A DNA stretch of 64,000 nucleotides from Natronocalculus amylovorans. GTDB lineage: Archaea > Halobacteriota > Halobacteria > Halobacteriales > Haloferacaceae. Made by a program: the position numbers and the translations under genes. Below, one piece after another: positions 1-64,000 of this stretch; positions within the stretch are counted from its first letter, which is position 1, and every line of letters starts with the position of its first letter. Under the pieces are notes generated by a model. The model searched no databases and had not been told where the DNA came from. It saw nothing but the letters and a program-made list of their open reading frames with translations. Location: contig NZ_JAKRVX010000001.1 in NCBI RefSeq assembly GCF_023638035.1, forward strand, positions 310,001-374,000, given 5' to 3'.

Positions 1-387
1 TGGCGTTCGTGTTTCGGTTTCGAAGTGTCCCACCGCGTGGTTTGAGGATGCGAATGCAACTTTTTCAACGTCAGCATTGACTGCAGCCTCATACAGTGCT
101 TGTGTGCCATCGATGTTGTTCCGAAGAACGCTCGTCCATGGCGCAGTTTTTCGCGGGTCTCCTGCAAGGTGGATAATTGCACCAACACCGGAGACTGCCT
201 CACGAAGCGCCGGTCGATCGGTAATGTCTGCAACAATCACATCATCTTTTGATGTTCCCTCCGGGAGTTTATCACGAGAGAGTGGCTCACGATCAAGTAG
301 CCGCCAGTCGTATTTTGGTCCAAGATCCCGGAGGACCGCCTGCCCGACACGCCCGCCGGCTCCGGTCAGAAGGACTGGTCGATCCAT
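1..387 (-). CDS. azf: NAD-dependent epimerase/dehydratase, Azf-like sugar dehydrogenase (3' part beyond the window)
   Basis: The reading frame enters the window from the left edge and starts at the ATG complementary to 385-387, so only the first 129 residues are visible. Residues 5-15 (VLLTGAGGRVG) are the Rossmann GxxGxxG nucleotide-binding loop of the extended short-chain dehydrogenase family. HLAGDP (around 73-78) and SSNHAVG (114-120) are typical of the archaeal zwischenferment Azf (NAD-dependent glucose-6-phosphate dehydrogenase of the oxidative pentose phosphate route) and related uronate dehydrogenases. The catalytic YxxxK lies outside the window. It is divergent from mptD, with about 115 bases between them. 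Family is firm; the exact substrate is inferred from recalled similarity to haloarchaeal Azf. Confidence 0.72.
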   Translation of the reverse strand, partial: MDRPVLLTGAGGRVGQAVLRDLGPKYDWRLLDREPLSRDKLPEGTSKDDVIVADITDRPALREAVSGVGAIIHLAGDPRKTAPWTSVLRNNIDGTQALYEAAVNADVEKVAFASSNHAVGHFETETRTP

Positions 388-502
388 ATAGTTGTCTAAG
401 AGACGACAGAGCGTAAGTAAGCCGCGGTTTGTGCACGGACCTGTACGAATATGAACAGGTAGAAGTCGATACTCCTTACCAGCCGCCAATAGTAGATGAT
501 GT

Positions 503-844
503 ATGGCGACTACTGCAGAACAGGCCTGTTTTGAAGCAGGAATAAAGTTCGGATCGCTCTACCACCAGTTTGCTGGAACACCGATTAGCCCGCACAGTAC
601 ACGAAGTTTAGAACAAGCAATGGCTGAATCGATCGAAAACCAACCCTTCTGTACAAGTGTGACGGTTGAAATCGATGATGAAAAAGTGGCGGACGCGATC
701 GATCATACAAACGGATACACAGAACTCACCGGGTCGTTAATGGAGGTAACAATGCAGATTGAATATGAAGATGTAGTAGTCACCACTCGAATGGAGATGG
801 AAAACGGCTATCCGCTGATGAAACTTGAGTCTGTCACACAGTAG
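503..844 (+). CDS. mptD: Archaeal dihydroneopterin aldolase MptD
   Basis: This 113-residue protein matches the small archaeal dihydroneopterin aldolase family. That family converts 7,8-dihydroneopterin to 6-hydroxymethyl-dihydropterin and glycolaldehyde in pterin (methanopterin or folate) synthesis. The N-terminal signature FEAGIKFGSLYHQFAGTP (residues 10-27) is highly characteristic of the family, and the length is normal. The ATG at 503 is the natural start. It stands alone, divergent from the Azf-like gene. Halophilic archaea use folate-type cofactors, so folate synthesis is the likely pathway (inference). Confidence 0.8.
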   Translation: MATTAEQACFEAGIKFGSLYHQFAGTPISPHSTRSLEQAMAESIENQPFCTSVTVEIDDEKVADAIDHTNGYTELTGSLMEVTMQIEYEDVVVTTRMEMENGYPLMKLESVTQ

Positions 845-932
845 CGTATAGTGAAACTAATCGCGTAAGATACGGCAAACAGCACACAAAATAGTCCGAT
901 AGAGTGAATTTCACTTTCGCTTTTGGGATCGC

Positions 933-940
933 TTTTAAAA
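933..940 (+). promoter_or_regulatory. TATA box of the DUF5790-like gene
   Basis: TTTTAAAA lies 24-31 bases before the ATG at 964. This is the spacing expected of an archaeal TATA box on a leaderless transcript, and it argues for 964 rather than the in-frame GTG at 904 as the start. Confidence 0.6.
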
Positions 941-963
941 AGGCAGGAGTCGAAATAGTGGGT

Positions 964-1413
964 ATGAGCCAATCAACGTTTGATGATGACGATCTCTTCA
1001 GCGAAGGTGCAGATGAGATGCGTGCAGATGTCGAGAAACATCTCGATGCGGCAAAAGCCGAACTCCCAAGCGCAGCCGAAGTTTGGGAGACTGATGCAGA
1101 GAATGTTCTCGGCGTACTAAATGCATTAAAAGGCGCTCTTGATGTTGGCGACGCAGCCGATGAGCTTCGACAGGCGAAAAAATGGTATGTGATCGGTGAG
1201 CGTGCAGATGCATTCGAGGACGCAGACGATCTCAAAACGGAGATTGAATCCGTGGGTGAGCTCATCGAACAGATTTCCGATGCGAAAGAGCAGGTAAGTT
1301 CGCTTGCAGGTACAATTCCAGCTCTCAAGGGCGCACTTGACGATGCAGAATCGGATGTTGACTTGGTTGATGAAGGCGATGACACCGCAGAAGCTGCAGA
1401 GTCAGACGATTAA
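964..1413 (+). CDS. Haloarchaeal acidic coiled-coil protein (DUF5790-like)
   Basis: This soluble, very acidic protein of 149 residues has long predicted helices (KHLDAAKAELPSAAEVWETD, then a KKWYVIGERADAFEDADDL segment) and a low-complexity acidic tail. There is no signal peptide or membrane segment. It resembles a haloarchaea-restricted family I recall as DUF5790; function is unknown. An in-frame GTG 20 codons upstream exists, but the TATA box at 933-940 sits inside that extension, so the ATG at 964 is chosen. It ends two bases before the convergent creatininase gene. Confidence 0.72.
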   Translation: MSQSTFDDDDLFSEGADEMRADVEKHLDAAKAELPSAAEVWETDAENVLGVLNALKGALDVGDAADELRQAKKWYVIGERADAFEDADDLKTEIESVGELIEQISDAKEQVSSLAGTIPALKGALDDAESDVDLVDEGDDTAEAAESDD

Positions 1414-1415
1414 TA

Positions 1416-2156
1416 TCAGCGCTTCTGTTGTGTTCGAGCAGAAACCGCTTCCAGCAGTGAGACCAACTCATCTGTAGCAGTTTCGAGAAGTTCTACACCA
1501 AGTTCGGCGCTTGCATCAGTTGGCTCTCCAACGACACCATTTTCTGTGAACTCGATCGAATCATGCGCGAGGTTCACGCCAGCGACCCACTCACCCCACC
1601 GATCGGCACCCCTTTCTGCTGCAGTTTCAAGCTGATCCGATCGAATGGTGTCTGGGTACGTGTGCTGGAGCAGGCTTGTCTCTAACACGCCACCATGACC
1701 CATTCGTGTGCTGTGTTCACCGACAGCGTTGAACCATGTGAACCCAACCGCGTAGGCGTCATCATGGCGAGAGATGATGCCAGTCAGTTCGTTGAGCGCG
1801 TCGATATTGCCACCATGGCCGTTCACGATCACGACGCGATCGAACCCGTGGTGCGCCAAGCTGGCGACAGTCTCACGGAGATATGCCCGAAACGTATCGG
1901 GTGAGACCCACAGTGTTCCAGCAAAGCTGCGATGTTCCTCCGCGATACCGATCGGGATTGTCGGAATAACGACGATTTCGCGACCTGTTTGTGCTTCATA
2001 TTTTTCTGCACCGGCTTGTGCAACAGATCCCGCGTTGAGCGAATCTGTTCCAAGCGGTGCGTGTGGCCCATGTTGTTCGGTGCTACCAACAGGAACGATC
2101 GCAAGCGACGAGTCAAGCGCATCAACTTCTTGCCACGTAGCCGTTTCAAGCTGCAT
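1416..2156 (-). CDS. Creatininase-family amidohydrolase (ArfB-like)
   Basis: This 246-residue enzyme belongs to the creatininase superfamily. The metal-binding set is visible: E27 and H29 in STEQHGPH, D38 in GTDS, H114 in NGHGGN, and E159 in GGVLETS. Archaeal members include ArfB, a formamide hydrolase acting after the archaeal GTP cyclohydrolase in riboflavin and F420 synthesis, and this is the most attractive role here. Other members are peptidases or creatinine amidohydrolases. The ATG at 2156 is preferred because a longer frame to 2324 would run through the start of the divergent gene at 2277. The fold is secure; the substrate is inferred. Confidence 0.78.
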   Translation of the reverse strand: MQLETATWQEVDALDSSLAIVPVGSTEQHGPHAPLGTDSLNAGSVAQAGAEKYEAQTGREIVVIPTIPIGIAEEHRSFAGTLWVSPDTFRAYLRETVASLAHHGFDRVVIVNGHGGNIDALNELTGIISRHDDAYAVGFTWFNAVGEHSTRMGHGGVLETSLLQHTYPDTIRSDQLETAAERGADRWGEWVAGVNLAHDSIEFTENGVVGEPTDASAELGVELLETATDELVSLLEAVSARTQQKR

Positions 2157-2276
2157 ACACAGAACACAACTGCGGGATACTTCAAGTGCAACAATCATCG
2201 AAGCCGATAAGTCCAGTGTCCGAACGGTGCAAATCGGTTTATCGAACGCAGCCGTCACGTATGCTAGTGTACAATC

Positions 2277-2618
2277 ATGAGCGATGAAAAAACAGAGCAA
2301 ACCCATGGGATTGCAGTTGAACATTTACTAGAGAGAGCACAACAGGTAGAGTATCCAATTAGTATGGAGACTGCAATTGACACCTTCGGGAGCGAGACGA
2401 TTGAACACGGTGATGAGGAGGTGACAGTTGCGTCAGTTTTTACTCGGTATCAACAGGGAACACGACACGATACGACGGCTGGAGAGATTACGATCGAAGA
2501 CGCAGAGGGCCTTACAGAGTTACTCGTCACAGCGATCGGTGAGGATGGGGGTGGTGGTGAGAACAATTCGGACCATGGCGTTGAGACAGCCAATGCAGAA
2601 GATTCCGAGTCCGGCTGA
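2277..2618 (+). CDS. Conserved haloarchaeal small protein (DUF5789-like)
   Basis: This 113-residue acidic soluble protein has a folded-looking core at residues 12-90. VEYPISMETAIDTFGSETIE is followed by VTVASVFTRYQ and a helical LTELLVTAIGED segment, and the tail is glycine/asparagine rich. The pattern resembles a haloarchaeal family I know as DUF5789, but I am not certain. A TATA-like GTTTATCG lies about 36 bases before the start. It is divergent from the creatininase gene and convergent with the ABC exporter gene 14 bases downstream. No function can be assigned. Confidence 0.6.
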   Translation: MSDEKTEQTHGIAVEHLLERAQQVEYPISMETAIDTFGSETIEHGDEEVTVASVFTRYQQGTRHDTTAGEITIEDAEGLTELLVTAIGEDGGGGENNSDHGVETANAEDSESG

Positions 2619-2632
2619 AATCCGAACCGCGG

Positions 2633-4570
2633 TTAGTCGTCTGTTGACTCAATATCAACGTTGGTTCGAGCTTGTCTGCGGGCAGCACGCTGAATGAACT
2701 CCTCTGGAAGCGAATCGATTTCGCCTGCTTGGACACCCCATAAGTGTGCGTAGAGACCGTCTTCGGAGAGTAGCTCAGAGTGCGTTCCACGCTCGACAAT
2801 CTGCCCGTCTTCAAGCACAACAATCATATCTGCATCTTTGATTGTCGAGAGACGGTGTGCGATCGCAAACGTCGTCCGCTCTTCAGTGAGTTCATCCAAA
2901 CTGCGCTGAATGAGCATTTCGGTCTCGGTATCGACATCTGATGTCGCCTCGTCGAGAATCAGAATATCGGGGTCTTTGAGGATGGCACGGGCGATCGCAA
3001 CACGTTGTCGCTGCCCCCCGGAGAGTTTGACACCGCGTTCACCAACCATTGTATCATATCCATCTGGCAGATTCTCGATGAAGTCATGTGCTTCTGCGGC
3101 TTTGGCGGCGGCGACAACATCCGCGTCCGAGGCATCAAATGCACCGTATGCGATGTTATCTTTCACCGTTCCATAGAAGAGATACGAATCCTGTCCAACG
3201 TAGCCCATTGACTGTCTGAGACTGGAGAGTTGGACATTTCGGATATCTTGATTGTCGATCGTTATGCTGCCCGCATCCGTATCATAGAGCCTGAGCAATA
3301 GTTTCAGTACAGTTGATTTTCCGGCCCCAGTTGGCCCAACGAGTGCAACCGTCTCACCACCATCGACGTCAAAACTGATATCCGAAATAATCTGCTCGTT
3401 ATTGTTGTAGCTGAACGAGACTGAGTCGTATGAGACGCGCCCGTCAGAGACAACGAGTTCTTCAACGTCAGTTTGCTCCTCGATGCGACCGTTCTCATCC
3501 ATGAGCCCGAAAATACGCTCAGCGGATGCTTCCGCACGCTGGAACATATTGATGATTTGGCCGAACTGTGCCATTGGCCACACAAGTTGTTGTGTGAGAA
3601 GGATAAACGTCACAAATGCACCTTCATTGAGTGTGCCCGTGAATGGACCGGGACCAACCCCTGTAAACACCCAGTAGCCACCGACAAGGAACGTCAGCAC
3701 AAATCCGATCCCGGATATGAGCTGTAGCCCCGGGAAGAATTTGATTCGGATCTTGATCGCACCCCAGTTTGTGCCAAAGTATTTCTGTGAGACCTCATCG
3801 ACTCGTCCGGATTCAAAGTTCTCCGTGTTTGAGGATTTGATAACCTGAATGCCACCAAGGTTGTTTTCCAGCCGGGAGTTGACTTTTCCGACGCTCGATC
3901 GGACTGCGGCATATTTTGGCTGGATTCGTTTGACAAAGATGTACGTAAATACAGCAATGAGCGGGACTGGTGACATTGCAACAAGTGCCAACTGCGGGTT
4001 CAGTGAGACGAGAATCACTGCAATTCCGATCACCATCACACCAAGGCGGAACGCGGAGTTCAATCCATCATTGAGAAAGCGTTCCAACTGATTCACATCG
4101 TTTGAAAGAATCGACATCATCTCCCCGGTCTGTTTGTCGGCGAAGAACTCCATGTCGAGTCGCTGCATCTTGTCGTACGTGTCAGTCCTGACTTCGTGTT
4201 GGATGTTCTGTGCGAACGCGTTGAACCCCCAGTTTCGAATCCAGTGGAAGGCGGCGCCGATCAAGAATGAGGCTGCGATAATCGCCACTGTCAACATGAA
4301 CTGTTCGGTTTCATTCGTTGGGAGCCATGCATCAGGCACGAGCGGAAGGCTGAACGCTTCGTTTCGGAGAAAGATCCCATCGATCGCAATACCAAGCAAC
4401 AACGGCGGGAGAAGATCGAGAATCCGAGCAAAAATACTCGCGAGAATACCTGCACTGACGGAGAACCAATGTGGGCGGCCATAGCTGAACAACAGCCGCT
4501 TCATTGGCTTATCAATGCGATCGCGTTGGTCCTCGAACGGATCATCATCTTCCCAGTCGATACTACTCAT
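2633..4570 (-). CDS. ABC exporter, fused membrane and ATPase domains
   Basis: This half-transporter of 645 residues (counted from the ATG at 4570) has an N-terminal six-helix membrane domain, roughly residues 25-350, and a C-terminal nucleotide-binding domain. The ATPase motifs are intact: Walker A GPTGAGKST (412-420), Q-loop VGQD (about 458), signature LSGGQ (516-520), Walker B ILILDE (about 536-541) and H-loop AIAHR. It is of the multidrug/lipid exporter type (MsbA, LmrA-like) and would act as a homodimer in the cytoplasmic membrane. The substrate is unknown. An ATG nine codons upstream (4597) is an alternative start. It is followed on the same strand, in transcription order, only by convergent genes, so it is probably monocistronic. 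Confidence 0.85.
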   Translation of the reverse strand: MSSIDWEDDDPFEDQRDRIDKPMKRLLFSYGRPHWFSVSAGILASIFARILDLLPPLLLGIAIDGIFLRNEAFSLPLVPDAWLPTNETEQFMLTVAIIAASFLIGAAFHWIRNWGFNAFAQNIQHEVRTDTYDKMQRLDMEFFADKQTGEMMSILSNDVNQLERFLNDGLNSAFRLGVMVIGIAVILVSLNPQLALVAMSPVPLIAVFTYIFVKRIQPKYAAVRSSVGKVNSRLENNLGGIQVIKSSNTENFESGRVDEVSQKYFGTNWGAIKIRIKFFPGLQLISGIGFVLTFLVGGYWVFTGVGPGPFTGTLNEGAFVTFILLTQQLVWPMAQFGQIINMFQRAEASAERIFGLMDENGRIEEQTDVEELVVSDGRVSYDSVSFSYNNNEQIISDISFDVDGGETVALVGPTGAGKSTVLKLLLRLYDTDAGSITIDNQDIRNVQLSSLRQSMGYVGQDSYLFYGTVKDNIAYGAFDASDADVVAAAKAAEAHDFIENLPDGYDTMVGERGVKLSGGQRQRVAIARAILKDPDILILDEATSDVDTETEMLIQRSLDELTEERTTFAIAHRLSTIKDADMIVVLEDGQIVERGTHSELLSEDGLYAHLWGVQAGEIDSLPEEFIQRAARRQARTNVDIESTDD

Positions 4571-4651
4571 TACACTACTGTTCGGTGTGCGCTTCAAAGA
4601 GTATTCCCTTCGAATCGAAATATACCGGTGAAAACAGCCGGAGTGTGCGAG

Positions 4652-5155
4652 TTAGCGGCGCGGCCGCCGATCGTCAAGATCAAATTCGACGCGATCGCCG
4701 ATCGTAATCCCCCGATCGGCCATGTATCCTTCATTTACCTCAAGAATGAACTGTCCCTCGCCAGTATAGCTCGTGAGATCGTCTTGGTTTTCTTCAACAG
4801 GTGCGGAGTGGATTTCGGTAATGTAGCCATCTTCATCGATGAATACAATATCGATCGGGAAGTCCATATTTCGCATTACGTATGAGTAGGTTCCAGGCTC
4901 GTCGTGGATGAACAACATGCCTTCATCGTCGTCAAGCGATTCAGTGTCACTGAGGCCGGTGTAGCGTTTCGCAAAGTCATCTGCAATCCGAACATCGACG
5001 ACCCCGAGCTCCCCACCGGTGTCGGCGGATTCGATCTCGATCGTCGTCCATTCATACTCACCACCAGCAATGAACCCGAGCTGGTAGCCAACAACACCGC
5101 CGACTGCGAGGAGGCCAACCACTGCGATCGCCACAAAGATACGTCGGGAGGTCAC
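4652..5155 (-). CDS. DUF192 family membrane-anchored protein
   Basis: The protein has one N-terminal membrane segment (IFVAIAVVGLLAVGGVVGYQ) followed by a DUF192 domain. In that domain RYTGLSDTESLDDDEGMLFI, then a YVMRNMDFPIDIVFID core, match the family signature of R-x-x-GL, GMLF and M-x-N-x-xFPiDi. The domain would face outside the cell. The longest frame opens at 5245, but the first 30 residues look unlike a signal sequence; the GTG at 5155 puts the membrane helix at the N terminus and clears the tRNA-Val gene. That gives 167 residues. The biochemical function of the family is unknown. Confidence 0.72.
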   Translation of the reverse strand: MTSRRIFVAIAVVGLLAVGGVVGYQLGFIAGGEYEWTTIEIESADTGGELGVVDVRIADDFAKRYTGLSDTESLDDDEGMLFIHDEPGTYSYVMRNMDFPIDIVFIDEDGYITEIHSAPVEENQDDLTSYTGEGQFILEVNEGYMADRGITIGDRVEFDLDDRRPRR

Positions 5156-5266
5156 ATCGCACGAGACGGGTGGGATTTGGATAGTTATTTCGACCCACGG
5201 GAATCGATCGCAGAGACGCGGGCAGAAAGAAAGGGTTATCCCCACGCGGCGGGTTCGATCGAATGC

Positions 5267-5339
5267 GGGCTCGTGGTCTAGTGGTTATGACGTGTCCCTT
5301 ACAAGGACGAGATCGGCGGTTCGATTCCGCCCGAGCCCA
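5267..5339 (+). tRNA. tRNA-Val (anticodon UAC)
   Basis: A complete cloverleaf folds from 73 bases: acceptor GGGCTCG pairs with CGAGCCC, the D arm is GTCT/TGAC, the anticodon stem TGTCC/GGACG encloses loop CTTACAA (anticodon TAC), the T arm is GGCGG-TTCGATT-CCGCC, and the discriminator is A. No intron is seen and CCA is not encoded. Broken copies of its 3' half lie just downstream. Confidence 0.95.
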
Positions 5340-5340
5340 T

Positions 5341-5379
5341 CAGATTTTGTGACGAGCTAAACGGTGAGTCACAAATCTG
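5341..5379 (+). repeat. Long hairpin directly after tRNA-Val
   Basis: CAGATTTTGTGAC (5341-5353) pairs with GTCACAAATCTG (5368-5379) apart from one extra T, leaving a loop of 14 bases. It begins two bases after the tRNA discriminator. It could be a processing or termination element of the tRNA transcript, or the edge of a decayed insertion. Confidence 0.6.
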
Positions 5380-5421
5380 TTTCAGTGAGGGCGGTCGAAG
5401 CAGGGAGCAAACGAAGTGAGC

Positions 5422-5449
5422 GATCGTGGTTCGATTCCGCCCGAGCCCA
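5422..5449 (+). repeat. Duplicated 3' end of tRNA-Val (att-like remnant)
   Basis: Bases 5428-5449 are identical to 5318-5339, the T arm, 3' acceptor strand and discriminator of tRNA-Val. Bases 5422-5426 also match the variable-loop region, with one base deleted between. A third, degenerate copy is at 5526-5544, ending in CGGCCCAC. Both downstream copies are preceded by AAGTGAGCGA-like sequence. Such partial tRNA copies are what integrase-type insertion into a tRNA gene leaves behind; no integrase remains here. Confidence 0.65.
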
Positions 5450-5751
5450 CTCAACCCGGCAAACGAAGTGAGCCGTGGGTGTATTTCTGTAAGGGCAAAT
5501 CTACTCAGGAAGTGAGCGAGTGAGGGTCGATTCTGCTCGGCCCACTGCGGTTTTATACTGAACACACAACTGGGCCACCGACGTGATTCGTTGAACATTG
5601 TTCAATGGAAGTTACCATAATACACGGAGATACTGCTGTAAGATTGAGTTGTATTCAGGTAGGTCACTGTTTTTCACAGATTTTGATAGAATAACGAAGT
5701 GGGAGATTCCTCGACGTTGAACTGCCTTCTCAGAAGGTGAGGAATAAAATA

Positions 5752-6171
5752 ATGTCAGATACAGAGTTGGGATCCCACGAATGGTGGGAACAGTACAAAG
5801 AGACAGTCAATACAGACAAAGAGATGAAAGTACGTGGTCACGATCGGTTCAACACGAACTTCTTTGTTGAGATCGATGACGATCGGTTCTTGATCGAAAT
5901 GCATGGTGGGGAGGTCGAAACGATCGTGCCAAATCCTGGCGTGAATCAGGAGTGGTCGTTTGGTGTTCGAGGAAGCAAACAGGCGTGGGAGGAGTTCGTC
6001 CAGGAGCTACCACCTGCACATAACAATGAGATTATTGCGTCAAACTATCGGACAGCAGTCAGAGGTGAGGACGGCCATCTTGAGCTGCAAGGCAATAACA
6101 AACGAATTTTCCAGAATCTGCGGCCATTCCAGCGAGCGCTCGATCTGATGCGCGTTGCACACAATACCTAA
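5752..6171 (+). CDS. Uncharacterised SCP2-like protein paired with a hydrolase
   Basis: This soluble protein of 139 residues starts with SHEWWEQYKETVN and has a beta-rich core (FFVEIDDDRFLIEMHGGEVE, then a WSFGVRGSKQAWEEFVQELP segment). The alternation of strands, the Trp-rich segment and the final helix recall SCP2 sterol-carrier-type domains that bind hydrophobic ligands; this is a fold impression only. The ATG at 5752 has GGTGAG at 5736-5741 as a ribosome-binding site, which favours it over a GTG at 5737. The alpha/beta hydrolase starts 18 bases downstream, so the two genes are probably co-transcribed and act on the same organic compound. The block lies immediately after tRNA-Val and may be acquired. 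Confidence 0.6.
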   Translation: MSDTELGSHEWWEQYKETVNTDKEMKVRGHDRFNTNFFVEIDDDRFLIEMHGGEVETIVPNPGVNQEWSFGVRGSKQAWEEFVQELPPAHNNEIIASNYRTAVRGEDGHLELQGNNKRIFQNLRPFQRALDLMRVAHNT

Positions 6172-6189
6172 TTAGCAAACCACCAAACA

Positions 6190-7134
6190 ATGACGATCGA
6201 ACCACCAGCCCACGGCGAGAAAGAATCGATTACTGGACACTATGTTGGCGTTGAAATAGAGGGTGTCAAACATCGCGTCTACTACGAAGAAGCAGGCCCC
6301 GAAGATGGAATTCCGCTGCTTTGTCAACACACTGCGGGGAACCATGGCCACGAGTGGCGGCATCTCCTTGCAGACGAGGAGATCACAGAGCATTTCAGAG
6401 TGATCGCGTACGACTTACCACATCACGGAAAATCCGTCCCACCGACGACAGAGGAGTGGTGGACCGAAGATTACACGCTCACTGAAACCACATTCGCAGA
6501 GAGTATTGTAAGCATTGCAGATGCACTGGAGCTTGAGGACCCCGTATACATGGGTTCAAGCATCGGTGGAAACATCATTCTACAGCTAGGTGATTGGCAT
6601 CCAGATCGGTTCCGTGCACTCATTGGTTTGGAGTGTGGCACCCACAGCCCGGGATACTATTTAGACTGGTTCCACCATCCGCAGGTGAACATCGCGGAGG
6701 TAAGTGCATACGCATGCTGGGGGCTGATGGCCCCACATGGTCCAGAAGCCGCACGACGCGAAACAATGCATCTCTATGAGCAGGGTTCAACTGGTCTGTT
6801 CCGTGGCGATCTCTACTACTACTCAGTGGATCATGACTACCGGAACAAACTTGACCAGGTTGATCCGGAGTGTCCGGTGTACGTGATGAACGGTGAGTAC
6901 GACTTTGCAACCGATCCTGACGATGCGCGAGCGGTTGCAGAAGGAGTTGGAGAGATGGCAAGCGCGATCGAGATGACGAACATCGGCCATTTCCCGATGA
7001 GCGAAAATCCCGAACTGTTCAACGCATACATCAAAGTCGTCCTCGACGAAATTAGGGGTGAGGACGTGACTATTCCTGAGCGACTGACGCCCGAAAAAGT
7101 TGGCGTGAGCGTTCCAGAGGCGACCACAGAGTAG
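6190..7134 (+). CDS. Alpha/beta hydrolase
   Basis: This 314-residue cytosolic hydrolase has the complete catalytic triad of the alpha/beta fold: nucleophile S124 in GSSIG (122-126), acid D238 in NGEYDFATDP, and H267 in NIGHFPM. HTAGNHGHEWRHLL (47-60) forms the oxyanion-hole region, and YDLPHHGKS (74-82) is the usual strand-4 landmark. Candidates are an ester, lactone or C-C bond hydrolase; the substrate cannot be read from sequence. It follows the SCP2-like gene by 18 bases. Family assignment is secure. Confidence 0.85.
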   Translation: MTIEPPAHGEKESITGHYVGVEIEGVKHRVYYEEAGPEDGIPLLCQHTAGNHGHEWRHLLADEEITEHFRVIAYDLPHHGKSVPPTTEEWWTEDYTLTETTFAESIVSIADALELEDPVYMGSSIGGNIILQLGDWHPDRFRALIGLECGTHSPGYYLDWFHHPQVNIAEVSAYACWGLMAPHGPEAARRETMHLYEQGSTGLFRGDLYYYSVDHDYRNKLDQVDPECPVYVMNGEYDFATDPDDARAVAEGVGEMASAIEMTNIGHFPMSENPELFNAYIKVVLDEIRGEDVTIPERLTPEKVGVSVPEATTE

Positions 7135-7173
7135 CGATCGGTTGCCTCCGTATTTGTTCAATTGAGAGGCAAG

Positions 7174-7428
7174 CTACGATGCGATCTGGTAGCCTGATTT
7201 TTCGAGTGCGGTAACAACAGCTGTTGGAACACCACCGAGAAGCACACCTGCAGGCTCAAGCTGACGCCGTGCAGGGTCGGTTTCTGCAAACACAAGCGTG
7301 GTACAGTCCTCAATTGAGGACCACCACGTAACTTCAACAAGTGGATATTCCATATGTTGTTTGTATGGTGTTTCTCGTATCTCAATTTGTACGCCACTGC
7401 CCTGATGGCTCACTGTCTCTCGTTCCAT
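7174..7428 (-). CDS. Small conserved-looking protein, function unknown
   Basis: This 84-residue frame reads VQIEIRETPYKQHMEYPLVE, then VTWWSSIEDCTTLVFAETD and a helical PTAVVTALEKSGY end, with halophile-like acidic bias and sensible strand/helix alternation. The other frames here give arginine-rich shadow peptides, so this one is probably real. It has one Cys and no membrane segment or signal. It lies between the convergent hydrolase and the DASS transporter gene, which is oriented the same way upstream of it with about 108 bases between. No family is recognised. Confidence 0.5.
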   Translation of the reverse strand: MERETVSHQGSGVQIEIRETPYKQHMEYPLVEVTWWSSIEDCTTLVFAETDPARRQLEPAGVLLGGVPTAVVTALEKSGYQIAS

Positions 7429-7536
7429 ATTCGATACCCCGATCGGCCCGGGTTATACTCTGTGAGGATGTAACCGATATAACCTTACCGCAACGTAGCT
7501 GCAATTTTCAGCGGAGAATCACGTTCGCTTACGTAC

Positions 7537-9048
7537 TCAAAAGATAACTGGTACCCACAGATACGCAAGCGCCGCTACCAACATGATTGCGAGGAGGTTC
7601 AGCCAGACACCAATCTGAACCATATCAGGAATCGTTAGATACCCGCTCCCAAAGACGATCGCATTCGGAGGGGTCGCCACAGGGAGCATGAACGCAAACG
7701 ACGCAGAGAGTGCAGTTAGCGCCATCAGCTGAATCGGATCAATTCCAAGTGTCAGTCCCAAGCTAATCATAATTGGCATAAACACGGTTGCCGTTGCAGT
7801 GTTGGAATTTATTTCTGTGAGAAAAACAACAACCGCAGCGAGAAGCACAAACAGCAGCACAACCGGGATATTTGCAAATATCGAGATCGCTTGAGCGATG
7901 CTGTCATCGAGCCCGCTTTGCTGAAACGCATTTGCGATCGAAAATCCGGCACCAAGCAATAAGAGAACACCCCACGGAAGAGCAGAAACAGCGTCCCACT
8001 CAAGAAGGAAGGTTCGTTCTCGAAGGTTGACCGGAACAATAAATAACAAGACACCACCGATGAGCGCAATTGTTGTATCTGTGATCGCTGGAACCTGCGG
8101 TTGCAACACAAACGGTCTAAGTATCCAGCCCGCCGCAACCAGAATAAATACGTACAGAACGCGACGTTCACCCCGTCCAAGTGGGCCCATCTCTGCCAAC
8201 TGTTCCTGAACAGCGTCCGTGATTTCGGTGTCTTCGATCGGCTCTGGGCGAAAGAGTGCGATCAAAAGCACCCATGTGAGGAGCAAAAACACAGCCGAAG
8301 CAGGAAGTGCAAACAGCATCCACGTAAGAAATCCGATTTCAATTCCAAGATTTGACGATGCAACCCCCGCAAAAACCGCGTTTGGTGGGCTACCGATAAG
8401 CGTCGCCGCACCACCGATCGAAGCACTGTACGCAATTGCAAGCATCAATGCGATGCCAAAATTTGATCGCGGAAGTGACTTCGCATCGGGCACGTCATCG
8501 GTGGGCGCTGCTCCAGTGGTTGCGTGTTGCATTGACGTAAACTGAGCAACAACTGCAACACCGATAGGAACCATCATCATCGCCGTTGCAGTGTTTGAGA
8601 TCCACATCGACAACGACGCGGTGGCGAGCATGAAGCCAAACAGCAGCCGGTTGGGGCTCACACCAACACGCGCAACGATCGAGAGCGCGATACGCTGATG
8701 GAGGTTCCACTCCTCGATTGCAAGTGCGAGCAAGAATCCACCAAGCAAGAGGAAAATAATTGGATCTGCGTATGGTGCTGTTGCTTCGGATACGGAGACC
8801 GCACCTGAGAGGCTAAACAGAACAATCGGCAACAGGCTTGTTACTGGTATTGGAACTGCTTCCGTCATCCACCAGATCGCAATCCATGCGGTGCCTGCGA
8901 GGACTGCATTCGCAGTAGTCGGAAGGAAAAATGGCTCAAAGATAGAGACCAGCCCAAATACAAGTGGCCCTGAGAGCAAGCCGATCGTCTCTCGTCTCAA
9001 GAGTGGTGGCGCATCGTCGCGTTCCGGTTGATCCTCCGGAAACTCCAT
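7537..9048 (-). CDS. DASS (SLC13-type) dicarboxylate/anion symporter
   Basis: This integral membrane protein of 503 residues has about 11-13 hydrophobic helices. Two internal repeats carry the SNT-type motif: WISNTATAMMMVPI in the first half and EINSNTATATVFMPI in the second, with TPPNAIVFGSGYL and GSPPNAVFAGV hairpin segments. These are hallmarks of the divalent anion:Na+ symporter family (SLC13, CitT, VcINDY), which imports di- or tricarboxylates, sulfate or phosphate with sodium. MTEAVPIPVTSLLPIVLF near the start is also diagnostic. The ATG at 9048 is chosen over one nine codons upstream. The substrate is not determinable; C4-dicarboxylates are the usual choice. Confidence 0.85.
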   Translation of the reverse strand: MEFPEDQPERDDAPPLLRRETIGLLSGPLVFGLVSIFEPFFLPTTANAVLAGTAWIAIWWMTEAVPIPVTSLLPIVLFSLSGAVSVSEATAPYADPIIFLLLGGFLLALAIEEWNLHQRIALSIVARVGVSPNRLLFGFMLATASLSMWISNTATAMMMVPIGVAVVAQFTSMQHATTGAAPTDDVPDAKSLPRSNFGIALMLAIAYSASIGGAATLIGSPPNAVFAGVASSNLGIEIGFLTWMLFALPASAVFLLLTWVLLIALFRPEPIEDTEITDAVQEQLAEMGPLGRGERRVLYVFILVAAGWILRPFVLQPQVPAITDTTIALIGGVLLFIVPVNLRERTFLLEWDAVSALPWGVLLLLGAGFSIANAFQQSGLDDSIAQAISIFANIPVVLLFVLLAAVVVFLTEINSNTATATVFMPIMISLGLTLGIDPIQLMALTALSASFAFMLPVATPPNAIVFGSGYLTIPDMVQIGVWLNLLAIMLVAALAYLWVPVIF

Positions 9049-9300
9049 TGTAGAGCAACAGAGAGACTGCCCCAAAGGTATGGTCTTGCTTCCAAGCAGC
9101 GAACAGCAGCGGACGAAACTATGCGTGACAAGTCACCAGTAAACTTCGATATGAGAATCAGAGTGTAGAGATAAGTCCGGGTTATTTTGTGACAAGTAGC
9201 AAATAATATGGGTAATAGTATCGTGATTTTGGGTATTATTCCGACAAAGAAGTACGCAAAGCCAAACAGCTAAGTAGTGGTATGACATAGCGTATCATGT

Positions 9301-9480
9301 ATGGCTTCAGCACCGCACTCTGACGACGCGTTGTTCGACGACTTCCTTGAAACAAACGGGCACCAGATGACAACAACCCGATGGGAGTATTCGTATAACA
9401 AAAAGCAGTGTCCTGAGTGTGGCGGGATTCACAGCGAAGATGCGCGAACATGTACTGTCTGTGGGTGGAAACCAGTATAG
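9301..9480 (+). CDS. Zinc-finger mini-protein (HVO_0416-like family)
   Basis: A 59-codon frame encodes a tiny protein with an acidic N terminus (SDDALFDDFLETNG), a WEYSYNKKQ linker and a zinc ribbon: C37-x-x-C40 (CPECGG) and C51-x-x-C54 (CTVCGW). Haloarchaea carry dozens of such single zinc-finger proteins. The layout DDFLETNGH...W...YNKKQCPECG matches one I recall as the HVO_0416 family. The role is unknown; these proteins are often regulatory or protein-protein adaptors. The ATG at 9301 gives the full conserved N terminus. It lies about 100 bases before the helicase gene on the same strand. Confidence 0.75.
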   Translation: MASAPHSDDALFDDFLETNGHQMTTTRWEYSYNKKQCPECGGIHSEDARTCTVCGWKPV

Positions 9481-9577
9481 GGGTATCCACGTTCGATCGC
9501 TCTGGTAAGTAGTTCATTGTTTTTTTCGTGGTTTGTATTCAGATTGCTTATGATGCTGTAGTGCATGTATGTGTATA

Positions 9578-11428
9578 ATGAGCACTAGCGATGTGACGGT
9601 TACCCGGCTGTTTGGTGGTCCTGGCAGCGGGAAAACCACTGCACTCCTCGACCGGGTTGATTCGATTTTAGAAGAAGAAGAGGTCACGATTCGCGATATT
9701 CTTGTTGTTTCCTATACTCGTGCTGCGGCGGCGGAGATTCGTGAGCGGCTCGCAGAGCGGATCGACACAACACCACGTGCACTGCAGGGGAGCGTCTGTA
9801 CGATGCACGCAAAAGCGTATGAGCTGTTGAATCTCTCACGCGGCGACGTGGTGAGCGAATCAAACAAAGAGGAGTTCTGCAAAGATTACGGCCTTGAATA
9901 TGAGGACGAGTACAAAAGTGGTGGTCGGCGAACATCGCGATCGACCACGATCGGAAACAAAATCATCGCGACAAGTCAGTGGCTCCAGCGGACACGTCGG
10001 GAGGTTGCAGATTGGTACGATGTTCCCTTCCAGTGGAATGTTGAAGAGGTTCGGCTTCCACCGGAGATTGATCCACATGCACAAGAAGGGAACAAGTACA
10101 CGCCAACATGGACATCTGACGACGATCGAGTTGACATTCCAGAAGCGATTCGCGCATGGCGTGCATACAAGGGCGAACATAACCTCGTCGGTTTCGCCGA
10201 TATGCTTGAGCGTGTTAAACAGCGATCGCTCCTGCCAAACGTTGAGTATCTGATCATCGACGAGTTTCAGGATATTACAACCCTGCAGTACGATGTCTAT
10301 CAAGAGTGGAAGCCGCACATGAAAAAAGTCCTCATCGCAGGGGACGACGACCAGGTTGTTTACGCGTGGCAAGGTGCGGACCCAGACATCCTATTGGACA
10401 CGGAACGGGACGAAGATGAAATTCTGCCGAACTCCTACCGCCTTCCGTCAAAGATTCTCAATGTGGTAAACCATGAGATCAGACATATCGAAAAGCGTCA
10501 AGAGAAAGATCTGAAGCCACGAAAAGAAGGAGGTGTCGTAGAAGGTATTCAGAACCCCTCGATATTGGAGCTTGTTCGGAATGTTCGTTACACTGTCGAT
10601 GAGGATAGCGGGAGTGTCATGCTGCTGTTCCGTGCACGATACCAACTGTTCCAATTCATCGAGGAGTTTGTTGATCAAGGAATTCCATTTAAATCACTTA
10701 CCGATCAACGGCTGTGGACCGATCGGTTGACAGACTATGTTCGGGCGGTTGAAGCCTACAGCGAAGATGAGGAACTCACGCTCCTGCAAGGGCGACGATT
10801 GGCAGATATGCTTCAATCTTCAGCGTTTGGAACGAATGAGAGAGAGGAGTTCTATGACTTCCTTGATGAGACAGAAGAAAATGCGGAGACAGAGAATATC
10901 GTAGAGATACCGCTCGCACCGGACGATGTGAGGCGGTTTGCACCGTTTATGCCCGGGCCAGCGTCGGCAAGCGATATGGTTCGAAAGGTTACCAACTTCC
11001 AGCGAAAATCAATTAAATCGTATTTCAGTGGTGACTATGCAGGCTTGGATCCAAATACGGTTCGTGTAGGGACGATCCACTCCGCAAAAGGTCGCGAAGC
11101 AGACCACGTCTTCGTTGGGACCGATCTGACTGAGAAGGTCGTTGAGCAGATGGCGGCGACGATCAGCGGCCACGAAGAGGACGAAGAAAGTGAGTTTACG
11201 AAGCGAACCGATCCTGTTCCAGTGCTAACCGACAACGAGCGGCGTGTTTTCTACGTCGGAATGTCTCGTGCCCGTGAGCGGTTAGTCTTGATGGAGAACC
11301 TGATCAGCGGCGCACCAACACTCCCGATTAGCGTCCTCTTGCACAACGAGATTCGAGATGAACCTGTCGAGGAGCTGCTCGAAGCGGCACAAGAGCCACC
11401 TGCGGATGCACTTGAACCGGAGCCGTGA
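9578..11428 (+). CDS. UvrD/Rep-type superfamily 1 DNA helicase
   Basis: This 616-residue SF1A helicase has all motifs in order: I GGPGSGKTT (13-21), Ia SYTRAAAAEI, II DEFQDI, III AGDDDQVVYAWQGAD, IV LFRARYQL, V VGTIHSAKGREADHVF, VI FYVGMSRARERL. At about 620 residues it is compact and lacks the long C-terminal extension of bacterial UvrD or PcrA. It would unwind DNA 3' to 5' in repair or replication restart. ATGs at 9569 and 9578 are both possible; the second is chosen because a TATA-like GCTTATGAT lies about 28 bases before it. Its stop codon overlaps the GTG start of the M24 peptidase gene by four bases. Confidence 0.88.
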   Translation: MSTSDVTVTRLFGGPGSGKTTALLDRVDSILEEEEVTIRDILVVSYTRAAAAEIRERLAERIDTTPRALQGSVCTMHAKAYELLNLSRGDVVSESNKEEFCKDYGLEYEDEYKSGGRRTSRSTTIGNKIIATSQWLQRTRREVADWYDVPFQWNVEEVRLPPEIDPHAQEGNKYTPTWTSDDDRVDIPEAIRAWRAYKGEHNLVGFADMLERVKQRSLLPNVEYLIIDEFQDITTLQYDVYQEWKPHMKKVLIAGDDDQVVYAWQGADPDILLDTERDEDEILPNSYRLPSKILNVVNHEIRHIEKRQEKDLKPRKEGGVVEGIQNPSILELVRNVRYTVDEDSGSVMLLFRARYQLFQFIEEFVDQGIPFKSLTDQRLWTDRLTDYVRAVEAYSEDEELTLLQGRRLADMLQSSAFGTNEREEFYDFLDETEENAETENIVEIPLAPDDVRRFAPFMPGPASASDMVRKVTNFQRKSIKSYFSGDYAGLDPNTVRVGTIHSAKGREADHVFVGTDLTEKVVEQMAATISGHEEDEESEFTKRTDPVPVLTDNERRVFYVGMSRARERLVLMENLISGAPTLPISVLLHNEIRDEPVEELLEAAQEPPADALEPEP

Positions 11429-12642
11429 AAACAACACAACCCACAACACCGGATCCGGGTTCGCCTCCAGCAACATCGCTCGAGTTTTTTAATACAGTGC
11501 TTGCTGACACAGATGCAGACGGCTTTGTTCATGTTGGCGATCGGTTCGATGATGAGCTTCGATACCTCACCCGGTTCTCAGGGCCCGATCGGCCGTACGC
11601 ATTTGTATATACCGGGTCGGAAGCGACCGCAACGCTCTGTGCACCGAGACTGTTCCACGAACAGGCACAGACTGAGTTTATCGATCGCGCAAGCGATACA
11701 ACCCATCGGCAGGTTCGCACAGAACAAGTTGGGGAGCCAGCAGGGATTCGTGCAGTATCGACGCTCCAAGCAGCGGGCATTTCTGACGGCACGATTCTAG
11801 TTCCACAACAGATCCCACACGATGCAGCGCTCTATCTGGAGCAAGCAGGCTACGAACTCCGATCGACAGATGCAGTAACAGTTCAGCGACAGCAGAAAAC
11901 GCCTGCTGAGATCGGTTGCCTCCGGTGTGTCCAACAGGTGACCGCTGCTGGAATGGCCCAGGCAGAGAAGATCCTCGCAGAGAGCACAGAAAAAAATGGA
12001 GTGCTTCGGTGGAGCGGAGCCGCACTTACGACTGAAGTGCTCCGAAGGCAAATCAATGCAATTCTCGCACAAGATGGTGTTCAGCCGGCAGGAAATACGG
12101 TGATTGGTGCTGGATCGTCTGCTGCAGATCTTCATTTTACGGGTGTTGAAGAGATTAATGCAGGTGAAACGGTGTTGATCGATATATCGCCACGAGGTCC
12201 ACACGGCTACTATGGCGATATGACGCGTACGTTTGTTGTGGAGGGTGACGGTGGATGGGAACGAAGGGCATATGTCGCAGTTGAGGCAGCTCTTGATGCC
12301 GCACTCCGACAGCTTGCGCCGGGAGTTGATGCAGCAACGGTCCATGAAGAAGCAGCTGCGGAGATCGGTGCATATGGTTTTCCGATGGTCGCCGAGGAAG
12401 GAGAAATCGGATTTACTCACGGAACAGGGCATGGCGTTGGGTTGAGCCTCCATGAGCCCCCGATTCTCTCCCGAGAAACACCGCTTGAGTCAGGGATGGT
12501 CGTTACCGTGGAACCGGGAGTGTACGATCCCGATCGCGGTGGGGTGAGGCTTGAAGAGCTCGTCCTGATCACAGCTGCGGAGCCAGGGTATGAGATACTT
12601 GCACCGTATCCTCGATCAATTACACCGACACACAGCCGGTAG
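11425..12642 (+). CDS. M24 family metallopeptidase (Xaa-Pro aminopeptidase-like)
   Basis: This 405-residue protein has a creatinase-type N-terminal domain (about 1-165) and a pita-bread C-terminal domain. The five metal ligands are visible: D in VLIDISPRG, D in GDMTRTF, H in HGTGHGVG, E in TVEPGVY, and E in GVRLEELVL. It should cleave peptides with proline in the second position, or a related substrate. The GTG start overlaps the helicase stop (GTGA), indicating translational coupling, although no functional link between the two is known. It is cytosolic with no signal peptide. Confidence 0.85.
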   Translation: MKTTQPTTPDPGSPPATSLEFFNTVLADTDADGFVHVGDRFDDELRYLTRFSGPDRPYAFVYTGSEATATLCAPRLFHEQAQTEFIDRASDTTHRQVRTEQVGEPAGIRAVSTLQAAGISDGTILVPQQIPHDAALYLEQAGYELRSTDAVTVQRQQKTPAEIGCLRCVQQVTAAGMAQAEKILAESTEKNGVLRWSGAALTTEVLRRQINAILAQDGVQPAGNTVIGAGSSAADLHFTGVEEINAGETVLIDISPRGPHGYYGDMTRTFVVEGDGGWERRAYVAVEAALDAALRQLAPGVDAATVHEEAAAEIGAYGFPMVAEEGEIGFTHGTGHGVGLSLHEPPILSRETPLESGMVVTVEPGVYDPDRGGVRLEELVLITAAEPGYEILAPYPRSITPTHSR

Positions 12643-12653
12643 GATGCTACAAC

Positions 12654-13580
12654 TCAATTATCTGCGTGTCCAGCGACAACATTCTCTTTTCCGTCGTCGG
12701 AGACCGTTTTGAACTGTCGGCGCTCCGGAGATTTGATCGTATATGCAAGTAAGCTGGAAAATCCGTTCGGACCGGGATGGAGTCCCAGTCCGCTTCCTGC
12801 TCCAACAAGGCCAGGTGGCTCCGTTCCAATTCGATCGCGCCACCATGCATCCTCAAAAAAGAGGCTCACAATCTCTTGATGTTTTGCTTCGTGAGTGAAC
12901 AGGTAGCGTCCGGTCTGGAGGTGAGGCCACAAATATTCGATCGCAGTCTCTGCGGACGATCGAAGCCCAACGTCGACAAACGCAACGACAACAGGGTCCG
13001 TAAACGCGGGCATACTCTCCTCAAAGTACCCAACTTCGAATCGACAGGCGTCAATGTTACCGTACTGTTGGATGTTCGCTTGAACCTCAGCAAGTGTACC
13101 TTGCCACGCATCTGCATCATATGTGTGGACCGATTCAGAGGCCAAGAGCAGATGTTCTCTGTCTCTATCATCTGGATCAGGCATCCCCTCAAATGAGTCA
13201 AAGACAACAAGTTCACGGCCGCAGAGTGCAGCAACAAGCGAGAGATTTGCGGTGCTGCCACCCTTGTATGCCCCACATTCGACAAGAACACCATCCTCCT
13301 CAACTGGGACGGTGAACGCTTTTGTCGCAATAATGAGATGCTCAACAAACGATGAGCCGGTTGGGATTCGCCGGTTGTTTCGGAGCATTGTAACTCCGAG
13401 TCGTAGCTTGTCTCGAAGCCCAATCCCGTACTCTCGGCCTGTTTTTGGTGCAAAATACTCGCTCAAGACGATCGGCAAACTAAGCACAAGAATTGAGAGG
13501 CGGTACACCCGTGCAACGCTATGTGCAAGTCGGTGCGATCGCGAGGTGTCTTGCTCAGTGGTGGAATGTTCAACTGCCAT
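12654..13580 (-). CDS. TylF/MycF-like SAM-dependent methyltransferase with altered metal site
   Basis: This 308-residue protein has the class I methyltransferase glycine loop VLVECGAYKGGSTANLS (98-114) and the next strand FDSFEGMPDPDDRD (127-140). Both match macrocin O-methyltransferase (TylF), which methylates sugar hydroxyls. Where TylF proteins carry metal-binding DGD and DD-Y motifs, this one reads VDVGLRSS and FTHEAKHQEI, so the canonical magnesium site appears changed. The N terminus has one hydrophobic stretch (LSILVLSLPIVLSEYF). The ATG at 13580 is preferred to 13616. The neighbouring GNAT gene lies 89 bases upstream on the same strand. The substrate could be a glycan or surface sugar. 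Confidence 0.7.
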   Translation of the reverse strand: MAVEHSTTEQDTSRSHRLAHSVARVYRLSILVLSLPIVLSEYFAPKTGREYGIGLRDKLRLGVTMLRNNRRIPTGSSFVEHLIIATKAFTVPVEEDGVLVECGAYKGGSTANLSLVAALCGRELVVFDSFEGMPDPDDRDREHLLLASESVHTYDADAWQGTLAEVQANIQQYGNIDACRFEVGYFEESMPAFTDPVVVAFVDVGLRSSAETAIEYLWPHLQTGRYLFTHEAKHQEIVSLFFEDAWWRDRIGTEPPGLVGAGSGLGLHPGPNGFSSLLAYTIKSPERRQFKTVSDDGKENVVAGHADN

Positions 13581-13669
13581 TATCCATGTCGGTGCTGCGA
13601 ATGGCTTTGTTAGCACTCACATTCGGACGAATAAGCACTCCCCAACCGAGAGAAAGCGGAAAAAACACG

Positions 13670-14797
13670 TTACGATGTATCCCATTCAATGAATGTTTGG
13701 CGCCACTGTGTGGGATCATCAATTGGCCGATTGCCATACCGCCATGCGTTTTCGTCTGCTGGATCGCCGTTTGGCCGTGTCACAAGGGCAGTGCTGTATC
13801 GGCTAAAGTATGACAGTGGCAATCGATCGTTGCTCATGAATCCAAATGCATTAAGCAGCTCTTTTGGAAGCGTGTTACCAACCGTTGCAAACAGGTCTGT
13901 CTGTTGGTGATCTGTAATGACACGTTTGACTGCTCCCTTGAGTGCCATCTGCCACCTATCGTCGCCCGAAAACGGGAGGACGTCAACTATCTGTGTAAGC
14001 ACCGCGCCGTTTGTGAGCGTCCGTGTCCGAATAACAACGGCAACGGTACAGCTGTCAGACGCTGCAAAGTAGGTTTCTCTGCTCCAGACAGGACTGGACA
14101 GCCTCCATCTAAGGAACTGCTCCGATCGGTGTGCATGGAACGCCGTTGGAATATTTCGTCGGTAGAGTGTTGCGAGGCGTTTGTATGGAACTCCCTCAAT
14201 TCGGCGAACAGAGACAGCAGAGTTCACAGAGGTTCGCTTACTCCGAAACTGTTGACGGAGCGTTAATGCAGGATTAAGCAGCGTTTTCCCGATCTTTGAA
14301 GGGAGCGACCCGTTTCCATATCCGGTTGTCGATCGCAACAGAAAGTGTGTAACCGCTGGTGAGACAGTGTGCCAGCCCAGCGATTCATATCCCGGGCGAG
14401 CATACTCGTTTGGGTAATTGAAGTAGAAATCCGGCTCTGTCCCTGCATACTCAGTGAGGGCAAACTCAGTCATCGAACTGAAGATGCCATTTCGCCGGTG
14501 ATCTGGATGGACTGAGGTGTCTGCGGGTTGGTATCCAATGAAAGTGGACTCTCCTGCTCGGAGCTCAAACACCATGAACGGGCGTGAACCAACAATCTCA
14601 CCATCCTGTTCTGCAACGACGATCGGGACAAAATCGACAAATGGGTTTGAGATATACTTCCACCGGAACCACTCAGGAGACTGTTCTCGGTCCCATACTA
14701 CCGTATCCAACTCCAAAAATGCCTGGAGGTCACCAGATCTGTATGGCCGGATGGTGTACTCCTCCCCAGCGATTGTTTGTGCTACCTGCGATGCCAT
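13670..14797 (-). CDS. GNAT family acetyltransferase, two-domain Eis-like
   Basis: In this 375-residue protein the N-terminal half is a GNAT domain. Typical features are YTIRPYRSGDLQAFLELD at the start, the acetyl-CoA loop segment DTSVHPDHRRNGIFSSM (around 93-109) and YESLGW. The C-terminal half is another GNAT-like or SCP2-like region, as in Eis-type N-acetyltransferases. It is cytosolic. It lies upstream of the TylF-like gene on the same strand with 89 bases between, so the two may be co-expressed. The acceptor substrate is unknown. Confidence 0.72.
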   Translation of the reverse strand: MASQVAQTIAGEEYTIRPYRSGDLQAFLELDTVVWDREQSPEWFRWKYISNPFVDFVPIVVAEQDGEIVGSRPFMVFELRAGESTFIGYQPADTSVHPDHRRNGIFSSMTEFALTEYAGTEPDFYFNYPNEYARPGYESLGWHTVSPAVTHFLLRSTTGYGNGSLPSKIGKTLLNPALTLRQQFRSKRTSVNSAVSVRRIEGVPYKRLATLYRRNIPTAFHAHRSEQFLRWRLSSPVWSRETYFAASDSCTVAVVIRTRTLTNGAVLTQIVDVLPFSGDDRWQMALKGAVKRVITDHQQTDLFATVGNTLPKELLNAFGFMSNDRLPLSYFSRYSTALVTRPNGDPADENAWRYGNRPIDDPTQWRQTFIEWDTS

Positions 14798-14932
14798 TAC
14801 AAAACGCTATACAGCGTTGACCCATTGTTAGTACGGATATAGATCAATCGACAGTACAGTTGAGTGCAACAGTCGCCGGTTTTAGATATATATACTATGT
14901 GATTTAGTTGGTTACTAGTAACTAAATGTCAC

Positions 14933-15208
14933 CTACTCTTTCCGATTTGTGGATTTTTCTTGTTTGGTTGTTGGCTTTTTTTCACCACGAAGTCGCTGTG
15001 GGAGCAGCCCATAGAGAAGCCGTTTTGCAACCGTTCGAGGATCAAGAATATACTGTGGGATAACAACCATTGCAACAGCAACAATAACCATGCCAACACC
15101 GAGTATGGTATCGCCAGCAAGCAGTCTCGTCACACCATAGTTTGCAACAGGGATTGCAAATACGAGTGTCGCCGCGAGACTAATCATATCGATCACCCCG
15201 AGTTTCAT
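14933..15208 (-). CDS. Small haloarchaeal membrane protein
   Basis: This 91-residue protein from the ATG at 15208 has two transmembrane helices (roughly residues 8-26 and 34-53) and a basic, Lys/Arg-rich cytoplasmic tail that includes VAKRLLYGLLPQRLRGEKKP. This resembles short haloarchaeal membrane proteins of unknown function. A longer start at 15229 is possible. It is divergent from riboflavin synthase with about 100 bases between. Confidence 0.65.
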   Translation of the reverse strand: MKLGVIDMISLAATLVFAIPVANYGVTRLLAGDTILGVGMVIVAVAMVVIPQYILDPRTVAKRLLYGLLPQRLRGEKKPTTKQEKSTNRKE

Positions 15209-15312
15209 TGTACTTCCATATCCTCTCAAGCGGGAAAAACTGACCGTCCATAGGGCGGTGTTCCAAAAATGAGAGCCGTAACACGCATTTATCGTGGGCC
15301 GAAAGAGTTCAT

Positions 15313-15924
15313 ATGTTTACTGGAATTGTTGAGACCGCGGGTGAAATTCTATCAGTCGACGATGAGGCTGGCGGACGGAGACTAACAATCAGTGCAGCTG
15401 GGTTGGACGATCTACATCATGGACAATCAATCGCGGTGAGCGGTGTGTGCTTGACTGTCGAGACGTTTGGTGATGAAGCGGCTGAAACGCCGTGGTTTAC
15501 CGTCTTTTTGGCAGCAGAGACTGTTGAAAAAACATATCTCGGAACCGTTGAAGCAGGCGATGTCGTAAATATTGAGCGAGCAATGCCAGCAGATGGCCGG
15601 TTCGATGGGCACGTTGTTCAGGGACATGTGGATACAACAACGACAGTTGAGGCGATCGACCAGGTTGGTGACGACTGGCGGTTTACATTTGTGTTACCGG
15701 CCGGTCATGAGCAGTATATTGTTCATAAGGGTTCCATTTGTGTAGATGGGATCTCGCTCACGGTTGCATCGATCGATCATGACGCAGGAACCTTTGATGT
15801 CGCAATTATTCCGACAACGTACGACATCACCACGCTTGGGGCGAAATCAACTGGTGACCCAGTGCATATTGAAGTTGATGTGATTGCAAAATATGTCGAA
15901 AATATGCTTGACGGATACAACTAG
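15313..15924 (+). CDS. ribE: Riboflavin synthase, alpha chain (bacterial-type)
   Basis: This 203-residue protein is built of two similar lumazine-binding barrels. The first starts at the diagnostic MFTGIVETAG and includes GQSIAVSGVCLTVE; the second contains GRFDGHVVQGHVD and KGSICVDGISLTVAS. It dismutates two 6,7-dimethyl-8-ribityllumazine molecules to riboflavin, as a trimer. This is the bacterial-type enzyme, as in other haloarchaea, and not the unrelated archaeal RibC of methanogens. A TATA-like CATTTATCG is 21-29 bases before the ATG. It is not next to other rib genes in this window. Confidence 0.93.
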   Translation: MFTGIVETAGEILSVDDEAGGRRLTISAAGLDDLHHGQSIAVSGVCLTVETFGDEAAETPWFTVFLAAETVEKTYLGTVEAGDVVNIERAMPADGRFDGHVVQGHVDTTTTVEAIDQVGDDWRFTFVLPAGHEQYIVHKGSICVDGISLTVASIDHDAGTFDVAIIPTTYDITTLGAKSTGDPVHIEVDVIAKYVENMLDGYN

Positions 15925-16306
15925 TCGAAAAGTAGGCCGTTCACCACGATAAACAACAAGACAGGGGCCCCGAATGAATACCGAGGTGAAGTGACATTCA
16001 GCGTGGTGATTGGCGCTTTTTCGAAGCGATTAACGATCGTTTCAAAATACGAAGACACCTCGACTCACAGTTTGAGACGGTTAGTATACTGTGTCAAGGT
16101 ATATACAAATATGTGTGGTTGATAATAAACAGGATATTACGTCGACAGCGTCCAATAAGCATCTCTGTGGAAGAATTAGAAATATTATAGAGGTATGTTT
16201 TCATCATCAGTACCGGCAATTATTGTGGATAGTATATAAACAGCTTCAGATATGAGCCACAACGTGGTACTGTACAACCACCGTATCAGGTAGTGACGTA
16301 TCACCC
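15925..16306. other. Intergenic stretch of about 380 bases
   Basis: No reading frame with coding character was found. The AT-rich second half leads into the HalOD1 gene and includes the TATA-like box at 16232-16239. I see no RNA gene or convincing repeat. Confidence 0.5.
16232..16239 (+). promoter_or_regulatory. Probable TATA box of the HalOD1 gene
   Basis: GTATATAA is the best archaeal TATA match in the intergenic stretch. A start site near 16262 would give an untranslated leader of about 45 bases, which is longer than usual here. Confidence 0.4.
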
Positions 16307-16654
16307 ATGAACGAAACAACTTCTTGGAGTGCGAAGACAGAATCACTTGACGGCATCAATCATCCGCAGCTACGCTCACGATCATTTACTGATCAACCAT
16401 ACCTGACGGTTCACCAATGGGATGGTGTGCAGTCAGTGTGTGAGACGATCGTCAACGCTGTAAGCGCCTATCTAGATGTAGATCCATTAGAGCTACAGCC
16501 GATCGGAGAAGTGATTGATCCAGACGCGGTCAATGAGCTGTTCGGGCCAATCAATCATCTGCCGGGCGCTGACAGATCTACCGGGTACCTCACATTCCAC
16601 TACAGTGGGTGCGAAATTACACTGTTTGCAAGCGGACAGATCGAAGTTTCATAA
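16307..16654 (+). CDS. HalOD1 output domain protein
   Basis: This 115-residue protein consists of a single HalOD1 domain (about 30-112), with SVCETIVNAVSAYLDVDPLE, then LQPIGEVIDPDAVNELF, and a final strand pair FHYSGCEITLFASGQIEV. The domain is specific to haloarchaea and is found alone or behind receiver and PAS domains, where it is thought to be an output module of phosphorelays. It stands alone upstream of uvrA, separated by 89 bases from the mini-ORF there. Partner and signal are unknown. Confidence 0.85.
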   Translation: MNETTSWSAKTESLDGINHPQLRSRSFTDQPYLTVHQWDGVQSVCETIVNAVSAYLDVDPLELQPIGEVIDPDAVNELFGPINHLPGADRSTGYLTFHYSGCEITLFASGQIEVS

Positions 16655-16713
16655 CGATCGCGGGCGGCCGAGATTGATTTTTGCGGTATGTAATAGCATC
16701 ACTCGAACGGGCG

Positions 16714-16721
16714 CGTTAAGT
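16714..16721 (+). promoter_or_regulatory. TATA box for the uvrA transcript
   Basis: CGTTAAGT lies 23-30 bases before the ATG of the mini-ORF at 16744, and 82-89 bases before the uvrA ATG. It therefore predicts that transcription starts at the mini-ORF and not at uvrA. Confidence 0.5.
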
Positions 16722-16743
16722 TCCTCGCGTCCATGATGCTCAT

Positions 16744-16806
16744 ATGGAGCAGATTACGGGGAGAGAGACGAGAACGCGGATTCCGGAGGCGATCGGATTC
16801 CAATGA
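16744..16806 (+). CDS. 20-residue upstream ORF overlapping the uvrA start
   Basis: A short frame, [20 protein letters not shown], starts at 16744 and ends with a TGA (16804-16806) that overlaps the uvrA ATG (16803-16805) as ATGA. A TATA-like box sits at the right distance for a leaderless message beginning at its ATG. If translated, it would couple ribosomes directly onto uvrA. GGAGG at 16785-16789, inside this ORF, could also serve as a ribosome-binding site for uvrA. The peptide is not recognised. Confidence 0.45.
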
Positions 16807-19751
16807 GAAAACAACATATCGAAGTCCGAGGCGCTGAAGAGCACAACCTGAAAGATCTCGATGTCAAGATTCCGCGTGACGAATTTACGGTTGTAACCGG
16901 GCTCTCTGGCTCTGGAAAATCGTCGCTTGCATTCAATACGGTCTATGCGGAAGGCCAGCGTCGCTACATTGAGTCGTTGTCGGCCTATGCTCGGAACTTC
17001 CTCGGGCAGATGGACAAGCCACAGGTCGAAGCGGTGGAGGGTCTTTCACCAGCAATCTCGATCGATCAGAAGAACGCTGCAAACAACCCGCGATCGACAG
17101 TGGGAACCGTTACTGAACTGCATGACTATCTTCGACTGCTGTACGCACGGATTGGAGTACAGCACGATCCGATCACCGGAGAGCCGGTCGGTAAACAGAG
17201 TGCACAGGACATGGTTCAGCAGCTCCTTTCGCTGCCGGATGGGACGCGAGCCATGATTGCGGCCCCGATCGTTCGTGATCAGAAAGGCGCGTTTGAAGAC
17301 CTCTTTGATGAGCTTGTTGCAGACGGCTACGCTCGTGTGGAAGTTGATGGCGAGCAGTTCGATCTCACGATCAACAAACCGGAGTTGGACAAAAATTACG
17401 ATCACACGATCGATGTAATCGTGGACCGAGTGAAATTCACTTCTGACGCTCGATCGAGGATTACAGACAGTGTCGAAACTGCACTTGAGGCGGCAGATGG
17501 ACTCTTAAAAGTGATTATTCCGGACCCGCCTGAAGAGATAGAGATGGGCTCAAACAGTCGATCAACAGGCTCGCTTGGTGGTGACGGTGACGATCGGCTT
17601 GTGCTTGAGTTCTCCGAAGCGCTTGGCAACCCAAACAGCGAGTTCCAGTTCTCGGAGATCGAAACACGGTCGTTCTCGTTTAATAGCCCATACGGTGCTT
17701 GTCCGGAGTGTGAAGGAATCGGACAGAGCAAAGAGGTTGATGAAGACCTCATTATTGTCGATCCAGGGAAACCGCTCAAAAACGTTTTTGAGGCCTGGAG
17801 CTACAACCGATCGTACTATCGGACGCGGATTGATTCGGTTGCCAAGCATTTCGATCTCAGCGTGACCACACCGTGGGAAGAGATTGACGAAGACATCCAA
17901 CGGCAGTTCCTCTATGGGACCGATCGTGAGGTTGTCTTCGAGCGAACAACGCGAAACGGAACCCGACGAAAAACCAAACGGTTCGAGGGAGTGGTTCCAA
18001 ATCTTGAGCGCCGCCATATTGAGACAGACTCAAAAGGGACACGCGAACACATCGAGGAGTACATGGCAGTCACGACATGTCCATCATGTGATGGAACGCG
18101 ACTTCGTGAACAGTCGCGGCATGTGTTTGTTGACGGGACAGCAATCACCGACGTCAACCGTTTGAGCATTGGTGACGCGCGAAAACACTTCGAGGGAATG
18201 GAGGCAACGCTTTCGGATCGCGATCGAACAATCGCGGAGGAGATTCTCAAAGAGATTCGTGCGCGCTTGAGTTTCATGGAAGAGGTTGGGCTTGAGTATC
18301 TCACACTCGATCGTGAGGCATCTACGCTCTCTGGCGGAGAGAGCCAACGAATCCGGCTGGCAACACAGGTTGGTTCTGGGCTTGTCGGCGTGCTGTATGT
18401 GCTTGATGAGCCATCGATCGGGCTGCATCAACGGGATAACGATCGGCTCTTAGATACGCTTGAAGGGCTTCGCGATCTTGGAAATACGCTCGTTGTTGTC
18501 GAACACGATGAGGAGACGATGCGGCGAGCAGACACCATTATCGACATGGGGCCAGGACCAGGAAAGCGCGGTGGAGAGGTCGTTGCCCAGGGGACGTTCG
18601 ATGAGATTGTAGACGCCGACAACTCAATCACTGCGGATTATCTCTCGGGACGCAAAGAGATCGACGTTCCAAGCGAGAGACGTGACCCATCAGGATCGCT
18701 CACCGTTCGTGGCGCACGTCAACATAACCTTCGAGATGTGGATGTGTCGTTCCCGCTTGGTGTGTTTACGGCCGTAACTGGGGTCTCTGGCTCCGGCAAA
18801 TCGACGTTGATGCACGATATCCTGTACAAAAGCTTAGCGAGAGAGATGAACAATAACACCTCGGTTGATCCAGGCGACCATGATGCGATCGAGGGGATGG
18901 ATGCAATCGAGACCGTCAGGCTCATCGATCAGAGTCCGATCGGGAGAACGCCGCGATCGAATCCAGCAACCTATACCGGTGTGTTTGACTATGTTCGAGA
19001 GCTGTTTGCAGAGACAAAACTCTCGAAACAGCGTGGCTACAAGAAAGGCAGATTTTCGTTTAATGTCAAGGGTGGCCGCTGTGAGGAGTGTGGCGGACAG
19101 GGAACCGTCAAGATCGAGATGAACTTCCTCTCGGATGTGTACGTTCCGTGTGAGCAGTGTGATGGAGCACGATACAACAATGAAACGCTCGATGTCACGT
19201 ACAAGGACAAGACGATCGCAGATGTCCTCAACATGGAGGTTTCAGAAGCAAGAGAGTTCTTTGAAGCGAATAGCCAAATCCGTCGCCGGCTTACGCTACT
19301 CGAAGATGTTGGACTTGGCTATATGACGCTTGGACAGCCATCGACAACGCTCTCCGGTGGTGAGGCCCAGCGTGTGAAGCTTGCAGAGGAGCTTGGAAAA
19401 CGCGATAGCGGGAGCACACTCTACCTGCTTGATGAGCCGACAACCGGCCTCCACAAAGAGGACGAGCGAAAGCTCATCGACGTGCTCCACCGACTGGTCG
19501 ATAACGGTAACAGCGTTGTTGTGATCGAACACGAGATGGATTTGATCAAGAATGCCGATCGAGTGATCGATCTTGGTCCAGAGGGCGGTGAAAACGGTGG
19601 CGCACTTGTCGCACACGGAACGCCGGAGGAGGTTGCTCGAAACGACGACTCCTACACTGGGCTGTATCTTCGAGACGAGTTGCCAGCAGTTGATATTGAT
19701 GGCCCACGCAGCGATCGACGGAAGCCTGCAAAGGTCCCAAGCGACGACTAA
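16803..19751 (+). CDS. uvrA: Excinuclease ABC subunit A
   Basis: This full-length UvrA of 982 residues recognises DNA damage in nucleotide excision repair with UvrB and UvrC. It has two ABC ATPase halves: Walker [10 protein letters not shown] near residue 32 and GVSGSGKST near 660, with signatures [12 protein letters not shown] and [12 protein letters not shown] and matching Walker B segments [11 protein letters not shown] and [12 protein letters not shown]. Zinc modules are visible as CPECEG, CPSCDG and the large CEECGG...CEQCDG finger. The protein is typical of the bacterial-type UvrA found in haloarchaea. Translation is probably coupled to the mini-ORF in front. Confidence 0.97.
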
Positions 19752-19799
19752 CACTCACTGGCTCCGACTGTTTTTGTATCTCCGCGGAGAGCGTACGGT

Positions 19800-20789
19800 A
19801 TGACCGTTTGCTACCTTGCAATGAGAACTGACCTCTACGTGGTCACTGAAAGTGAGACACGGCGATCGCTAGGCGGCAAACAGCTAGCGTGTGTGACAGC
19901 ACATTCCAACGATCCGGAAACGGTCTTCGTTGGGACCGTTGAGAATGGGCTACAGCGATCGACAGATGGTGGACAGACGTTCGATCGAATCGGAACCACG
20001 TCAATCGAGCAGGATGCTGTAACGGCAGTTGCGATCGATACAACGGATCACAACCGGATCTGGGCCGGGACGGAACCAAGCCGGGTGTATCGCTCGATAG
20101 ATGGCGGTGATAGCTGGAACGAGTGTCGTACACCCACAACACTCGCTTCAGCAGAGCGCTGGTCATTTCCGCCACGGCCACACACGCATCACGTCAGGTG
20201 GATTGAACCGCATCCAACCAACGAAGACCACCTCTACGTTGGGATTGAGGCAGGTGCACTCATCCAGACCCATGATGGAGGCGAGACGTGGCACGATCGA
20301 GTTCCGGATTCCCGGATTGACAATCACACACTGACAACACATCCACGGGCGCCAGATCGAGTCTGGAGCGCAGCGGGTGACGGCTACGCTGAAAGCACTG
20401 ATGCTGGTGAGGCGTGGACACATCCACAGGAGGGACTCGAGCACCGCTACTGTTGGAGCGTTGCCGTCGATCCTGGAGAGCCACGCACCGTGCTTCTCTC
20501 CGCTGCAGACGGTGCCAGAACGGCACACGCAGCCGATCGGGCCGACTCCTACATCTACCGAAAACAGCATGCCGAACCGTGGGAGCGGCTCGATGGAACA
20601 GGAATACCGATGGGCGACGGCGTTGTTCGGGCAGTACTGACCTCCGGAACGACCGTGGGAGAGCTATTTGCCGCAACAAATTATGGACTCTACCGGACCG
20701 CAGACGGAGGCGATCGTTGGGACCCGGTGTGTGAGACATGGCCAGACGCGTTTGAAACACAGACACCACAAGGATTGGCTGTTGTCTAG
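19800..20789 (+). CDS. BNR/Asp-box beta-propeller protein
   Basis: This soluble protein of 329 residues is made of repeated Asp-box motifs: STDGGQTF, SIDGGDSW, THDGGETW, STDAGEAW and TADGGDRW. These mark blades of a sialidase- or VPS10-like beta-propeller. There is no signal peptide, so it probably acts in the cytoplasm. Such haloarchaeal proteins are annotated as BNR or WD40/YVTN-like and have no demonstrated function; the active-site residues of real sialidases are not evident. An alternative start is the ATG at 19821. It follows uvrA on the same strand by 48 bases. Confidence 0.75.
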   Translation: MTVCYLAMRTDLYVVTESETRRSLGGKQLACVTAHSNDPETVFVGTVENGLQRSTDGGQTFDRIGTTSIEQDAVTAVAIDTTDHNRIWAGTEPSRVYRSIDGGDSWNECRTPTTLASAERWSFPPRPHTHHVRWIEPHPTNEDHLYVGIEAGALIQTHDGGETWHDRVPDSRIDNHTLTTHPRAPDRVWSAAGDGYAESTDAGEAWTHPQEGLEHRYCWSVAVDPGEPRTVLLSAADGARTAHAADRADSYIYRKQHAEPWERLDGTGIPMGDGVVRAVLTSGTTVGELFAATNYGLYRTADGGDRWDPVCETWPDAFETQTPQGLAVV

Positions 20790-20832
20790 CGACTGAGGAA
20801 CGTATTTCCGGACGGAGGCTGTCAGTATAGAT

Positions 20833-21267
20833 ATGGCTTGGTCTCTCCGTCGGCGGCTTGCAGTTGGTGGCGTGATTTTATTCACGCTGTTTGCGTTTGC
20901 GTTAGGGTTTGCGATCACAAGCGGGATGCTGTTGGGTATTCATGGATTTTTGCTTGGGATGGTTCCGTTTACGTTTCTTGCAATCGTATTGTTGTTGGCA
21001 ATTCCGCTCGTTCCGATCGTGTTGCTCTGGTACACAGTCTCTCGACTGCTAGGTATCCCGATGAATCCGTTCCCCGATGAGGACGAACAGGAGTCTGAAC
21101 CAGAGACACCGCTTGAGCGACTCAAAAATCGGTACGCTGCCGGGGAGATCACCGAATCGGAGTTTGAGCGACAGGTTGATCGACTCTTGGATGTTGAAGA
21201 CCGAGAGACTGACACGCGTGTTGAGTGGTACAGTGCAGAGCGGCGTGAACGCGAGCGATCGTATTAA
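20833..21267 (+). CDS. SHOCT-domain membrane protein
   Basis: This 144-residue protein has two to three hydrophobic helices (about 10-31, 36-70), an acidic linker (PDEDEQESEPETPLERLKNR) and a C-terminal SHOCT motif (LKNRYAAGEITESEFERQVDRLL). SHOCT is a short oligomerisation helix pair found at the ends of many prokaryotic membrane proteins. Haloarchaea have many such small SHOCT proteins of unknown role. Confidence 0.8.
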   Translation: MAWSLRRRLAVGGVILFTLFAFALGFAITSGMLLGIHGFLLGMVPFTFLAIVLLLAIPLVPIVLLWYTVSRLLGIPMNPFPDEDEQESEPETPLERLKNRYAAGEITESEFERQVDRLLDVEDRETDTRVEWYSAERRERERSY

Positions 21268-21314
21268 ACAGCGAAACTGACAACCTATTTGCCGGATAAC
21301 CCATACTACTGTGT

Positions 21315-22400
21315 ATGTATGATTTCATCGTCGTCGGTGTTGGTCCCGCCGGGGCACGATTTGCACGCCGAGCAGCCGAGTCCGGCTACGACGTGCTTGC
21401 ACTCGAAAAAGGGGAGATCGGAACACCGCTTGCCTGCTCAGGACACGTCAGTACAGATATCTGGTCGTACGTCCCCGAGGACGCAAAGGAAACGTTGTTT
21501 CAAAACCGGATCTACGGTGCGAACTTCTACACTGGGGGCCCCGATACGGAGCCAAACCTATTTTATAAAACTGAAGAGATATCGAACGTAATCGATCGGG
21601 TTGGGCTCGATAACACACTCGCCGCCTGTGCCCGAAATGCAGGGGCAGACGTTCGAGAAGGACATACCGTTACGGCGATTGACGAACGGGGCGATCGGGT
21701 CGTCGTTACGGCTCGTGTTGCAGAGACAGAGTCGGTACAGACGTTTTCGGCGAAGATGGTTGCCGGCTGTGATGGGCCGATTTCAAAAGTACGACGCACG
21801 GCAGGGCTCGACGAACCGGATGAGACGCTCCACGGGGTGCTTGCATTCACAGACGAAGTGGATGCAGGCAATCACGTTGACGTGCACCTGACTGTCCCAC
21901 GATTTTTTGCTTGGCGCATTCCGCGTGGTGATGCGGGCGTAGAGTACGGTCTTGCAGCCCCGCCCGGTGCAGAAGTAAACGAGATGTTCGATATGTTGAC
22001 CGATCAGTATGCTGTTGAGACGGAGCACTTCTGTTCTGGGGCTATTCCGATCGGCCCGCCAGACCGGGTGACAACCGATCGGATATTTTTGATTGGTGAC
22101 GCAGCCGCACAGACAAAACCCTTCACTGGAGGCGGGATTCTATACGGGATGACGGCTGCAGACTGTGCGGCACGACATATCCAGCCCGATCGGCCAGCAT
22201 CGCTTTCGATTTATGAAGACGCATGGCGTCGAGAGCTCGCGACCGAGATACGGCTTGGAAAACTGATTCGAAGCGCCTACTCGCTGCCGGTGCCAGTACA
22301 AACAGCGGGGCTGAAAGCGCTCTCCGGAGAGATCGGTGTACATATGGATAAACCGACCTCCTTTTTTTCACCGGCACATCTAAGACGGCTGTTTAGCTAG
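21315..22400 (+). CDS. Geranylgeranyl reductase family flavoprotein
   Basis: In this 361-residue flavoprotein the N terminus has the FAD-binding GxGxxG loop (FIVVGVGPAGARFARRA, residues 4-20) and the second FAD motif FLIGDAAAQTKPFTGGGILYG appears near 257-277. Enzymes of this family saturate the isoprenoid chains of archaeal ether lipids (digeranylgeranylglycerophospholipid reductase) or menaquinone side chains. The halophile paralogues are hard to tell apart. A CTATTTG box lies about 30 bases before the ATG. The gene converges on the histidine kinase gene and their coding ends overlap by eight bases. Confidence 0.83.
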   Translation: MYDFIVVGVGPAGARFARRAAESGYDVLALEKGEIGTPLACSGHVSTDIWSYVPEDAKETLFQNRIYGANFYTGGPDTEPNLFYKTEEISNVIDRVGLDNTLAACARNAGADVREGHTVTAIDERGDRVVVTARVAETESVQTFSAKMVAGCDGPISKVRRTAGLDEPDETLHGVLAFTDEVDAGNHVDVHLTVPRFFAWRIPRGDAGVEYGLAAPPGAEVNEMFDMLTDQYAVETEHFCSGAIPIGPPDRVTTDRIFLIGDAAAQTKPFTGGGILYGMTAADCAARHIQPDRPASLSIYEDAWRRELATEIRLGKLIRSAYSLPVPVQTAGLKALSGEIGVHMDKPTSFFSPAHLRRLFS

Positions 22401-24261
22401 TCTGTGTGCTCTGTGGCAGTTCAATCCGAACGCAGCTTCCACGAGGTTTAGCATCAGTATATGTGAGGTTTCCGCCTGCAGAAGCAACGGACCATCGAAT
22501 AAGCCACAGCCCAAGACCGCTTGCATGGTTAACCGGTGTTTCGTCGGCACCGACCAGTGCAGACTGCTCGGATACGGGTATGCCTGGTCCATCATCTGTG
22601 ATGGTGAGGACAATTGACTCAGCCGTTTCTTCGATCGTCACTTCGATTCGAGGAGTATCCTGGTCAGAGTGAGTCACTGCGTTCGTCAACAACTCGCTGA
22701 TCGCAAATCGGATGCTCTCACTCGAGTCAATATATGCGGTGTTTGGGAACGAGGTGACAACACGGCCGCTTTCCTCGCCGAATTTTCCTCTGAGCTCTTG
22801 AATCTCTGTACGAACCACTCTAACAAGATCGACTGCAGTCCGAGACTGCTTATCTGCATGCATCGCACTGCGAAACTGCCGTGCTTCCTCGCTTAGTTCA
22901 AGCAGTTCATACGCCGCACTGAGCACTGCTTCTGCGTGGGTGCCGTCTCTCGTATCGCTGGGCGAATTCGCAATCTCTTCGGCGTGTCCGATGATGACAT
23001 TGAGCCGATTTCGGAAGTTATGTCGAAGCACTCGATCTAACACAGCAAGCTGTTGATTCCGCTCGCGCTCATCCGTAACATCACGCTGAAACCCAATGAA
23101 ATTTCTGAGCTCAGTATTATAATAAACGGGAGAAACGTCAAGTTCATTATACCACTCCGTTCCATCCGATCGCTGGTTGAGTATCACTGTATTAATCGGT
23201 TCGCCATTGGCAATCGCTTCACGCAAGTCCGATTTAATTGCAGAGGTAGTCTGTGGGGGCTGAAAAATACGTGGGTTCTCACCGAGAATATCGCTTGCAT
23301 TCCTGCCGGTCAGTCGCTCTAGCTCTTTGTTTACGTAAATTAACGGGTTGTCAGGCTCCGTTGCATCGGTGATTGTGATACCAATCTTCGCATCATCCAT
23401 GGCACGGCGATAGAGTCGGAGTTGCTCTTCTCGTTGGTGTTGCTCAGTGACATCACGAATGACAAGTGCGATCGAGTCACCGCTTGACCCAAGTTGAACA
23501 GCTGCCACTTCGACGGGTGTCGAATTTGGTACTGTAGATATCCCTGAAAGAAATGGTGTTGGCTCACCAATATCAGCCGACAACAACGACTCTTGGATGC
23601 GCTCCCAATCAGTTCCTAGCAGGTGCCTAACTGACCGTCCAATAAGCGCTGATTCGGTTTGTTTGAAAAGTTTGACTGCCGACCGATTAACATATCTTAT
23701 TGTTTCGTTAGTGACAATGGTGACCGCCCCAGGTATCAGACGGAGTACTCTACGATACTCTTCGCGACTCACATACAATTCAACAGAGAGCCGTCGGATT
23801 CGAAACAACGCAACCAGACGGTGCGCAAGTTCGGATTTCCGGATTGGCGTTGTGATTACCTCCGTAATGAGTGAACGGAGAACTGTGGGAAGTCGCCCAA
23901 CAACATCTTCGCCGGAAGTGGATTCAGACGTTACAAGAAGGCATGGAATATATCCCGTTTCGTTTTGTGTGAAATACGAAACCAATTCGTCGCTAATTTC
24001 GATAAGTGTTGGAACATCAACAATACAAATGTCAAACGGATCGTCAGTAAAGCACTCGGTTGGGGGTGTGTTCACCGTAGACCCTCCAAATCGGGCGAGC
24101 CATGAGACCAGAAGTCGTTGATTTTCTTTTTTCGAAAGCCTACAGGCGACTGTCCCTCCTACTTTCGATGGAGTGGTCTCAGTAACACTATCAGACGTGA
24201 GGAGTGATGACAGCTGAGCATACGGATACGGAGGTGGCGGTTCCGACGGGTGATCAGTCAT
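22393..24261 (-). CDS. Histidine kinase with degenerate receiver and two PAS domains
   Basis: This 622-residue soluble kinase starts with a receiver-like domain (about 35-150; ICIVDVP, PCLLVTS) in which the usual Lys-Pro is TP (TTPIRKSEL), so it is probably not a normal receiver. PAS1 spans about 165-275 and PAS2 about 283-397. The H-box VLRHNFRNRLNVIIGHAEE has phospho-acceptor H414. The ATPase domain shows the N-box ELLTNAVTHS, G1 DDGPGIP and G2 GLGLWLIRW. PAS2 resembles a LOV domain (LTGRNASDILGENPRIFQPP), but the photo-adduct cysteine position is P330. There are no membrane helices. Its start overlaps the stop of the KaiC-like gene (ATGA), so both act in one signalling unit. Confidence 0.85.
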   Translation of the reverse strand: MTDHPSEPPPPYPYAQLSSLLTSDSVTETTPSKVGGTVACRLSKKENQRLLVSWLARFGGSTVNTPPTECFTDDPFDICIVDVPTLIEISDELVSYFTQNETGYIPCLLVTSESTSGEDVVGRLPTVLRSLITEVITTPIRKSELAHRLVALFRIRRLSVELYVSREEYRRVLRLIPGAVTIVTNETIRYVNRSAVKLFKQTESALIGRSVRHLLGTDWERIQESLLSADIGEPTPFLSGISTVPNSTPVEVAAVQLGSSGDSIALVIRDVTEQHQREEQLRLYRRAMDDAKIGITITDATEPDNPLIYVNKELERLTGRNASDILGENPRIFQPPQTTSAIKSDLREAIANGEPINTVILNQRSDGTEWYNELDVSPVYYNTELRNFIGFQRDVTDERERNQQLAVLDRVLRHNFRNRLNVIIGHAEEIANSPSDTRDGTHAEAVLSAAYELLELSEEARQFRSAMHADKQSRTAVDLVRVVRTEIQELRGKFGEESGRVVTSFPNTAYIDSSESIRFAISELLTNAVTHSDQDTPRIEVTIEETAESIVLTITDDGPGIPVSEQSALVGADETPVNHASGLGLWLIRWSVASAGGNLTYTDAKPRGSCVRIELPQSTQTS

Positions 24262-25709
24262 GGGTCTAGATCACGTAGTTGGGGAACACCAGTCAAGACA
24301 CCCTGTAATCCGCGAAGCGGTTCACCGATCTGAATGCCCGTATCTGTGATCTCAAACTCTCGGAGCGTCCGATCAAATCCACTAATGCGTTTCTTTAAAA
24401 TACCGATCGACTTTCGAAGTTCGCCATCAACTTCAACATATCTGAAAAAGACGATGGTATCCGCAAGATAGCTAATGTTTGTACTTGTCACATCGAGTGC
24501 CCCAGCAACACCGCCAACATCGTCAGTCAATATCGTTGTAACACCCATATTTTTCAGATATCGACAAAGGGCGTGCAACTCTCGGATGAGCTCATCCTCA
24601 TCGCCGCGGATTGAAAGCCGATATCCAGAGAGCCCATCAAGTAACACTGTGCGGGCATTCTGTTGTTCGACTGCTGTTCGGACCTGCGCTGCAAACTCAT
24701 CCGGTGAAACTGCCAGCGGCTCTACTTCTTCGATCGATAGGTGGCCTCCCGACAACATCTCGGTAATTGGGATACCAATGGATTCTGCACGATGCGTAAA
24801 CGTCTCTTTGACCTCATCAAATAGATACGCAACTGATCGCTCACCACGGGCTGCAGACTCTTTTATAAAGTGTGTCCCTGTGGTTGTTTTCCCAACACCA
24901 CTGGAACCACTTAAGATTGTGATCGTTCCACGTTCAATGCCACCGTTTAAAAGTGAGTCAAGTTTTGAAACTCCAGTTGAGAGTTTGTCCGTGTCGAACG
25001 ATCGACGATGTGACTGCGGAGTTAGTTTCGGATAGATCACGAGGCCAGTATCGGTGATACGGAGTGTATGGTCACCGGACATGAATGAGGAGCCACGGAA
25101 TTTATTCACCGAAAATATCCGCCCTTTTTTAGCATAGCCGAGCGTGAGTGTTCCATCTGAGAGATACTGATAATCGAATTCATCTCGATCCCCAACCGGC
25201 TGCGTGGTGAACAGAACTGTTGTTTCCTGTTCGGACAAGAACGAAAAGAACGCCATTAATTGTTGTCTGAACTGATAGGTATTTGGCGAAAGTTGTCGGA
25301 GCCTCGTGATCGGATCGATGACAACACGATCCGGCTCAATCGTTGTAATCGCCTCACGAACCGGTTCGGTGAATCCAGCCGATTCGACCTCATCCGGTGA
25401 GAAGATATCGTACGTTGATGCAGTCGTAAAATGTGCCCCTTGTGGCGTTAGATCAAGAAATTCGATTGCGGAGGTATCAAATCCAAGTCGGGTTGCATTT
25501 TGTCGGATACTCTCGACAGACTCTTCAAACGTAATGTACAGAACACGTTCATTCTTGTCGATTCCAGCAAGCAGAAACTGCAATGCAAAAATCGTTTTGC
25601 CAGTGCCCGGTTCTCCATGAAGCATATACGATCGGTTCGGTACCAATCCCCCAGAAAGAACCGTATCCGCACCCGGAGCGCCGGTCGAAAGGCGCGACTC
25701 AGTATCCAT
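24258..25709 (-). CDS. KaiC-like two-domain RecA-family ATPase
   Basis: This 483-residue protein has tandem KaiC/RadA-type ATPase domains. Walker A motifs are GEPGTGKT (32-39) and GSSGVGKT (268-275). The catalytic carboxylates are FEES (E62, E63) in domain 1 and LFDEVKE in domain 2, and Walker B regions are VVIDPITRL and TVLLDGLSG. Haloarchaeal KaiC-like proteins lack the clock C terminus and usually sit next to histidine kinases, as here. They are thought to gate signal output by ATP-driven hexamer assembly. The ATG at 25709 is chosen; a frame extension to 25793 would invade the YgfZ-like gene. An inverted repeat is 17-32 bases upstream. Confidence 0.85.
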   Translation of the reverse strand: MDTESRLSTGAPGADTVLSGGLVPNRSYMLHGEPGTGKTIFALQFLLAGIDKNERVLYITFEESVESIRQNATRLGFDTSAIEFLDLTPQGAHFTTASTYDIFSPDEVESAGFTEPVREAITTIEPDRVVIDPITRLRQLSPNTYQFRQQLMAFFSFLSEQETTVLFTTQPVGDRDEFDYQYLSDGTLTLGYAKKGRIFSVNKFRGSSFMSGDHTLRITDTGLVIYPKLTPQSHRRSFDTDKLSTGVSKLDSLLNGGIERGTITILSGSSGVGKTTTGTHFIKESAARGERSVAYLFDEVKETFTHRAESIGIPITEMLSGGHLSIEEVEPLAVSPDEFAAQVRTAVEQQNARTVLLDGLSGYRLSIRGDEDELIRELHALCRYLKNMGVTTILTDDVGGVAGALDVTSTNISYLADTIVFFRYVEVDGELRKSIGILKKRISGFDRTLREFEITDTGIQIGEPLRGLQGVLTGVPQLRDLDP

Positions 25710-25725
25710 TAGAATATAATAAGGG

Positions 25726-25741
25726 GTTACAAAGATGTAAC
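25726..25741 (-). promoter_or_regulatory. Perfect inverted repeat upstream of the KaiC-like gene
   Basis: GTTACA-AAGA-TGTAAC is a perfect 6-base palindrome around a 4-base spacer. It lies 17-32 bases before the KaiC-like start and touches the end of the YgfZ-like gene. It sits where the TATA region should be, followed by AT-rich TTATTATATT. It may be an operator, or a weak hairpin ending the upstream transcript. Confidence 0.45.
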
Positions 25742-26832
25742 TATTGTGTCTCAAACTGTGGACATCGAAGTGACTGTGCAGATCCCCGCACAAACGGAAG
25801 CGCAGTCAACATCGCAGATTCGCTCTGAGCGGAGGTCTCTACGGTAACCTCTGTGTGTGTTGTTTGATATGGGACGAATCCGAACCCGATTGCAGTTTCC
25901 AGTGTTGGGCTTTCAACCGATCGAGTAACGGTTCCAAGTTGCTCTCCATCTCCAACAATCGTACTGTTTTCAGGGACCACACGGTCCAGTGTGAGTCCAA
26001 CAAGCTTCCGGCTTGGTTGGCCCCTATTTTCGACCTTTGAAACGACCTCTTGACCGACAAAACATCCCTTTTCGAAATCGAGTGCGTTACGCATGCCGAT
26101 CGTGTTTGGAATTCGATCGCGAAGTTCACTAGTAAATAGCGGTGTTCCTGCTTCGAGCGTGAGGATATCCCACGTTCGGTAGCCGAACGGTGCCGCATTC
26201 ATTCCGCGTGTAAGAAGCGTATCAAACAGTTCAGCTGCTTCTTCCGCAGCACAGATGATTTCATAGCCCTCCTCACCGATTGGGTTATCGCTTGCAATAA
26301 CGGTGACGCCAACATCACCCATTGAGCCGCGATCGAACGTCAACTCCGGCTCAGGCGCACCGATTTGATTTAGTACGCTTGCCACTTTTTCGGTTGACTG
26401 GGGCCCATGAACACCAAACACCGCGAGCCGATCGGAGATCTCTTCGATCGAAACGTCTTGGATGAAAATTTTTGATTGCCACTCCGAGACGAGTTCAGAG
26501 ACCGTTTCTGGAGGAGTAAAGAGCAGCAGTCGTTCACCACCGTTGTAGAGATACATATCCGTCTCGATCCGGCCATTTGGGTCCAAAAGCAGTGCATACA
26601 CGCCCTGGCCGTCAGATCTGGGCACACGGTTTGAAATAATGTTGTCAACGTATTCAATACGGTCATCACCGGTTATTTCCACGATGCCGTATCCATGTTC
26701 AATCACACCAACACCGTTTCGAACGGCACGAACTGCGCGATCAGGTCGGCCATAGTGATCAACAACCGTTCGATCACCACGTTCTGTGAATGTTGCCCCA
26801 TGATCCGAATGTACGTCCGCGACAAGCGTCAT
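25741..26832 (-). CDS. YgfZ/GcvT-like folate-binding protein
   Basis: This 363-residue protein has the aminomethyltransferase (GcvT) fold. The conserved KGCFVGQEVV motif (around 246-255) defines the YgfZ/IBA57 branch. That branch uses tetrahydrofolate in maturation or repair of iron-sulfur clusters, not in glycine cleavage. VYALLLDPNGRIETDMYLYN and GYEI are also typical. Haloarchaeal copies are often labelled GcvT2. The motif favours a YgfZ-like role, but catalysis of glycine cleavage cannot be excluded. A TTTTACC box lies about 26 bases before the start. It is downstream of the DUF6432-like gene by 53 bases. Confidence 0.8.
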   Translation of the reverse strand: MTLVADVHSDHGATFTERGDRTVVDHYGRPDRAVRAVRNGVGVIEHGYGIVEITGDDRIEYVDNIISNRVPRSDGQGVYALLLDPNGRIETDMYLYNGGERLLLFTPPETVSELVSEWQSKIFIQDVSIEEISDRLAVFGVHGPQSTEKVASVLNQIGAPEPELTFDRGSMGDVGVTVIASDNPIGEEGYEIICAAEEAAELFDTLLTRGMNAAPFGYRTWDILTLEAGTPLFTSELRDRIPNTIGMRNALDFEKGCFVGQEVVSKVENRGQPSRKLVGLTLDRVVPENSTIVGDGEQLGTVTRSVESPTLETAIGFGFVPYQTTHTEVTVETSAQSESAMLTALPFVRGSAQSLRCPQFETQ

Positions 26833-26885
26833 GTCTCTATCTAATTGGCCTACTGGTAAAATCTCGTCTGATTAGTCGGCAGCGA

Positions 26886-27182
26886 TTATAATCCAAGCCG
26901 TTCTCGGACCGCATCGATCAGCCCTGAGTCAGGTTCAGTTCGCTCTCCTGGCTCCGGGATGACACGCTGGGCAGGATGGATCTCAAGACGCGTACCATGC
27001 TCTTCAATAGTTATGAGTTGATCATCTTTTAGATCAGCAAGCGCTCCTTCAATACGATCGATATCAGCGTCCACGACCGAACGGAGTTCGAGTACAGTCA
27101 TCCCATCGCCACGGTCAACGAGGGCATCAAGAATGTCGACCTCGACTGCCGGACGGTTGCGGAACTCCCGCTTCGCTCCCAT
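26886..27182 (-). CDS. Haloarchaeal winged-helix-like protein (DUF6432-like)
   Basis: In this 98-residue protein the first 65 residues (VEVDILDALVDRGDGMTVLE, then LRSVVDADIDRIEGALADLK and DDQLITIEEHG) read as a winged helix-turn-helix, as in ArsR/MarR-like regulators. This matches a haloarchaeal family I recall as DUF6432. It could be a DNA-binding regulator. The YgfZ-like gene lies 53 bases downstream on the same strand. Targets are unknown. Confidence 0.72.
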   Translation of the reverse strand: MGAKREFRNRPAVEVDILDALVDRGDGMTVLELRSVVDADIDRIEGALADLKDDQLITIEEHGTRLEIHPAQRVIPEPGERTEPDSGLIDAVRERLGL

Positions 27183-27298
27183 ACGTGCATCTATGGGCGC
27201 GAAATGCTATACGTGTACCGGCGGAAAGTACAATATTCTACGCAGTATTAGTCGGTTTATTGATAGTTGTCTGACGTGTGGCCGACGCAAGGGAGTAA

Positions 27299-27306
27299 CT
27301 TTTAGT
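27299..27306 (+). promoter_or_regulatory. TATA box of the zinc-ribbon protein gene
   Basis: CTTTTAGT lies 24-31 bases before the ATG at 27330, consistent with a leaderless message. Confidence 0.5.
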
Positions 27307-27329
27307 CACACAACTCGGTATGTCGGCCA

Positions 27330-28253
27330 ATGGGACTTAGGTGTCTGCTTGGGCACGACTTCGATGAGCCGGAACTCAAGCGAGAACGAGAAGAGCGTGG
27401 GAACGAGGTCGTGGTCACAATTAGAGAAGTGAAAACATGTGCACGCTGTGGTGCGGAGCAGGTTGTCAGCGAAAATAAAGAAGTAACCTCTGTTGAGCAG
27501 CTATCTGCTGCTGCAAGCGATGCGGAAACAGCCGAAGAGACGGTACAAAACGAAAAAGAATCAGGAGCAATCCATTCAGAAGACGAAACAGCGTCGGAGC
27601 CACCGGAGCCGCCAGTGCAGACAGCAGCTGAGCCGGATCCATTTGAAGAAGATCACTCTGTCACTGATGATGCCGAAATCATTACTGCTGGCCCAGAAAC
27701 AGACCAATCGCCAAGTGAGCCTGAAGAGCCATCACCAGAGGCTGTAGTCGAAGCGACACCGACTTCGAATCCGAACGAGACCGATGAATCCCAACCGGAA
27801 GTTGATGATGGGATTATTCTCCCAAATTCGGCTGAAGATGACAACAAAGCGGTCTCTGATCGTGACCCAGGGGCATGGCCAGAGCACGATGATGTTGCAG
27901 CAGCCAGCCAGACAAATGATCCGACTCCATGGCCCGAGCACAATGATGAAGATGAAGGATTCGATGCAACCGAACCAAGCGATGGTGGGCCTGACGAGAT
28001 CACATTCGGGGGTGGGTTTACCCCAGAGATTACTGGCGATCAACAGGCAGAAACTGACGAAATGATCGAAACCGAAGGGTTCACGCGTGTCGATCGAAAC
28101 GATGTGGCGTTCGAGCCAATGGATGACGATGTCCAAACTGAGTTCTTCTGTCCTGAGTGTGGACTCGCTCGAACCGCAGGAAAATCATCACTGCGAGCAG
28201 GCGACATCTGTCCAGAGTGCAAGCGCGGATATATTGCCGAGCGACCGCTGTGA
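27330..28253 (+). CDS. Haloarchaeal protein with zinc ribbons at both ends and an acidic middle
   Basis: This 307-residue protein has an N-terminal module MGLRCLLGHDFDEPELKRER...CARCGAEQ with a C-H and CxxC set, and a C-terminal zinc ribbon (FFCPECGL...CPECKRGY). Between them are about 190 residues of Glu/Asp/Ser/Pro-rich, probably unfolded sequence with repeated WPEH motifs (AWPEHDD, PWPEHND). The terminal motifs match a haloarchaea-specific family that I recall only as a DUF. Function is unknown; zinc ribbons at both ends suggest a nucleic-acid or protein-binding adaptor. The linker length is likely variable between species. Confidence 0.75.
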   Translation: MGLRCLLGHDFDEPELKREREERGNEVVVTIREVKTCARCGAEQVVSENKEVTSVEQLSAAASDAETAEETVQNEKESGAIHSEDETASEPPEPPVQTAAEPDPFEEDHSVTDDAEIITAGPETDQSPSEPEEPSPEAVVEATPTSNPNETDESQPEVDDGIILPNSAEDDNKAVSDRDPGAWPEHDDVAAASQTNDPTPWPEHNDEDEGFDATEPSDGGPDEITFGGGFTPEITGDQQAETDEMIETEGFTRVDRNDVAFEPMDDDVQTEFFCPECGLARTAGKSSLRAGDICPECKRGYIAERPL

Positions 28254-28341
28254 CCGATGGCTATTCCTGTTGCATGTTGACACAGTGGATACGATGTGAG
28301 CGACGAAACAGGTAAACCAAACGCAGGCTAACACATCTCGC

Positions 28342-28725
28342 ATGAAGGAATACAAGATGCGTCGCGGTGAGCATCTCGAAGAGCGAATCCCGGATATGGA
28401 AGCAACAATTGAAGATTATTTCGGTCCCGTTTCAGGCACCGAAGAACACAACGGACATGATCTCTACGTTGTGAATGAACCAACAAACCCGGTATTCAAA
28501 AAGATCATTGCTGGTGCAGCATCCTACAGCGGTAAGAAAGACAAACTAGCAGTGCATTTTGAAGAACGTCCTGCAGAGGAGATTATTGCAGAAGGAAACG
28601 CTGACGCAGCTGCTGATGCAGTAAGCGCAAAAAACGATTTCCTTCTCGAAGCAACTGGCCGCGATGCGAAGTCCCGACGTGAGTCACTAAAACGGTCAGT
28701 TGAAGACGACGCACCGGATTACTGA
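28342..28725 (+). CDS. DUF5611 family protein
   Basis: This 127-residue protein is strongly conserved among haloarchaea. It begins MKEYKMRRGEHLEERIPDME, contains GKKDKLAVHFEERPAEE, and ends with EATGRDAKSRRESLKRSVE. Such tight conservation in an otherwise unstudied family suggests a housekeeping role, but none is known. It is soluble, with mixed alpha/beta character. It stands alone between the zinc-ribbon gene and uspA. Confidence 0.82.
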   Translation: MKEYKMRRGEHLEERIPDMEATIEDYFGPVSGTEEHNGHDLYVVNEPTNPVFKKIIAGAASYSGKKDKLAVHFEERPAEEIIAEGNADAAADAVSAKNDFLLEATGRDAKSRRESLKRSVEDDAPDY

Positions 28726-28838
28726 ATACGCTGTTTCTGTTATTTTGCGTCTTCGTGAGCGACAGCGCTGTCTGTGGTATGTCATCATTGTAATTTAACA
28801 TGAATTATTACTTCACTTCCGAGTAAATTTTCAGCACG

Positions 28839-28846
28839 TTTAAATA
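28839..28846 (+). promoter_or_regulatory. TATA box of the universal stress protein gene
   Basis: TTTAAATA is a near-ideal archaeal TATA box 22-29 bases before the ATG at 28868. It predicts a leaderless or very short-leader message. Confidence 0.65.
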
Positions 28847-28867
28847 GCGGACGGTGTTACCTCAGGT

Positions 28868-29326
28868 ATGGCAATTGAAACGATTCTGTTAGCGGTCGGA
28901 CCGGGGGATATCGATCGACTCGATCGCCTTGCAGAGGAAACGGTCGACGTAGCAGGACCAACAGGCGCGACCGTCGTACTTGGACATGTATTTACCAAAT
29001 CGGAGTACGAGGATGCAGTCTCGAAGCTTGATTTCGATAGAGAACGAGACCGTGTTAGCGCAGACGATGTTGCAAACAGACATGCATCAATTCGAAAGCT
29101 CGTCAACGCATTCAAAAATGCAGAGATACGACACAACATTCGGGGTGCAGTTGGCCCACACGGCGAACAGATTGTTGAACTTGCAAAAGAGACCGATGCA
29201 GATCGAGTTATTGTTGGCGGACGCCGGCGATCGCCAACCGGAAAAGCAGTGTTCGGAAGTACAGCCCAAGAGGTTATGCTCTCCGCACCATGTCCGGTCA
29301 CGTTTGTCCGATCGGATACGAAATAA
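28868..29326 (+). CDS. Universal stress protein (UspA family)
   Basis: This 152-residue single-domain protein has the UspA fold. ETILLAVGPGD opens strand 1, and the C terminus carries DRVIVGGRRRSPTGKAVFGS, a close match to the ATP-binding G-x2-G-x9-G(S/T) signature. It therefore probably binds ATP. It is cytosolic and has a strong TATA box in front. Haloarchaea have many UspA paralogues, so a specific role cannot be given. Confidence 0.9.
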   Translation: MAIETILLAVGPGDIDRLDRLAEETVDVAGPTGATVVLGHVFTKSEYEDAVSKLDFDRERDRVSADDVANRHASIRKLVNAFKNAEIRHNIRGAVGPHGEQIVELAKETDADRVIVGGRRRSPTGKAVFGSTAQEVMLSAPCPVTFVRSDTK

Positions 29327-29340
29327 CGGGTTTTTTGCGT

Positions 29341-29358
29341 TCACTCACACACGAGTGA
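29341..29358 (+). promoter_or_regulatory. Inverted repeat upstream of the ROK kinase TATA box
   Basis: TCACTC-N6-GAGTGA is a perfect palindrome placed just before the TATA box at 29367-29374, where an activator or repressor could bind. A run of six T just before it could instead mean termination of uspA. Confidence 0.35.
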
Positions 29359-29366
29359 GAAACGGC

Positions 29367-29374
29367 TTTATTAA
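29367..29374 (+). promoter_or_regulatory. TATA box of the ROK kinase gene
   Basis: TTTATTAA lies 27-34 bases before the ATG at 29401. Confidence 0.55.
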
Positions 29375-29400
29375 GTGCTGGCAGAAATGCTACTGATATA

Positions 29401-30369
29401 ATGGCCTACTACGTGGGCGTCGACCTCGGAGCAACAAATGTCCGTGCGGTCGTCGCGAACGAGTCGGCGACGGTGTTAGCCAGTGCGCGGGATCGGACAC
29501 CTCGTGGCCCGACAGGAATTGCAGTGACTGAGGCTGTATTAAGCCTCATTAAAAAAGCGTGTGCAGAGGCAGGCATCGACCCAAGCGAAGCGGTCGCCTG
29601 CGGTATCGGGTCAATCGGTCCGCTAGACCTCGCAGAAGGCGCAGTTGAAAACCCGGCGAACCTACCGGATACAATCGATCGTATTCCACTCACTGGGCCG
29701 ATCTCAAAACTGCTGGAGACAGACCGTGTATATCTGCATAACGACACTAACGCGGGTGTCATTGGTGAGCGATTCCACTCGGAACGCAATCCGGATGATA
29801 TGGTATATCTCACAATTTCTTCGGGTGTTGGTGCCGGTGTTTGTGTTGATGGGAACGTGCTTGCAGGATGGGACGGGAACGCCGGAGAGGTTGGCCACAT
29901 GACGCTTGATCCAAACGGCGTCATGACTTGTGGCTGCGGACTTGAGGGCCACTGGGAAGCCTACTGTTCTGGAAACAATATTCCACGTTATGCAGAACGG
30001 CTTCATCAGGATGACCCGATCGAGACTGCGCTCCCGATAGAGGACCCTGACTTTTCGGCGGTCGATGTGTTTGCGCATGCCGGTGACGACGACTTTGCAG
30101 ACCACGTTATTGACCAAGTTGCACATTGGAATGCGATGGGTGTAGCAAATATTATTCATGCATACGCGCCGCTTGTTGTATCGATCGGCGGTGCCGTTGC
30201 ACTCAATAATCCAGCACTTGTCGTTGAGCCGCTCCGTGAGAAGCTCGAGGAGATGGTGTTCATCAATATCCCACAGATCCAACTTACCTCACTGGGTGAT
30301 GAGGTTGTTGTGGAGGGTGCTGTTGCAAGTGCGATCACTGCGGGAACCGGCGATCGAGAGCGGCTGTAA
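29401..30369 (+). CDS. ROK family sugar kinase (glucokinase-like)
   Basis: This 322-residue kinase has the ATP phosphate loop GVDLGATNVRAV (5-16), catalytic HNDTNAGVIGE, and the ROK signature SSGVGAGVCVDGNVLAGWDG. It also has the zinc site GHM...CGCGLEGHWEAY; the third canonical Cys of the usual CxCGxxGCxE motif is His here. ROK kinases phosphorylate glucose, fructose or N-acetyl sugars. A glucokinase role fits the Azf-like dehydrogenase elsewhere in the window, but this is inference. The gene for the LVIVD-repeat protein follows 45 bases downstream. Confidence 0.87.
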   Translation: MAYYVGVDLGATNVRAVVANESATVLASARDRTPRGPTGIAVTEAVLSLIKKACAEAGIDPSEAVACGIGSIGPLDLAEGAVENPANLPDTIDRIPLTGPISKLLETDRVYLHNDTNAGVIGERFHSERNPDDMVYLTISSGVGAGVCVDGNVLAGWDGNAGEVGHMTLDPNGVMTCGCGLEGHWEAYCSGNNIPRYAERLHQDDPIETALPIEDPDFSAVDVFAHAGDDDFADHVIDQVAHWNAMGVANIIHAYAPLVVSIGGAVALNNPALVVEPLREKLEEMVFINIPQIQLTSLGDEVVVEGAVASAITAGTGDRERL

Positions 30370-30414
30370 GCAGGTCGCCGTCGAGTTTTTGCGTTTTGGA
30401 CCCTGAGCGAGTAT

Positions 30415-31809
30415 ATGAACCGTCGGACATACCTCCAAACCGTCGGTATCTGTGCAGGGTTGTCAGCGACGATCGGTCAGGCAGGTGCGACAGTAGGCTC
30501 ACGTTCAGATCCACCGTCCGACGCACTGGGCTTTCTCGAAGTTGAGGGGACAACAGAGGCAGTTGTTTCTGCGGACGGAGAGATGGTGTACCTTGCGACG
30601 ACTGATGGCTATGCGATCGTTGACATTCAAGATCCAACAGACCCACAGCTACGTGCGCATGAAACAGGGTTGCTTGCGACTCATGAAGCAGGTCCGATGG
30701 AGTATATTTATGATGTCAAGGTTGCAGGCGATCGACTCCTCGTTGTGGGGCCAGCAACACTGACATCGGACGCAGTTGAGGCCGCCCTCCTTGTGGATGT
30801 CTCCGAACCGGAATCGCCGGAAACACTCACCGTGTACGAAACTGGGTATCACATACACAACTGCTATCTGACCGAGACACACGCGTATCTCTGTGCGAAT
30901 ACGATGGCCGAAAACGGGCTTTCGATCGTTTCACTCGGTGACGATCGCGATGAACTCAGAGAAGTTGGATACTGGTCAGTTCTCGAATATGACGAAGTAT
31001 GGGAAGACGTTGCACCAATTCTGCGGTATCTACACGACGTCACTGTGACGAACGACGTTGCATGTCTTGCATACTGGGATGCAGGGACGTGGCTTGTGGA
31101 TGTCTCAGATCCGTCGAACCCAACATACGTCGGCCATGTGAGCGATCACGAGCCTGAAGCGCTCGCAGAGATTACTAATCAAGCCGACATTCGGGAAGAG
31201 CAGACCACACTCCCCGGAAACTCACACTATGCGGTCACAGATGAGCAGTTGGATCTACTTATTGTTGGACGTGAGGCATGGACGATCGAAACGGACAGTG
31301 AGAGACGCGGAGACGTTGGTGGCATCGATATCTACACGCTTTCTGATCCAACCGCACCGGAGCATGTTAGCTCGATTGATGCACCACCAACACCGGACCC
31401 AACAAGCGGTGGCACATGGACAACCGCGCATAATTTTGAACTTCGAAATGGAATCCTCTACAGTTCGTGGTATGAGGGAGGCGTCCGAGTGCACGATATC
31501 AGCGAGCCACACAATCCGGATGAGCTGTATCACTGGCGAAATGACGATATAGCAAGCTTTTGGACCGCACAGGTTGGCGTACAACAGGAGTATTTTGTCG
31601 CAAGTAGCACTGGGATACGAAACACCGATGCTGGTGTGTGGCTCTTTGAAGATCTAGAGACAGATATAGAACCACCCTCAACGGAAGCGAGTGAATCCCC
31701 TGCAGAGACAACAGATGGTGTCCCTGGATTTACACTTCTGAGTGCGATCAGCGCGGGGACAGTAGGGGCCCTTGGCTGGAAATACTACACCAAAGAGTCT
31801 GACCCGTGA
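30415..31809 (+). CDS. LVIVD-repeat surface protein with Tat-like signal and C-terminal sorting tail
   Basis: This 464-residue exported protein starts with a twin-arginine-type signal (MNRRTYLQTVGICAGLSATI). Next comes a beta-propeller of LVIVD repeats: AIVDIQDPTDPQLR, LLVDVSEPESPE, WLVDVSDPSNPTYVGHV, RVHDISEPHNPDELY. The end has a Thr/Ser/Pro/Glu stalk, a PGF motif (VPGFTLLSA), one membrane helix and a basic patch (WKYYTKESDP), resembling PGF-CTERM substrates of archaeosortase A. It probably ends up lipid-anchored on the cell surface. The tail lacks the usual Arg cluster, so archaeosortase processing is likely but unproven. Function is unknown. Confidence 0.78.
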   Translation: MNRRTYLQTVGICAGLSATIGQAGATVGSRSDPPSDALGFLEVEGTTEAVVSADGEMVYLATTDGYAIVDIQDPTDPQLRAHETGLLATHEAGPMEYIYDVKVAGDRLLVVGPATLTSDAVEAALLVDVSEPESPETLTVYETGYHIHNCYLTETHAYLCANTMAENGLSIVSLGDDRDELREVGYWSVLEYDEVWEDVAPILRYLHDVTVTNDVACLAYWDAGTWLVDVSDPSNPTYVGHVSDHEPEALAEITNQADIREEQTTLPGNSHYAVTDEQLDLLIVGREAWTIETDSERRGDVGGIDIYTLSDPTAPEHVSSIDAPPTPDPTSGGTWTTAHNFELRNGILYSSWYEGGVRVHDISEPHNPDELYHWRNDDIASFWTAQVGVQQEYFVASSTGIRNTDAGVWLFEDLETDIEPPSTEASESPAETTDGVPGFTLLSAISAGTVGALGWKYYTKESDP

Positions 31810-31892
31810 ACGATCGTGTGATACTTTCTCACAAGCACATCTACATGGAGAAAACCATAACTTACCCATAGCTCCGGTTCCAAGAGCAAGTA

Positions 31893-32219
31893 ATGAGCGA
31901 AGAGAGTCTCAAATCGCGGGTTGAAAACTGGATGGTTAAACAGATGCCGATCATCCAGATGCACGGCGGGACAAGCGTCGTCCGTGAGGCAAACCCAGAA
32001 ACTGGACAGGTTGTCGTTGAGTTGGGCGGGACCTGCTCTGGCTGTGGGATCTCAAATATCACAGCACAGAACATTCAACGGGATCTCTACTATGAGTTCG
32101 AAGAGATCACTGACGTACAAATAAAGGTACCATCAACTGGAGATATGGGTGCAGATACCGTCGAAGGTGGTCGTGGTGGGGACCTACGCTTTTCAACGGA
32201 CTCCGCGGAGCACTTCTAA
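31893..32219 (+). CDS. NFU-type iron-sulfur scaffold/carrier
   Basis: This 108-residue protein consists of a NifU C-terminal (NFU) domain with the cluster-ligand pair C48-x-x-C51 in [15 protein letters not shown] proteins form a [4Fe-4S] cluster at a dimer interface and hand it to client enzymes. An ATG start at 31893 is supported by a TATA-like CCATAACTTA about 30-38 bases upstream. It converges on the FAU-1-like gene. Confidence 0.88.
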
Positions 32220-32224
32220 CCGAA

Positions 32225-33685
32225 TTATAACGCGTTTTCGAGCGCACTTGCAACCGATCGAGCCTTTTTTGCGAGCGGTTCGGAGATGTATCCTGCGGTA
32301 ACTGCTGCATCCAACTCATCATCATCAACGCGTTCAACAGTTCCGTCTGCATGCTTGATTACGTCAACGTGGAGATCGACATATCGAACGATATCTGGGA
32401 AACATTCGACTGGCGTACAAATATTAACATAGGTCCCTTTGACCGTTCCATCGGCATCCCGATACACAGTTGGGTACCACCATCGACCTTCGCGGAACTT
32501 CGTTAGCGCGGTATCGCCCGCCGCACGAGGAACGTCAAGCGCATCATATGTTCCACCGCCAGAGAGTTCACGTTTGACCGCGAGCGTCCCATCCGCATCA
32601 CGTTCGGTGACAGTTCCGTCTCCTAGGTTGATGAGCCGGCCATCAGGCTTTCCATGGCCGATCGACACGGTATCGCCGACAGTTGGTCCGAACTGATCAG
32701 TGACGGTTGAAAATGGAAACGCTTCGGATCCATCAACCTCACACAGTGCTTCAACAAAGTCAACACCAGCGCTCGCAGCATCCGATCCAGCTTTGATACG
32801 ATGGTGGCCGCTCATTGTCGCAGTGACTGCTCGTCGTTTCTCATCTAGCGCAGTCCGTGTTTCACAGCCGAACCATACCCACTGCGTTGTCTCTCCGGGA
32901 ACGCGTATCTTTGGCGTCTCGTCTGCATCGAGTAGCCCGCTGTCAGTAACCGCGGCAGTGTCTTCGATCGTCGTTGCGCGATCGATTGCAGACTCAAGCG
33001 CAACCCTCAGCGTCTCCATATCGGCTGTGGTTGCTTCATGAGACCATCGAATCCCCCATCCCTCCGGTGGCGTCTGTCCAAGGAGCTCCGTCATGCCAAC
33101 AAGTTCGCGGCCTGCAGCCTCATCACGTGTGTCAACGGAGATCCCCTCTGAGCCAGGACGCAAGGTTGCAAGTCCCGTGTCAATCTCGATCCGTGTGTCC
33201 AAGAGCGGTCGTTTCTGACTCCACGGTGCGACACCGGAGACAACACGGGCACGGACCATATCGCCAGGGGTAATACGTTCAGCAACTCGAGTAAATGGGA
33301 GATACCCTTTCGCATCTAACTCACCAGGGGCGGCGGACGCATCCAGACCAAACTCAACGACTGCACCGCCACCAGCGGTTGCAGTCACTTCCCCATCTGC
33401 GATCGTGCCGACTCCAAGTTCGCTCTCCCAGACAAAGGTGTCTCGGCCGAGTGTACGTACAACATCTGAGACGGCGTCAACCTCATCACGAGGTCCAACG
33501 ATGGAAATGCCCTGTCGATCGGCGGTCGTCTCGATGGTAACATCGGCGGCCGCAACCGGGAGCGCCTCATTAAATCGACGCTCAATTGGATCGGATGGTT
33601 GGACGACGTTGAGGTCTGCATCAAGAAATGCGCGAGTGAGTGCAGTTGTGTAGATGCCACGAATCCGAACGGTCGGAGCGGACAT
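32225..33685 (-). CDS. FAU-1-like RNA-binding ribonuclease (S1 plus DUF402)
   Basis: This 486-residue protein has an N-terminal RNase E/G-like region with an S1-type barrel (GVGTIADGEVTATAGGGAVVEF, GYLPFTRVAERITPGDMVRARV). The C-terminal DUF402 domain (GRWWYPTVYRDADGTVKGTY, VNICTPVECFPDIVRYVDLH, DVIKHADGTVE) carries the conserved tyrosine and acidic residues. This is the architecture of the archaeal FAU-1 protein, which binds AU-rich RNA and trims 5S rRNA precursors. It follows the DUF7532-like gene with one base between, so they form an operon. Confidence 0.82.
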   Translation of the reverse strand: MSAPTVRIRGIYTTALTRAFLDADLNVVQPSDPIERRFNEALPVAAADVTIETTADRQGISIVGPRDEVDAVSDVVRTLGRDTFVWESELGVGTIADGEVTATAGGGAVVEFGLDASAAPGELDAKGYLPFTRVAERITPGDMVRARVVSGVAPWSQKRPLLDTRIEIDTGLATLRPGSEGISVDTRDEAAGRELVGMTELLGQTPPEGWGIRWSHEATTADMETLRVALESAIDRATTIEDTAAVTDSGLLDADETPKIRVPGETTQWVWFGCETRTALDEKRRAVTATMSGHHRIKAGSDAASAGVDFVEALCEVDGSEAFPFSTVTDQFGPTVGDTVSIGHGKPDGRLINLGDGTVTERDADGTLAVKRELSGGGTYDALDVPRAAGDTALTKFREGRWWYPTVYRDADGTVKGTYVNICTPVECFPDIVRYVDLHVDVIKHADGTVERVDDDELDAAVTAGYISEPLAKKARSVASALENAL

Positions 33686-33686
33686 G

Positions 33687-34061
33687 TTAGAAGTCGTCCT
33701 CCGAGCGAGCGAACCGGACCCGATCGTTCACGGTTGGGCCAAGTGTTAGCTCAACTTTGTTCTCTGTAAGGATCCGTCCATCCTCGACTGGGACTCCCCA
33801 GCTATCAAATCGAAGGTAGCCACGCATATCGGAGCCATGTGTAAAGAGATCAAGATACGCAACAGCGTGTTCGTTGATGTCTGCGGCACTATGTGCCATC
33901 TCCATATCGGAGTAGAACTGCCCACCATCGCCAAAGAATGCCATAAGTTTCTCTGCGTCTTGTTGGACTGCCTCCGTGACAAGCCCAGATGCTCGGCGGA
34001 TGTCGTCTCGATCAAGGCCAACCTTCCGGAGCGCTTTCTGTGTCCGTTGATCAAAGTGCAT
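33687..34061 (-). CDS. Haloarchaeal small protein (DUF7532-like) in operon with FAU-1
   Basis: This 124-residue soluble protein from the ATG at 34061 reads MHFDQRTQKALRKVGLDRDD, then YSDMEMAHSAADINEHAVAY and LDLFTHGSDMRGYLRFDSWG. These blocks are highly conserved in haloarchaea in a family I recall as DUF7532. A longer frame to 34136 is possible but adds an atypical basic stretch. It sits one base before the FAU-1-like gene, which suggests a role in RNA handling (inference from context only). It is divergent from the PrsW-like gene. Confidence 0.72.
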   Translation of the reverse strand: MHFDQRTQKALRKVGLDRDDIRRASGLVTEAVQQDAEKLMAFFGDGGQFYSDMEMAHSAADINEHAVAYLDLFTHGSDMRGYLRFDSWGVPVEDGRILTENKVELTLGPTVNDRVRFARSEDDF

Positions 34062-34151
34062 ACAGACGGTTGGTTGTCGATCCTTTTGAACGTACCAGAT
34101 CACGTCTGCAAGCGGGAAGGAATTAGGTATCAGCACCCGAATATTAACACG

Positions 34152-35174
34152 ATGGCAGAGCGACGAGACCCGATTGAGTCCGCATCCGACGGAACACGTG
34201 ACCTGTATGATATTGCAACGTGGGAGGAACGGACCTCACTTGATGGCCTGTCGGTTGCGCTATATTGGCTGCTCACGCGAACAGCAAAAGCACTTGTGCT
34301 TCTCACTGCGTTCGTAATCCTGATTTCGATCTTTGCGACGATCGGCCTTTCCACAGTATTGAACCCGGCGCTTGGAATCCTTACCGTCCTCTCTGTTGTG
34401 CCCGCGTTCGGACTCGCGGCATATGTCTACTATTCGGATGTGACAACGAAAGAACCGCTCTCGCTGCTTGTGGCGACGTTCCTGCTCTCTATTTTGACGG
34501 CGACTTTCGCAGCGATCGTGAATACAGAGCTCCGAGGGGTGTTTGAGCCGCTTGGCTCGATCGGTCTTATCCTCTTCTTTTTCCTCGTTGTTGGTCCCGG
34601 AGAGGAAGCGGTCAAACTGCTTGCAGTCCGGCTTTACGCCTACAATGACTCTCGGTTTGACTCCGTACTGGATGGTGCAGTGTATGGTGCGATCGCAGGG
34701 CTCGGATTTGCGTTCATTGAAAATGCGCTCTACATTATTCAGAATCTCCAGCAGTCAGGAATGCTTACCGATCTCTCACTTGGGGTAAGCGCATTCACCG
34801 CAGGTGGAGAGATAACTGCAATTAGGGCATTTGCAGGCCCAGGACACGTTGTATACTCCGCATTTGCAGGCTATTACCTTGGATTAGCAAAATTCAACCG
34901 TGAGAACAGAGGGCCAATTATTGTCAAAGGTTTACTCATTGCAGCAGTAATCCATGCAACGTATAACTCAACGGTCGGGTTGGGAACCGGAATTATTGCA
35001 ACGTACACTGGGCTTCCAGGCCTGAGTGCCTTTGTTGTCTATGCAACGCTTTTTATCTCCGTGTTTGGTGCGATCCTGTTCCAGAAGATCTGGCGATATC
35101 AGCGAGCGTTCCACGAAGTACACGCCGAAATTGATCACGATGCCGAGCCGGAGCTAACGGAGTTTGACCGATGA
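34152..35174 (+). CDS. PrsW-family intramembrane metalloprotease
   Basis: This 340-residue membrane protein has about eight or nine helices. The family motifs are visible: E151-E152 in GPGEEAVKLLA, E190-N191 in FAFIENALY, H232 in AGPGHVVYSAFAGY and H268 in VIHATYNS. Relatives cleave membrane proteins within the bilayer; bacterial PrsW cleaves an anti-sigma factor. The N terminus is soluble and acidic (about 35 residues). The longest frame begins at 33837, antisense through the neighbouring gene, so the ATG at 34152 is chosen. The substrate is unknown. Confidence 0.85.
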   Translation: MAERRDPIESASDGTRDLYDIATWEERTSLDGLSVALYWLLTRTAKALVLLTAFVILISIFATIGLSTVLNPALGILTVLSVVPAFGLAAYVYYSDVTTKEPLSLLVATFLLSILTATFAAIVNTELRGVFEPLGSIGLILFFFLVVGPGEEAVKLLAVRLYAYNDSRFDSVLDGAVYGAIAGLGFAFIENALYIIQNLQQSGMLTDLSLGVSAFTAGGEITAIRAFAGPGHVVYSAFAGYYLGLAKFNRENRGPIIVKGLLIAAVIHATYNSTVGLGTGIIATYTGLPGLSAFVVYATLFISVFGAILFQKIWRYQRAFHEVHAEIDHDAEPELTEFDR

Positions 35175-35199
35175 CAGAAACAGACCGCTTCAGCGATCG

Positions 35200-35553
35200 T
35201 TAGCTGAGTTTCTTTCGTGAGATTCGAACGCCAGTTGGAGTGATAATAAGTTGATCATCACCTTTCTGGACGATGTCACCGTCGACTTCCGCGGCAACCT
35301 GTCGGAGTTCGTCGATGATATGTTCGATCGTTCGGTCGCTTGTACTGTGTCGGGTAATATCTGCGATCACAAGGTCGCCATCGTAGACCGCGTCTTTGAT
35401 GGCAATGACGTCTTGTTTGTCGTTGATCTCTGCGATACGGACGGAGACCCCGGTGTGGCCGTCTGCGGCGTCAAAGTCGTCGAGATCGAGTTCGACGTAG
35501 TCATCTGTGGAGCGCTCGCCGCCACTTCCGAGGATCTTGCTCATGATGCCCAT
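35200..35553 (-). CDS. sepF: Cell division protein SepF
   Basis: This 117-residue protein begins with an amphipathic membrane-targeting N terminus (MGIMSKILG) followed by a SepF domain (VSVRIAEINDKQDVIAIKDA, VYDGDLVIADITRHS, DIVQKGDDQLIITPTGVRIS). Archaeal SepF tethers FtsZ2/FtsZ rings to the membrane at mid-cell and is essential in Haloferax. The second Met (35544) is a possible start, but the first preserves the membrane anchor. It is divergent from the DUF1028 gene (about 110 bases between). Confidence 0.9.
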   Translation of the reverse strand: MGIMSKILGSGGERSTDDYVELDLDDFDAADGHTGVSVRIAEINDKQDVIAIKDAVYDGDLVIADITRHSTSDRTIEHIIDELRQVAAEVDGDIVQKGDDQLIITPTGVRISRKKLS

Positions 35554-35663
35554 AACAGGGTACAGTGAGGGTCAGACATTAGTTCTTACGTCAGACATGC
35601 GCAGTTGCGGTTGATCGAGCCGCGACAGCGAGCTTTTTGCACCGACCAAATAGATCGTTTAGT

Positions 35664-36374
35664 ATGACATTCAGTATCTGCGTTCGAGAGCCCTACACTG
35701 ATGAGGATGGAAACCGACAGCTTCGCTTTGGTGTTGCGGTCACAACTCGGCTTCCTGGTGTTGGAACGCTCTGTCCGTTTGCCTCAGAGAATGGTGCAGT
35801 CGCGACACAGAGCCTCGTAAACGTCGATCTTGGCCGGAAAGGAGTCGAATATCTCAATGATGGATTGGCTGTTGAAGATGCGCTTGAGGCGCTTTTGAAT
35901 GCGGACGACGGTCGTGAGAACCGACAGCTCCATGGCGTTGATGCAGACGGGACGTTCGTCTTCTCTGGAGCGGAGTGTATTGATTGGTACGGTCACATTG
36001 AGGGTGAAAACTACACCGTTGCAGGAAATCTACTCACAGGTGAAGCCGTCATTGCCGAAACAGCGAACACTTATGAGTCGACGGCATTTGACGAGGAGCC
36101 GCTCGCATTGCGCTTGATTGACGCGCTCGAAGCAGGGCATACAGAGGGTGGAGATAAACGCGAGGACCTCCCTGTACAGAGTGCCGCGCTCAAAGTCGTC
36201 GAGACCGAAGATACCGCATATTCAAAGTTCTACAACGATCTTCGCGTTGATGCAACGGAGACGCCGATCGCAGACCTTCTCGAAACGTACGAGACGGCAC
36301 GTCGCGGATACGAAATGACGCTCGAAAAATACGCAGATGCGTACGAATCCGATAGTATTGACGCTGCGGAGTAG
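35664..36374 (+). CDS. DUF1028 family protein (Ntn-hydrolase-like)
   Basis: This 236-residue protein, counted from the ATG at 35664, begins MTFSICVREPY. It has RFGVAVTTRLPGVGTLCPFA and GAVATQSLVNVDLGRKGVEYL, both hallmarks of DUF1028. The family shares the fold of Ntn-hydrolases and is often found near peptidases, but its reaction is unproven. There is no signal peptide. A start nine codons upstream is less likely because the family starts with TFSI. The C-terminal 60 residues form a helical tail. No operon partner. Confidence 0.8.
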   Translation: MTFSICVREPYTDEDGNRQLRFGVAVTTRLPGVGTLCPFASENGAVATQSLVNVDLGRKGVEYLNDGLAVEDALEALLNADDGRENRQLHGVDADGTFVFSGAECIDWYGHIEGENYTVAGNLLTGEAVIAETANTYESTAFDEEPLALRLIDALEAGHTEGGDKREDLPVQSAALKVVETEDTAYSKFYNDLRVDATETPIADLLETYETARRGYEMTLEKYADAYESDSIDAAE

Positions 36375-36412
36375 CCCGAGTACTCACTCACCGAGTCGTG
36401 TAGCGCTGTCGA

Positions 36413-36892
36413 TTAGACCGACAGTTCGTATAGTTCATCGCCGACGTAGTGAATCGACGCAACGACTTTTCCGGAGTCGCCAACCATGTCATCACCGCTT
36501 GTCGTGGCACGACCGATCGCAAGCACTTTTTCATGTGTTTCTTCGACGATCGCAACTAGGTCACCCGACTCGATCGCAGCATCTGCCTTTGTGATGCCCG
36601 GACGCATCACGTCGGCACCGTTGGAAACAAACGAGATGGCACCAGCATCGACAGTGACGATTCCGCGTTCCGGTGGGAACGCGTTCGCACCGGCTACAGT
36701 AAGGAACGGCTCATTATCAACGTAGAATACAAGCGGCTGCCCATCAACCAGCACGACATCAAATCTGTCGTCCTCGAGCTCAACAAGCTCAAAACTGTCG
36801 CCGTCAATATCCACGCCAAGCCCCTCTGAGACTGCTGTTTGTAGTTCCGAGATGGCATCGCTCCGAAGATGATGTCGGGATTTTACGTCCAT
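36413..36892 (-). CDS. PUA-domain RNA-binding protein (MCT-1/Tma20-like)
   Basis: This 159-residue protein from the ATG at 36892 has an N-terminal domain (MDVKSRHHLRSDAISELQTA, VFYVDNEPFLTV) and a C-terminal PUA domain (IVTVDAGAISFVSNGADVMRPGI, ESGDLVAIVEETHEKVLAIG). This is the layout of the archaeal relatives of eukaryotic MCT-1, which binds ribosomes and RNA during translation initiation or recycling. The longer frame to 36949 is less likely; it overlaps only the non-coding side of the divergent gene. High confidence for the PUA domain, moderate for the role. Confidence 0.8.
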   Translation of the reverse strand: MDVKSRHHLRSDAISELQTAVSEGLGVDIDGDSFELVELEDDRFDVVLVDGQPLVFYVDNEPFLTVAGANAFPPERGIVTVDAGAISFVSNGADVMRPGITKADAAIESGDLVAIVEETHEKVLAIGRATTSGDDMVGDSGKVVASIHYVGDELYELSV

Positions 36893-36988
36893 ATCGATCG
36901 ATCGGTCGCCGGTCGAATAAAACGCGCGTTCTTCACTGCCGAGCGACATCGGACAAACGCTAAGTGGACCGGAACCGATACCGAAAGT

Positions 36989-37309
36989 ATGTGGGGTTCC
37001 CGGGGGAGTCGGGACAAAAAAACAGTTGTCTGTATTGCCTGTGGAGAGACCGTGTCACGTGCTGACGCCCGCGAGTATGATAAAGAGGGTAACAGATGGG
37101 AACGACATGGCAAAGAGTTTGAACATCTCTGTAAAGCCTGTTTTAAACAGCTAAGCCATCAGCCACGCGATGAATTAGAGTCAATGCTCACTGATATTGA
37201 AATACGGGGACTGACGCAAGAGGAGTTCGTTGAGCGGTATTTTTCTCGCGTTGAGGAACTGTATGGCTCTGTTAAAGAACCAAGCTCTGAGTCAGAGTCA
37301 GAAAAATAA
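36989..37309 (+). CDS. Haloarchaeal zinc-ribbon protein (DUF7562-like)
   Basis: This 106-residue protein from the ATG at 36989 starts MWGSRGSRDKKTVVCIACGE and has two CxxC pairs (CIACGE and CKACFK) that would bind one zinc. DAREYDKEGNRWERHGKEFE lies between them and an acidic helical C terminus follows. I recall the haloarchaeal family as DUF7562. Function is unknown. The frame continues upstream to 36869 but the extension overlaps the divergent PUA gene and is not protein-like. Confidence 0.72.
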   Translation: MWGSRGSRDKKTVVCIACGETVSRADAREYDKEGNRWERHGKEFEHLCKACFKQLSHQPRDELESMLTDIEIRGLTQEEFVERYFSRVEELYGSVKEPSSESESEK

Positions 37310-37400
37310 AAATGGAGTGAAATGTAGATCAAATAATAAACGAGATCATGAGCGAGGTTCCGAAACGTCAGGCAGGGACCAACTGCACTGAGCCGAATAG

Positions 37401-38534
37401 TTAGGCGGCGTACTCGTCGCAGTAGTGGTCTTTGCTAAGTTCAGCGTAGTCAATCTCCTTGCCGTCGAAGTAGAGTACAACTTTCATTTCGTCGCCGTTG
37501 TCCTTCATCGGCACGTGGATATGGCGGTTGTCGTTCATTCGAACTTTGACCGTCTCTTCGTGTTTCCCGCCGTACTCTTTCCACGTCACTTCGATGTGGT
37601 GGCTTGTTGCATTTTTGATTTTGAACGTTGCTTTCTTGTCCGATTTGTCATAGCAGTCTGGGTGGATCTCCACCTCGTTCTCGACATCCGGTTTCTTTTT
37701 ATAATCGCCAGTGTCGATCTCGGCGTAGTCGATCTCTTTGTCGTCGGAGTACAGTACCAACTTCATTGAGTCGCCTTTCATATCCGCCCAGAACGTGCGG
37801 TTCCCATTTCGGCCAACACGGGTGTGGCTCTTCTGATCACCGTTATACTCTTTCCACATTACATCAACGTCGTTTTTGGTGTCGTTGTAAATGCGGAATT
37901 TCGCTTTGTGTCTGTGTTTGTCGTAGTCGATCGCTTCAATTCGGATATTGCTCTCGATATAGAAGTTTTTTATATCGATTTCAGCGTAATCGATCTCTTT
38001 GCCATCGAAGTAGACTACAATCTTTAGTGACTCATCGTGGGCGTCCGCCCAGAACGTGTCGTAGCTTTCTTTTTCGACGTTGAGCGATCCCTTCTGGTCA
38101 CCGTCGTACTCTTCCCACGTCAGCTCAACCTTGTGTCCTGTTTTGTTGTAGACTTTGAATTTGACCTTACCTTTTCGTTTGTCGTAGTCGACTGCCTCTA
38201 TCGAGACACCGTCTTTTACATCAGGTTTGTCTTTCTCATCATCTTCCTCGTCTTTCTCATCCTCGTCGCCATCTTTATCGTCTTCATCATCCTCATCCTC
38301 ATGGTCACCGTTGTCGTCCTCATAATCATCATCAGCATCGTCTTCCGATGGCTCCTCCGTTGGCGTTTCTGTTTCAGTTTCTCCTTGCTCATCCTGTGTT
38401 TGTTCGGTTGGGTCGGAACCGTTTCCGTTTCCGTCTCCGTTTTCGTCGTCAAACAGTCCAAGGCAGCCGCTCAGTGCACCAAGCGTCACACCGCTTGTAA
38501 GGATAAGTTTGCGTCTGGTATTGGAATCTACCAT
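37401..38534 (-). CDS. Tat-exported lipoprotein with three tandem beta-type repeats and a long acidic linker
   Basis: This 377-residue protein starts with a twin-arginine lipoprotein signal (RRKLILTSG, lipobox LSGC, lipid-modified C24). Residues about 28-105 are almost all Asp, Glu, Gly, Lys and Thr (an extended stalk). Three repeats of about 77 residues follow at roughly 112-187, 198-275 and 288-366. Each has I-x-A-x-DYDK, K-x-KF-x-x-YN-x-T, WKEY-x-GDQK, FWAD and a final V-x-YFDGKEIDYAEI. A conserved Trp and many Asp/Lys suggest an extracellular beta-sandwich. No known family is recognised. Repeats 1 and 2 are closer to each other than to repeat 3. It is downstream of nothing obvious and probably monocistronic. 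Confidence 0.82.
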   Translation of the reverse strand: MVDSNTRRKLILTSGVTLGALSGCLGLFDDENGDGNGNGSDPTEQTQDEQGETETETPTEEPSEDDADDDYEDDNGDHEDEDDEDDKDGDEDEKDEEDDEKDKPDVKDGVSIEAVDYDKRKGKVKFKVYNKTGHKVELTWEEYDGDQKGSLNVEKESYDTFWADAHDESLKIVVYFDGKEIDYAEIDIKNFYIESNIRIEAIDYDKHRHKAKFRIYNDTKNDVDVMWKEYNGDQKSHTRVGRNGNRTFWADMKGDSMKLVLYSDDKEIDYAEIDTGDYKKKPDVENEVEIHPDCYDKSDKKATFKIKNATSHHIEVTWKEYGGKHEETVKVRMNDNRHIHVPMKDNGDEMKVVLYFDGKEIDYAELSKDHYCDEYAA

Positions 38535-38796
38535 GTGCGAGAGGACTGCAACAGTGGTCATTGTTAGTCGCAATATAGCACATACAGTGACAGTATATTG
38601 ATGGTGAAGTGATAGCGTCGCATTTGTAGGTAGTAACTACCGCGTTGAGCGCAGCTTTCGACCGGATACAAGCCAAATGAGTGCCAGTATTATGCCTCAG
38701 TTGAACTGGCTAACAGAGCCAAAGCGCCGCTGTAGGCAGTGGCTGTCGCGCACCAAATCAGTACCATTTTGCAGATGGTTAAAAAAGGAATATCAA

Positions 38797-39627
38797 ATGA
38801 TATTTTCCCTCCAAAATTCGATCGTGCTGCTACTCGGACTCGGCGACAGCCTCTCAGTTCCACTCGTGTTGGCTGCAATCGCGGTGCTCACCGGCATTGG
38901 ACTGATTCTTTACGGCGTTCAACACTCACTGATCGCATTCGCACTCCTTCGGATGCGTCCAACAGATGGCTTTTCGATCAGCGATGATGACGATCGCGTC
39001 TGCATAGAGGGATCTGTGACAGCGATCGACGAGCCGCTTCCAACACCATTCACTGATGAAGAAGCAGTTGTTGTTGCATATGAGGTCAGCGAACGGAGAC
39101 AGCAAGGAAAACAACGAACATGGCAGACAATAAGTGAGGGCTCCGCAGGAGTTCCATTTGCAGTTGAGACCGGCGGTGTAGCGGTTCGTGTCGACCCACA
39201 TCAAGCTCGATTTTCACTTAAACAGCGTTTTGAAACCGACATTCTCAGTGGCAAAACACCACCGGAACGTATCCAGCGGTTCATCGCTACAAATGATGAC
39301 GTTGACCGACAGAATTCGCGATTTTCGTTGGGACCGCTATCGCTCCCAACAGGGAGAGCACAACGATTTACGCAGAAACATGTTGAACCTGGTGAGATTG
39401 TGACCGTGATTGGTGAACCAACTCCATATCCTGGGGCAGACGTTGGACAGGCAAAAGTACAGATCGAAGGTGGGTCTCCATTTATTGTTTCGGATGCTTC
39501 TATTCGACGAACTGCACTCCGGGAGTTTGGTCTCTCGCTCGTTCCAATCATGATCGGACTCCTTCTGTTTGCAATCGTGTGGGTAGGTGGTGGTGGGCTT
39601 GCCTTGCGATCGGTACTTGGGTTCTGA
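38797..39627 (+). CDS. GIDE-domain membrane protein
   Basis: This protein of about 276 residues from the ATG at 38797 (another start at 38677 adds 40 basic residues) has an N-terminal membrane anchor pair (IVLLLGLGD..., VLAAIAVLTGIGLILYGVQH), a soluble domain and a C-terminal helix (LSLVPIMIGLLLFAIVWVGG). The soluble part (CIEGSVTAIDEPLPTPFTDE, VVVAYEVSERRQQG, GRAQRFTQKHVEPGEIVTVI) resembles the GIDE domain of mitochondrial E3 ligase MUL1 and its archaeal relatives. No RING finger is present, so ubiquitin-ligase activity is not implied. The role is unknown. Confidence 0.7.
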   Translation: MIFSLQNSIVLLLGLGDSLSVPLVLAAIAVLTGIGLILYGVQHSLIAFALLRMRPTDGFSISDDDDRVCIEGSVTAIDEPLPTPFTDEEAVVVAYEVSERRQQGKQRTWQTISEGSAGVPFAVETGGVAVRVDPHQARFSLKQRFETDILSGKTPPERIQRFIATNDDVDRQNSRFSLGPLSLPTGRAQRFTQKHVEPGEIVTVIGEPTPYPGADVGQAKVQIEGGSPFIVSDASIRRTALREFGLSLVPIMIGLLLFAIVWVGGGGLALRSVLGF

Positions 39628-39675
39628 GACACCAACCCCGACACGCCTTTCTATCTTACACCCATTGTACCCGGT

Positions 39676-40974
39676 ATGACTGATGAACAGGCCTACGCTG
39701 GAACAGCGGAAGGCCAGGGCCCCGTGAAGATCACCGAAGAGATGGCCCGCCATTTGGAGAATAAGCGCGAAGAGCTGTTTGAGGAGTTTGAGATTCGCGA
39801 CCGCTTCCCGTCTGATGTGCTTGTCGAGGCCCGAAAGCGAACAGAAGACGTACAAGCAGAGATCGAAGCGGAGTTAGATCACCGAAAAGATCTTCGCGAC
39901 CTCACGACGTGGACCACAGATCCGATCGACGCACAGGATTTTGATGATGCGATCAGCATCCGAAAGAACGAGGAAACGTACACGCTCTGGGTCCACATTG
40001 CAGATGTGAGCCACTATGTGCACCCCGACTCCGAGATGTGGGAAGAAGCAGTAAAACGATGCAACACGGTGTACCTCCCCGCATACACGATCCATATGCT
40101 CCCACCCACGCTCGCAGAAACGGTCTGTTCGTTGGTTCCACAGGAGGATCGGCTCGCGCACACAGTCGAGATGGAGATTAGCCAAGAGACACTCTCGTTT
40201 GAGGAGCTCAGTATCTATAAATCGGTGATCCACAGTGACGAGCGGCTCACCTACTCACAGACTGAGGACAGAATTGATGCGGAAGGCGAGCCACTCTCTG
40301 CTGAGTGTGCCCTCGTCTATGAGCTTGCAGATCAGATGCACGAACAACGAAAAGCGGACGGCTCGCTTGTACTGAATCCCTCCCGCGATCGAGCACATAC
40401 GATCGTCGAAGAGTGTATGCTGAAAGCCAATAAAGCAGTTACCCACGAACTGATGTGGAATCGTGGTGTCGAAGCGATGTACCGCGTCCATCCACAGCCA
40501 ACACCTGACCAGTGGAATGATGCACTCAGAGAGATTCAAGAGTTAGAAGGTGTCTCAATTCCAGGCGGCTCGTGGGATGATCCACGAATTGCTGTGAACG
40601 CTGCGCTTGAGGAATCGCCGGGTCGTGCACTCAATAAGATCCAGCGTGCAGTGCTGAAAGTCATGCCGCGAGCAAAGTATATGAACGACCCGTTCGGTGG
40701 ACACCACGCGCTTAATTTTGACATTTATGGTCACTTTACGAGCCCAATCCGGCGGCTCTCAGATCTCATTAATCACTGGATTGTCCACGAGAACGAAGTT
40801 CCTGAAAACCTCATCAAACTCTGTGACCACGCCTCGGACAAACAGAAAGATGCAGAGACATGTGAGCGGTTATATAAACAGTTCCTGCAGGAGGTTGGCC
40901 TTGATCCGTATGCGGTGAACAATCGTGGCCTCGAAGTAGTTGAAGACCCAGAAGACGCAACACACGAAGTATAG
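39676..40974 (+). CDS. rnr: RNase II/R family exoribonuclease, compact form
   Basis: The catalytic RNB domain dominates this 432-residue enzyme. The metal-binding aspartates are in DPIDAQDFDDA (82-92; D82, D88, D90, D91). HFTSPIRRLSDLINHW contains the conserved TSPIRR motif, and MPRAKYMNDPFGGHHALNFD is also typical. It lacks the two N-terminal cold-shock domains and the C-terminal S1 domain of bacterial RNase R. This matches the short RNase R known in haloarchaea, where it is the main 3'-5' exoribonuclease because exosomes are absent. It follows the GIDE gene by 48 bases. Confidence 0.88.
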   Translation: MTDEQAYAGTAEGQGPVKITEEMARHLENKREELFEEFEIRDRFPSDVLVEARKRTEDVQAEIEAELDHRKDLRDLTTWTTDPIDAQDFDDAISIRKNEETYTLWVHIADVSHYVHPDSEMWEEAVKRCNTVYLPAYTIHMLPPTLAETVCSLVPQEDRLAHTVEMEISQETLSFEELSIYKSVIHSDERLTYSQTEDRIDAEGEPLSAECALVYELADQMHEQRKADGSLVLNPSRDRAHTIVEECMLKANKAVTHELMWNRGVEAMYRVHPQPTPDQWNDALREIQELEGVSIPGGSWDDPRIAVNAALEESPGRALNKIQRAVLKVMPRAKYMNDPFGGHHALNFDIYGHFTSPIRRLSDLINHWIVHENEVPENLIKLCDHASDKQKDAETCERLYKQFLQEVGLDPYAVNNRGLEVVEDPEDATHEV

Positions 40975-41032
40975 TACGCAGAATATCCATTTTGACGACA
41001 CGTATAACCACAGCCGAAACCTACGGTAGCTA

Positions 41033-42592
41033 ATGCGCCGGTTGGTCCTCACAGCGATCGTATTCCTCTCTTTATGTTCAGTAGTGACAGTGGTGACAGC
41101 AGTGCCGGATGCACGGATCGTCATTTCAGATGCAACCCCACAGTCGGAAACGACAGTCATTGACTCACCAACAACAGTCGATGTGACGGTGTCACTTGCT
41201 GGCGGGAGTCCAAGTGCTGTTGAGCTGGATTCTGTCGCAATTGTTGATGAGTCAGGAACCGAGCTCAAACAAGTGACGACACTTGGTACATTGAGCCAAG
41301 GAGGGGCCCTCACTATTCCAGTAACGGTGACGTTTACTGAATCCGGTGTTCGTGAGCTTACGGTTGACGTTCGCGGAACTGATGAAAACGGAGCGGACGT
41401 CACTGCGACCCGCCCGCTTACGATCGGTGTTGAGCGTGCCCCTCCATTGCTCGATGTCGGATCGATCGATCCAGTAGTTGGGGCCGAAACAACGCTTCCG
41501 GTGTCGATTGGGAATCCGACAAATGATCAACTCCGAAATATCACACTCACAGTCCGTGGTGACGGTGTCACGGACCGTTCGACGCAGCGGTCGATCACCT
41601 CGCTTGCGCCTGGGGATGTCGTTGACAGGGAGTTGGTGTTCATTCCAGAGACGGCTGGCCAAGCGGAAGCCGTCGTAGAGGTACGATACACGACGAGCGC
41701 CGGATCAGTAACTGTTGCAGAGCGACCGGTGAGCTACGCTGCCTCCGAGCTAGTGACAGACCTCGGCGTTCGTGTATCCGACACTGGGAGTTCACCAACC
41801 GGAGACACAAGTTTCGACCAACCAACGGGTGTCCCCGGTGGGTTCGGTCTTGATGCGCTCCTGGGAGGACAGCCAGGCGGTGGCGATGAGGCTGATGAAC
41901 CGTCATCGATGGGGGCTGGCGGGCAACAATTGGTGCTAACGAACTTTGGGAACGCACCAGTTACGTCGATCGTTGTTACGCCACGCACTGCTGATGGTGA
42001 CCTTCCACGGATCGCGGTTGAAGAATCGGTACAACCGGGAGCATCAACCACTGCCGACGTCGACCTCCGACGTGTGCCTGCAGGTACAGTAACGTTTTCG
42101 GTGTCGTTTGAAACGGCTGCAACGTCACAGCAGCAGACGCTTCAGTACGAGCATCGGCCTGATGCAGGCGATGTAACACTCACAGGCGCTTCAATCGAGG
42201 AAATTGATGGTTCAACACGAATCTCTGGAAACCTCGGCAACCCCACTGGTGGGACGGTGACGGGGGTTGTGGTTGCGGTTGCTGATACGGAGACCGTTTC
42301 TCCGGCCTATCCACAGCGCGACTACTTTGTTGGGACACTAGAACCAGGTGAGTTCGCACCATTTGATGTGACTGCGACGATCGACGCAGAAGCTACAACA
42401 AACGTCTCTGTAGATGTTACATTCCGTGTTGATGGTGCAATCGAGACACAGACGTTTTCGCTTCCGTATGAGTCACCGTCGGGGAGTGATACAACAGGGT
42501 CGACAGTGTGGCGATCAGTTGGATTCTGGCTCACCGGCCTTGGTGTCGTTGCTGGCGGCGCAATCACTGCAGTCTACATCCGACGACGATGA
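41033..42592 (+). CDS. Exported NEW3-like protein of an ABC export operon
   Basis: This 519-residue protein has a Sec signal peptide (MRRLVLTAIVFLSLCSVVTV), four or so beta-sandwich domains of the CARDB/NEW3 type (LLDVGSIDPVVGAETTLPVS, VVVAVADTE), a glycine-rich stretch (GLDALLGGQPGGGDEADE) and a C-terminal helix with RRR anchor (WLTGLGVVAGGAITAVYIRRR). It sits in the position of a MacA-like periplasmic adaptor, in an operon with a MacB-type ATPase and permease. A TATA-like GTATAAC is about 28 bases before the ATG. Its TGA overlaps the ATPase start. It may carry substrates from the permease to the S-layer (inference). Confidence 0.75.
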   Translation: MRRLVLTAIVFLSLCSVVTVVTAVPDARIVISDATPQSETTVIDSPTTVDVTVSLAGGSPSAVELDSVAIVDESGTELKQVTTLGTLSQGGALTIPVTVTFTESGVRELTVDVRGTDENGADVTATRPLTIGVERAPPLLDVGSIDPVVGAETTLPVSIGNPTNDQLRNITLTVRGDGVTDRSTQRSITSLAPGDVVDRELVFIPETAGQAEAVVEVRYTTSAGSVTVAERPVSYAASELVTDLGVRVSDTGSSPTGDTSFDQPTGVPGGFGLDALLGGQPGGGDEADEPSSMGAGGQQLVLTNFGNAPVTSIVVTPRTADGDLPRIAVEESVQPGASTTADVDLRRVPAGTVTFSVSFETAATSQQQTLQYEHRPDAGDVTLTGASIEEIDGSTRISGNLGNPTGGTVTGVVVAVADTETVSPAYPQRDYFVGTLEPGEFAPFDVTATIDAEATTNVSVDVTFRVDGAIETQTFSLPYESPSGSDTTGSTVWRSVGFWLTGLGVVAGGAITAVYIRRR

Positions 42593-43299
42593 CGCAAGAA
42601 CAAACACAGACACATCCTGTTGTCGAAGACAATGCACCAGCGATCGAACTTCAGGACGTTGTCAAAACGTACAACACTGGCGGGGAGACGATCGATGCAC
42701 TTGCGGGGGTTGATCTCGCAATTGAAGCGGGTGAGTTCCTCGCAATTGTCGGTCCAAGCGGGAGTGGAAAGAGTACACTGTTGAACATTCTCGGACTGCT
42801 TGACGTGCCAACAAGCGGAGCGGTTCGAATACACGACCGAGATGTCACAACGCTTTCCGAGCGTGAACGAACCACTGCCAGAAAAGAATCGATCGGCTTT
42901 GTTTTCCAAGACTTCCACCTCCTTCCGTCGCTCACGGCCACAGAAAACGTCTGTGTCCCAACAATGTTTGACACAGGGAGGGACGCAACCGGCCGAGCCG
43001 AACAGTTGCTCACACGGGTTGGGTTAGGCGATCGGCTGACTCACACACCGGATGAGCTGTCGGGAGGGCAGCAACAGCGGGTGGCGATCGCTCGGGCGCT
43101 GATTAACGAGCCGACAATTGTGCTGGCGGATGAACCAACGGGGAATCTTGACCAAGACACAGGCCATACGATTTTGGATGAGTTTCGACGGGTGTGCGAT
43201 GCTGGAGTGAGTGTTATTGCGGTTACGCACGATGAGGTTGTGACGACATACGCCGATCGGACGATTGAGCTGATTGATGGAGTGATACATCGTGGCTAG
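42589..43299 (+). CDS. MacB/LolD-type ABC transporter ATPase
   Basis: This 236-residue ATPase has Walker A GPSGSGKST (55-63), signature LSGGQQQRVAIARAL, Walker B IVLADEPTGNLDQDT and H-loop AVTHDE. It is of the LolD/MacB/FtsE class that powers mechanotransmission-type exporters. The start ATG (42589-42591) overlaps the stop of the NEW3-like gene (ATGA), and its end overlaps the permease start (GTG at 43292) by eight bases, so the three genes are a coupled operon. Confidence 0.9.
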   Translation: MTQEQTQTHPVVEDNAPAIELQDVVKTYNTGGETIDALAGVDLAIEAGEFLAIVGPSGSGKSTLLNILGLLDVPTSGAVRIHDRDVTTLSERERTTARKESIGFVFQDFHLLPSLTATENVCVPTMFDTGRDATGRAEQLLTRVGLGDRLTHTPDELSGGQQQRVAIARALINEPTIVLADEPTGNLDQDTGHTILDEFRRVCDAGVSVIAVTHDEVVTTYADRTIELIDGVIHRG

Positions 43300-44467
43300 T
43301 GGTTCAACCACGACTGCGGAGCGACTGCAACACGAACTGAAGCGTCTTATTCCTGCAGTAAAAATGGCTCGTCGGAATCTCACTCGGAATACACTTCGGA
43401 CAGCACTTGCTGCACTCGGCGTGTTGATCGGGGTGTTTGCAATTGCATCTCTTGGGCTGTTTGGGAATATTCTTGCACTCTCTGCCAGTGCGGAACTTGG
43501 CGGAATTGGGAATCAGCTCATCATTACACCAAATGAAGATGCAGGGGTAACCGGACTCGACATCCGTGATGTTGATGCGGTTACAAGAGCGGTGGGGACA
43601 GATGGGACTGCAGTACCGTTGCTCACGACAAGCGGATTACTCTCTGCAAGCGGTGGGCAGACATTTGGACAGGTGTATGGTGCAGATAACCCTGCTGCAC
43701 TGTTTACTGCACGCGAAGGCACAATCCCCGATCGACATCGGCAAGGAGCAATCGTTGGCGGGGACGTTGCAGAGACGCTTGACCTTCGTATTGGGAGTGC
43801 GATCGAAGTCGAATCGAGTCGCTATCGTGTGATTGCAATCCTTGAGTCAGAAGAGTTGCTTACGCCAGTGAATCCAAACAGTGCCGTTATCCTTCCTGAA
43901 GCTGCGTTCGCACAACGATCGTATGACCAGATTGTCGTCCAAGCACAGAGTGGTGAGTCTGCAAGTGTGATTGCAGAGCGCGTACGAACACAGCTCAACA
44001 GTCGAGAGGAGCGTGTGTCCGTGTTTGAGCTGTCAAGCATTCTTGAGACGATCGATGAGTTCTTTTCGCTACTTAATCAGTTCTTGCTCGGAATCGCCGG
44101 TATCTCGCTGGTTGTCGCTGGCGTGAGTATTTTCAATGTAATGTTAATGAGCACAACTGAGCGGCGACAAGAGATTGGTGTCCTCCGTGCAGTCGGTGTA
44201 CAAAAAGGAGATGTACTTCGCGTACTCCTCGCAGAAGCTGTTTTGTTAGGGGTGATTGGTGGACTCTTTGGCGCACTGTTTGCAGGGCTTGCAGCGATTG
44301 GCCTTGTGTTTATTGCACCGATCGGATTTGATGTTGTGCTTGTCGCCTCAAATGCGGTGTATCTTTTCGGTGCATTTGTATTTGGTGTGATTGTGTGTCT
44401 GCTCTCAGGGTTATATCCTGCGTATAAAGCGGCAACACTCCGCCCTGTAGAAGCGCTCAGGGGATAG
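43292..44467 (+). CDS. FtsX/MacB-type ABC permease
   Basis: This 391-residue protein has one N-terminal helix (ALAALGVLIGVFAIASLGLF, about 39-58), a large extracellular domain (about 60-255), and three C-terminal helices. The last three include GISLVVAGVSIFNVMLMSTTERRQEIGVLRAVG, the diagnostic FtsX/MacB loop. It uses the preceding ATPase and probably works with the NEW3-like protein at the surface. The GTG start overlaps the ATPase end. The cargo (peptide, lipoprotein or antibiotic) is not determined. Confidence 0.88.
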   Translation: MASGSTTTAERLQHELKRLIPAVKMARRNLTRNTLRTALAALGVLIGVFAIASLGLFGNILALSASAELGGIGNQLIITPNEDAGVTGLDIRDVDAVTRAVGTDGTAVPLLTTSGLLSASGGQTFGQVYGADNPAALFTAREGTIPDRHRQGAIVGGDVAETLDLRIGSAIEVESSRYRVIAILESEELLTPVNPNSAVILPEAAFAQRSYDQIVVQAQSGESASVIAERVRTQLNSREERVSVFELSSILETIDEFFSLLNQFLLGIAGISLVVAGVSIFNVMLMSTTERRQEIGVLRAVGVQKGDVLRVLLAEAVLLGVIGGLFGALFAGLAAIGLVFIAPIGFDVVLVASNAVYLFGAFVFGVIVCLLSGLYPAYKAATLRPVEALRG

Positions 44468-44595
44468 ACACCCATCGACCTGTTATTGGAATCTAAGTCC
44501 GAATAGGGCCTGTAATTCTCAGATTCGATACTGTCTGACGAAGGTTTAATTCCCATGGCTCAAAGAAATTTACTAGAGACTGGGTGTCACTGTGA

Positions 44596-45570
44596 ATGGT
44601 AGATTCTAACTCTAATTCCGATTGCAGTTCTGGGCGTGATGAAGCGACGGGTGAGGTAGCCATGAGTAGTGCTGGCTCATCGCAGTTAGTTCTACCACCA
44701 ATTGACGCTGTGACTGACGTGTCTGTCACAACACCACCAGACACCTACCGAGGCAGTACACAAGAACCTGAACCGACAGTAGAGACAATAACAGATACAG
44801 GCATCCAAAATGCTACAGGGCCACCTGAGACGCTCTCCGCTGACGAATACGTTGCACGGGTAGCGGAGCTTGTTTTTATCGATCCAGCCCGTGCCGGTGA
44901 TCGAATCGGTGATCTGCTTTCTATTTTTGAAACGTCCGATGACGCGATTCGTAGAGATATTAGCGACACGATAGAGTGGCTTGGGTATCGCCGACCACAG
45001 GAGTTTGTCACATGGTCAGATGGGTTTGTGATGTGTGCAACTGCCGATGATCCTGAACAAGCATATCTTGGGCTTCGATCGTTGGCACAAGTTGCAAATG
45101 AGAATGAAACCGCTGCAGCAAAAGGACTCAAACCAGCGATCAACCGCCTCGATACAACGGACATAACCCTCCGAACCGCAGCGCTCGCAGTGATCGCAGA
45201 AGTTGGTGCAAGACATACACAACAAGTGAGTCGTGCAGACCGATCGCTGGCAAATGCACTCACCGCGCCAGCTGCACGGGTGCGGACTGTGGCATGCATT
45301 GCGGCAGGAAATCTACTGGCGGTTGACCCACAGCGATTCCCACAGACATCGATGCGGCTCTTTGCCGTCTTGGATGATGAAGACGAGAGAGTCAACACAT
45401 ACGCGCATGTTGCGCTTACGAACTTTGCAATCGAACAGCCCGCTGTGATTCCAAATAAATCGGTCGTTGTCGATCGGCTCGATACCGTCTCAGATGAGTT
45501 GTTGGGGCTTAAAGAAGGAACAACCGCAAAAGCGGTGGCCGAAGTGACAAAAGTGCAAGCAGGATATTGA
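44596..45570 (+). CDS. HEAT-repeat-like protein
   Basis: This 324-residue soluble protein has about 80 N-terminal residues that are low-complexity Ser/Thr/Pro/Glu. The rest is a helical solenoid with repeat-like blocks: LRTAALAVIAEVGARH, VRTVACIAAGNLLAVDP, VNTYAHVALTNFAIEQP. It looks like an Armadillo/HEAT protein of the kind seen in haloarchaea, used as a binding scaffold. Partner is unknown. An ATTTACTA box is 21-28 bases before the ATG. It follows the export operon by about 130 bases. Confidence 0.68.
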   Translation: MVDSNSNSDCSSGRDEATGEVAMSSAGSSQLVLPPIDAVTDVSVTTPPDTYRGSTQEPEPTVETITDTGIQNATGPPETLSADEYVARVAELVFIDPARAGDRIGDLLSIFETSDDAIRRDISDTIEWLGYRRPQEFVTWSDGFVMCATADDPEQAYLGLRSLAQVANENETAAAKGLKPAINRLDTTDITLRTAALAVIAEVGARHTQQVSRADRSLANALTAPAARVRTVACIAAGNLLAVDPQRFPQTSMRLFAVLDDEDERVNTYAHVALTNFAIEQPAVIPNKSVVVDRLDTVSDELLGLKEGTTAKAVAEVTKVQAGY

Positions 45571-45621
45571 GAGCAGGAGTGTCTCCCGCACGACATGAGT
45601 AAGAAGTGAGTACAAAACGTT

Positions 45622-46221
45622 CTAATTCGGCGGACCGCGGTCGGGGTCATCATCGTGCGGGGGACCACCACCAGAACCGTTTCCGCCACCACATGAATTC
45701 CCAGGTGGATCTTTAGTTACAGAAACAGTTGCGGTTGTCTGTATATTCGTCTCAGCAATACTTGTCGAGGCTTGCGGCGGTGTGAGTGTTGTTGTTAAAT
45801 GAAACGCAACCTCTGATTCTTTTGTACATCGATCGCTTGTAAAATTATCCACAGAAAATGCATCAGTCTCTAGCAAGTCGACAGTATCGCCCTCAACTGT
45901 TGCTGTCCCATGTGTCTTCTCAACCGTTTTTTCAGAATGCTCTACAGTTGCTTGGGCACCAGTACCCATATTTTCCGCAACGAGTTCGATCGAGAGCACT
46001 GAATCCACAGTCGCGCCTTCCCACGAAAAAACAAGCATCGGAGAGACAAGGAGTTCCGAGATACGACCATCTTTCGTCGTAATAGACGTATCTTTGGCTG
46101 TGAAATTAGAGACTGAAACCGTCGCAGCCGCTGGTTTTGACGCTGATAGTGACCAACCAGCCAGTATCGTGCCGGAGGTTACCCCAACGGTCCGTAACAA
46201 CTGTCGACGGCTGTAGAACAT
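45622..46221 (-). CDS. Tat-exported protein, paralogue of its neighbour
   Basis: This 199-residue protein has a twin-arginine signal (SRRQLLRTVGVTSGTILAG). Its mature part has strands DTSITTKDGRISELLVSP and FSWEGATVDSVLSIELV, the same pattern as ATLTSHDGSIAELIVEP and VEWEGFNSAETDAEMEI in the upstream protein. The C terminus is Gly/Pro/Asp rich (GGGNGSGGGPPHDDDPDRGP). It follows the upstream paralogue by six bases, so both are one operon. No family is recognised; an extracellular beta-sandwich with a shared partner is likely. Confidence 0.72.
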   Translation of the reverse strand: MFYSRRQLLRTVGVTSGTILAGWSLSASKPAAATVSVSNFTAKDTSITTKDGRISELLVSPMLVFSWEGATVDSVLSIELVAENMGTGAQATVEHSEKTVEKTHGTATVEGDTVDLLETDAFSVDNFTSDRCTKESEVAFHLTTTLTPPQASTSIAETNIQTTATVSVTKDPPGNSCGGGNGSGGGPPHDDDPDRGPPN

Positions 46222-46227
46222 GTCTCT

Positions 46228-46830
46228 CTATTCGTCTTCCACTTCGTTGTCCGATGTTGCAGTGGTCTCGACTGTACCACCAATGTCAACATCCGCAGGT
46301 TGATTTTTGACAACAACATCAAATTCGGTTGTATCAGTCGCTGACGCGTCCTCAGTTGAGATCCCGAACGTGACCGTTACTGTCGTTTCTGTCTCATCAG
46401 CATCAACTTCAGATTCAAACGTCTCTTCGCTCCAAGTTTCAAGTAGGTCAATGTCGTCACCATCATCATCGAAATCAAATTCGTCACTACCAGTATATCC
46501 TGATAGGGTCTCCGATCTTTCAATTGCAATATCATCTTCCCCATCTGTACTGAATGTAATCTCCATCTCTGCATCTGTCTCTGCTGAATTGAATCCTTCC
46601 CATTCAACATCGAGTGTTGGTTCAACAATGAGCTCAGCAATGCTTCCATCATGAGAGGTGAGTGTTGCATCTTCTGCTTCAATTACAGAGCCTTCAGCTG
46701 CAAGTGCAGGCTGTGATGCACTGAATAGACCGATCGCTCCGAGCGATGTTACACTCGCCCCCATGAGGATGATACCACGCCGGGAGATCAGGCCGCGCTC
46801 GTCCGTATTCTTGGTTGAATCTGTTGACAT
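46228..46830 (-). CDS. Tat-exported acidic protein, first of a paralogous pair
   Basis: This 200-residue protein has a twin-arginine signal (SRRGIILMGASVTSLGAIGL) and an Ala-rich cleavage region (QPALAAEG), followed by a very acidic beta-rich domain (FSTDGEDDIAIERSETLSGY, TVTVTFGISTEDASAT). It shares the strand pattern with the downstream gene, indicating duplication. No lipobox Cys is found, so it is released or held by partners. The role is unknown; it resembles other short Tat substrates of haloarchaea with no assigned function. Confidence 0.72.
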   Translation of the reverse strand: MSTDSTKNTDERGLISRRGIILMGASVTSLGAIGLFSASQPALAAEGSVIEAEDATLTSHDGSIAELIVEPTLDVEWEGFNSAETDAEMEITFSTDGEDDIAIERSETLSGYTGSDEFDFDDDGDDIDLLETWSEETFESEVDADETETTVTVTFGISTEDASATDTTEFDVVVKNQPADVDIGGTVETTATSDNEVEDE

Positions 46831-47034
46831 ACGTTACTGTACGCTAACCTATCAACAGCCATTGTAAACAGCCAGTTACCGATGATCACGGAAGCTGTAG
46901 GAAGCCGCTGCCAAATCCGTAGGGTCGGTATTCGGGGCCGTATTCTGATACTACATCGCGGTAGCAGTTGGCTGTGAGTCGTGAATGTCTTACAATCGAT
47001 ACATAACAAACTACTAACTGTTCAGACTTAGTGT

Positions 47035-47490
47035 ATGGATGCTACGAATATGGTGGAGTCGAGCATGTCAGTTCAGACAACGCCTCCGTACCAAAATGCC
47101 ACAGACCTGCTTCACGAGGCCCCAGAGTCGTTTGTCACCGCAGTTGATAGCCAACTCGATGGGAGTTTGGACTGTCTTGGTATCTACACGCCGCGGTCGT
47201 TAGACGTACTCTTTGCCACCGGTGAGTTCTCAGCACAAAAAGATGCGGGGCAACTACCCCTCATCGCCAAGGATACTGGTATTGAGATTGTGTTCGGAGA
47301 TGCGGCACGAGAGCATCTGTATGAGCTGGGCGAATTTGCGTACGCGCTGGATTCGTACACACATGGATCGGTATTAAGAGTCGGACTTACCGAAGAGACT
47401 GGCCTGCTGATCGTTGGATCGTTCAGCGCTGCTGTTGTTAAAACCGTACTCAGTACAGTAGATACATATCTCCGTATCGAACGTAACTAA
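47035..47490 (+). CDS. Uncharacterised haloarchaeal protein
   Basis: This soluble protein of up to 151 residues has a central block VDSQLDGSLDCLGIYTPRSL, then DVLFATGEFSAQ, and C-terminal strands HGSVLRVGLTEETGLLIVGS. The alternation of strands and helices is protein-like and consistent with the haloarchaeal DUF7522-type families, but I do not recognise it with confidence. Starts at 47035, 47050 or 47065 are all in frame. It stands alone between the Tat-substrate pair (divergent) and tRNA-Ala (convergent). Confidence 0.6.
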   Translation: MDATNMVESSMSVQTTPPYQNATDLLHEAPESFVTAVDSQLDGSLDCLGIYTPRSLDVLFATGEFSAQKDAGQLPLIAKDTGIEIVFGDAAREHLYELGEFAYALDSYTHGSVLRVGLTEETGLLIVGSFSAAVVKTVLSTVDTYLRIERN

Positions 47491-47525
47491 TTTGCCGCGC
47501 ACCCACGTAAAATAAATAGACAATG

Positions 47526-47597
47526 TGGACTTGCCGGGATTTGAACCCGGGGCCTCTTCCTTGCGAAGGAAGCGATCTGCCACTGATCTACAAGCCC
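47526..47597 (-). tRNA. tRNA-Ala (anticodon CGC)
   Basis: Reading the complement gives acceptor GGGCTTG pairing with CAAGTCC (one G-U pair), D arm GATC/GATC, anticodon stem CTTCC/GGAAG around TTCGCAA (anticodon CGC), T arm CCGGG-TTCAAAT-CCCGG and discriminator A, in total 72 bases. No intron is present. It reads GCG codons. Confidence 0.95.
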
Positions 47598-47641
47598 GCA
47601 CTGGTACTGTGCCAACCAGAATATTTGTAGTTTCTGTTTTT

Positions 47642-48244
47642 TTACCGTATTGGCCGTTCAGATACGGGTTGACGAACATCTAGCAGCCCGATATAGCCTG
47701 CAAGTAGACCGAGTATAAGCCCTGTGAAGTGCGCAATCAGTGCCACACCAGGGCGGCCGGTTGCGATCGTCACAAGCAGTGCAATCACCACAAAGAGTCC
47801 AAACTGTGCGCGGCCACTGAGCTCGATAGAGCGGAACACAGCCTGTGAAACGATGTTGCCAGCGAGTAGGTATCCCAGCAATCCAAAGATTGCCCCACTC
47901 GCACCAATGACACCAGCTGGACCACCAATGACGCCACTAATAAACACTTCAGAGACTCCTGCAAGGACGCCCACGCTCAAAAAGAACACGTGAAATCGAG
48001 CTCGGGTAGTCCGTCGCTCAACAAGAAGCCCAAACAACACGAGAGCGATCATATTTGCAGTATAGTGTCCAACGCCGCTATGTGCGTACACACTTGTAAT
48101 AAGACCCCACGGGTTCACGACAAACGGCGGTGCAAGTGCGAACAGCCCAGTCGCAAGAGCAGCGCTAAACACTCCAATCAGTGACTGGATTATAAAAACG
48201 ATTGTACAGATGAGGAGGACTTCGAGCGTGGGACTCCGGCTCAT
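47642..48244 (-). CDS. Rhomboid-family intramembrane serine protease
   Basis: This 200-residue protein has six hydrophobic helices. The catalytic serine is S116 in GASGAIFG and the base is H172 in IAHFTGLILG. The earlier H55/H60 and N64 (VYAHSGVGHYTANMIAL) match the conserved first-helix and oxyanion residues. It should cleave single-span membrane proteins within the bilayer. Haloarchaeal rhomboids affect surface-protein maturation. It begins 143 bases past the end of rpsJ, and the tRNA-Ala gene lies downstream of it, all on the same strand. Confidence 0.88.
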   Translation of the reverse strand: MSRSPTLEVLLICTIVFIIQSLIGVFSAALATGLFALAPPFVVNPWGLITSVYAHSGVGHYTANMIALVLFGLLVERRTTRARFHVFFLSVGVLAGVSEVFISGVIGGPAGVIGASGAIFGLLGYLLAGNIVSQAVFRSIELSGRAQFGLFVVIALLVTIATGRPGVALIAHFTGLILGLLAGYIGLLDVRQPVSERPIR

Positions 48245-48387
48245 ACACCATGTACGGTCTCAGTCCCTAAAATCGATTGCCAACGTTATCACTCAGATGA
48301 ATAAAACAAAAAGAATATTGTAGCGCGATGCACCTTAGCGGCGCGAGTCCGCTATAGTACAGCGAACGGGTGTGAGTATGACCTCAA

Positions 48388-48696
48388 TCAGTCTTCGAGG
48401 ACAATCTCGATGCTCACGTCGTTCGGTACTTGGATACGCATGAGCTGTCGAAGCGCACGTTCGTCCGCGTCGATATCGACGAGGCGCTTGTGAACGCGCA
48501 TCTCCCAGTGCTCCCACGTAGCCGTACCTTCTCCGTCCGGCGACTTGCGCGCGGGGATCTCCAACGTTTTCGTTGGAAGCGGGATCGGCCCGCTCAGGTT
48601 CACACCTGTCTTCTCCGCGATCTCGCGAACGTCGCTGCAGATGTCGTCGAGATCCTCCGGGCTTGTGCCCGCGAGGCGAACGCGTGCTTGCTGCAT
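48388..48696 (-). CDS. rpsJ: 30S ribosomal protein uS10
   Basis: This 102-residue protein has the usual S10 core ([40 protein letters not shown]). Its ATG directly follows the EF-1alpha stop (no bases between), the classic archaeal order EF-1alpha then S10. It belongs to the small-subunit head. The sequence is normal for a haloarchaeon. Confidence 0.97.
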
Positions 48697-49962
48697 TTAT
48701 CGCTCGTTGACCTCGAGCACCTTACCAGCCGCGATGGTCTGACCCATGTCGCGGACTGCGAAGCTGCCGAGTTCTGGAATCTCGCCTGATGGCTCGATGC
48801 TGAGCGGTTTCTGTGGGCGGACAGTGACGATCGCTGCGTCACCGGACTTGATGAAGTCTGGGTTCTCCTCTGCGACCTCACCCGATGCTGGGTCGAGTTT
48901 CTGATCGATCGACTCGACCGTACATGCGACCTGCGCGGTGTGAGCGTGGAAGACAGGCGTGTAACCTGCGGTAATCACGCTTGGGTGCTGCATGACAACA
49001 AGCTGTGCCTTGAAGGTCTCTGCGACCTTTGGTGGGTCGTCTGCTGGACCACAGACGTCACCACGGCGGATGTCGTCTTTGCCAATGCCACGAACGTTGA
49101 ATCCAACGTTGTCACCTGGGCCTGCTTTTGGCACCTCTTCGTGGTGCATCTCAACAGTTTTGACCTCTCCGGAGACATCGGATGGCTGGAAGGAGACGTT
49201 GTCGCCTGTTTTCAGCTCACCGGTCTCGACACGTCCGACTGGGACGGTACCGATTCCCGAGATTGTGTATACATCCTGGATTGGAAGACGCAGTGGTGCG
49301 TCCGTTGGTGGCTCAACCTCTGGAAGGTCGTTAAGTGCTTCAAGAAGCGTTGGGCCGTCGTACCAGCCTGTGTTTTCGCTTCGCTCTGAGATGTTGTCAC
49401 CCTCGAATGCGGAGATTGGGATGAACGTGGTTTCGTCGCTGAAGCGGACCTGTTTGAGGAGCTGTTTGACTTCCTCAGTGACCTCTTCGAAGGTGTCTTC
49501 GCTGTAGTCAACAACATCCATTTTGTTGACACCAATGATGAGCTCGTTAATGCCGAGCGTTCGTGCGAGGAAGACGTGCTCGCGTGTCTGTGGTGCGACA
49601 CCGTCGTCTGCTGCGACGACGAGAACCGCGTTGTCTGCCTGCGATGCACCAGTGATCATGTTTTTCACAAAGTCACGGTGACCTGGGCAGTCGACAATGG
49701 TGAAGTAGTATTTGTCGGTGTCGAATTCCTGGTGTGCGATGTCAATGGTGACACCACGCTCTCGCTCTTCTGCGAGGTTGTCCATAACGTAGGCGAATTC
49801 GAATCCACCTTTGCCTTTTTCTTCCGCCTCTTGGCGGTGCTGTTCAATTACGTGCTCTGGAACGGATCCTGTCTCGAACAGGAGTCGTCCCACGAGTGTA
49901 CTTTTTCCGTGGTCAACGTGGCCGATAATAGCCAAGTTTTGGTGTGGTTTGTCGTCGCTCAT
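48697..49962 (-). CDS. tuf: Translation elongation factor EF-1alpha
   Basis: This 421-residue GTPase carries the G1 GHVDHGKST (14-22), G3 DCPGHRDF, G4 NKMD and C-terminal beta-barrel domains. It delivers aminoacyl-tRNA to the ribosome. It is transcribed with rpsJ. Upstream is a 212-base gap before hom, with a TATA-like GTTTTAGGGT about 50 bases before the ATG (50011-50020), so it probably has its own promoter even though it sits inside the cluster. Confidence 0.97.
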
Positions 49963-50174
49963 GGGTAAGTCACGCGCTAAGGCGCTCTGTGGGGATTCTT
50001 TCGTCTGTTTACCCTAAAACCATTTCGATACGTCGCCCCGACGAGGTCAACGCCGTCTTGCGGTTTGTGGGTCGGTGACGTATGTGTAGCATAAGCATAC
50101 CGTTCGGATGACTGAACTTGTCTGCTCCGCTCAAAAGTGACAGAAATAGTAACTGATCGCCGCTGCAGACCGTA

Positions 50175-51128
50175 TTATAATAATCGGCCTACGTCAGAAA
50201 GCACCGCGGTGGCTGTCTCGGGACCACCGGCACCACGACCACTAATGTTGAGCCGTCCAGCATGCGTGGTGTCTAATTGAACGATATTTCGTGTCCCGCT
50301 AACTGCAAGCGCTGAGTTCTCAGGAATCAGCCGTGGTCCAACACGAATGCCATCGCGTGACGCCTCACCAATCAATCGAACTGTTCGGCCGTCGTCTGCT
50401 GCAAGATCGAGTGCAGCACCGGGGACATTTGTAATACCGTCCACAGTTGCATCGTCGAGCGCGAATTCCTGTTCACCTTGACTGAGAACATTTGCTAAGA
50501 TGACACATTTGAGCGCTGCATCAGTTCCCTCAACATCAAACGTTGGGTCAGCTTCCGCTACGCCCATATCTTGGGCTTCCGCAAGAACGTGCTCATAGTC
50601 GAGCCCTTCAGCGGCCATCCGTGTGAGGATGAAGTTTGCGGTCCCATTGAGCACTCCACGCGCTGCAGTGATGTGTCCGGGCCCAAAGTCTTCGATCGTC
50701 GACAGCGCAGGAATCGCACCGCCAACGGTGGCCTCAAATCGGATATCACCATCGCTTGCAGTGACTAGTTCCATGAGATCTCCGTACCGTTCTGCAACTG
50801 GCCCTTTATTCGCGAGGACAACGTGTCGGTCATGTTCTAACCCTGCCTTCACATGGGCAAATCCAGGCTCCGCATCACCAAGGGTCGTTGGTGTTGCTTC
50901 AACAAGCACGTCGTATGATGCATCAAGTGCAGCCTCTGGATTCTCATCACCAACGGTTCCGTCAGCATCTTTCCGGGTAAAGATGGCCTCTGGGTCAAGG
51001 CCTTTAGCGTCGATCGCTGCACTCTGTGAATCTGCTACTGCAGTTACTGTGTAGTCATACTCTTCGGCAAGTTCGACAACCGATCGGCCAACAGCCCCAG
51101 CACCCAATACTGCAAGTCGTCCGCTCAT
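50175..51128 (-). CDS. hom: Homoserine dehydrogenase
   Basis: This 317-residue enzyme has the NADPH-binding loop (LAVLGAGAVGRSVVELAEEY), the catalytic segments LANKGPVAERYG and VGGAIPALSTIEDFGPG, and GVLNGTANFILTRM. It reduces aspartate semialdehyde to homoserine, the branch point to threonine and methionine. It lacks the C-terminal ACT domain found in many bacterial versions; instead a separate ACT-domain protein overlaps its start by four bases and likely supplies regulation. Confidence 0.93.
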   Translation of the reverse strand: MSGRLAVLGAGAVGRSVVELAEEYDYTVTAVADSQSAAIDAKGLDPEAIFTRKDADGTVGDENPEAALDASYDVLVEATPTTLGDAEPGFAHVKAGLEHDRHVVLANKGPVAERYGDLMELVTASDGDIRFEATVGGAIPALSTIEDFGPGHITAARGVLNGTANFILTRMAAEGLDYEHVLAEAQDMGVAEADPTFDVEGTDAALKCVILANVLSQGEQEFALDDATVDGITNVPGAALDLAADDGRTVRLIGEASRDGIRVGPRLIPENSALAVSGTRNIVQLDTTHAGRLNISGRGAGGPETATAVLSDVGRLL

Positions 51129-51658
51129 TGTACCACCTCCGTAAGCGGTTCAATGACGTGTAAGTCTTTTTCGGCTGCAATTTTACGGAGTGCCCCAAGT
51201 GTATCTTCAGTTGTCCCTGCACGGGTTGCAAGCCGAAGGAGTGCACTTGACTGTTCATCTGTTCCCTCGCGTCCAGAGAGAGACAAGTCGTTCAGTGATG
51301 CATTCGCACAGCCCTCAATCCGTTTGAGTGTATCAGAGAGGTCAGTGTCAACAAGGTGGCCAACGAGCAACACGGTGAGCTCCTCATCGTATCGTTCGGT
51401 ACCTGCCTGCATGACATTCACACCTGCATCTCGAAGCGCTTCAACAATTGTTTCGAACCGATGTGGTGTACACGAAAAGTCAACCTCCACAGGGATATGC
51501 CCACGTGGTGTGAGATTACCACGTTCGTGGTAGATCGACATGAGATTGCCTCCGTTGTCCGAGATCGGCTGTAGCGCCCGGAGTAGCTCACCCGGCTCGT
51601 CAACAAGTTCGAGTCGAACCGTGTGCGTCTGTGCTTCCGTTGAATCTGGAGAACTCAT
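51125..51658 (-). CDS. ACT-domain regulatory partner of homoserine dehydrogenase
   Basis: This 177-residue protein has an N-terminal ACT domain (VRLELVDEPGELLRALQPIS, DNGGNLMSIYHERG) and a second region (LLVGHLVDTDLSDTLKRIEG) that probably adds another ligand fold. ACT domains bind amino acids and control enzymes, so this protein should sense threonine or a related end product and act on Hom (inference). Its stop overlaps the hom ATG, giving translational coupling. Its own ATG in turn overlaps the stop of a 39-residue leader ORF. Confidence 0.8.
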   Translation of the reverse strand: MSSPDSTEAQTHTVRLELVDEPGELLRALQPISDNGGNLMSIYHERGNLTPRGHIPVEVDFSCTPHRFETIVEALRDAGVNVMQAGTERYDEELTVLLVGHLVDTDLSDTLKRIEGCANASLNDLSLSGREGTDEQSSALLRLATRAGTTEDTLGALRKIAAEKDLHVIEPLTEVVQ

Positions 51659-51774
51659 TCGTGCACCCCCACCAGGACCGCATCCGCTGTTGCTGTTGTT
51701 GTGCCCGACGAAAAGCAGTCACTAGATACCTCCGAAGCGATACGTCGGGTGGCGGATGGCGATTCCTTCCACAT
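51655..51774 (-). CDS. 39-residue Thr-rich leader ORF before ACT-hom
   Basis: A short frame from the ATG complementary to 51772-51774 ends with a TGA (51655-51657) that overlaps the start of the ACT gene as ATGA. Residues 25-31 read TTTATAD, with Thr codons ACA-ACA-ACA, then GCA, ACA. It starts MWKESPSATRRIASE and ends VLVGVHE. A TATA box (51799-51806) lies 25-32 bases before the ATG, so the message probably begins at this ATG with no untranslated leader. The threonine run upstream of a homoserine dehydrogenase operon recalls bacterial thrL. It may be a leader peptide sensing Thr-tRNA, or simply a small protein. Not recognised. Confidence 0.55.
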   Translation of the reverse strand: MWKESPSATRRIASEVSSDCFSSGTTTATADAVLVGVHE

Positions 51775-51798
51775 ACTACGTCAGTGTTCTGCCGTGAG

Positions 51799-51806
51799 CT
51801 ATAAGG
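51799..51806 (-). promoter_or_regulatory. TATA box for the leader-ACT-hom transcript
   Basis: On the complementary strand this reads CCTTATAG, 25-32 bases before the leader ATG at 51774. No better TATA box lies between the leader start and the ACT gene. Confidence 0.55.
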
Positions 51807-51985
51807 CTTCGTCGAAGACAGATGCTGCCAACGAATCCGTACGGTACCACAGCACAAAGGTAATCTCTTCCACAAACTGATCACCAGAATAAAAACCGGA
51901 CTCCAATGTAACGAACCGTAGCTTCAGGGGGCAGAGTGTTATACCCGATCAAAAATAGAAAACAGATCTGGTAGAGTTCGGGCGC

Positions 51986-54166
51986 TTAGATGTAGTCGAT
52001 CGACGCTGGAAGTTCGAGCTTCATTCCTTTGCGCTCGCGGATTTCCATGATCTTGTCGGTCTGGAGGTTATCCGAGAGCACACGGAAGCCCGCGTTTTCG
52101 GTGTTCCAGGATGCACGACCCTCTGTTGCGGATCGAACATCGGAGGAGAATCCAATCATCTCTTCAACAGGTGCGATACCTTCGATCACCATGAGGTCAC
52201 CCTCTTGGTACATGTCGTCGACGCGTCCACGGCGTCCCTGGATCTCGCCGGATGCCGATCCCATGTATTCGGATGGAACATCAATACGGACGTTCTGGAT
52301 CGGTTCGAGGAGTTTGATTCGACCATCGATGAGCGATCGGTGGACCGCATCACGGACCGCAGGAATAACCTGTGCCGGACCACGGTGGATTGTATCCTCG
52401 TGGAGACGTGCGTCGTGGAGCCGAAGCAGTGCACCTTGAACTGGCTCTGCTGCGAGTGGGCCGTTATCGAGCGCTTCCTCAAGTCCCTCAATTACAAGCT
52501 CCATCGTCTCATTGAGGTGCTGGATACCTTTCGTATCGTCAATGAGGATGTTTGTCTTGAAGATGTGTTCGACGTTCTGTGAGGGGTCTTTATCCATGCC
52601 AGCTTCCTGAAGCGCCTCACGACGTTCGAGCTCCGGCATATCCATCGATACGTTTCCGAGTTTGATCTCGTCGACAATGTCTTGGCTCAGTGGTTCTGCA
52701 GTGATGTAGAACTTGTTGTGGCGGTTTGGCGAGACACCCTCGACCTCTCGGGACTGCTGTTGTGGCTGCTCGCGGTAGACAACGATCGGCTCACCAGTGT
52801 GGACTGGAATACCTTGGTTGTCACGGATACGCTGGGTAATAACCTCAAGGTGAAGTTCACCCTGTCCGCTAATCAAGTGCTCACCAGTGTCCTCGTTAAT
52901 CTCAATTCGGATCGTTGGATCCTCTTTTGCGACCTGCTGGAGAATCTGGATAAGTTTTGGAAGGTCGTCCATCTTCGTTGCCTCGACGGACTTCGTGATC
53001 ACCGGCTCGGAAATGTGCTCAATCGATTCGAACGGCGTCATCTCAACGGATGAAACGGTCGATCCTGCAATCGCGTCGCGAAGGCCGGTGACTGCTGCGA
53101 TGTTCCCTGCTGGGACACGGTCAACCTCCTCGCGCTCTCCGCCCATAAAGATACCAACCGACTGCACACGGTTTTTGCCTGCAGTTCCTGAGACGTAGAG
53201 CTCTTGACCTTTCTCGATCGTTCCGGAGAAGAGACGTCCGGTTGCGATCTCTCCTGCGTGTGGGTCCATCGAGATGTCGGTTGACATAAAGACAACCTCT
53301 CCCTCGTCGTCAACAAGACGCATCGACTCTGCGAGTTCGGATTCACTGTCACCACGCCAGACTGTTGGGATACGTCGTGGCTGTGCGTCGAGTGGGTTCG
53401 GGAAGTGCTCTGCAACCATATCAAGCACAACGTCGGAAAGCGGTGTTGCCTCGTGGAGTTCTTGGCGCTGTCCGCTTTGTTCCATGTCGATGACCTCACC
53501 GAAGGAGATTCCGGTTTCCTCCATCGATGGCATCGAGACACCCCATTTGTAGAGTGCAGACCCGAATGCAACAGTACCGTCTTCGACGGAGACTGTCCAG
53601 TCGTAGTCTTTGTCTTCAGTCATTCCGCGGATGAGCTCGTTTACGTCACGGATGACGTCAAGGAGGCGCTGCTGCATCTCCTCAGGCCCCTCTTGAAGCT
53701 CATTGATGAGGCGATCGACCTTGTTAATAAACAGTGCCGGCTTGACACCCTCTCGAAGTGCCTGACGGACGACTGTTTCGGTCTGTGGCATTGCGCCTTC
53801 AACGGCGTCAACAACCACAAGCGCACCGTCGACTGCACGCATTGCACGTGTCACATCGCCACCGAAGTCAACGTGACCTGGGGTGTCAATAAGGTTGATC
53901 AAGTGGTTTGTTCCCTCCCACTCGTGAGTCATCGAAACGTTTGCTGCGTCGATGGTAATCCCACGTTCCTGCTCGTCCTCTTTTGTGTCCATTGCGAGCT
54001 GTTGACCTGCTGTATCATCAGAGATCATGCCAGCACCAGCAAGGAGGTTGTCAGAAAGCGTCGTTTTACCGTGGTCAACGTGAGCTGCGATGGCAATGTT
54101 CCGGATGTTCTCCGGTTTATCCATCAGCTTCTCACATTCTTGTACAATCTTCTTTCGTCGGCCCAT
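51986..54166 (-). CDS. fusA: Translation elongation factor EF-2
   Basis: This 726-residue GTPase starts at [21 protein letters not shown]1 is [10 protein letters not shown] (28-37), followed by [21 protein letters not shown] and NKVD. Domains III to V follow, and near the end is [20 protein letters not shown], whose second His is the usual diphthamide site. It moves tRNA-mRNA during translocation. A longer frame to 54262 lacks family similarity. The gene stands apart from S7 because a PQQ dehydrogenase and a DUF5781-like gene lie between. Confidence 0.97.
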
Positions 54167-54456
54167 TATACTGACCTTTACCGGTAGCAGGGTGAAAAGG
54201 ATAGTGTTTCTCTGTTCGGCGAATCTCCCGAATACAAGGGTGATACCACCCCATCTCTGCAATATGTGTGTAACAGTATCGCACAGTATTGGTCAACGAA
54301 CTGAAACTGATGACAGCTATAGACTACTACTAAATAAGAAAATTACTACCACAGATACCGCAAGAGTATGTGTATTTTCTATCAACGTATCTAGATGTAC
54401 ATGGCATCGGTAGGCACACAAGAGTAATACGTAACAAGGTCGTGGTAATAGTACAC

Positions 54457-55215
54457 ATGGATGTCCGAGTGTTCGGGCACGTCTCGCCTGACCCATTTCT
54501 AAGTGCTGCCGACGTGTTTACAACAGAGTATGACCTTTCACTGCCGGTTCGCGTGCACGTACGCGACGATCCAGAAATACGAACATGGGCAGCACACTAT
54601 CGATCATATCACGTCCTCAATATCTCTCGGCAAGCTGCAACAAGTGTGATGGCACGGGAGCTTGCACTGCACGAATATTCGCATATGGCACGGTTCGAAG
54701 AGGAGCATCCATCACACGTTCAATCGATCGAAGAGGCACTCTATCTTGGACTCACTGGCAAAGCAGTTGAACAGCGAAAGCTCACTCACTGTTATCAGAT
54801 TGCGAATCACATGAAAGATATCTATGCGGATGACATCACACTCAGTTTGGCACCTGCAACGAAGCTAGTCGCATTTTTAGAGTCACAGCTCGCAAAGGCG
54901 ATTGCCAACCGACCACAACCAAGCCCACATCCGGACTCAAAACCGACGGTTCCTGGGCCGGATCCGGAGATTACGGCGGTAAACGCAGCATTTGCGCTTG
55001 CACTGCTTGAGCGGCATGAAATTGCAGCGACCGATCATCGTTTGTATGATTTAGCACACGCCGCCGCAGACGATGCGCCCACTGTCGATTTAGAGAATTT
55101 CAAAGAGAAGTTTCGATCACTCAACGAAGATCCAACACCAAGCGAGTACAGAAAGTCGTTGGTCGACGTCACACGGGCGTATGCAACAAACACTGGGGCA
55201 CCCGCAGCCGATTAA
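54457..55215 (+). CDS. DUF5781-like protein with HEXXH motif
   Basis: This 252-residue soluble protein from the ATG at 54457 has a zinc-peptidase-like motif H72-E73-Y74-S75-H76 (ALHEYSHMARF) followed by a possible third ligand in SIEEALYLGL (E92 or E93). KLTHCYQIANHMKDIYADDI and VNAAFALALLERHE are strongly conserved in a haloarchaeal family I recall as DUF5781. It is divergent from fusA (290 bases between) and converges on the PQQ dehydrogenase. Possibly a cytoplasmic metalloprotease or a chaperone-like protein; not demonstrated. The longer frame to 54370 is unlikely. Confidence 0.8.
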   Translation: MDVRVFGHVSPDPFLSAADVFTTEYDLSLPVRVHVRDDPEIRTWAAHYRSYHVLNISRQAATSVMARELALHEYSHMARFEEEHPSHVQSIEEALYLGLTGKAVEQRKLTHCYQIANHMKDIYADDITLSLAPATKLVAFLESQLAKAIANRPQPSPHPDSKPTVPGPDPEITAVNAAFALALLERHEIAATDHRLYDLAHAAADDAPTVDLENFKEKFRSLNEDPTPSEYRKSLVDVTRAYATNTGAPAAD

Positions 55216-55227
55216 AAGGACGCGTAC

Positions 55228-56682
55228 TTACTCCTCAGTTGGTACCAATCGCATCAACACATCGTCTTGTTCTGTTGGGAACGCTCCGTCCGATCGGCCA
55301 TCCCGATTTGATGTAATCGCATACACGTCTCCAGTAGGCGCTTGCTCAACGTGACGGATCCGACCAAACTCGTTTTCAAAGAATTTGTGCGAAGTTGCAC
55401 TCCAGTCAGGATCCATCCAGTCGGCGTCGTACCGAACACCATTATCGGCCAGCGGTTCATCCCAGTCAGTGTCGTAGATTGTTGCAACATTGATATGCTC
55501 ACCGCGAAGCGTTCCAATCAACAGTCGGTTCTGCCATGCAGAAACTGCATCGCCAGTGTAGAAGACACAGCCACTCGGAGCCCACGTCTCACCGGAACCG
55601 GTATTAATTACGGGACGGTCGTACTCGGTTTCGCAATACTCGCTACTGTCTCTCACAGTTGGCCAGCCGTGGTTGCTTCCGGGACGAAGAATCTTCACTT
55701 CATCACGCGCGGATGCTCCATGGTCTGTGATTATCGGCGTCCCATCCGGGAGCCAGCTGATTCCTTGTGGATTCCGATGCCCGTAGCTGAAGATTCTGGG
55801 GTCCGCACCGTCTCCAAAGTCAGGATTGTCCGGGGCAGGCTCACCGTTCGGTTTGATTCGTAGAACTTTCCCAAGTAACGATCCTGTATCCTGTGGAACC
55901 GGTTCATACGGAGGTTCCTCATCTGACGATCGTGCCGCAAGTGTTGCCTCATCATTGACATCACCCATCGTGATCCATAGGTAGTTCTCCGGTCCAAAGG
56001 CAATCCGACAGCCGTTGTGGACTGTATCTCCAGGGATGTCATCGATGATTGTCGTTGCTGTCTCATCAGGGTCATCTGCAGAGACATCGTAGTAGACAAG
56101 TCGATTCCGATTGCCATTGTCTGTATCGTAGGTGTAAAATGCGTACAACAGCGGTACATCAGGATAGTTTGGGTGAACTGCAATACCCATCAACCCACCC
56201 TCGGTGCCGCTGGCCCACCAATCAGGCTCTGTATCTCCGGGGGCCGCTGAACTACTATCAATAATATCGCTTGGCGAGGCAACTGCTTGGAGTTCGTCTG
56301 CGCTGTACTGTACAATTCGTCCGGTTCGTTCGGAAATAAACAGATCTCCATTCGGTGCAAATGCGAGATCCCATGGAATTTCGAGATTCTCTACAACGAT
56401 TTCCTGTTCAAAATCAACCGATGTTGGTTCTGTCGTTGGTGCGCTCCAGTCCGGATCGTACTGCTCCCACATCGTGATATCGTGTTCAACAGTGAGGTCA
56501 TACTGCTCGTCGATCGTCGGTGTCAACTCCTCATCAGCAGAGTCATCACCGGACTCCGTGGCTTGACCCTGCTCATCGGTACCGTTTCCGTCTCCAGTAC
56601 CAAGACAGCCAGCGATCGAAACACCAAGAGATACCCCACCGGTTGCTGCAAGGAGGGCCCGACGACTCAAACGGCGTGACAT
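55228..56682 (-). CDS. PQQ-type soluble aldose dehydrogenase, Tat lipoprotein
   Basis: This 484-residue protein has a twin-arginine lipoprotein signal (SRRALLAATGGVSLGVSIAGC; lipid-modified Cys in IAGC) followed by a linker and a six-bladed propeller of the glucose/sorbosone dehydrogenase family. Blocks include DLAFAPNGDLFISERTGRI, FYTYDTDNGNRNRLVYYD and YGHRNPQGISWLPDGTPI, the classic HRNPQG motif. It should oxidise sugars outside the cell using PQQ, if the cofactor is available (PQQ synthesis is rare in archaea). It lies between uS7 and EF-2, where other archaea have no such gene. A start three codons upstream is possible. Confidence 0.85.
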   Translation of the reverse strand: MSRRLSRRALLAATGGVSLGVSIAGCLGTGDGNGTDEQGQATESGDDSADEELTPTIDEQYDLTVEHDITMWEQYDPDWSAPTTEPTSVDFEQEIVVENLEIPWDLAFAPNGDLFISERTGRIVQYSADELQAVASPSDIIDSSSAAPGDTEPDWWASGTEGGLMGIAVHPNYPDVPLLYAFYTYDTDNGNRNRLVYYDVSADDPDETATTIIDDIPGDTVHNGCRIAFGPENYLWITMGDVNDEATLAARSSDEEPPYEPVPQDTGSLLGKVLRIKPNGEPAPDNPDFGDGADPRIFSYGHRNPQGISWLPDGTPIITDHGASARDEVKILRPGSNHGWPTVRDSSEYCETEYDRPVINTGSGETWAPSGCVFYTGDAVSAWQNRLLIGTLRGEHINVATIYDTDWDEPLADNGVRYDADWMDPDWSATSHKFFENEFGRIRHVEQAPTGDVYAITSNRDGRSDGAFPTEQDDVLMRLVPTEE

Positions 56683-56745
56683 ACCCAGCATTGGGATGGC
56701 CGAGGCTAAAGGATGTTGGCTCGAAAAACAAAGAGAGAAAAGCGG

Positions 56746-57360
56746 TTAACGGGCTGCTGCTGCGACACGCTCTCGCTCTTCTTTCTGCGAGATTGCGTGC
56801 GATTGAACATCGTAGCTTGCCGCACCGATAAGCTGCTGTGCAAGCGCTTCAGCTGCGCTCGTTGGTGTTTTGTAGCTTGCGCTTTGGGTACCCTGTGCGA
56901 TGAATTTCAGTGCCTGATCGACACGTCGCTGCGGTGCAACGTCGACTGCTTTTGGAACCGAAATACCACCGTATTTGAGGCGGACCGTCTCCTCTCGTGG
57001 GGCTGCGTTCTCAACAGCACGAACCAGAACCTGTACTGGGTTCTCTTCGGTTCGCTCGTGAACGATTTCGAACGCCTCACGGACGATTTTCATCGATTTC
57101 TGTTTCTTGCCGGTGTTTTCCTCGGTCTGCATAAGTCGGTTGATAAGTCGCTCAACAACCGACACATCCGACTTTTTGAACTGCTTGCCCGCGTGGCGAC
57201 CCATCGTGTGTGCGATCGGCGTCACGTTGAGGTATCGCTGGGTACTTGGATCGGTGTATTCGATCTCTGAAACGTCCCAGACGCCAAACAAGAGTGCGTT
57301 CTCTGTTGCTTCTTCGCTATCGGCTGGCGCCTCCGGTTCCGGAGCTTCGCTTTCCGACAT
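56746..57360 (-). CDS. rpsG: 30S ribosomal protein uS7
   Basis: This 204-residue protein has the conserved RNA-binding helices (LINRLMQTEENTGKKQKSMK, PVQVLVRAVENAAPREETVR, KYGGISVPKAVDVAPQRRVD). It is preceded by an acidic N-terminal extension (PEPEAPADSEEATENALLFG) typical of haloarchaea. It starts one base after the uS12 stop, so the two are a tight operon, and it binds 16S rRNA in the small-subunit head. EF-2 does not follow immediately. Confidence 0.97.
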   Translation of the reverse strand: MSESEAPEPEAPADSEEATENALLFGVWDVSEIEYTDPSTQRYLNVTPIAHTMGRHAGKQFKKSDVSVVERLINRLMQTEENTGKKQKSMKIVREAFEIVHERTEENPVQVLVRAVENAAPREETVRLKYGGISVPKAVDVAPQRRVDQALKFIAQGTQSASYKTPTSAAEALAQQLIGAASYDVQSHAISQKEERERVAAAAR

Positions 57361-57361
57361 C

Positions 57362-57790
57362 TTATCTCACCGGTTTCTCTGCGTTTCCGCGGACGAGTTC
57401 GATCATTGAGACACCGTTGACCTTCTCGACTTTGTAGTTGACACCTGAAAGGTCACCCATTGCACGACCTTTCGCACCACCGATACCAGCGATCGTGACC
57501 TCGTCGTGCTCGTCAATGAAACTGATTGCACCGTCACCAGGACAGAAGGCAGTCACCTGCTTTCCGTTCTTGATCAACTGGACACGAACACATTTTCGGA
57601 TTGCTGAGTTCGGCTGTTTTGCCTCGATACCAACTTTTTCCAAAACAATACCGCGGCCTTGTGGTGCACCTTCGAGGGGGTCGGACTTCTTTTTGAGCCC
57701 TCGCTCTCGTCGAGCGTACTCAGAGTCAGACCAGCGTCGTTTCTGCCGGTCTTTTTTGAGCATACGGGCGGCGTATTTTCCGTTTGCCAT
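57362..57790 (-). CDS. rpsL: 30S ribosomal protein uS12
   Basis: This 142-residue protein has the decoding-site segments [20 protein letters not shown] and [20 protein letters not shown]. It is one of the proteins that contact the A-site codon and carry streptomycin-type resistance changes. It has its own TATA box at 57816-57823 and is co-transcribed with rpsG. It is 181 bases downstream of nusA, so the operon is split here. Confidence 0.97.
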
Positions 57791-57815
57791 AGTAGCTATG
57801 ACTTCAAAACGGAGC

Positions 57816-57823
57816 TACTTAAG
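57816..57823 (-). promoter_or_regulatory. TATA box for rpsL-rpsG
   Basis: The complement reads CTTAAGTA, centred about 30 bases before the rpsL ATG at 57790, as expected for a leaderless or short-leader transcript. It suggests rpsL-rpsG can be transcribed independently of the rpo genes. Confidence 0.55.
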
Positions 57824-57971
57824 CATCCCTCTTTAGGGTTGGTAAAACGTCTTGAAATCGCTTCTTAGGGGTCGCTAATCAGATCTGAGGCAGTCTTAGA
57901 AAACACGATAACGGTTAGAGCACGGGTTTACGGCCCCAAAATAGATAGAGAACCCGTCGCTGCAATATCAC

Positions 57972-58391
57972 TCAGGTGAGTTGGATATCGTCAATATCAA
58001 AGTGCCGCTTCGCTAAGGTTCGGGCCGTTTCGATATTTTTCCCGCCAGCGCCAATTGCTACGCCCCGGTCTGCTTCATCTACTTCCACAAAAGCGACCTG
58101 TCCGTCCTGATTTGAGATGGTCATGCCACGAACTGCAGCCGGTGCAAGTGCGCTCTTGATAAACGCCGCCGCAGTGTCTGCATCCTCGACAAGTTCGATC
58201 GTCCGATCGACTTTTCGCTCAACACGCCGGACCGTTCGACCATTTGGGCCGATCGCATCTGCCATTTTGCCAGCAGGTATCACAAACACGAGCCGATCGC
58301 TCCCGACGAGACAGTCGCGTGGGCTTACGCCCGTTTCCTCGTCAAAGAGTCCGATAAACCGGCGTGCCTCGTCTGAGAGCGTAAGTCGCAT
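57972..58391 (-). CDS. nusA: Archaeal NusA-like KH-domain protein
   Basis: This 139-residue protein consists of two KH domains (DRLVFVIPAGKMADAIGPNG, GVAIGAGGKNIETARTLAKR) without the S1 and acidic parts of bacterial NusA. This is the normal archaeal form, always found between rpoA'' and rpsL. It likely binds nascent RNA or RNA polymerase. It starts three bases after rpoA''. Confidence 0.93.
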   Translation of the reverse strand: MRLTLSDEARRFIGLFDEETGVSPRDCLVGSDRLVFVIPAGKMADAIGPNGRTVRRVERKVDRTIELVEDADTAAAFIKSALAPAAVRGMTISNQDGQVAFVEVDEADRGVAIGAGGKNIETARTLAKRHFDIDDIQLT

Positions 58392-58394
58392 TGG

Positions 58395-59615
58395 CTAGTC
58401 GTCTGACGGCTGTCCACCGTCAGTGCTAATTGAGCCCATGCGAAGTTTGACGTCACCAGTACCGATCGAGACTGGCTTTCCAACAATGACGTTCTCAATG
58501 ACACCATTGAGATCGTCTGCTTCACCGTGAATTGCAGCCGACAGCAAGTGGTTGACTGTAACCTCGAATGCTGCTCGTGCAAGTACAGAGTCTTTCGATC
58601 CGGAGATTCCGTGTCGACCGATCGACTCGATTTCTCCACGGTTCGTCATAATATCTGCAACAAGCATCATATGGCGAACGTTCACGTCATCAAGACCCTG
58701 CTCTTCGAGCGTGTTCACCGTCTCGTTGATGATTGCTTCACGGGCTGCTTCAACGCCGAGGTTTTTGTACACCTCATGGATGTTGTTACAGGTACTCCGT
58801 GTTGCATCAACACCCTCGATTGAGAGCACGTCACCAAATGCGGAGCCCTCAGTGTAGAGTACGAACTCCTCTTCATCGTCCTCAAGCTGTTCTTTACGGA
58901 TCACAACACGCGTCACGTCTTCGATTCCCTTGAAGACGACATCACGAAGCTGTTCAACAAGCTGAAGTAGCTCTCTGTAGCTCGGCTCGTTTGGTCCAAA
59001 CTCGATTGCGGTTCCATTTTGACGAGTGTTGACACCAAGTGCGTCTTCGATCGTCTCTGCAATCTCGGCTGCAATGACATCCGAATCACCAACGGTTGGC
59101 CATCGCTCGAGGAGGGTGTCCTTGTTGAGGTCAACTCGGACAATCATATCTGCGACGTTCGTCGAAACGTCACCGAGTGCAAGAATCTTCGTGGACTCAA
59201 TCGCCCACACAACTTCGTGTGCACGCTCGCGATCAGTTGCGTACCCGTCATCGAGATAGACCGTCATCATCGGTGTGTCCGGTGTTTTGCGCGCGTCAAC
59301 AAGCTCAATCAGGCGTGGAAGCCCTTGGGTAACGTCGATTTCTGCAACACCTGCATAGTGGAAGGTGTTCATCGTCATCTGCGTTCCCGGTTCGCCGATC
59401 GACTGTGCAGAGACGGTCCCGACAGGGTCGAGTGGGTCAACGCGAGTATCTTCGTACTGCGATTGAACTGCACGGGCAATTTCGTCCGCTTGCTCGGTCG
59501 TCACTCCACCTCGCTCATCGATCGTTTTATAGACACGATCTTTGAGTCGCCGTGGAAGTGTTGTATCCTCCACAACTGCTTCAATATTTCTCGTGATTGA
59601 ATCGTACTCAGTCAT
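58395..59615 (-). CDS. rpoA2: DNA-directed RNA polymerase subunit A''
   Basis: This 406-residue C-terminal half of the largest RNAP subunit includes the bridge/trigger region [24 protein letters not shown] and the conserved ending ([37 protein letters not shown]). The ATG at 59615 overlaps the end of rpoA1 by eight bases. The longer frame to 59873 is antisense-like in the rpoA1 end and is rejected. The largest subunit is split, as in all archaea. Confidence 0.96.
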
Positions 59616-62532
59616 CTGATTCCACCTCCTCGTAGCCACGCGGCTCACCATACTCTGAAAGGTTCGTTGGTGGCTCTTGGCGGTCGAGGAATGCCGATTT
59701 TTCAGCCGCTGATTCGAACTCCGCTTCGACAACACGATCAACGATGCTGTCGACATCAATGTCGAAGTCCTCGGATGAAGAGACTCGAACTGGTGAGGTT
59801 CCGTCCTCTCCGTACTCGAACTGAACGATCGTATCAGACGTGTCACGAACCGTTCCGTCGTACTGTGCCTCAAGTTCGGACAGTGCGTTAATCAGACGGC
59901 GCTGGAGATATCCGGATTTCGACGTACGAACTGCTGTATCCACAAGTCCCTCACGGCCACCCATTGCGTGGAAGAAGAACTCACGTGGCGTGAGTCCTCC
60001 ACGATATGAGTTCTCGACGAACCCATGTGCTTCTGCGGAGAGGTCGTGCGGTTTGTAGTGCGCAAGCGTTCTATCTTCGTATCCGCGGTTGATCCGCTCA
60101 CCCCGAACTGCCTGCTGGCCAACACAGCCAGCCATCTGCGTCAGGTTAAGCATCGAACCACGGGCACCCGAGCGAGCCATGACCACAGCTGGGTTATCCT
60201 CTGTGAAGTGATCCTCTGCAATCTCACCAGCAGAGTCACGTGCTTTGCCGAGCGTCTGCATGATCTTCATCTCCAGTGTCTCGTCAACGGTTCGCCCAGG
60301 TAGCGACTCAAGTTCGCCGTTTTCATACGTTTGGATTAGACCCCCAATTCGCTCGTATGCGTTTCTGATTGCCTCATCAACCTGTTCGTCAGCCTCGGGT
60401 GGAATCGACTCATCGTCAATCCCGATCGAGAATCCGAAGTGCATGATTGCACGCATTGCAAGCGATGCAATCTCATTAACAAATATTCGTGCGCGTCGCT
60501 CAGAATACTGTTTGACGAGCGTGTCTACGATTTCGCCACCGAACGCACCGACTGCATCTTCATCGATCGTTCCCTCAAGCAGTTGTCCGTTCTCAACAAT
60601 GACGGTGTCACCGGTTGAGGAGGTAAACTCAAGATTTAGGTCCCCTGGAAGGAGCAGCGAGAAAATCGTCTGCCCAGTCCAGTATGGCGATCCCATTTCA
60701 TCTTCGCCATCCGGATCTGGAAGCGCATCGACACGGGTTGCACGAAGCAGGTCAAGTGCCTGTGTTTCGGAGAACTGTGGGTTCTCGTGCGTGAGTAGGT
60801 ATGTTCCAGAGATGTGATCCTGGATTGCACCAATAATATTTTCTCCAAATCGCGGACTGAGAATCTGCTCTTGCACACGCATGAGAACACGCGCTTCTGC
60901 GCGTGCTTCTTCAGTCTGTAATGCGTGCAGGTTCATCTCGTCACCATCGAAGTCAGCATTATATGGCGGACACACAACGGTGTTCAGACGGAAGGTTTTG
61001 TACGGCATGACAACAACCTCATGCGCCATAATGGACATCCGGTGCAGCGATGGCTGCCGATTGAAAATAACGATATCACCGTCAACCAGATGTCGGTTTA
61101 CCTCCCACCCAGCTTCAACTTTTGTTGCAAGCTCTTCGCAGTTCTTTTCTGTGACTTTTAGCCGGCGACCATCAGGCCGTTTGACATAGTTTGAACCCGG
61201 ATGGTTTTCCGGCCCATTGCTGACATACTGTTGGGCCTCTTCGATATTCCGTTCTGTCACGTTGATCGTGATCGTCATCTCAGTCGCAACGCGATCCGGA
61301 ACACCAACCTCGTTCAGACTGAGTGTTGGGTCGGGACTAATAACAGTACGTGCCGAGAAGTTCACACGTTTACCGGAGAGCGACCCTCGGAATCGGCCTT
61401 CTTTCCCTTTCAGCCGTTGGCTGAGTGTTTTGAGTGGGCGGCCCGATCGGTGCCGTGCCGGTGGCGTTCCTGAAATCTCGTTATCGATGAACGTCGTTAC
61501 GTGGTACTGTAGCAGTTCCCACAGGTCCTCGATAATCAGCTGTGGTGCACCCGCTTCCCGGTTCTCCATGAACCGCTGGTTGATACGAATAATATCCACA
61601 AGCTTGTGTGTCAAGTCATCCTCCGATCGCTGCCCATTGTCAAGCGTGATCGATGGACGGGCAGTTACTGGTGGAACTGGAAGGACTGTGAGAATGATCC
61701 ACTCTGGGCGGGATTTCTCCGAATTGATGCCCAGAACCTCGATATCCTCATCCGGAATATCTTCGAACCAGTCACGAATATCGGATGGCATCAGTTTGTT
61801 CATATCCTCCTCAGTGAGATCGATCCCGAGCGCTTTCTCAAGCGATCGGCGATCATCTTTCCGTGGACGGAACTCACCAGCGAGCATCTGGTTCACACGT
61901 TCAAGTGAGATCTCGGCCTTATCAGCAAGGTCCTGTGGAGACAGTCCAACGTCGTCCTCATCATCTGGGTCCGGCTGCATTGCCTCTGCAATGCGTTCGG
62001 AATAATCACCAGAGAGGACGTTTTGGACCTCGTAGTAGGTTGTTGGCTTCTCGTGTTTGATGTCTGCCTGTGGCTCTCCACAGTGTGGACAGGTTGAGGA
62101 TTTTCGTGCTTGTCGAACGGCCGCTTTCAGCACATCATTCGGATCTTCATTGAGTTCTTTTGCACGAACAAGCCGATCGCGGAATTCCTCTTTTTGCTCG
62201 TCATTGAGTGCGAGTCGGCCACACTGACGGCATGTCGATCGAAGCAGCCGTCGAATAAGTTTCGTAAACCCGACGTGGATAACAGGTGCTGCCAGTTCGA
62301 TGTGACCGAAGTGGCCATTACACGAACCGGAGTGTCGTCCACACGTTCGGCACTCGAGTCCCGGGTCGATGACACCGAGACGTGGGTCCATAAGACCCAT
62401 GTCGATCGGATAGCCGTCGTCGTCATACGTGTCCGCAGTGATGACTTTTGTTGCGGACATATCTCGATACGTCTCTGGGTCCATCAGCCCGAAGCTGATG
62501 CCGCCAATCTCTTTTGGTGATTGAATTGACAT
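59608..62532 (-). CDS. rpoA1: DNA-directed RNA polymerase subunit A'
   Basis: This 974-residue N-terminal part of the largest subunit has zinc sites [24 protein letters not shown] and CPHCGEP in its first 180 residues. The catalytic metal loop [12 protein letters not shown] binds the active-site magnesium. A helix-turn-helix-like insertion [20 protein letters not shown] around residues 205-225 looks inserted relative to other archaea and may be a haloarchaeal feature. The gene follows rpoB' by 18 bases and overlaps rpoA''. Confidence 0.97.
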
Positions 62533-62550
62533 GTAGTGAGTTCCTCCAGT

Positions 62551-64000
62551 TTAGACCGCGTCCACGAGTTCGAGCGTTGGTCGAATACCGAGTGCTTTCA
62601 TCTCGTCAAGGAGGAGTTTGAACGCGTAGCTAACCTCGATCTTGTGAATGTTGTCTTCGTTGCCAGTGATCGGATCATAGATCCGTCGCTGTTCTCGATC
62701 CTCAACTGCGACCATTCCGGTATCTGCGGAGATATACACCTCTTCACGATCCGATGAGTCAAGCAGTCGTTCTTTCAGCGCCATTGCAGCGCCGTGTCCA
62801 ATAAGCACCTCACGCTCCATCTCACCAACACGCAGTCCACCCTCACGGGCTCGACCTTCTGTTGGCTGTCGTGTCAGCACTTGCACTGGTCCACGCGATC
62901 GTGCGTGGAGTTTGTTTGAGACCATATGGTAGAGTTTGTGGTAGAAGATAATGCCCACAAAGATCTCAGCCTCAATCTTCTCGCCAGTGACACCCGAATA
63001 CATGACCTCTTTACCGGAGGATTTGTATCCATGTTCTTCGAGTGCGCTCCGAAGTTCGTGTTCGCTCTCGCCTTGGAATGGCGTTCCGTCAACACGACGA
63101 CCTTCAAGTGCGCCCACCTTGCCGCCGAGCATCTCTAACACGTGCCCGACTGTCATCCGTGATGGGAGTGCGTGTGGATTAAGCACGAGGTCAGGAACAA
63201 CACCGTCTGCGGTGAATGGCATATCTTCTTGTGGTGCCAAGTGCCCCACAACCCCTTTTTGTCCGTGTCGGGATGCGAACTTGTCTCCAAGCTCTGGAAT
63301 TCGCTCATCCCGAACTTTGACCTTCGAGAGCTTCGAGCCATCTTCACCCTCCATCAGTGTAACCGTATCAACAACACCATCTTCGCCCGATCGCATTGTG
63401 ACAGACGTTTCACGGCGTTTCTGTGGGGAGAGTCCACCCATATCGTCCGGCTCTTCTAAGAACCGCGGCGGGCTTGTCTTGCCAAGCAGAACCGAGTTCT
63501 CATCAACAACGGTTTCGGGATTGACAAGCCCGTCTTCGTCAAGATGTGTGTACGCATCTTCCCCGCGTGCACCGCGGACATCTTGGTCTGGAATCTCGAA
63601 TCGGTCTTCCTGTCCACCAGGATACCGTCGTTCCTCACCTTCGTAGGTACGGAAGAAGTGCGATCGTGCAAGTGCTCGCTCCACAGATCCTTTGTTCATG
63701 ACGAGCGCATCCTCAATGTTGAACCCTTCATACGACATGACAGCAACCGTGAAGTTCTGTGCTGCAGGCCGCTCGTCGAAGTTAATCTGCTCTGTGGTCT
63801 GGGTTTTTACCATCGCTAGCTGCGGATAGTGCATCAGATGTTGACGCGTATCCGGACGAATTCGGTAGTTCGCCGATGGAATACCGAGCGACTGTTTCAT
63901 CATCCCGGATCCCATGGTAATACGCGGTGACGCGTTGTGTTCCGGGTACGGAATCATTCCTGCACCAATTCCGAAGATCAGTTGTGGATCGATCTCAAGA
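62551..64000 (-). CDS. rpoB1: DNA-directed RNA polymerase subunit B' (5' end beyond the window)
   Basis: The reading frame runs to the right edge of the window, so about 120-130 N-terminal residues are missing. The visible part reads [20 protein letters not shown] at the edge, then [35 protein letters not shown] and [18 protein letters not shown], all hallmarks of the second-largest RNAP subunit. In haloarchaea this subunit is split into B'' and B'; this is B', with B'' expected just beyond. It precedes rpoA1. Confidence 0.96.

Follow-up and report, generated by a model that had tools for sequence, protein, structure and literature searches.

A conserved threonine-rich leader ORF ahead of the ACT-hom operon in haloarchaea, a candidate leader-peptide attenuator

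Background

A textbook mechanism of bacteria controls amino-acid genes through ribosomes that stall while translating a leader peptide. Among the closest described systems to the haloarchaeal locus reported here is thrL of Escherichia coli (thrABC), with which it shares a short ORF that separates the promoter from an operon for homoserine dehydrogenase, a stretch of Thr codons (joined by Ile codons in some lineages) and a hairpin in the leader. The E. coli thrL peptide also mixes Thr and Ile, and Ile is made from Thr. In the bacterial leaders of pheST (pheM), ilv (ilvL) and related operons, as in the haloarchaeal pheS, ilvB and trpS2 leaders described below, codons match the amino acid of the pathway or aminoacyl-tRNA synthetase under control, and in the translational attenuation of erm/cat the leader peptide stands, as here, directly before the Shine-Dalgarno sequence of the regulated gene. 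Among Archaea, gene pairs of Haloferax volcanii that overlap by ATGA, with a Shine-Dalgarno sequence before the downstream gene as in our locus, are translationally coupled by termination-reinitiation (PMC6728339). Table 2 of Babski 2016 (PMC4983044) lists uORFs in 5'-UTRs of the same species, including one of 26 aa before pheS and one of 23 aa before a tryptophan--tRNA ligase; hom and ilvB are not in that table, and the section with the table mentions neither cognate-codon content nor attenuation. A full-text literature search, with most subscription papers outside its reach, returned no report of leader-peptide attenuation in Archaea, and several of its leader-peptide matches were bacterial. 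An earlier note on the present DNA had called such attenuation little described.

The haloarchaeal leader differs from thrL in being archaeal, in its predicted start at the first base of the transcript, in a stop codon that overlaps the first structural gene, in a hairpin placed before and not after the run, and in having no terminator T tract. Compared with pheM and ilvL, the haloarchaeal leaders are predicted to be leaderless and are read by archaeal transcription machinery; the likeness is one of cognate codons rather than of any established sequence relationship. The locus also differs from the ATGA pairs of Haloferax volcanii (PMC6728339) in its upstream member, a short leader that carries a conserved cognate run and a hairpin and is not a gene of ordinary size.

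Organization of the locus

We analysed a window of 64,000 nucleotides from Natronocalculus amylovorans (contig NZ_JAKRVX010000001.1, positions 310,001 to 374,000). The leader ORF, the ACT gene and hom are flanked by the genes of EF-2 (upstream) and EF-1 alpha (downstream), and their features are listed in Table 1. The leader ORF starts with ATG at 51774-51772, ends with TGA and encodes MWKESPSATRRIASEVSSDCFSSGTTTATADAVLVGVHE; the spacing of the TATA box predicts that the transcript starts at this ATG. The earlier note had described a minus-strand TATA box before the ATG of a 39-codon ORF, the codons ACA-ACA-ACA-GCA-ACA within it, and the overlaps of its TGA with the ACT gene and of the ACT gene with hom. 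All of these elements were recovered at the coordinates of Table 1, with a TATA spacing of 30 nt, and the two genes were identified by their Pfam domains.

Table 1. Position and strand of the features of the leader-ACT-hom locus in the window
Feature	Position	Strand	Basis or remark
TATA box CCTTATAG	51799..51806	minus	First T of TTATA 30 nt upstream of leader ATG
Leader ORF, 39 codons, predicted leaderless	51655..51774	minus	ORF reading; conserved in relatives
Regulatory codon run ACA ACA ACA GCA ACA	51688..51702	minus	Leader codons 25-29
Hairpin 5' arm CCCGACG, ahead of the Thr run	51743..51749	minus	Folding; positional profile in relatives
Hairpin 3' arm CGTCGGG, ends 1 nt ahead of first ACA codon	51704..51710	minus	Folding; covariation in relatives
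Shine-Dalgarno-like GGGGGTG for the ACT gene, within leader ORF end	51664..51670	minus	
ACT-domain protein gene	51125..51658	minus	Pfam PF01842; ATG overlaps leader TGA (ATGA)
hom, homoserine dehydrogenase	50175..51128	minus	Pfam PF00742; overlaps ACT gene end

The whole window holds a single further short ORF with a full-score TATA box spaced as for a leaderless start. It is an AT-rich ORF of 37 codons on the minus strand (16207-16094), and no gene stands after it.

Conservation of the leader

The ACT gene is present in every genome searched within the order. Upstream regions were read in the correct orientation at 123 loci, some of which are the same locus retrieved twice, and the leader set comprises 62 distinct leaders from the window's own family, Haloferacaceae (including records of Haloferax, Halogeometricum, Halonotius and Halalkalirubrum), and one other family. 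The anatomy of the locus is conserved: the TATA-to-ATG spacing is 29-30 nt in 54 of the 62 leaders, the overlap with the ACT start is -4 (ATGA) in 53, and most leaders have 33-47 codons (range 17-67). Loss of the frame or of the Thr codons beside conserved flanking genes had been named in the earlier note as evidence against a regulatory leader; instead, the frame, the leaderless geometry, the ATGA overlap and the Thr run have all been retained.

Elsewhere in the order the ORF mostly has 9-16 codons and few Thr codons, being still TATA-led and overlapping the ACT gene by ATGA, and in some genomes it is absent. The overlapping mini-ORF is thus broadly distributed in the order, and most leaders of the Thr-rich form are those of Haloferacaceae. 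The form of 9-16 codons may be the ancestral state, to which sensing was added later. Examples of mini-ORFs overlapping the ACT start outside Haloferacaceae (L086-L098 and others) are MSERTEVSR and MARRGRSEVAR.

Regarding the peptide, the sequence is highly variable, with the exception of residues involved in RNA pairing, the Thr/Ile run and an EV-x-R ending tied to the Shine-Dalgarno sequence. The leader peptides are basic, with 15.7% R+K and 7.8% D+E; haloarchaeal proteins are typically acidic. No match to the leader peptide was found in Pfam or NCBIfam.

The Thr/Ile codon run

Thr represents 15.9% of the residues in the leader frame, compared with 6.2% and 8.8% in the other two frames. Across the 62 leaders, 372 Thr codons were observed against 231±10 in codon-position shuffles, adjacent Thr pairs numbered 72 against 21±5, and a Thr pair is held by 51 leaders against 17±3, with a significance that is overstated because the shuffles take relatives as independent. 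Exchanges between Thr and Ile in separate lineages are free of this issue. The run, which mostly starts at codons 22-27, consists of Thr in most lineages and is mixed in several (among them L015, L028, L029, L069, L071, L072, L078 and L109), the mixed forms being ITIIT, TIIT, ITII, ITIT, IIT and TTI. Among the AT-rich codons at leader codons 20-30, 112 of 183 encode Thr and 27 Ile, whereas Glu, Ile and Asn lead in the ACT genes. The bias extends to the choice of codon, since ACA accounts for 89.9% of the Thr codons in the run and for 6.6% in ACT genes. Selection acts on the Thr/Ile codons of the leader.

Hairpin and RNA structure

Leaders that differ widely in sequence share a hairpin that ends within a few bases of the first codon of the run. 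In a scan along the leaders, the energy of the best hairpin was -16.2 kcal/mol at the start of the run and lay between -6.7 and -10.5 in the 12 nt to each side, and the hairpin at the run start was stronger than in ACT-gene controls (p=1.2e-7). Its covariation (0.169 vs 0.114) was reached in 0 of 500 shuffles, and in an ungapped group of 17 leaders 94.7% of the hairpin pairs were standard, with an excess of two-sided changes; the hairpin, like the codon run, is under selection. Its placement would let a ribosome on the regulatory codons alter it, as in attenuation of the thrL type. Single folds of part of the set suggested a second pairing, between a 5' GGCACG, which encodes a conserved T-G-T, and a GCGTGCC just before the Shine-Dalgarno sequence. 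RNA pairing accounts at least in part for the N-terminal motifs TGT and RIGTE. The leader had no match in Rfam, including its riboswitch and T-box families.

Proposed mechanism

We propose, with a probability of roughly three in four, that the ORF is a leader peptide on a leaderless transcript and that the place where its ribosome stands informs the ACT-hom operon of charged tRNA-Thr and, in some lineages, of charged tRNA-Ile as well. Ribosomes would load at the 5' AUG and translate the leader. When Thr is scarce, a ribosome would halt on the ACA run and necessarily keep the two arms of the hairpin apart, since the 3' arm ends at the first run codon; with ample Thr, it would pass, the hairpin would re-form behind it, and the stop codon overlapping the ACT start would be reached. 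The operon would respond through one of three candidate outputs: initiation at the ACT gene, termination-reinitiation, or transcription.

Two forms of the output step were tried and rejected as stated. The Shine-Dalgarno sequence would not be unmasked by a stalled ribosome, its mean unpaired probability being 0.40 in the free and 0.34 in the stalled state. The cost of opening the ACT ribosome-binding site falls by 2.64 kcal/mol, no better than the 2.76 in shuffled leaders, so that the sequestering and stall-dependent release known from erm/cat are unsupported. An intrinsic terminator of the thrL type is likewise unsupported, as T tracts of at least 5 occur in 0 of the 62 leaders. Because ATGA pairs are coupled by termination-reinitiation in Haloferax volcanii (PMC6728339), a stall before the stop codon might, taken alone, reduce translation of the ACT gene, although starvation should call for the reverse. 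Factor-dependent termination is a possible output, as is direct Shine-Dalgarno initiation with the ribosome parked upstream.

The resemblance to thrL drawn in the earlier note thus stands in part. It is strengthened by the Thr/Ile run, the anchored hairpin and the parallel ilvB, pheS and trpS2 leaders, and it fails in the missing T tract and in the ribosome-binding site that stalling does not unmask. We do not assign the leader to the thrL-type attenuators, because the terminator feature is missing and the regulatory response is a prediction; the sensing half matches.

Alternative explanations

The most serious competitor is a leaderless mini-cistron that senses no amino acid and only feeds ribosomes by termination-reinitiation into the ACT gene with its Shine-Dalgarno sequence. 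Such a role would suit the low-Thr ORFs of 9-16 codons in other haloarchaeal families and the coupling of ATGA pairs in Haloferax volcanii (PMC6728339), but it leaves unexplained the Thr/Ile run, its ACA bias, the hairpin anchored to it and the cognate runs before ilvB, pheS and trpS2, and we consider it unlikely. Slightly less probable still is a structured RNA element that binds a protein or small molecule, with ACAACA as an unpaired motif and the Thr codons incidental. The conserved and covarying hairpin, the near fixation of ACA in the run and the share of RNA pairing in the TGT and RIGTE motifs agree with it; yet ATTACAATTATTACA, ATCACAATTATT and similar sequences can stand in place of the motif, and these keep Thr/Ile in frame and not the RNA sequence. 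The missing Rfam match and the cognate codons of the other leaders also count against it.

The remaining explanations concern the ORF itself. The earlier note had allowed for an ordinary small protein, here one with its own function, and a promoter of its own together with conserved start and stop codons would be expected of such a gene. We disfavour it as very improbable, given a widely variable sequence, lengths from 17 to 67 codons, a basic composition and the lack of a Pfam or NCBIfam match. Short ORFs are common, but an ORF arisen by chance would hardly recur as 62 distinct leaders with near-fixed geometry and in-frame Thr enrichment; conservation refutes this explanation, and we give it practically no weight.

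Parallel leaders before other amino-acid genes

In the same genomes, ilvB is preceded by TATA-led leader ORFs ending in Ile/Val runs (MEQSIVLGVHESGAIAVGSIIIVGA in the genome of the window), with the run directly on a conserved GTAGGGG...CCCCTAC hairpin and the stop codon in its loop. TATA-led leaders with Phe runs precede pheS (...TRFGFPFSLL in the window's genome, ...GFGFFFAA in others), and their Phe codons are able to pair with a downstream GAAACC. The second trpS (trpS2) has a TATA-led leader containing Trp (APWRWW) in some relatives. Cognate residues reach 22% Ile+Val (ilvB), 14.1% Phe (pheS) and 9.2% Trp (trpS2), percentages biased upward because some of these leaders were chosen partly by their cognate motif. 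Relative to shuffles, the excess is modest for Ile+Val in ilvB (82 vs 66±5) and strong for Phe in pheS (43 vs 8) and Trp in trpS2 (11 vs 2). As negative controls, thrC, trpCBA, thrS and hisG have no cognate leaders in these genomes.

Taken with the hom leader, these ORFs suggest a haloarchaeal family of attenuators that work by leader peptides on leaderless transcripts and are independent of those in bacteria. Its members would respond to charged tRNAs for Thr and Ile at hom, for Ile and Val at ilvB, for Phe at pheS and for Trp at trpS2. We regard this wider case of ribosome-mediated attenuation in Archaea as likely, with somewhat less confidence than the role of the hom leader. If it is true, the translating ribosome informs operons of tRNA charging in archaea too, on leaderless mRNAs, and haloarchaea and bacteria reached the same codon logic, even to the mixture of Thr and Ile. 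The family would be testable in Haloferax volcanii, where pheS and a trpS have listed but unexplained uORFs (PMC4983044), and it would offer a route to studying the links between archaeal transcription, translation and termination.

Further details were noted among the individual leaders. Small TATA-led ORFs without a Thr run precede thrS in L285, L287 and L292 (MVGVRFTGAFARF, MAGVHFTGRAFARN and MAGGRFTARA). In the window's genome, the ilvB leader (1147-1224 of L132, from contig C14) ends in SIIIVGA, similar to others among L126-L142, and the pheS leader lies at 676-756 of L225, with Phe-run leaders throughout L211-L228. The trpS2 leaders L231, L232, L234, L235 and L236 share a conserved GGAGCGGACAGT segment that is able to pair with a downstream GCGCTC...CCG.
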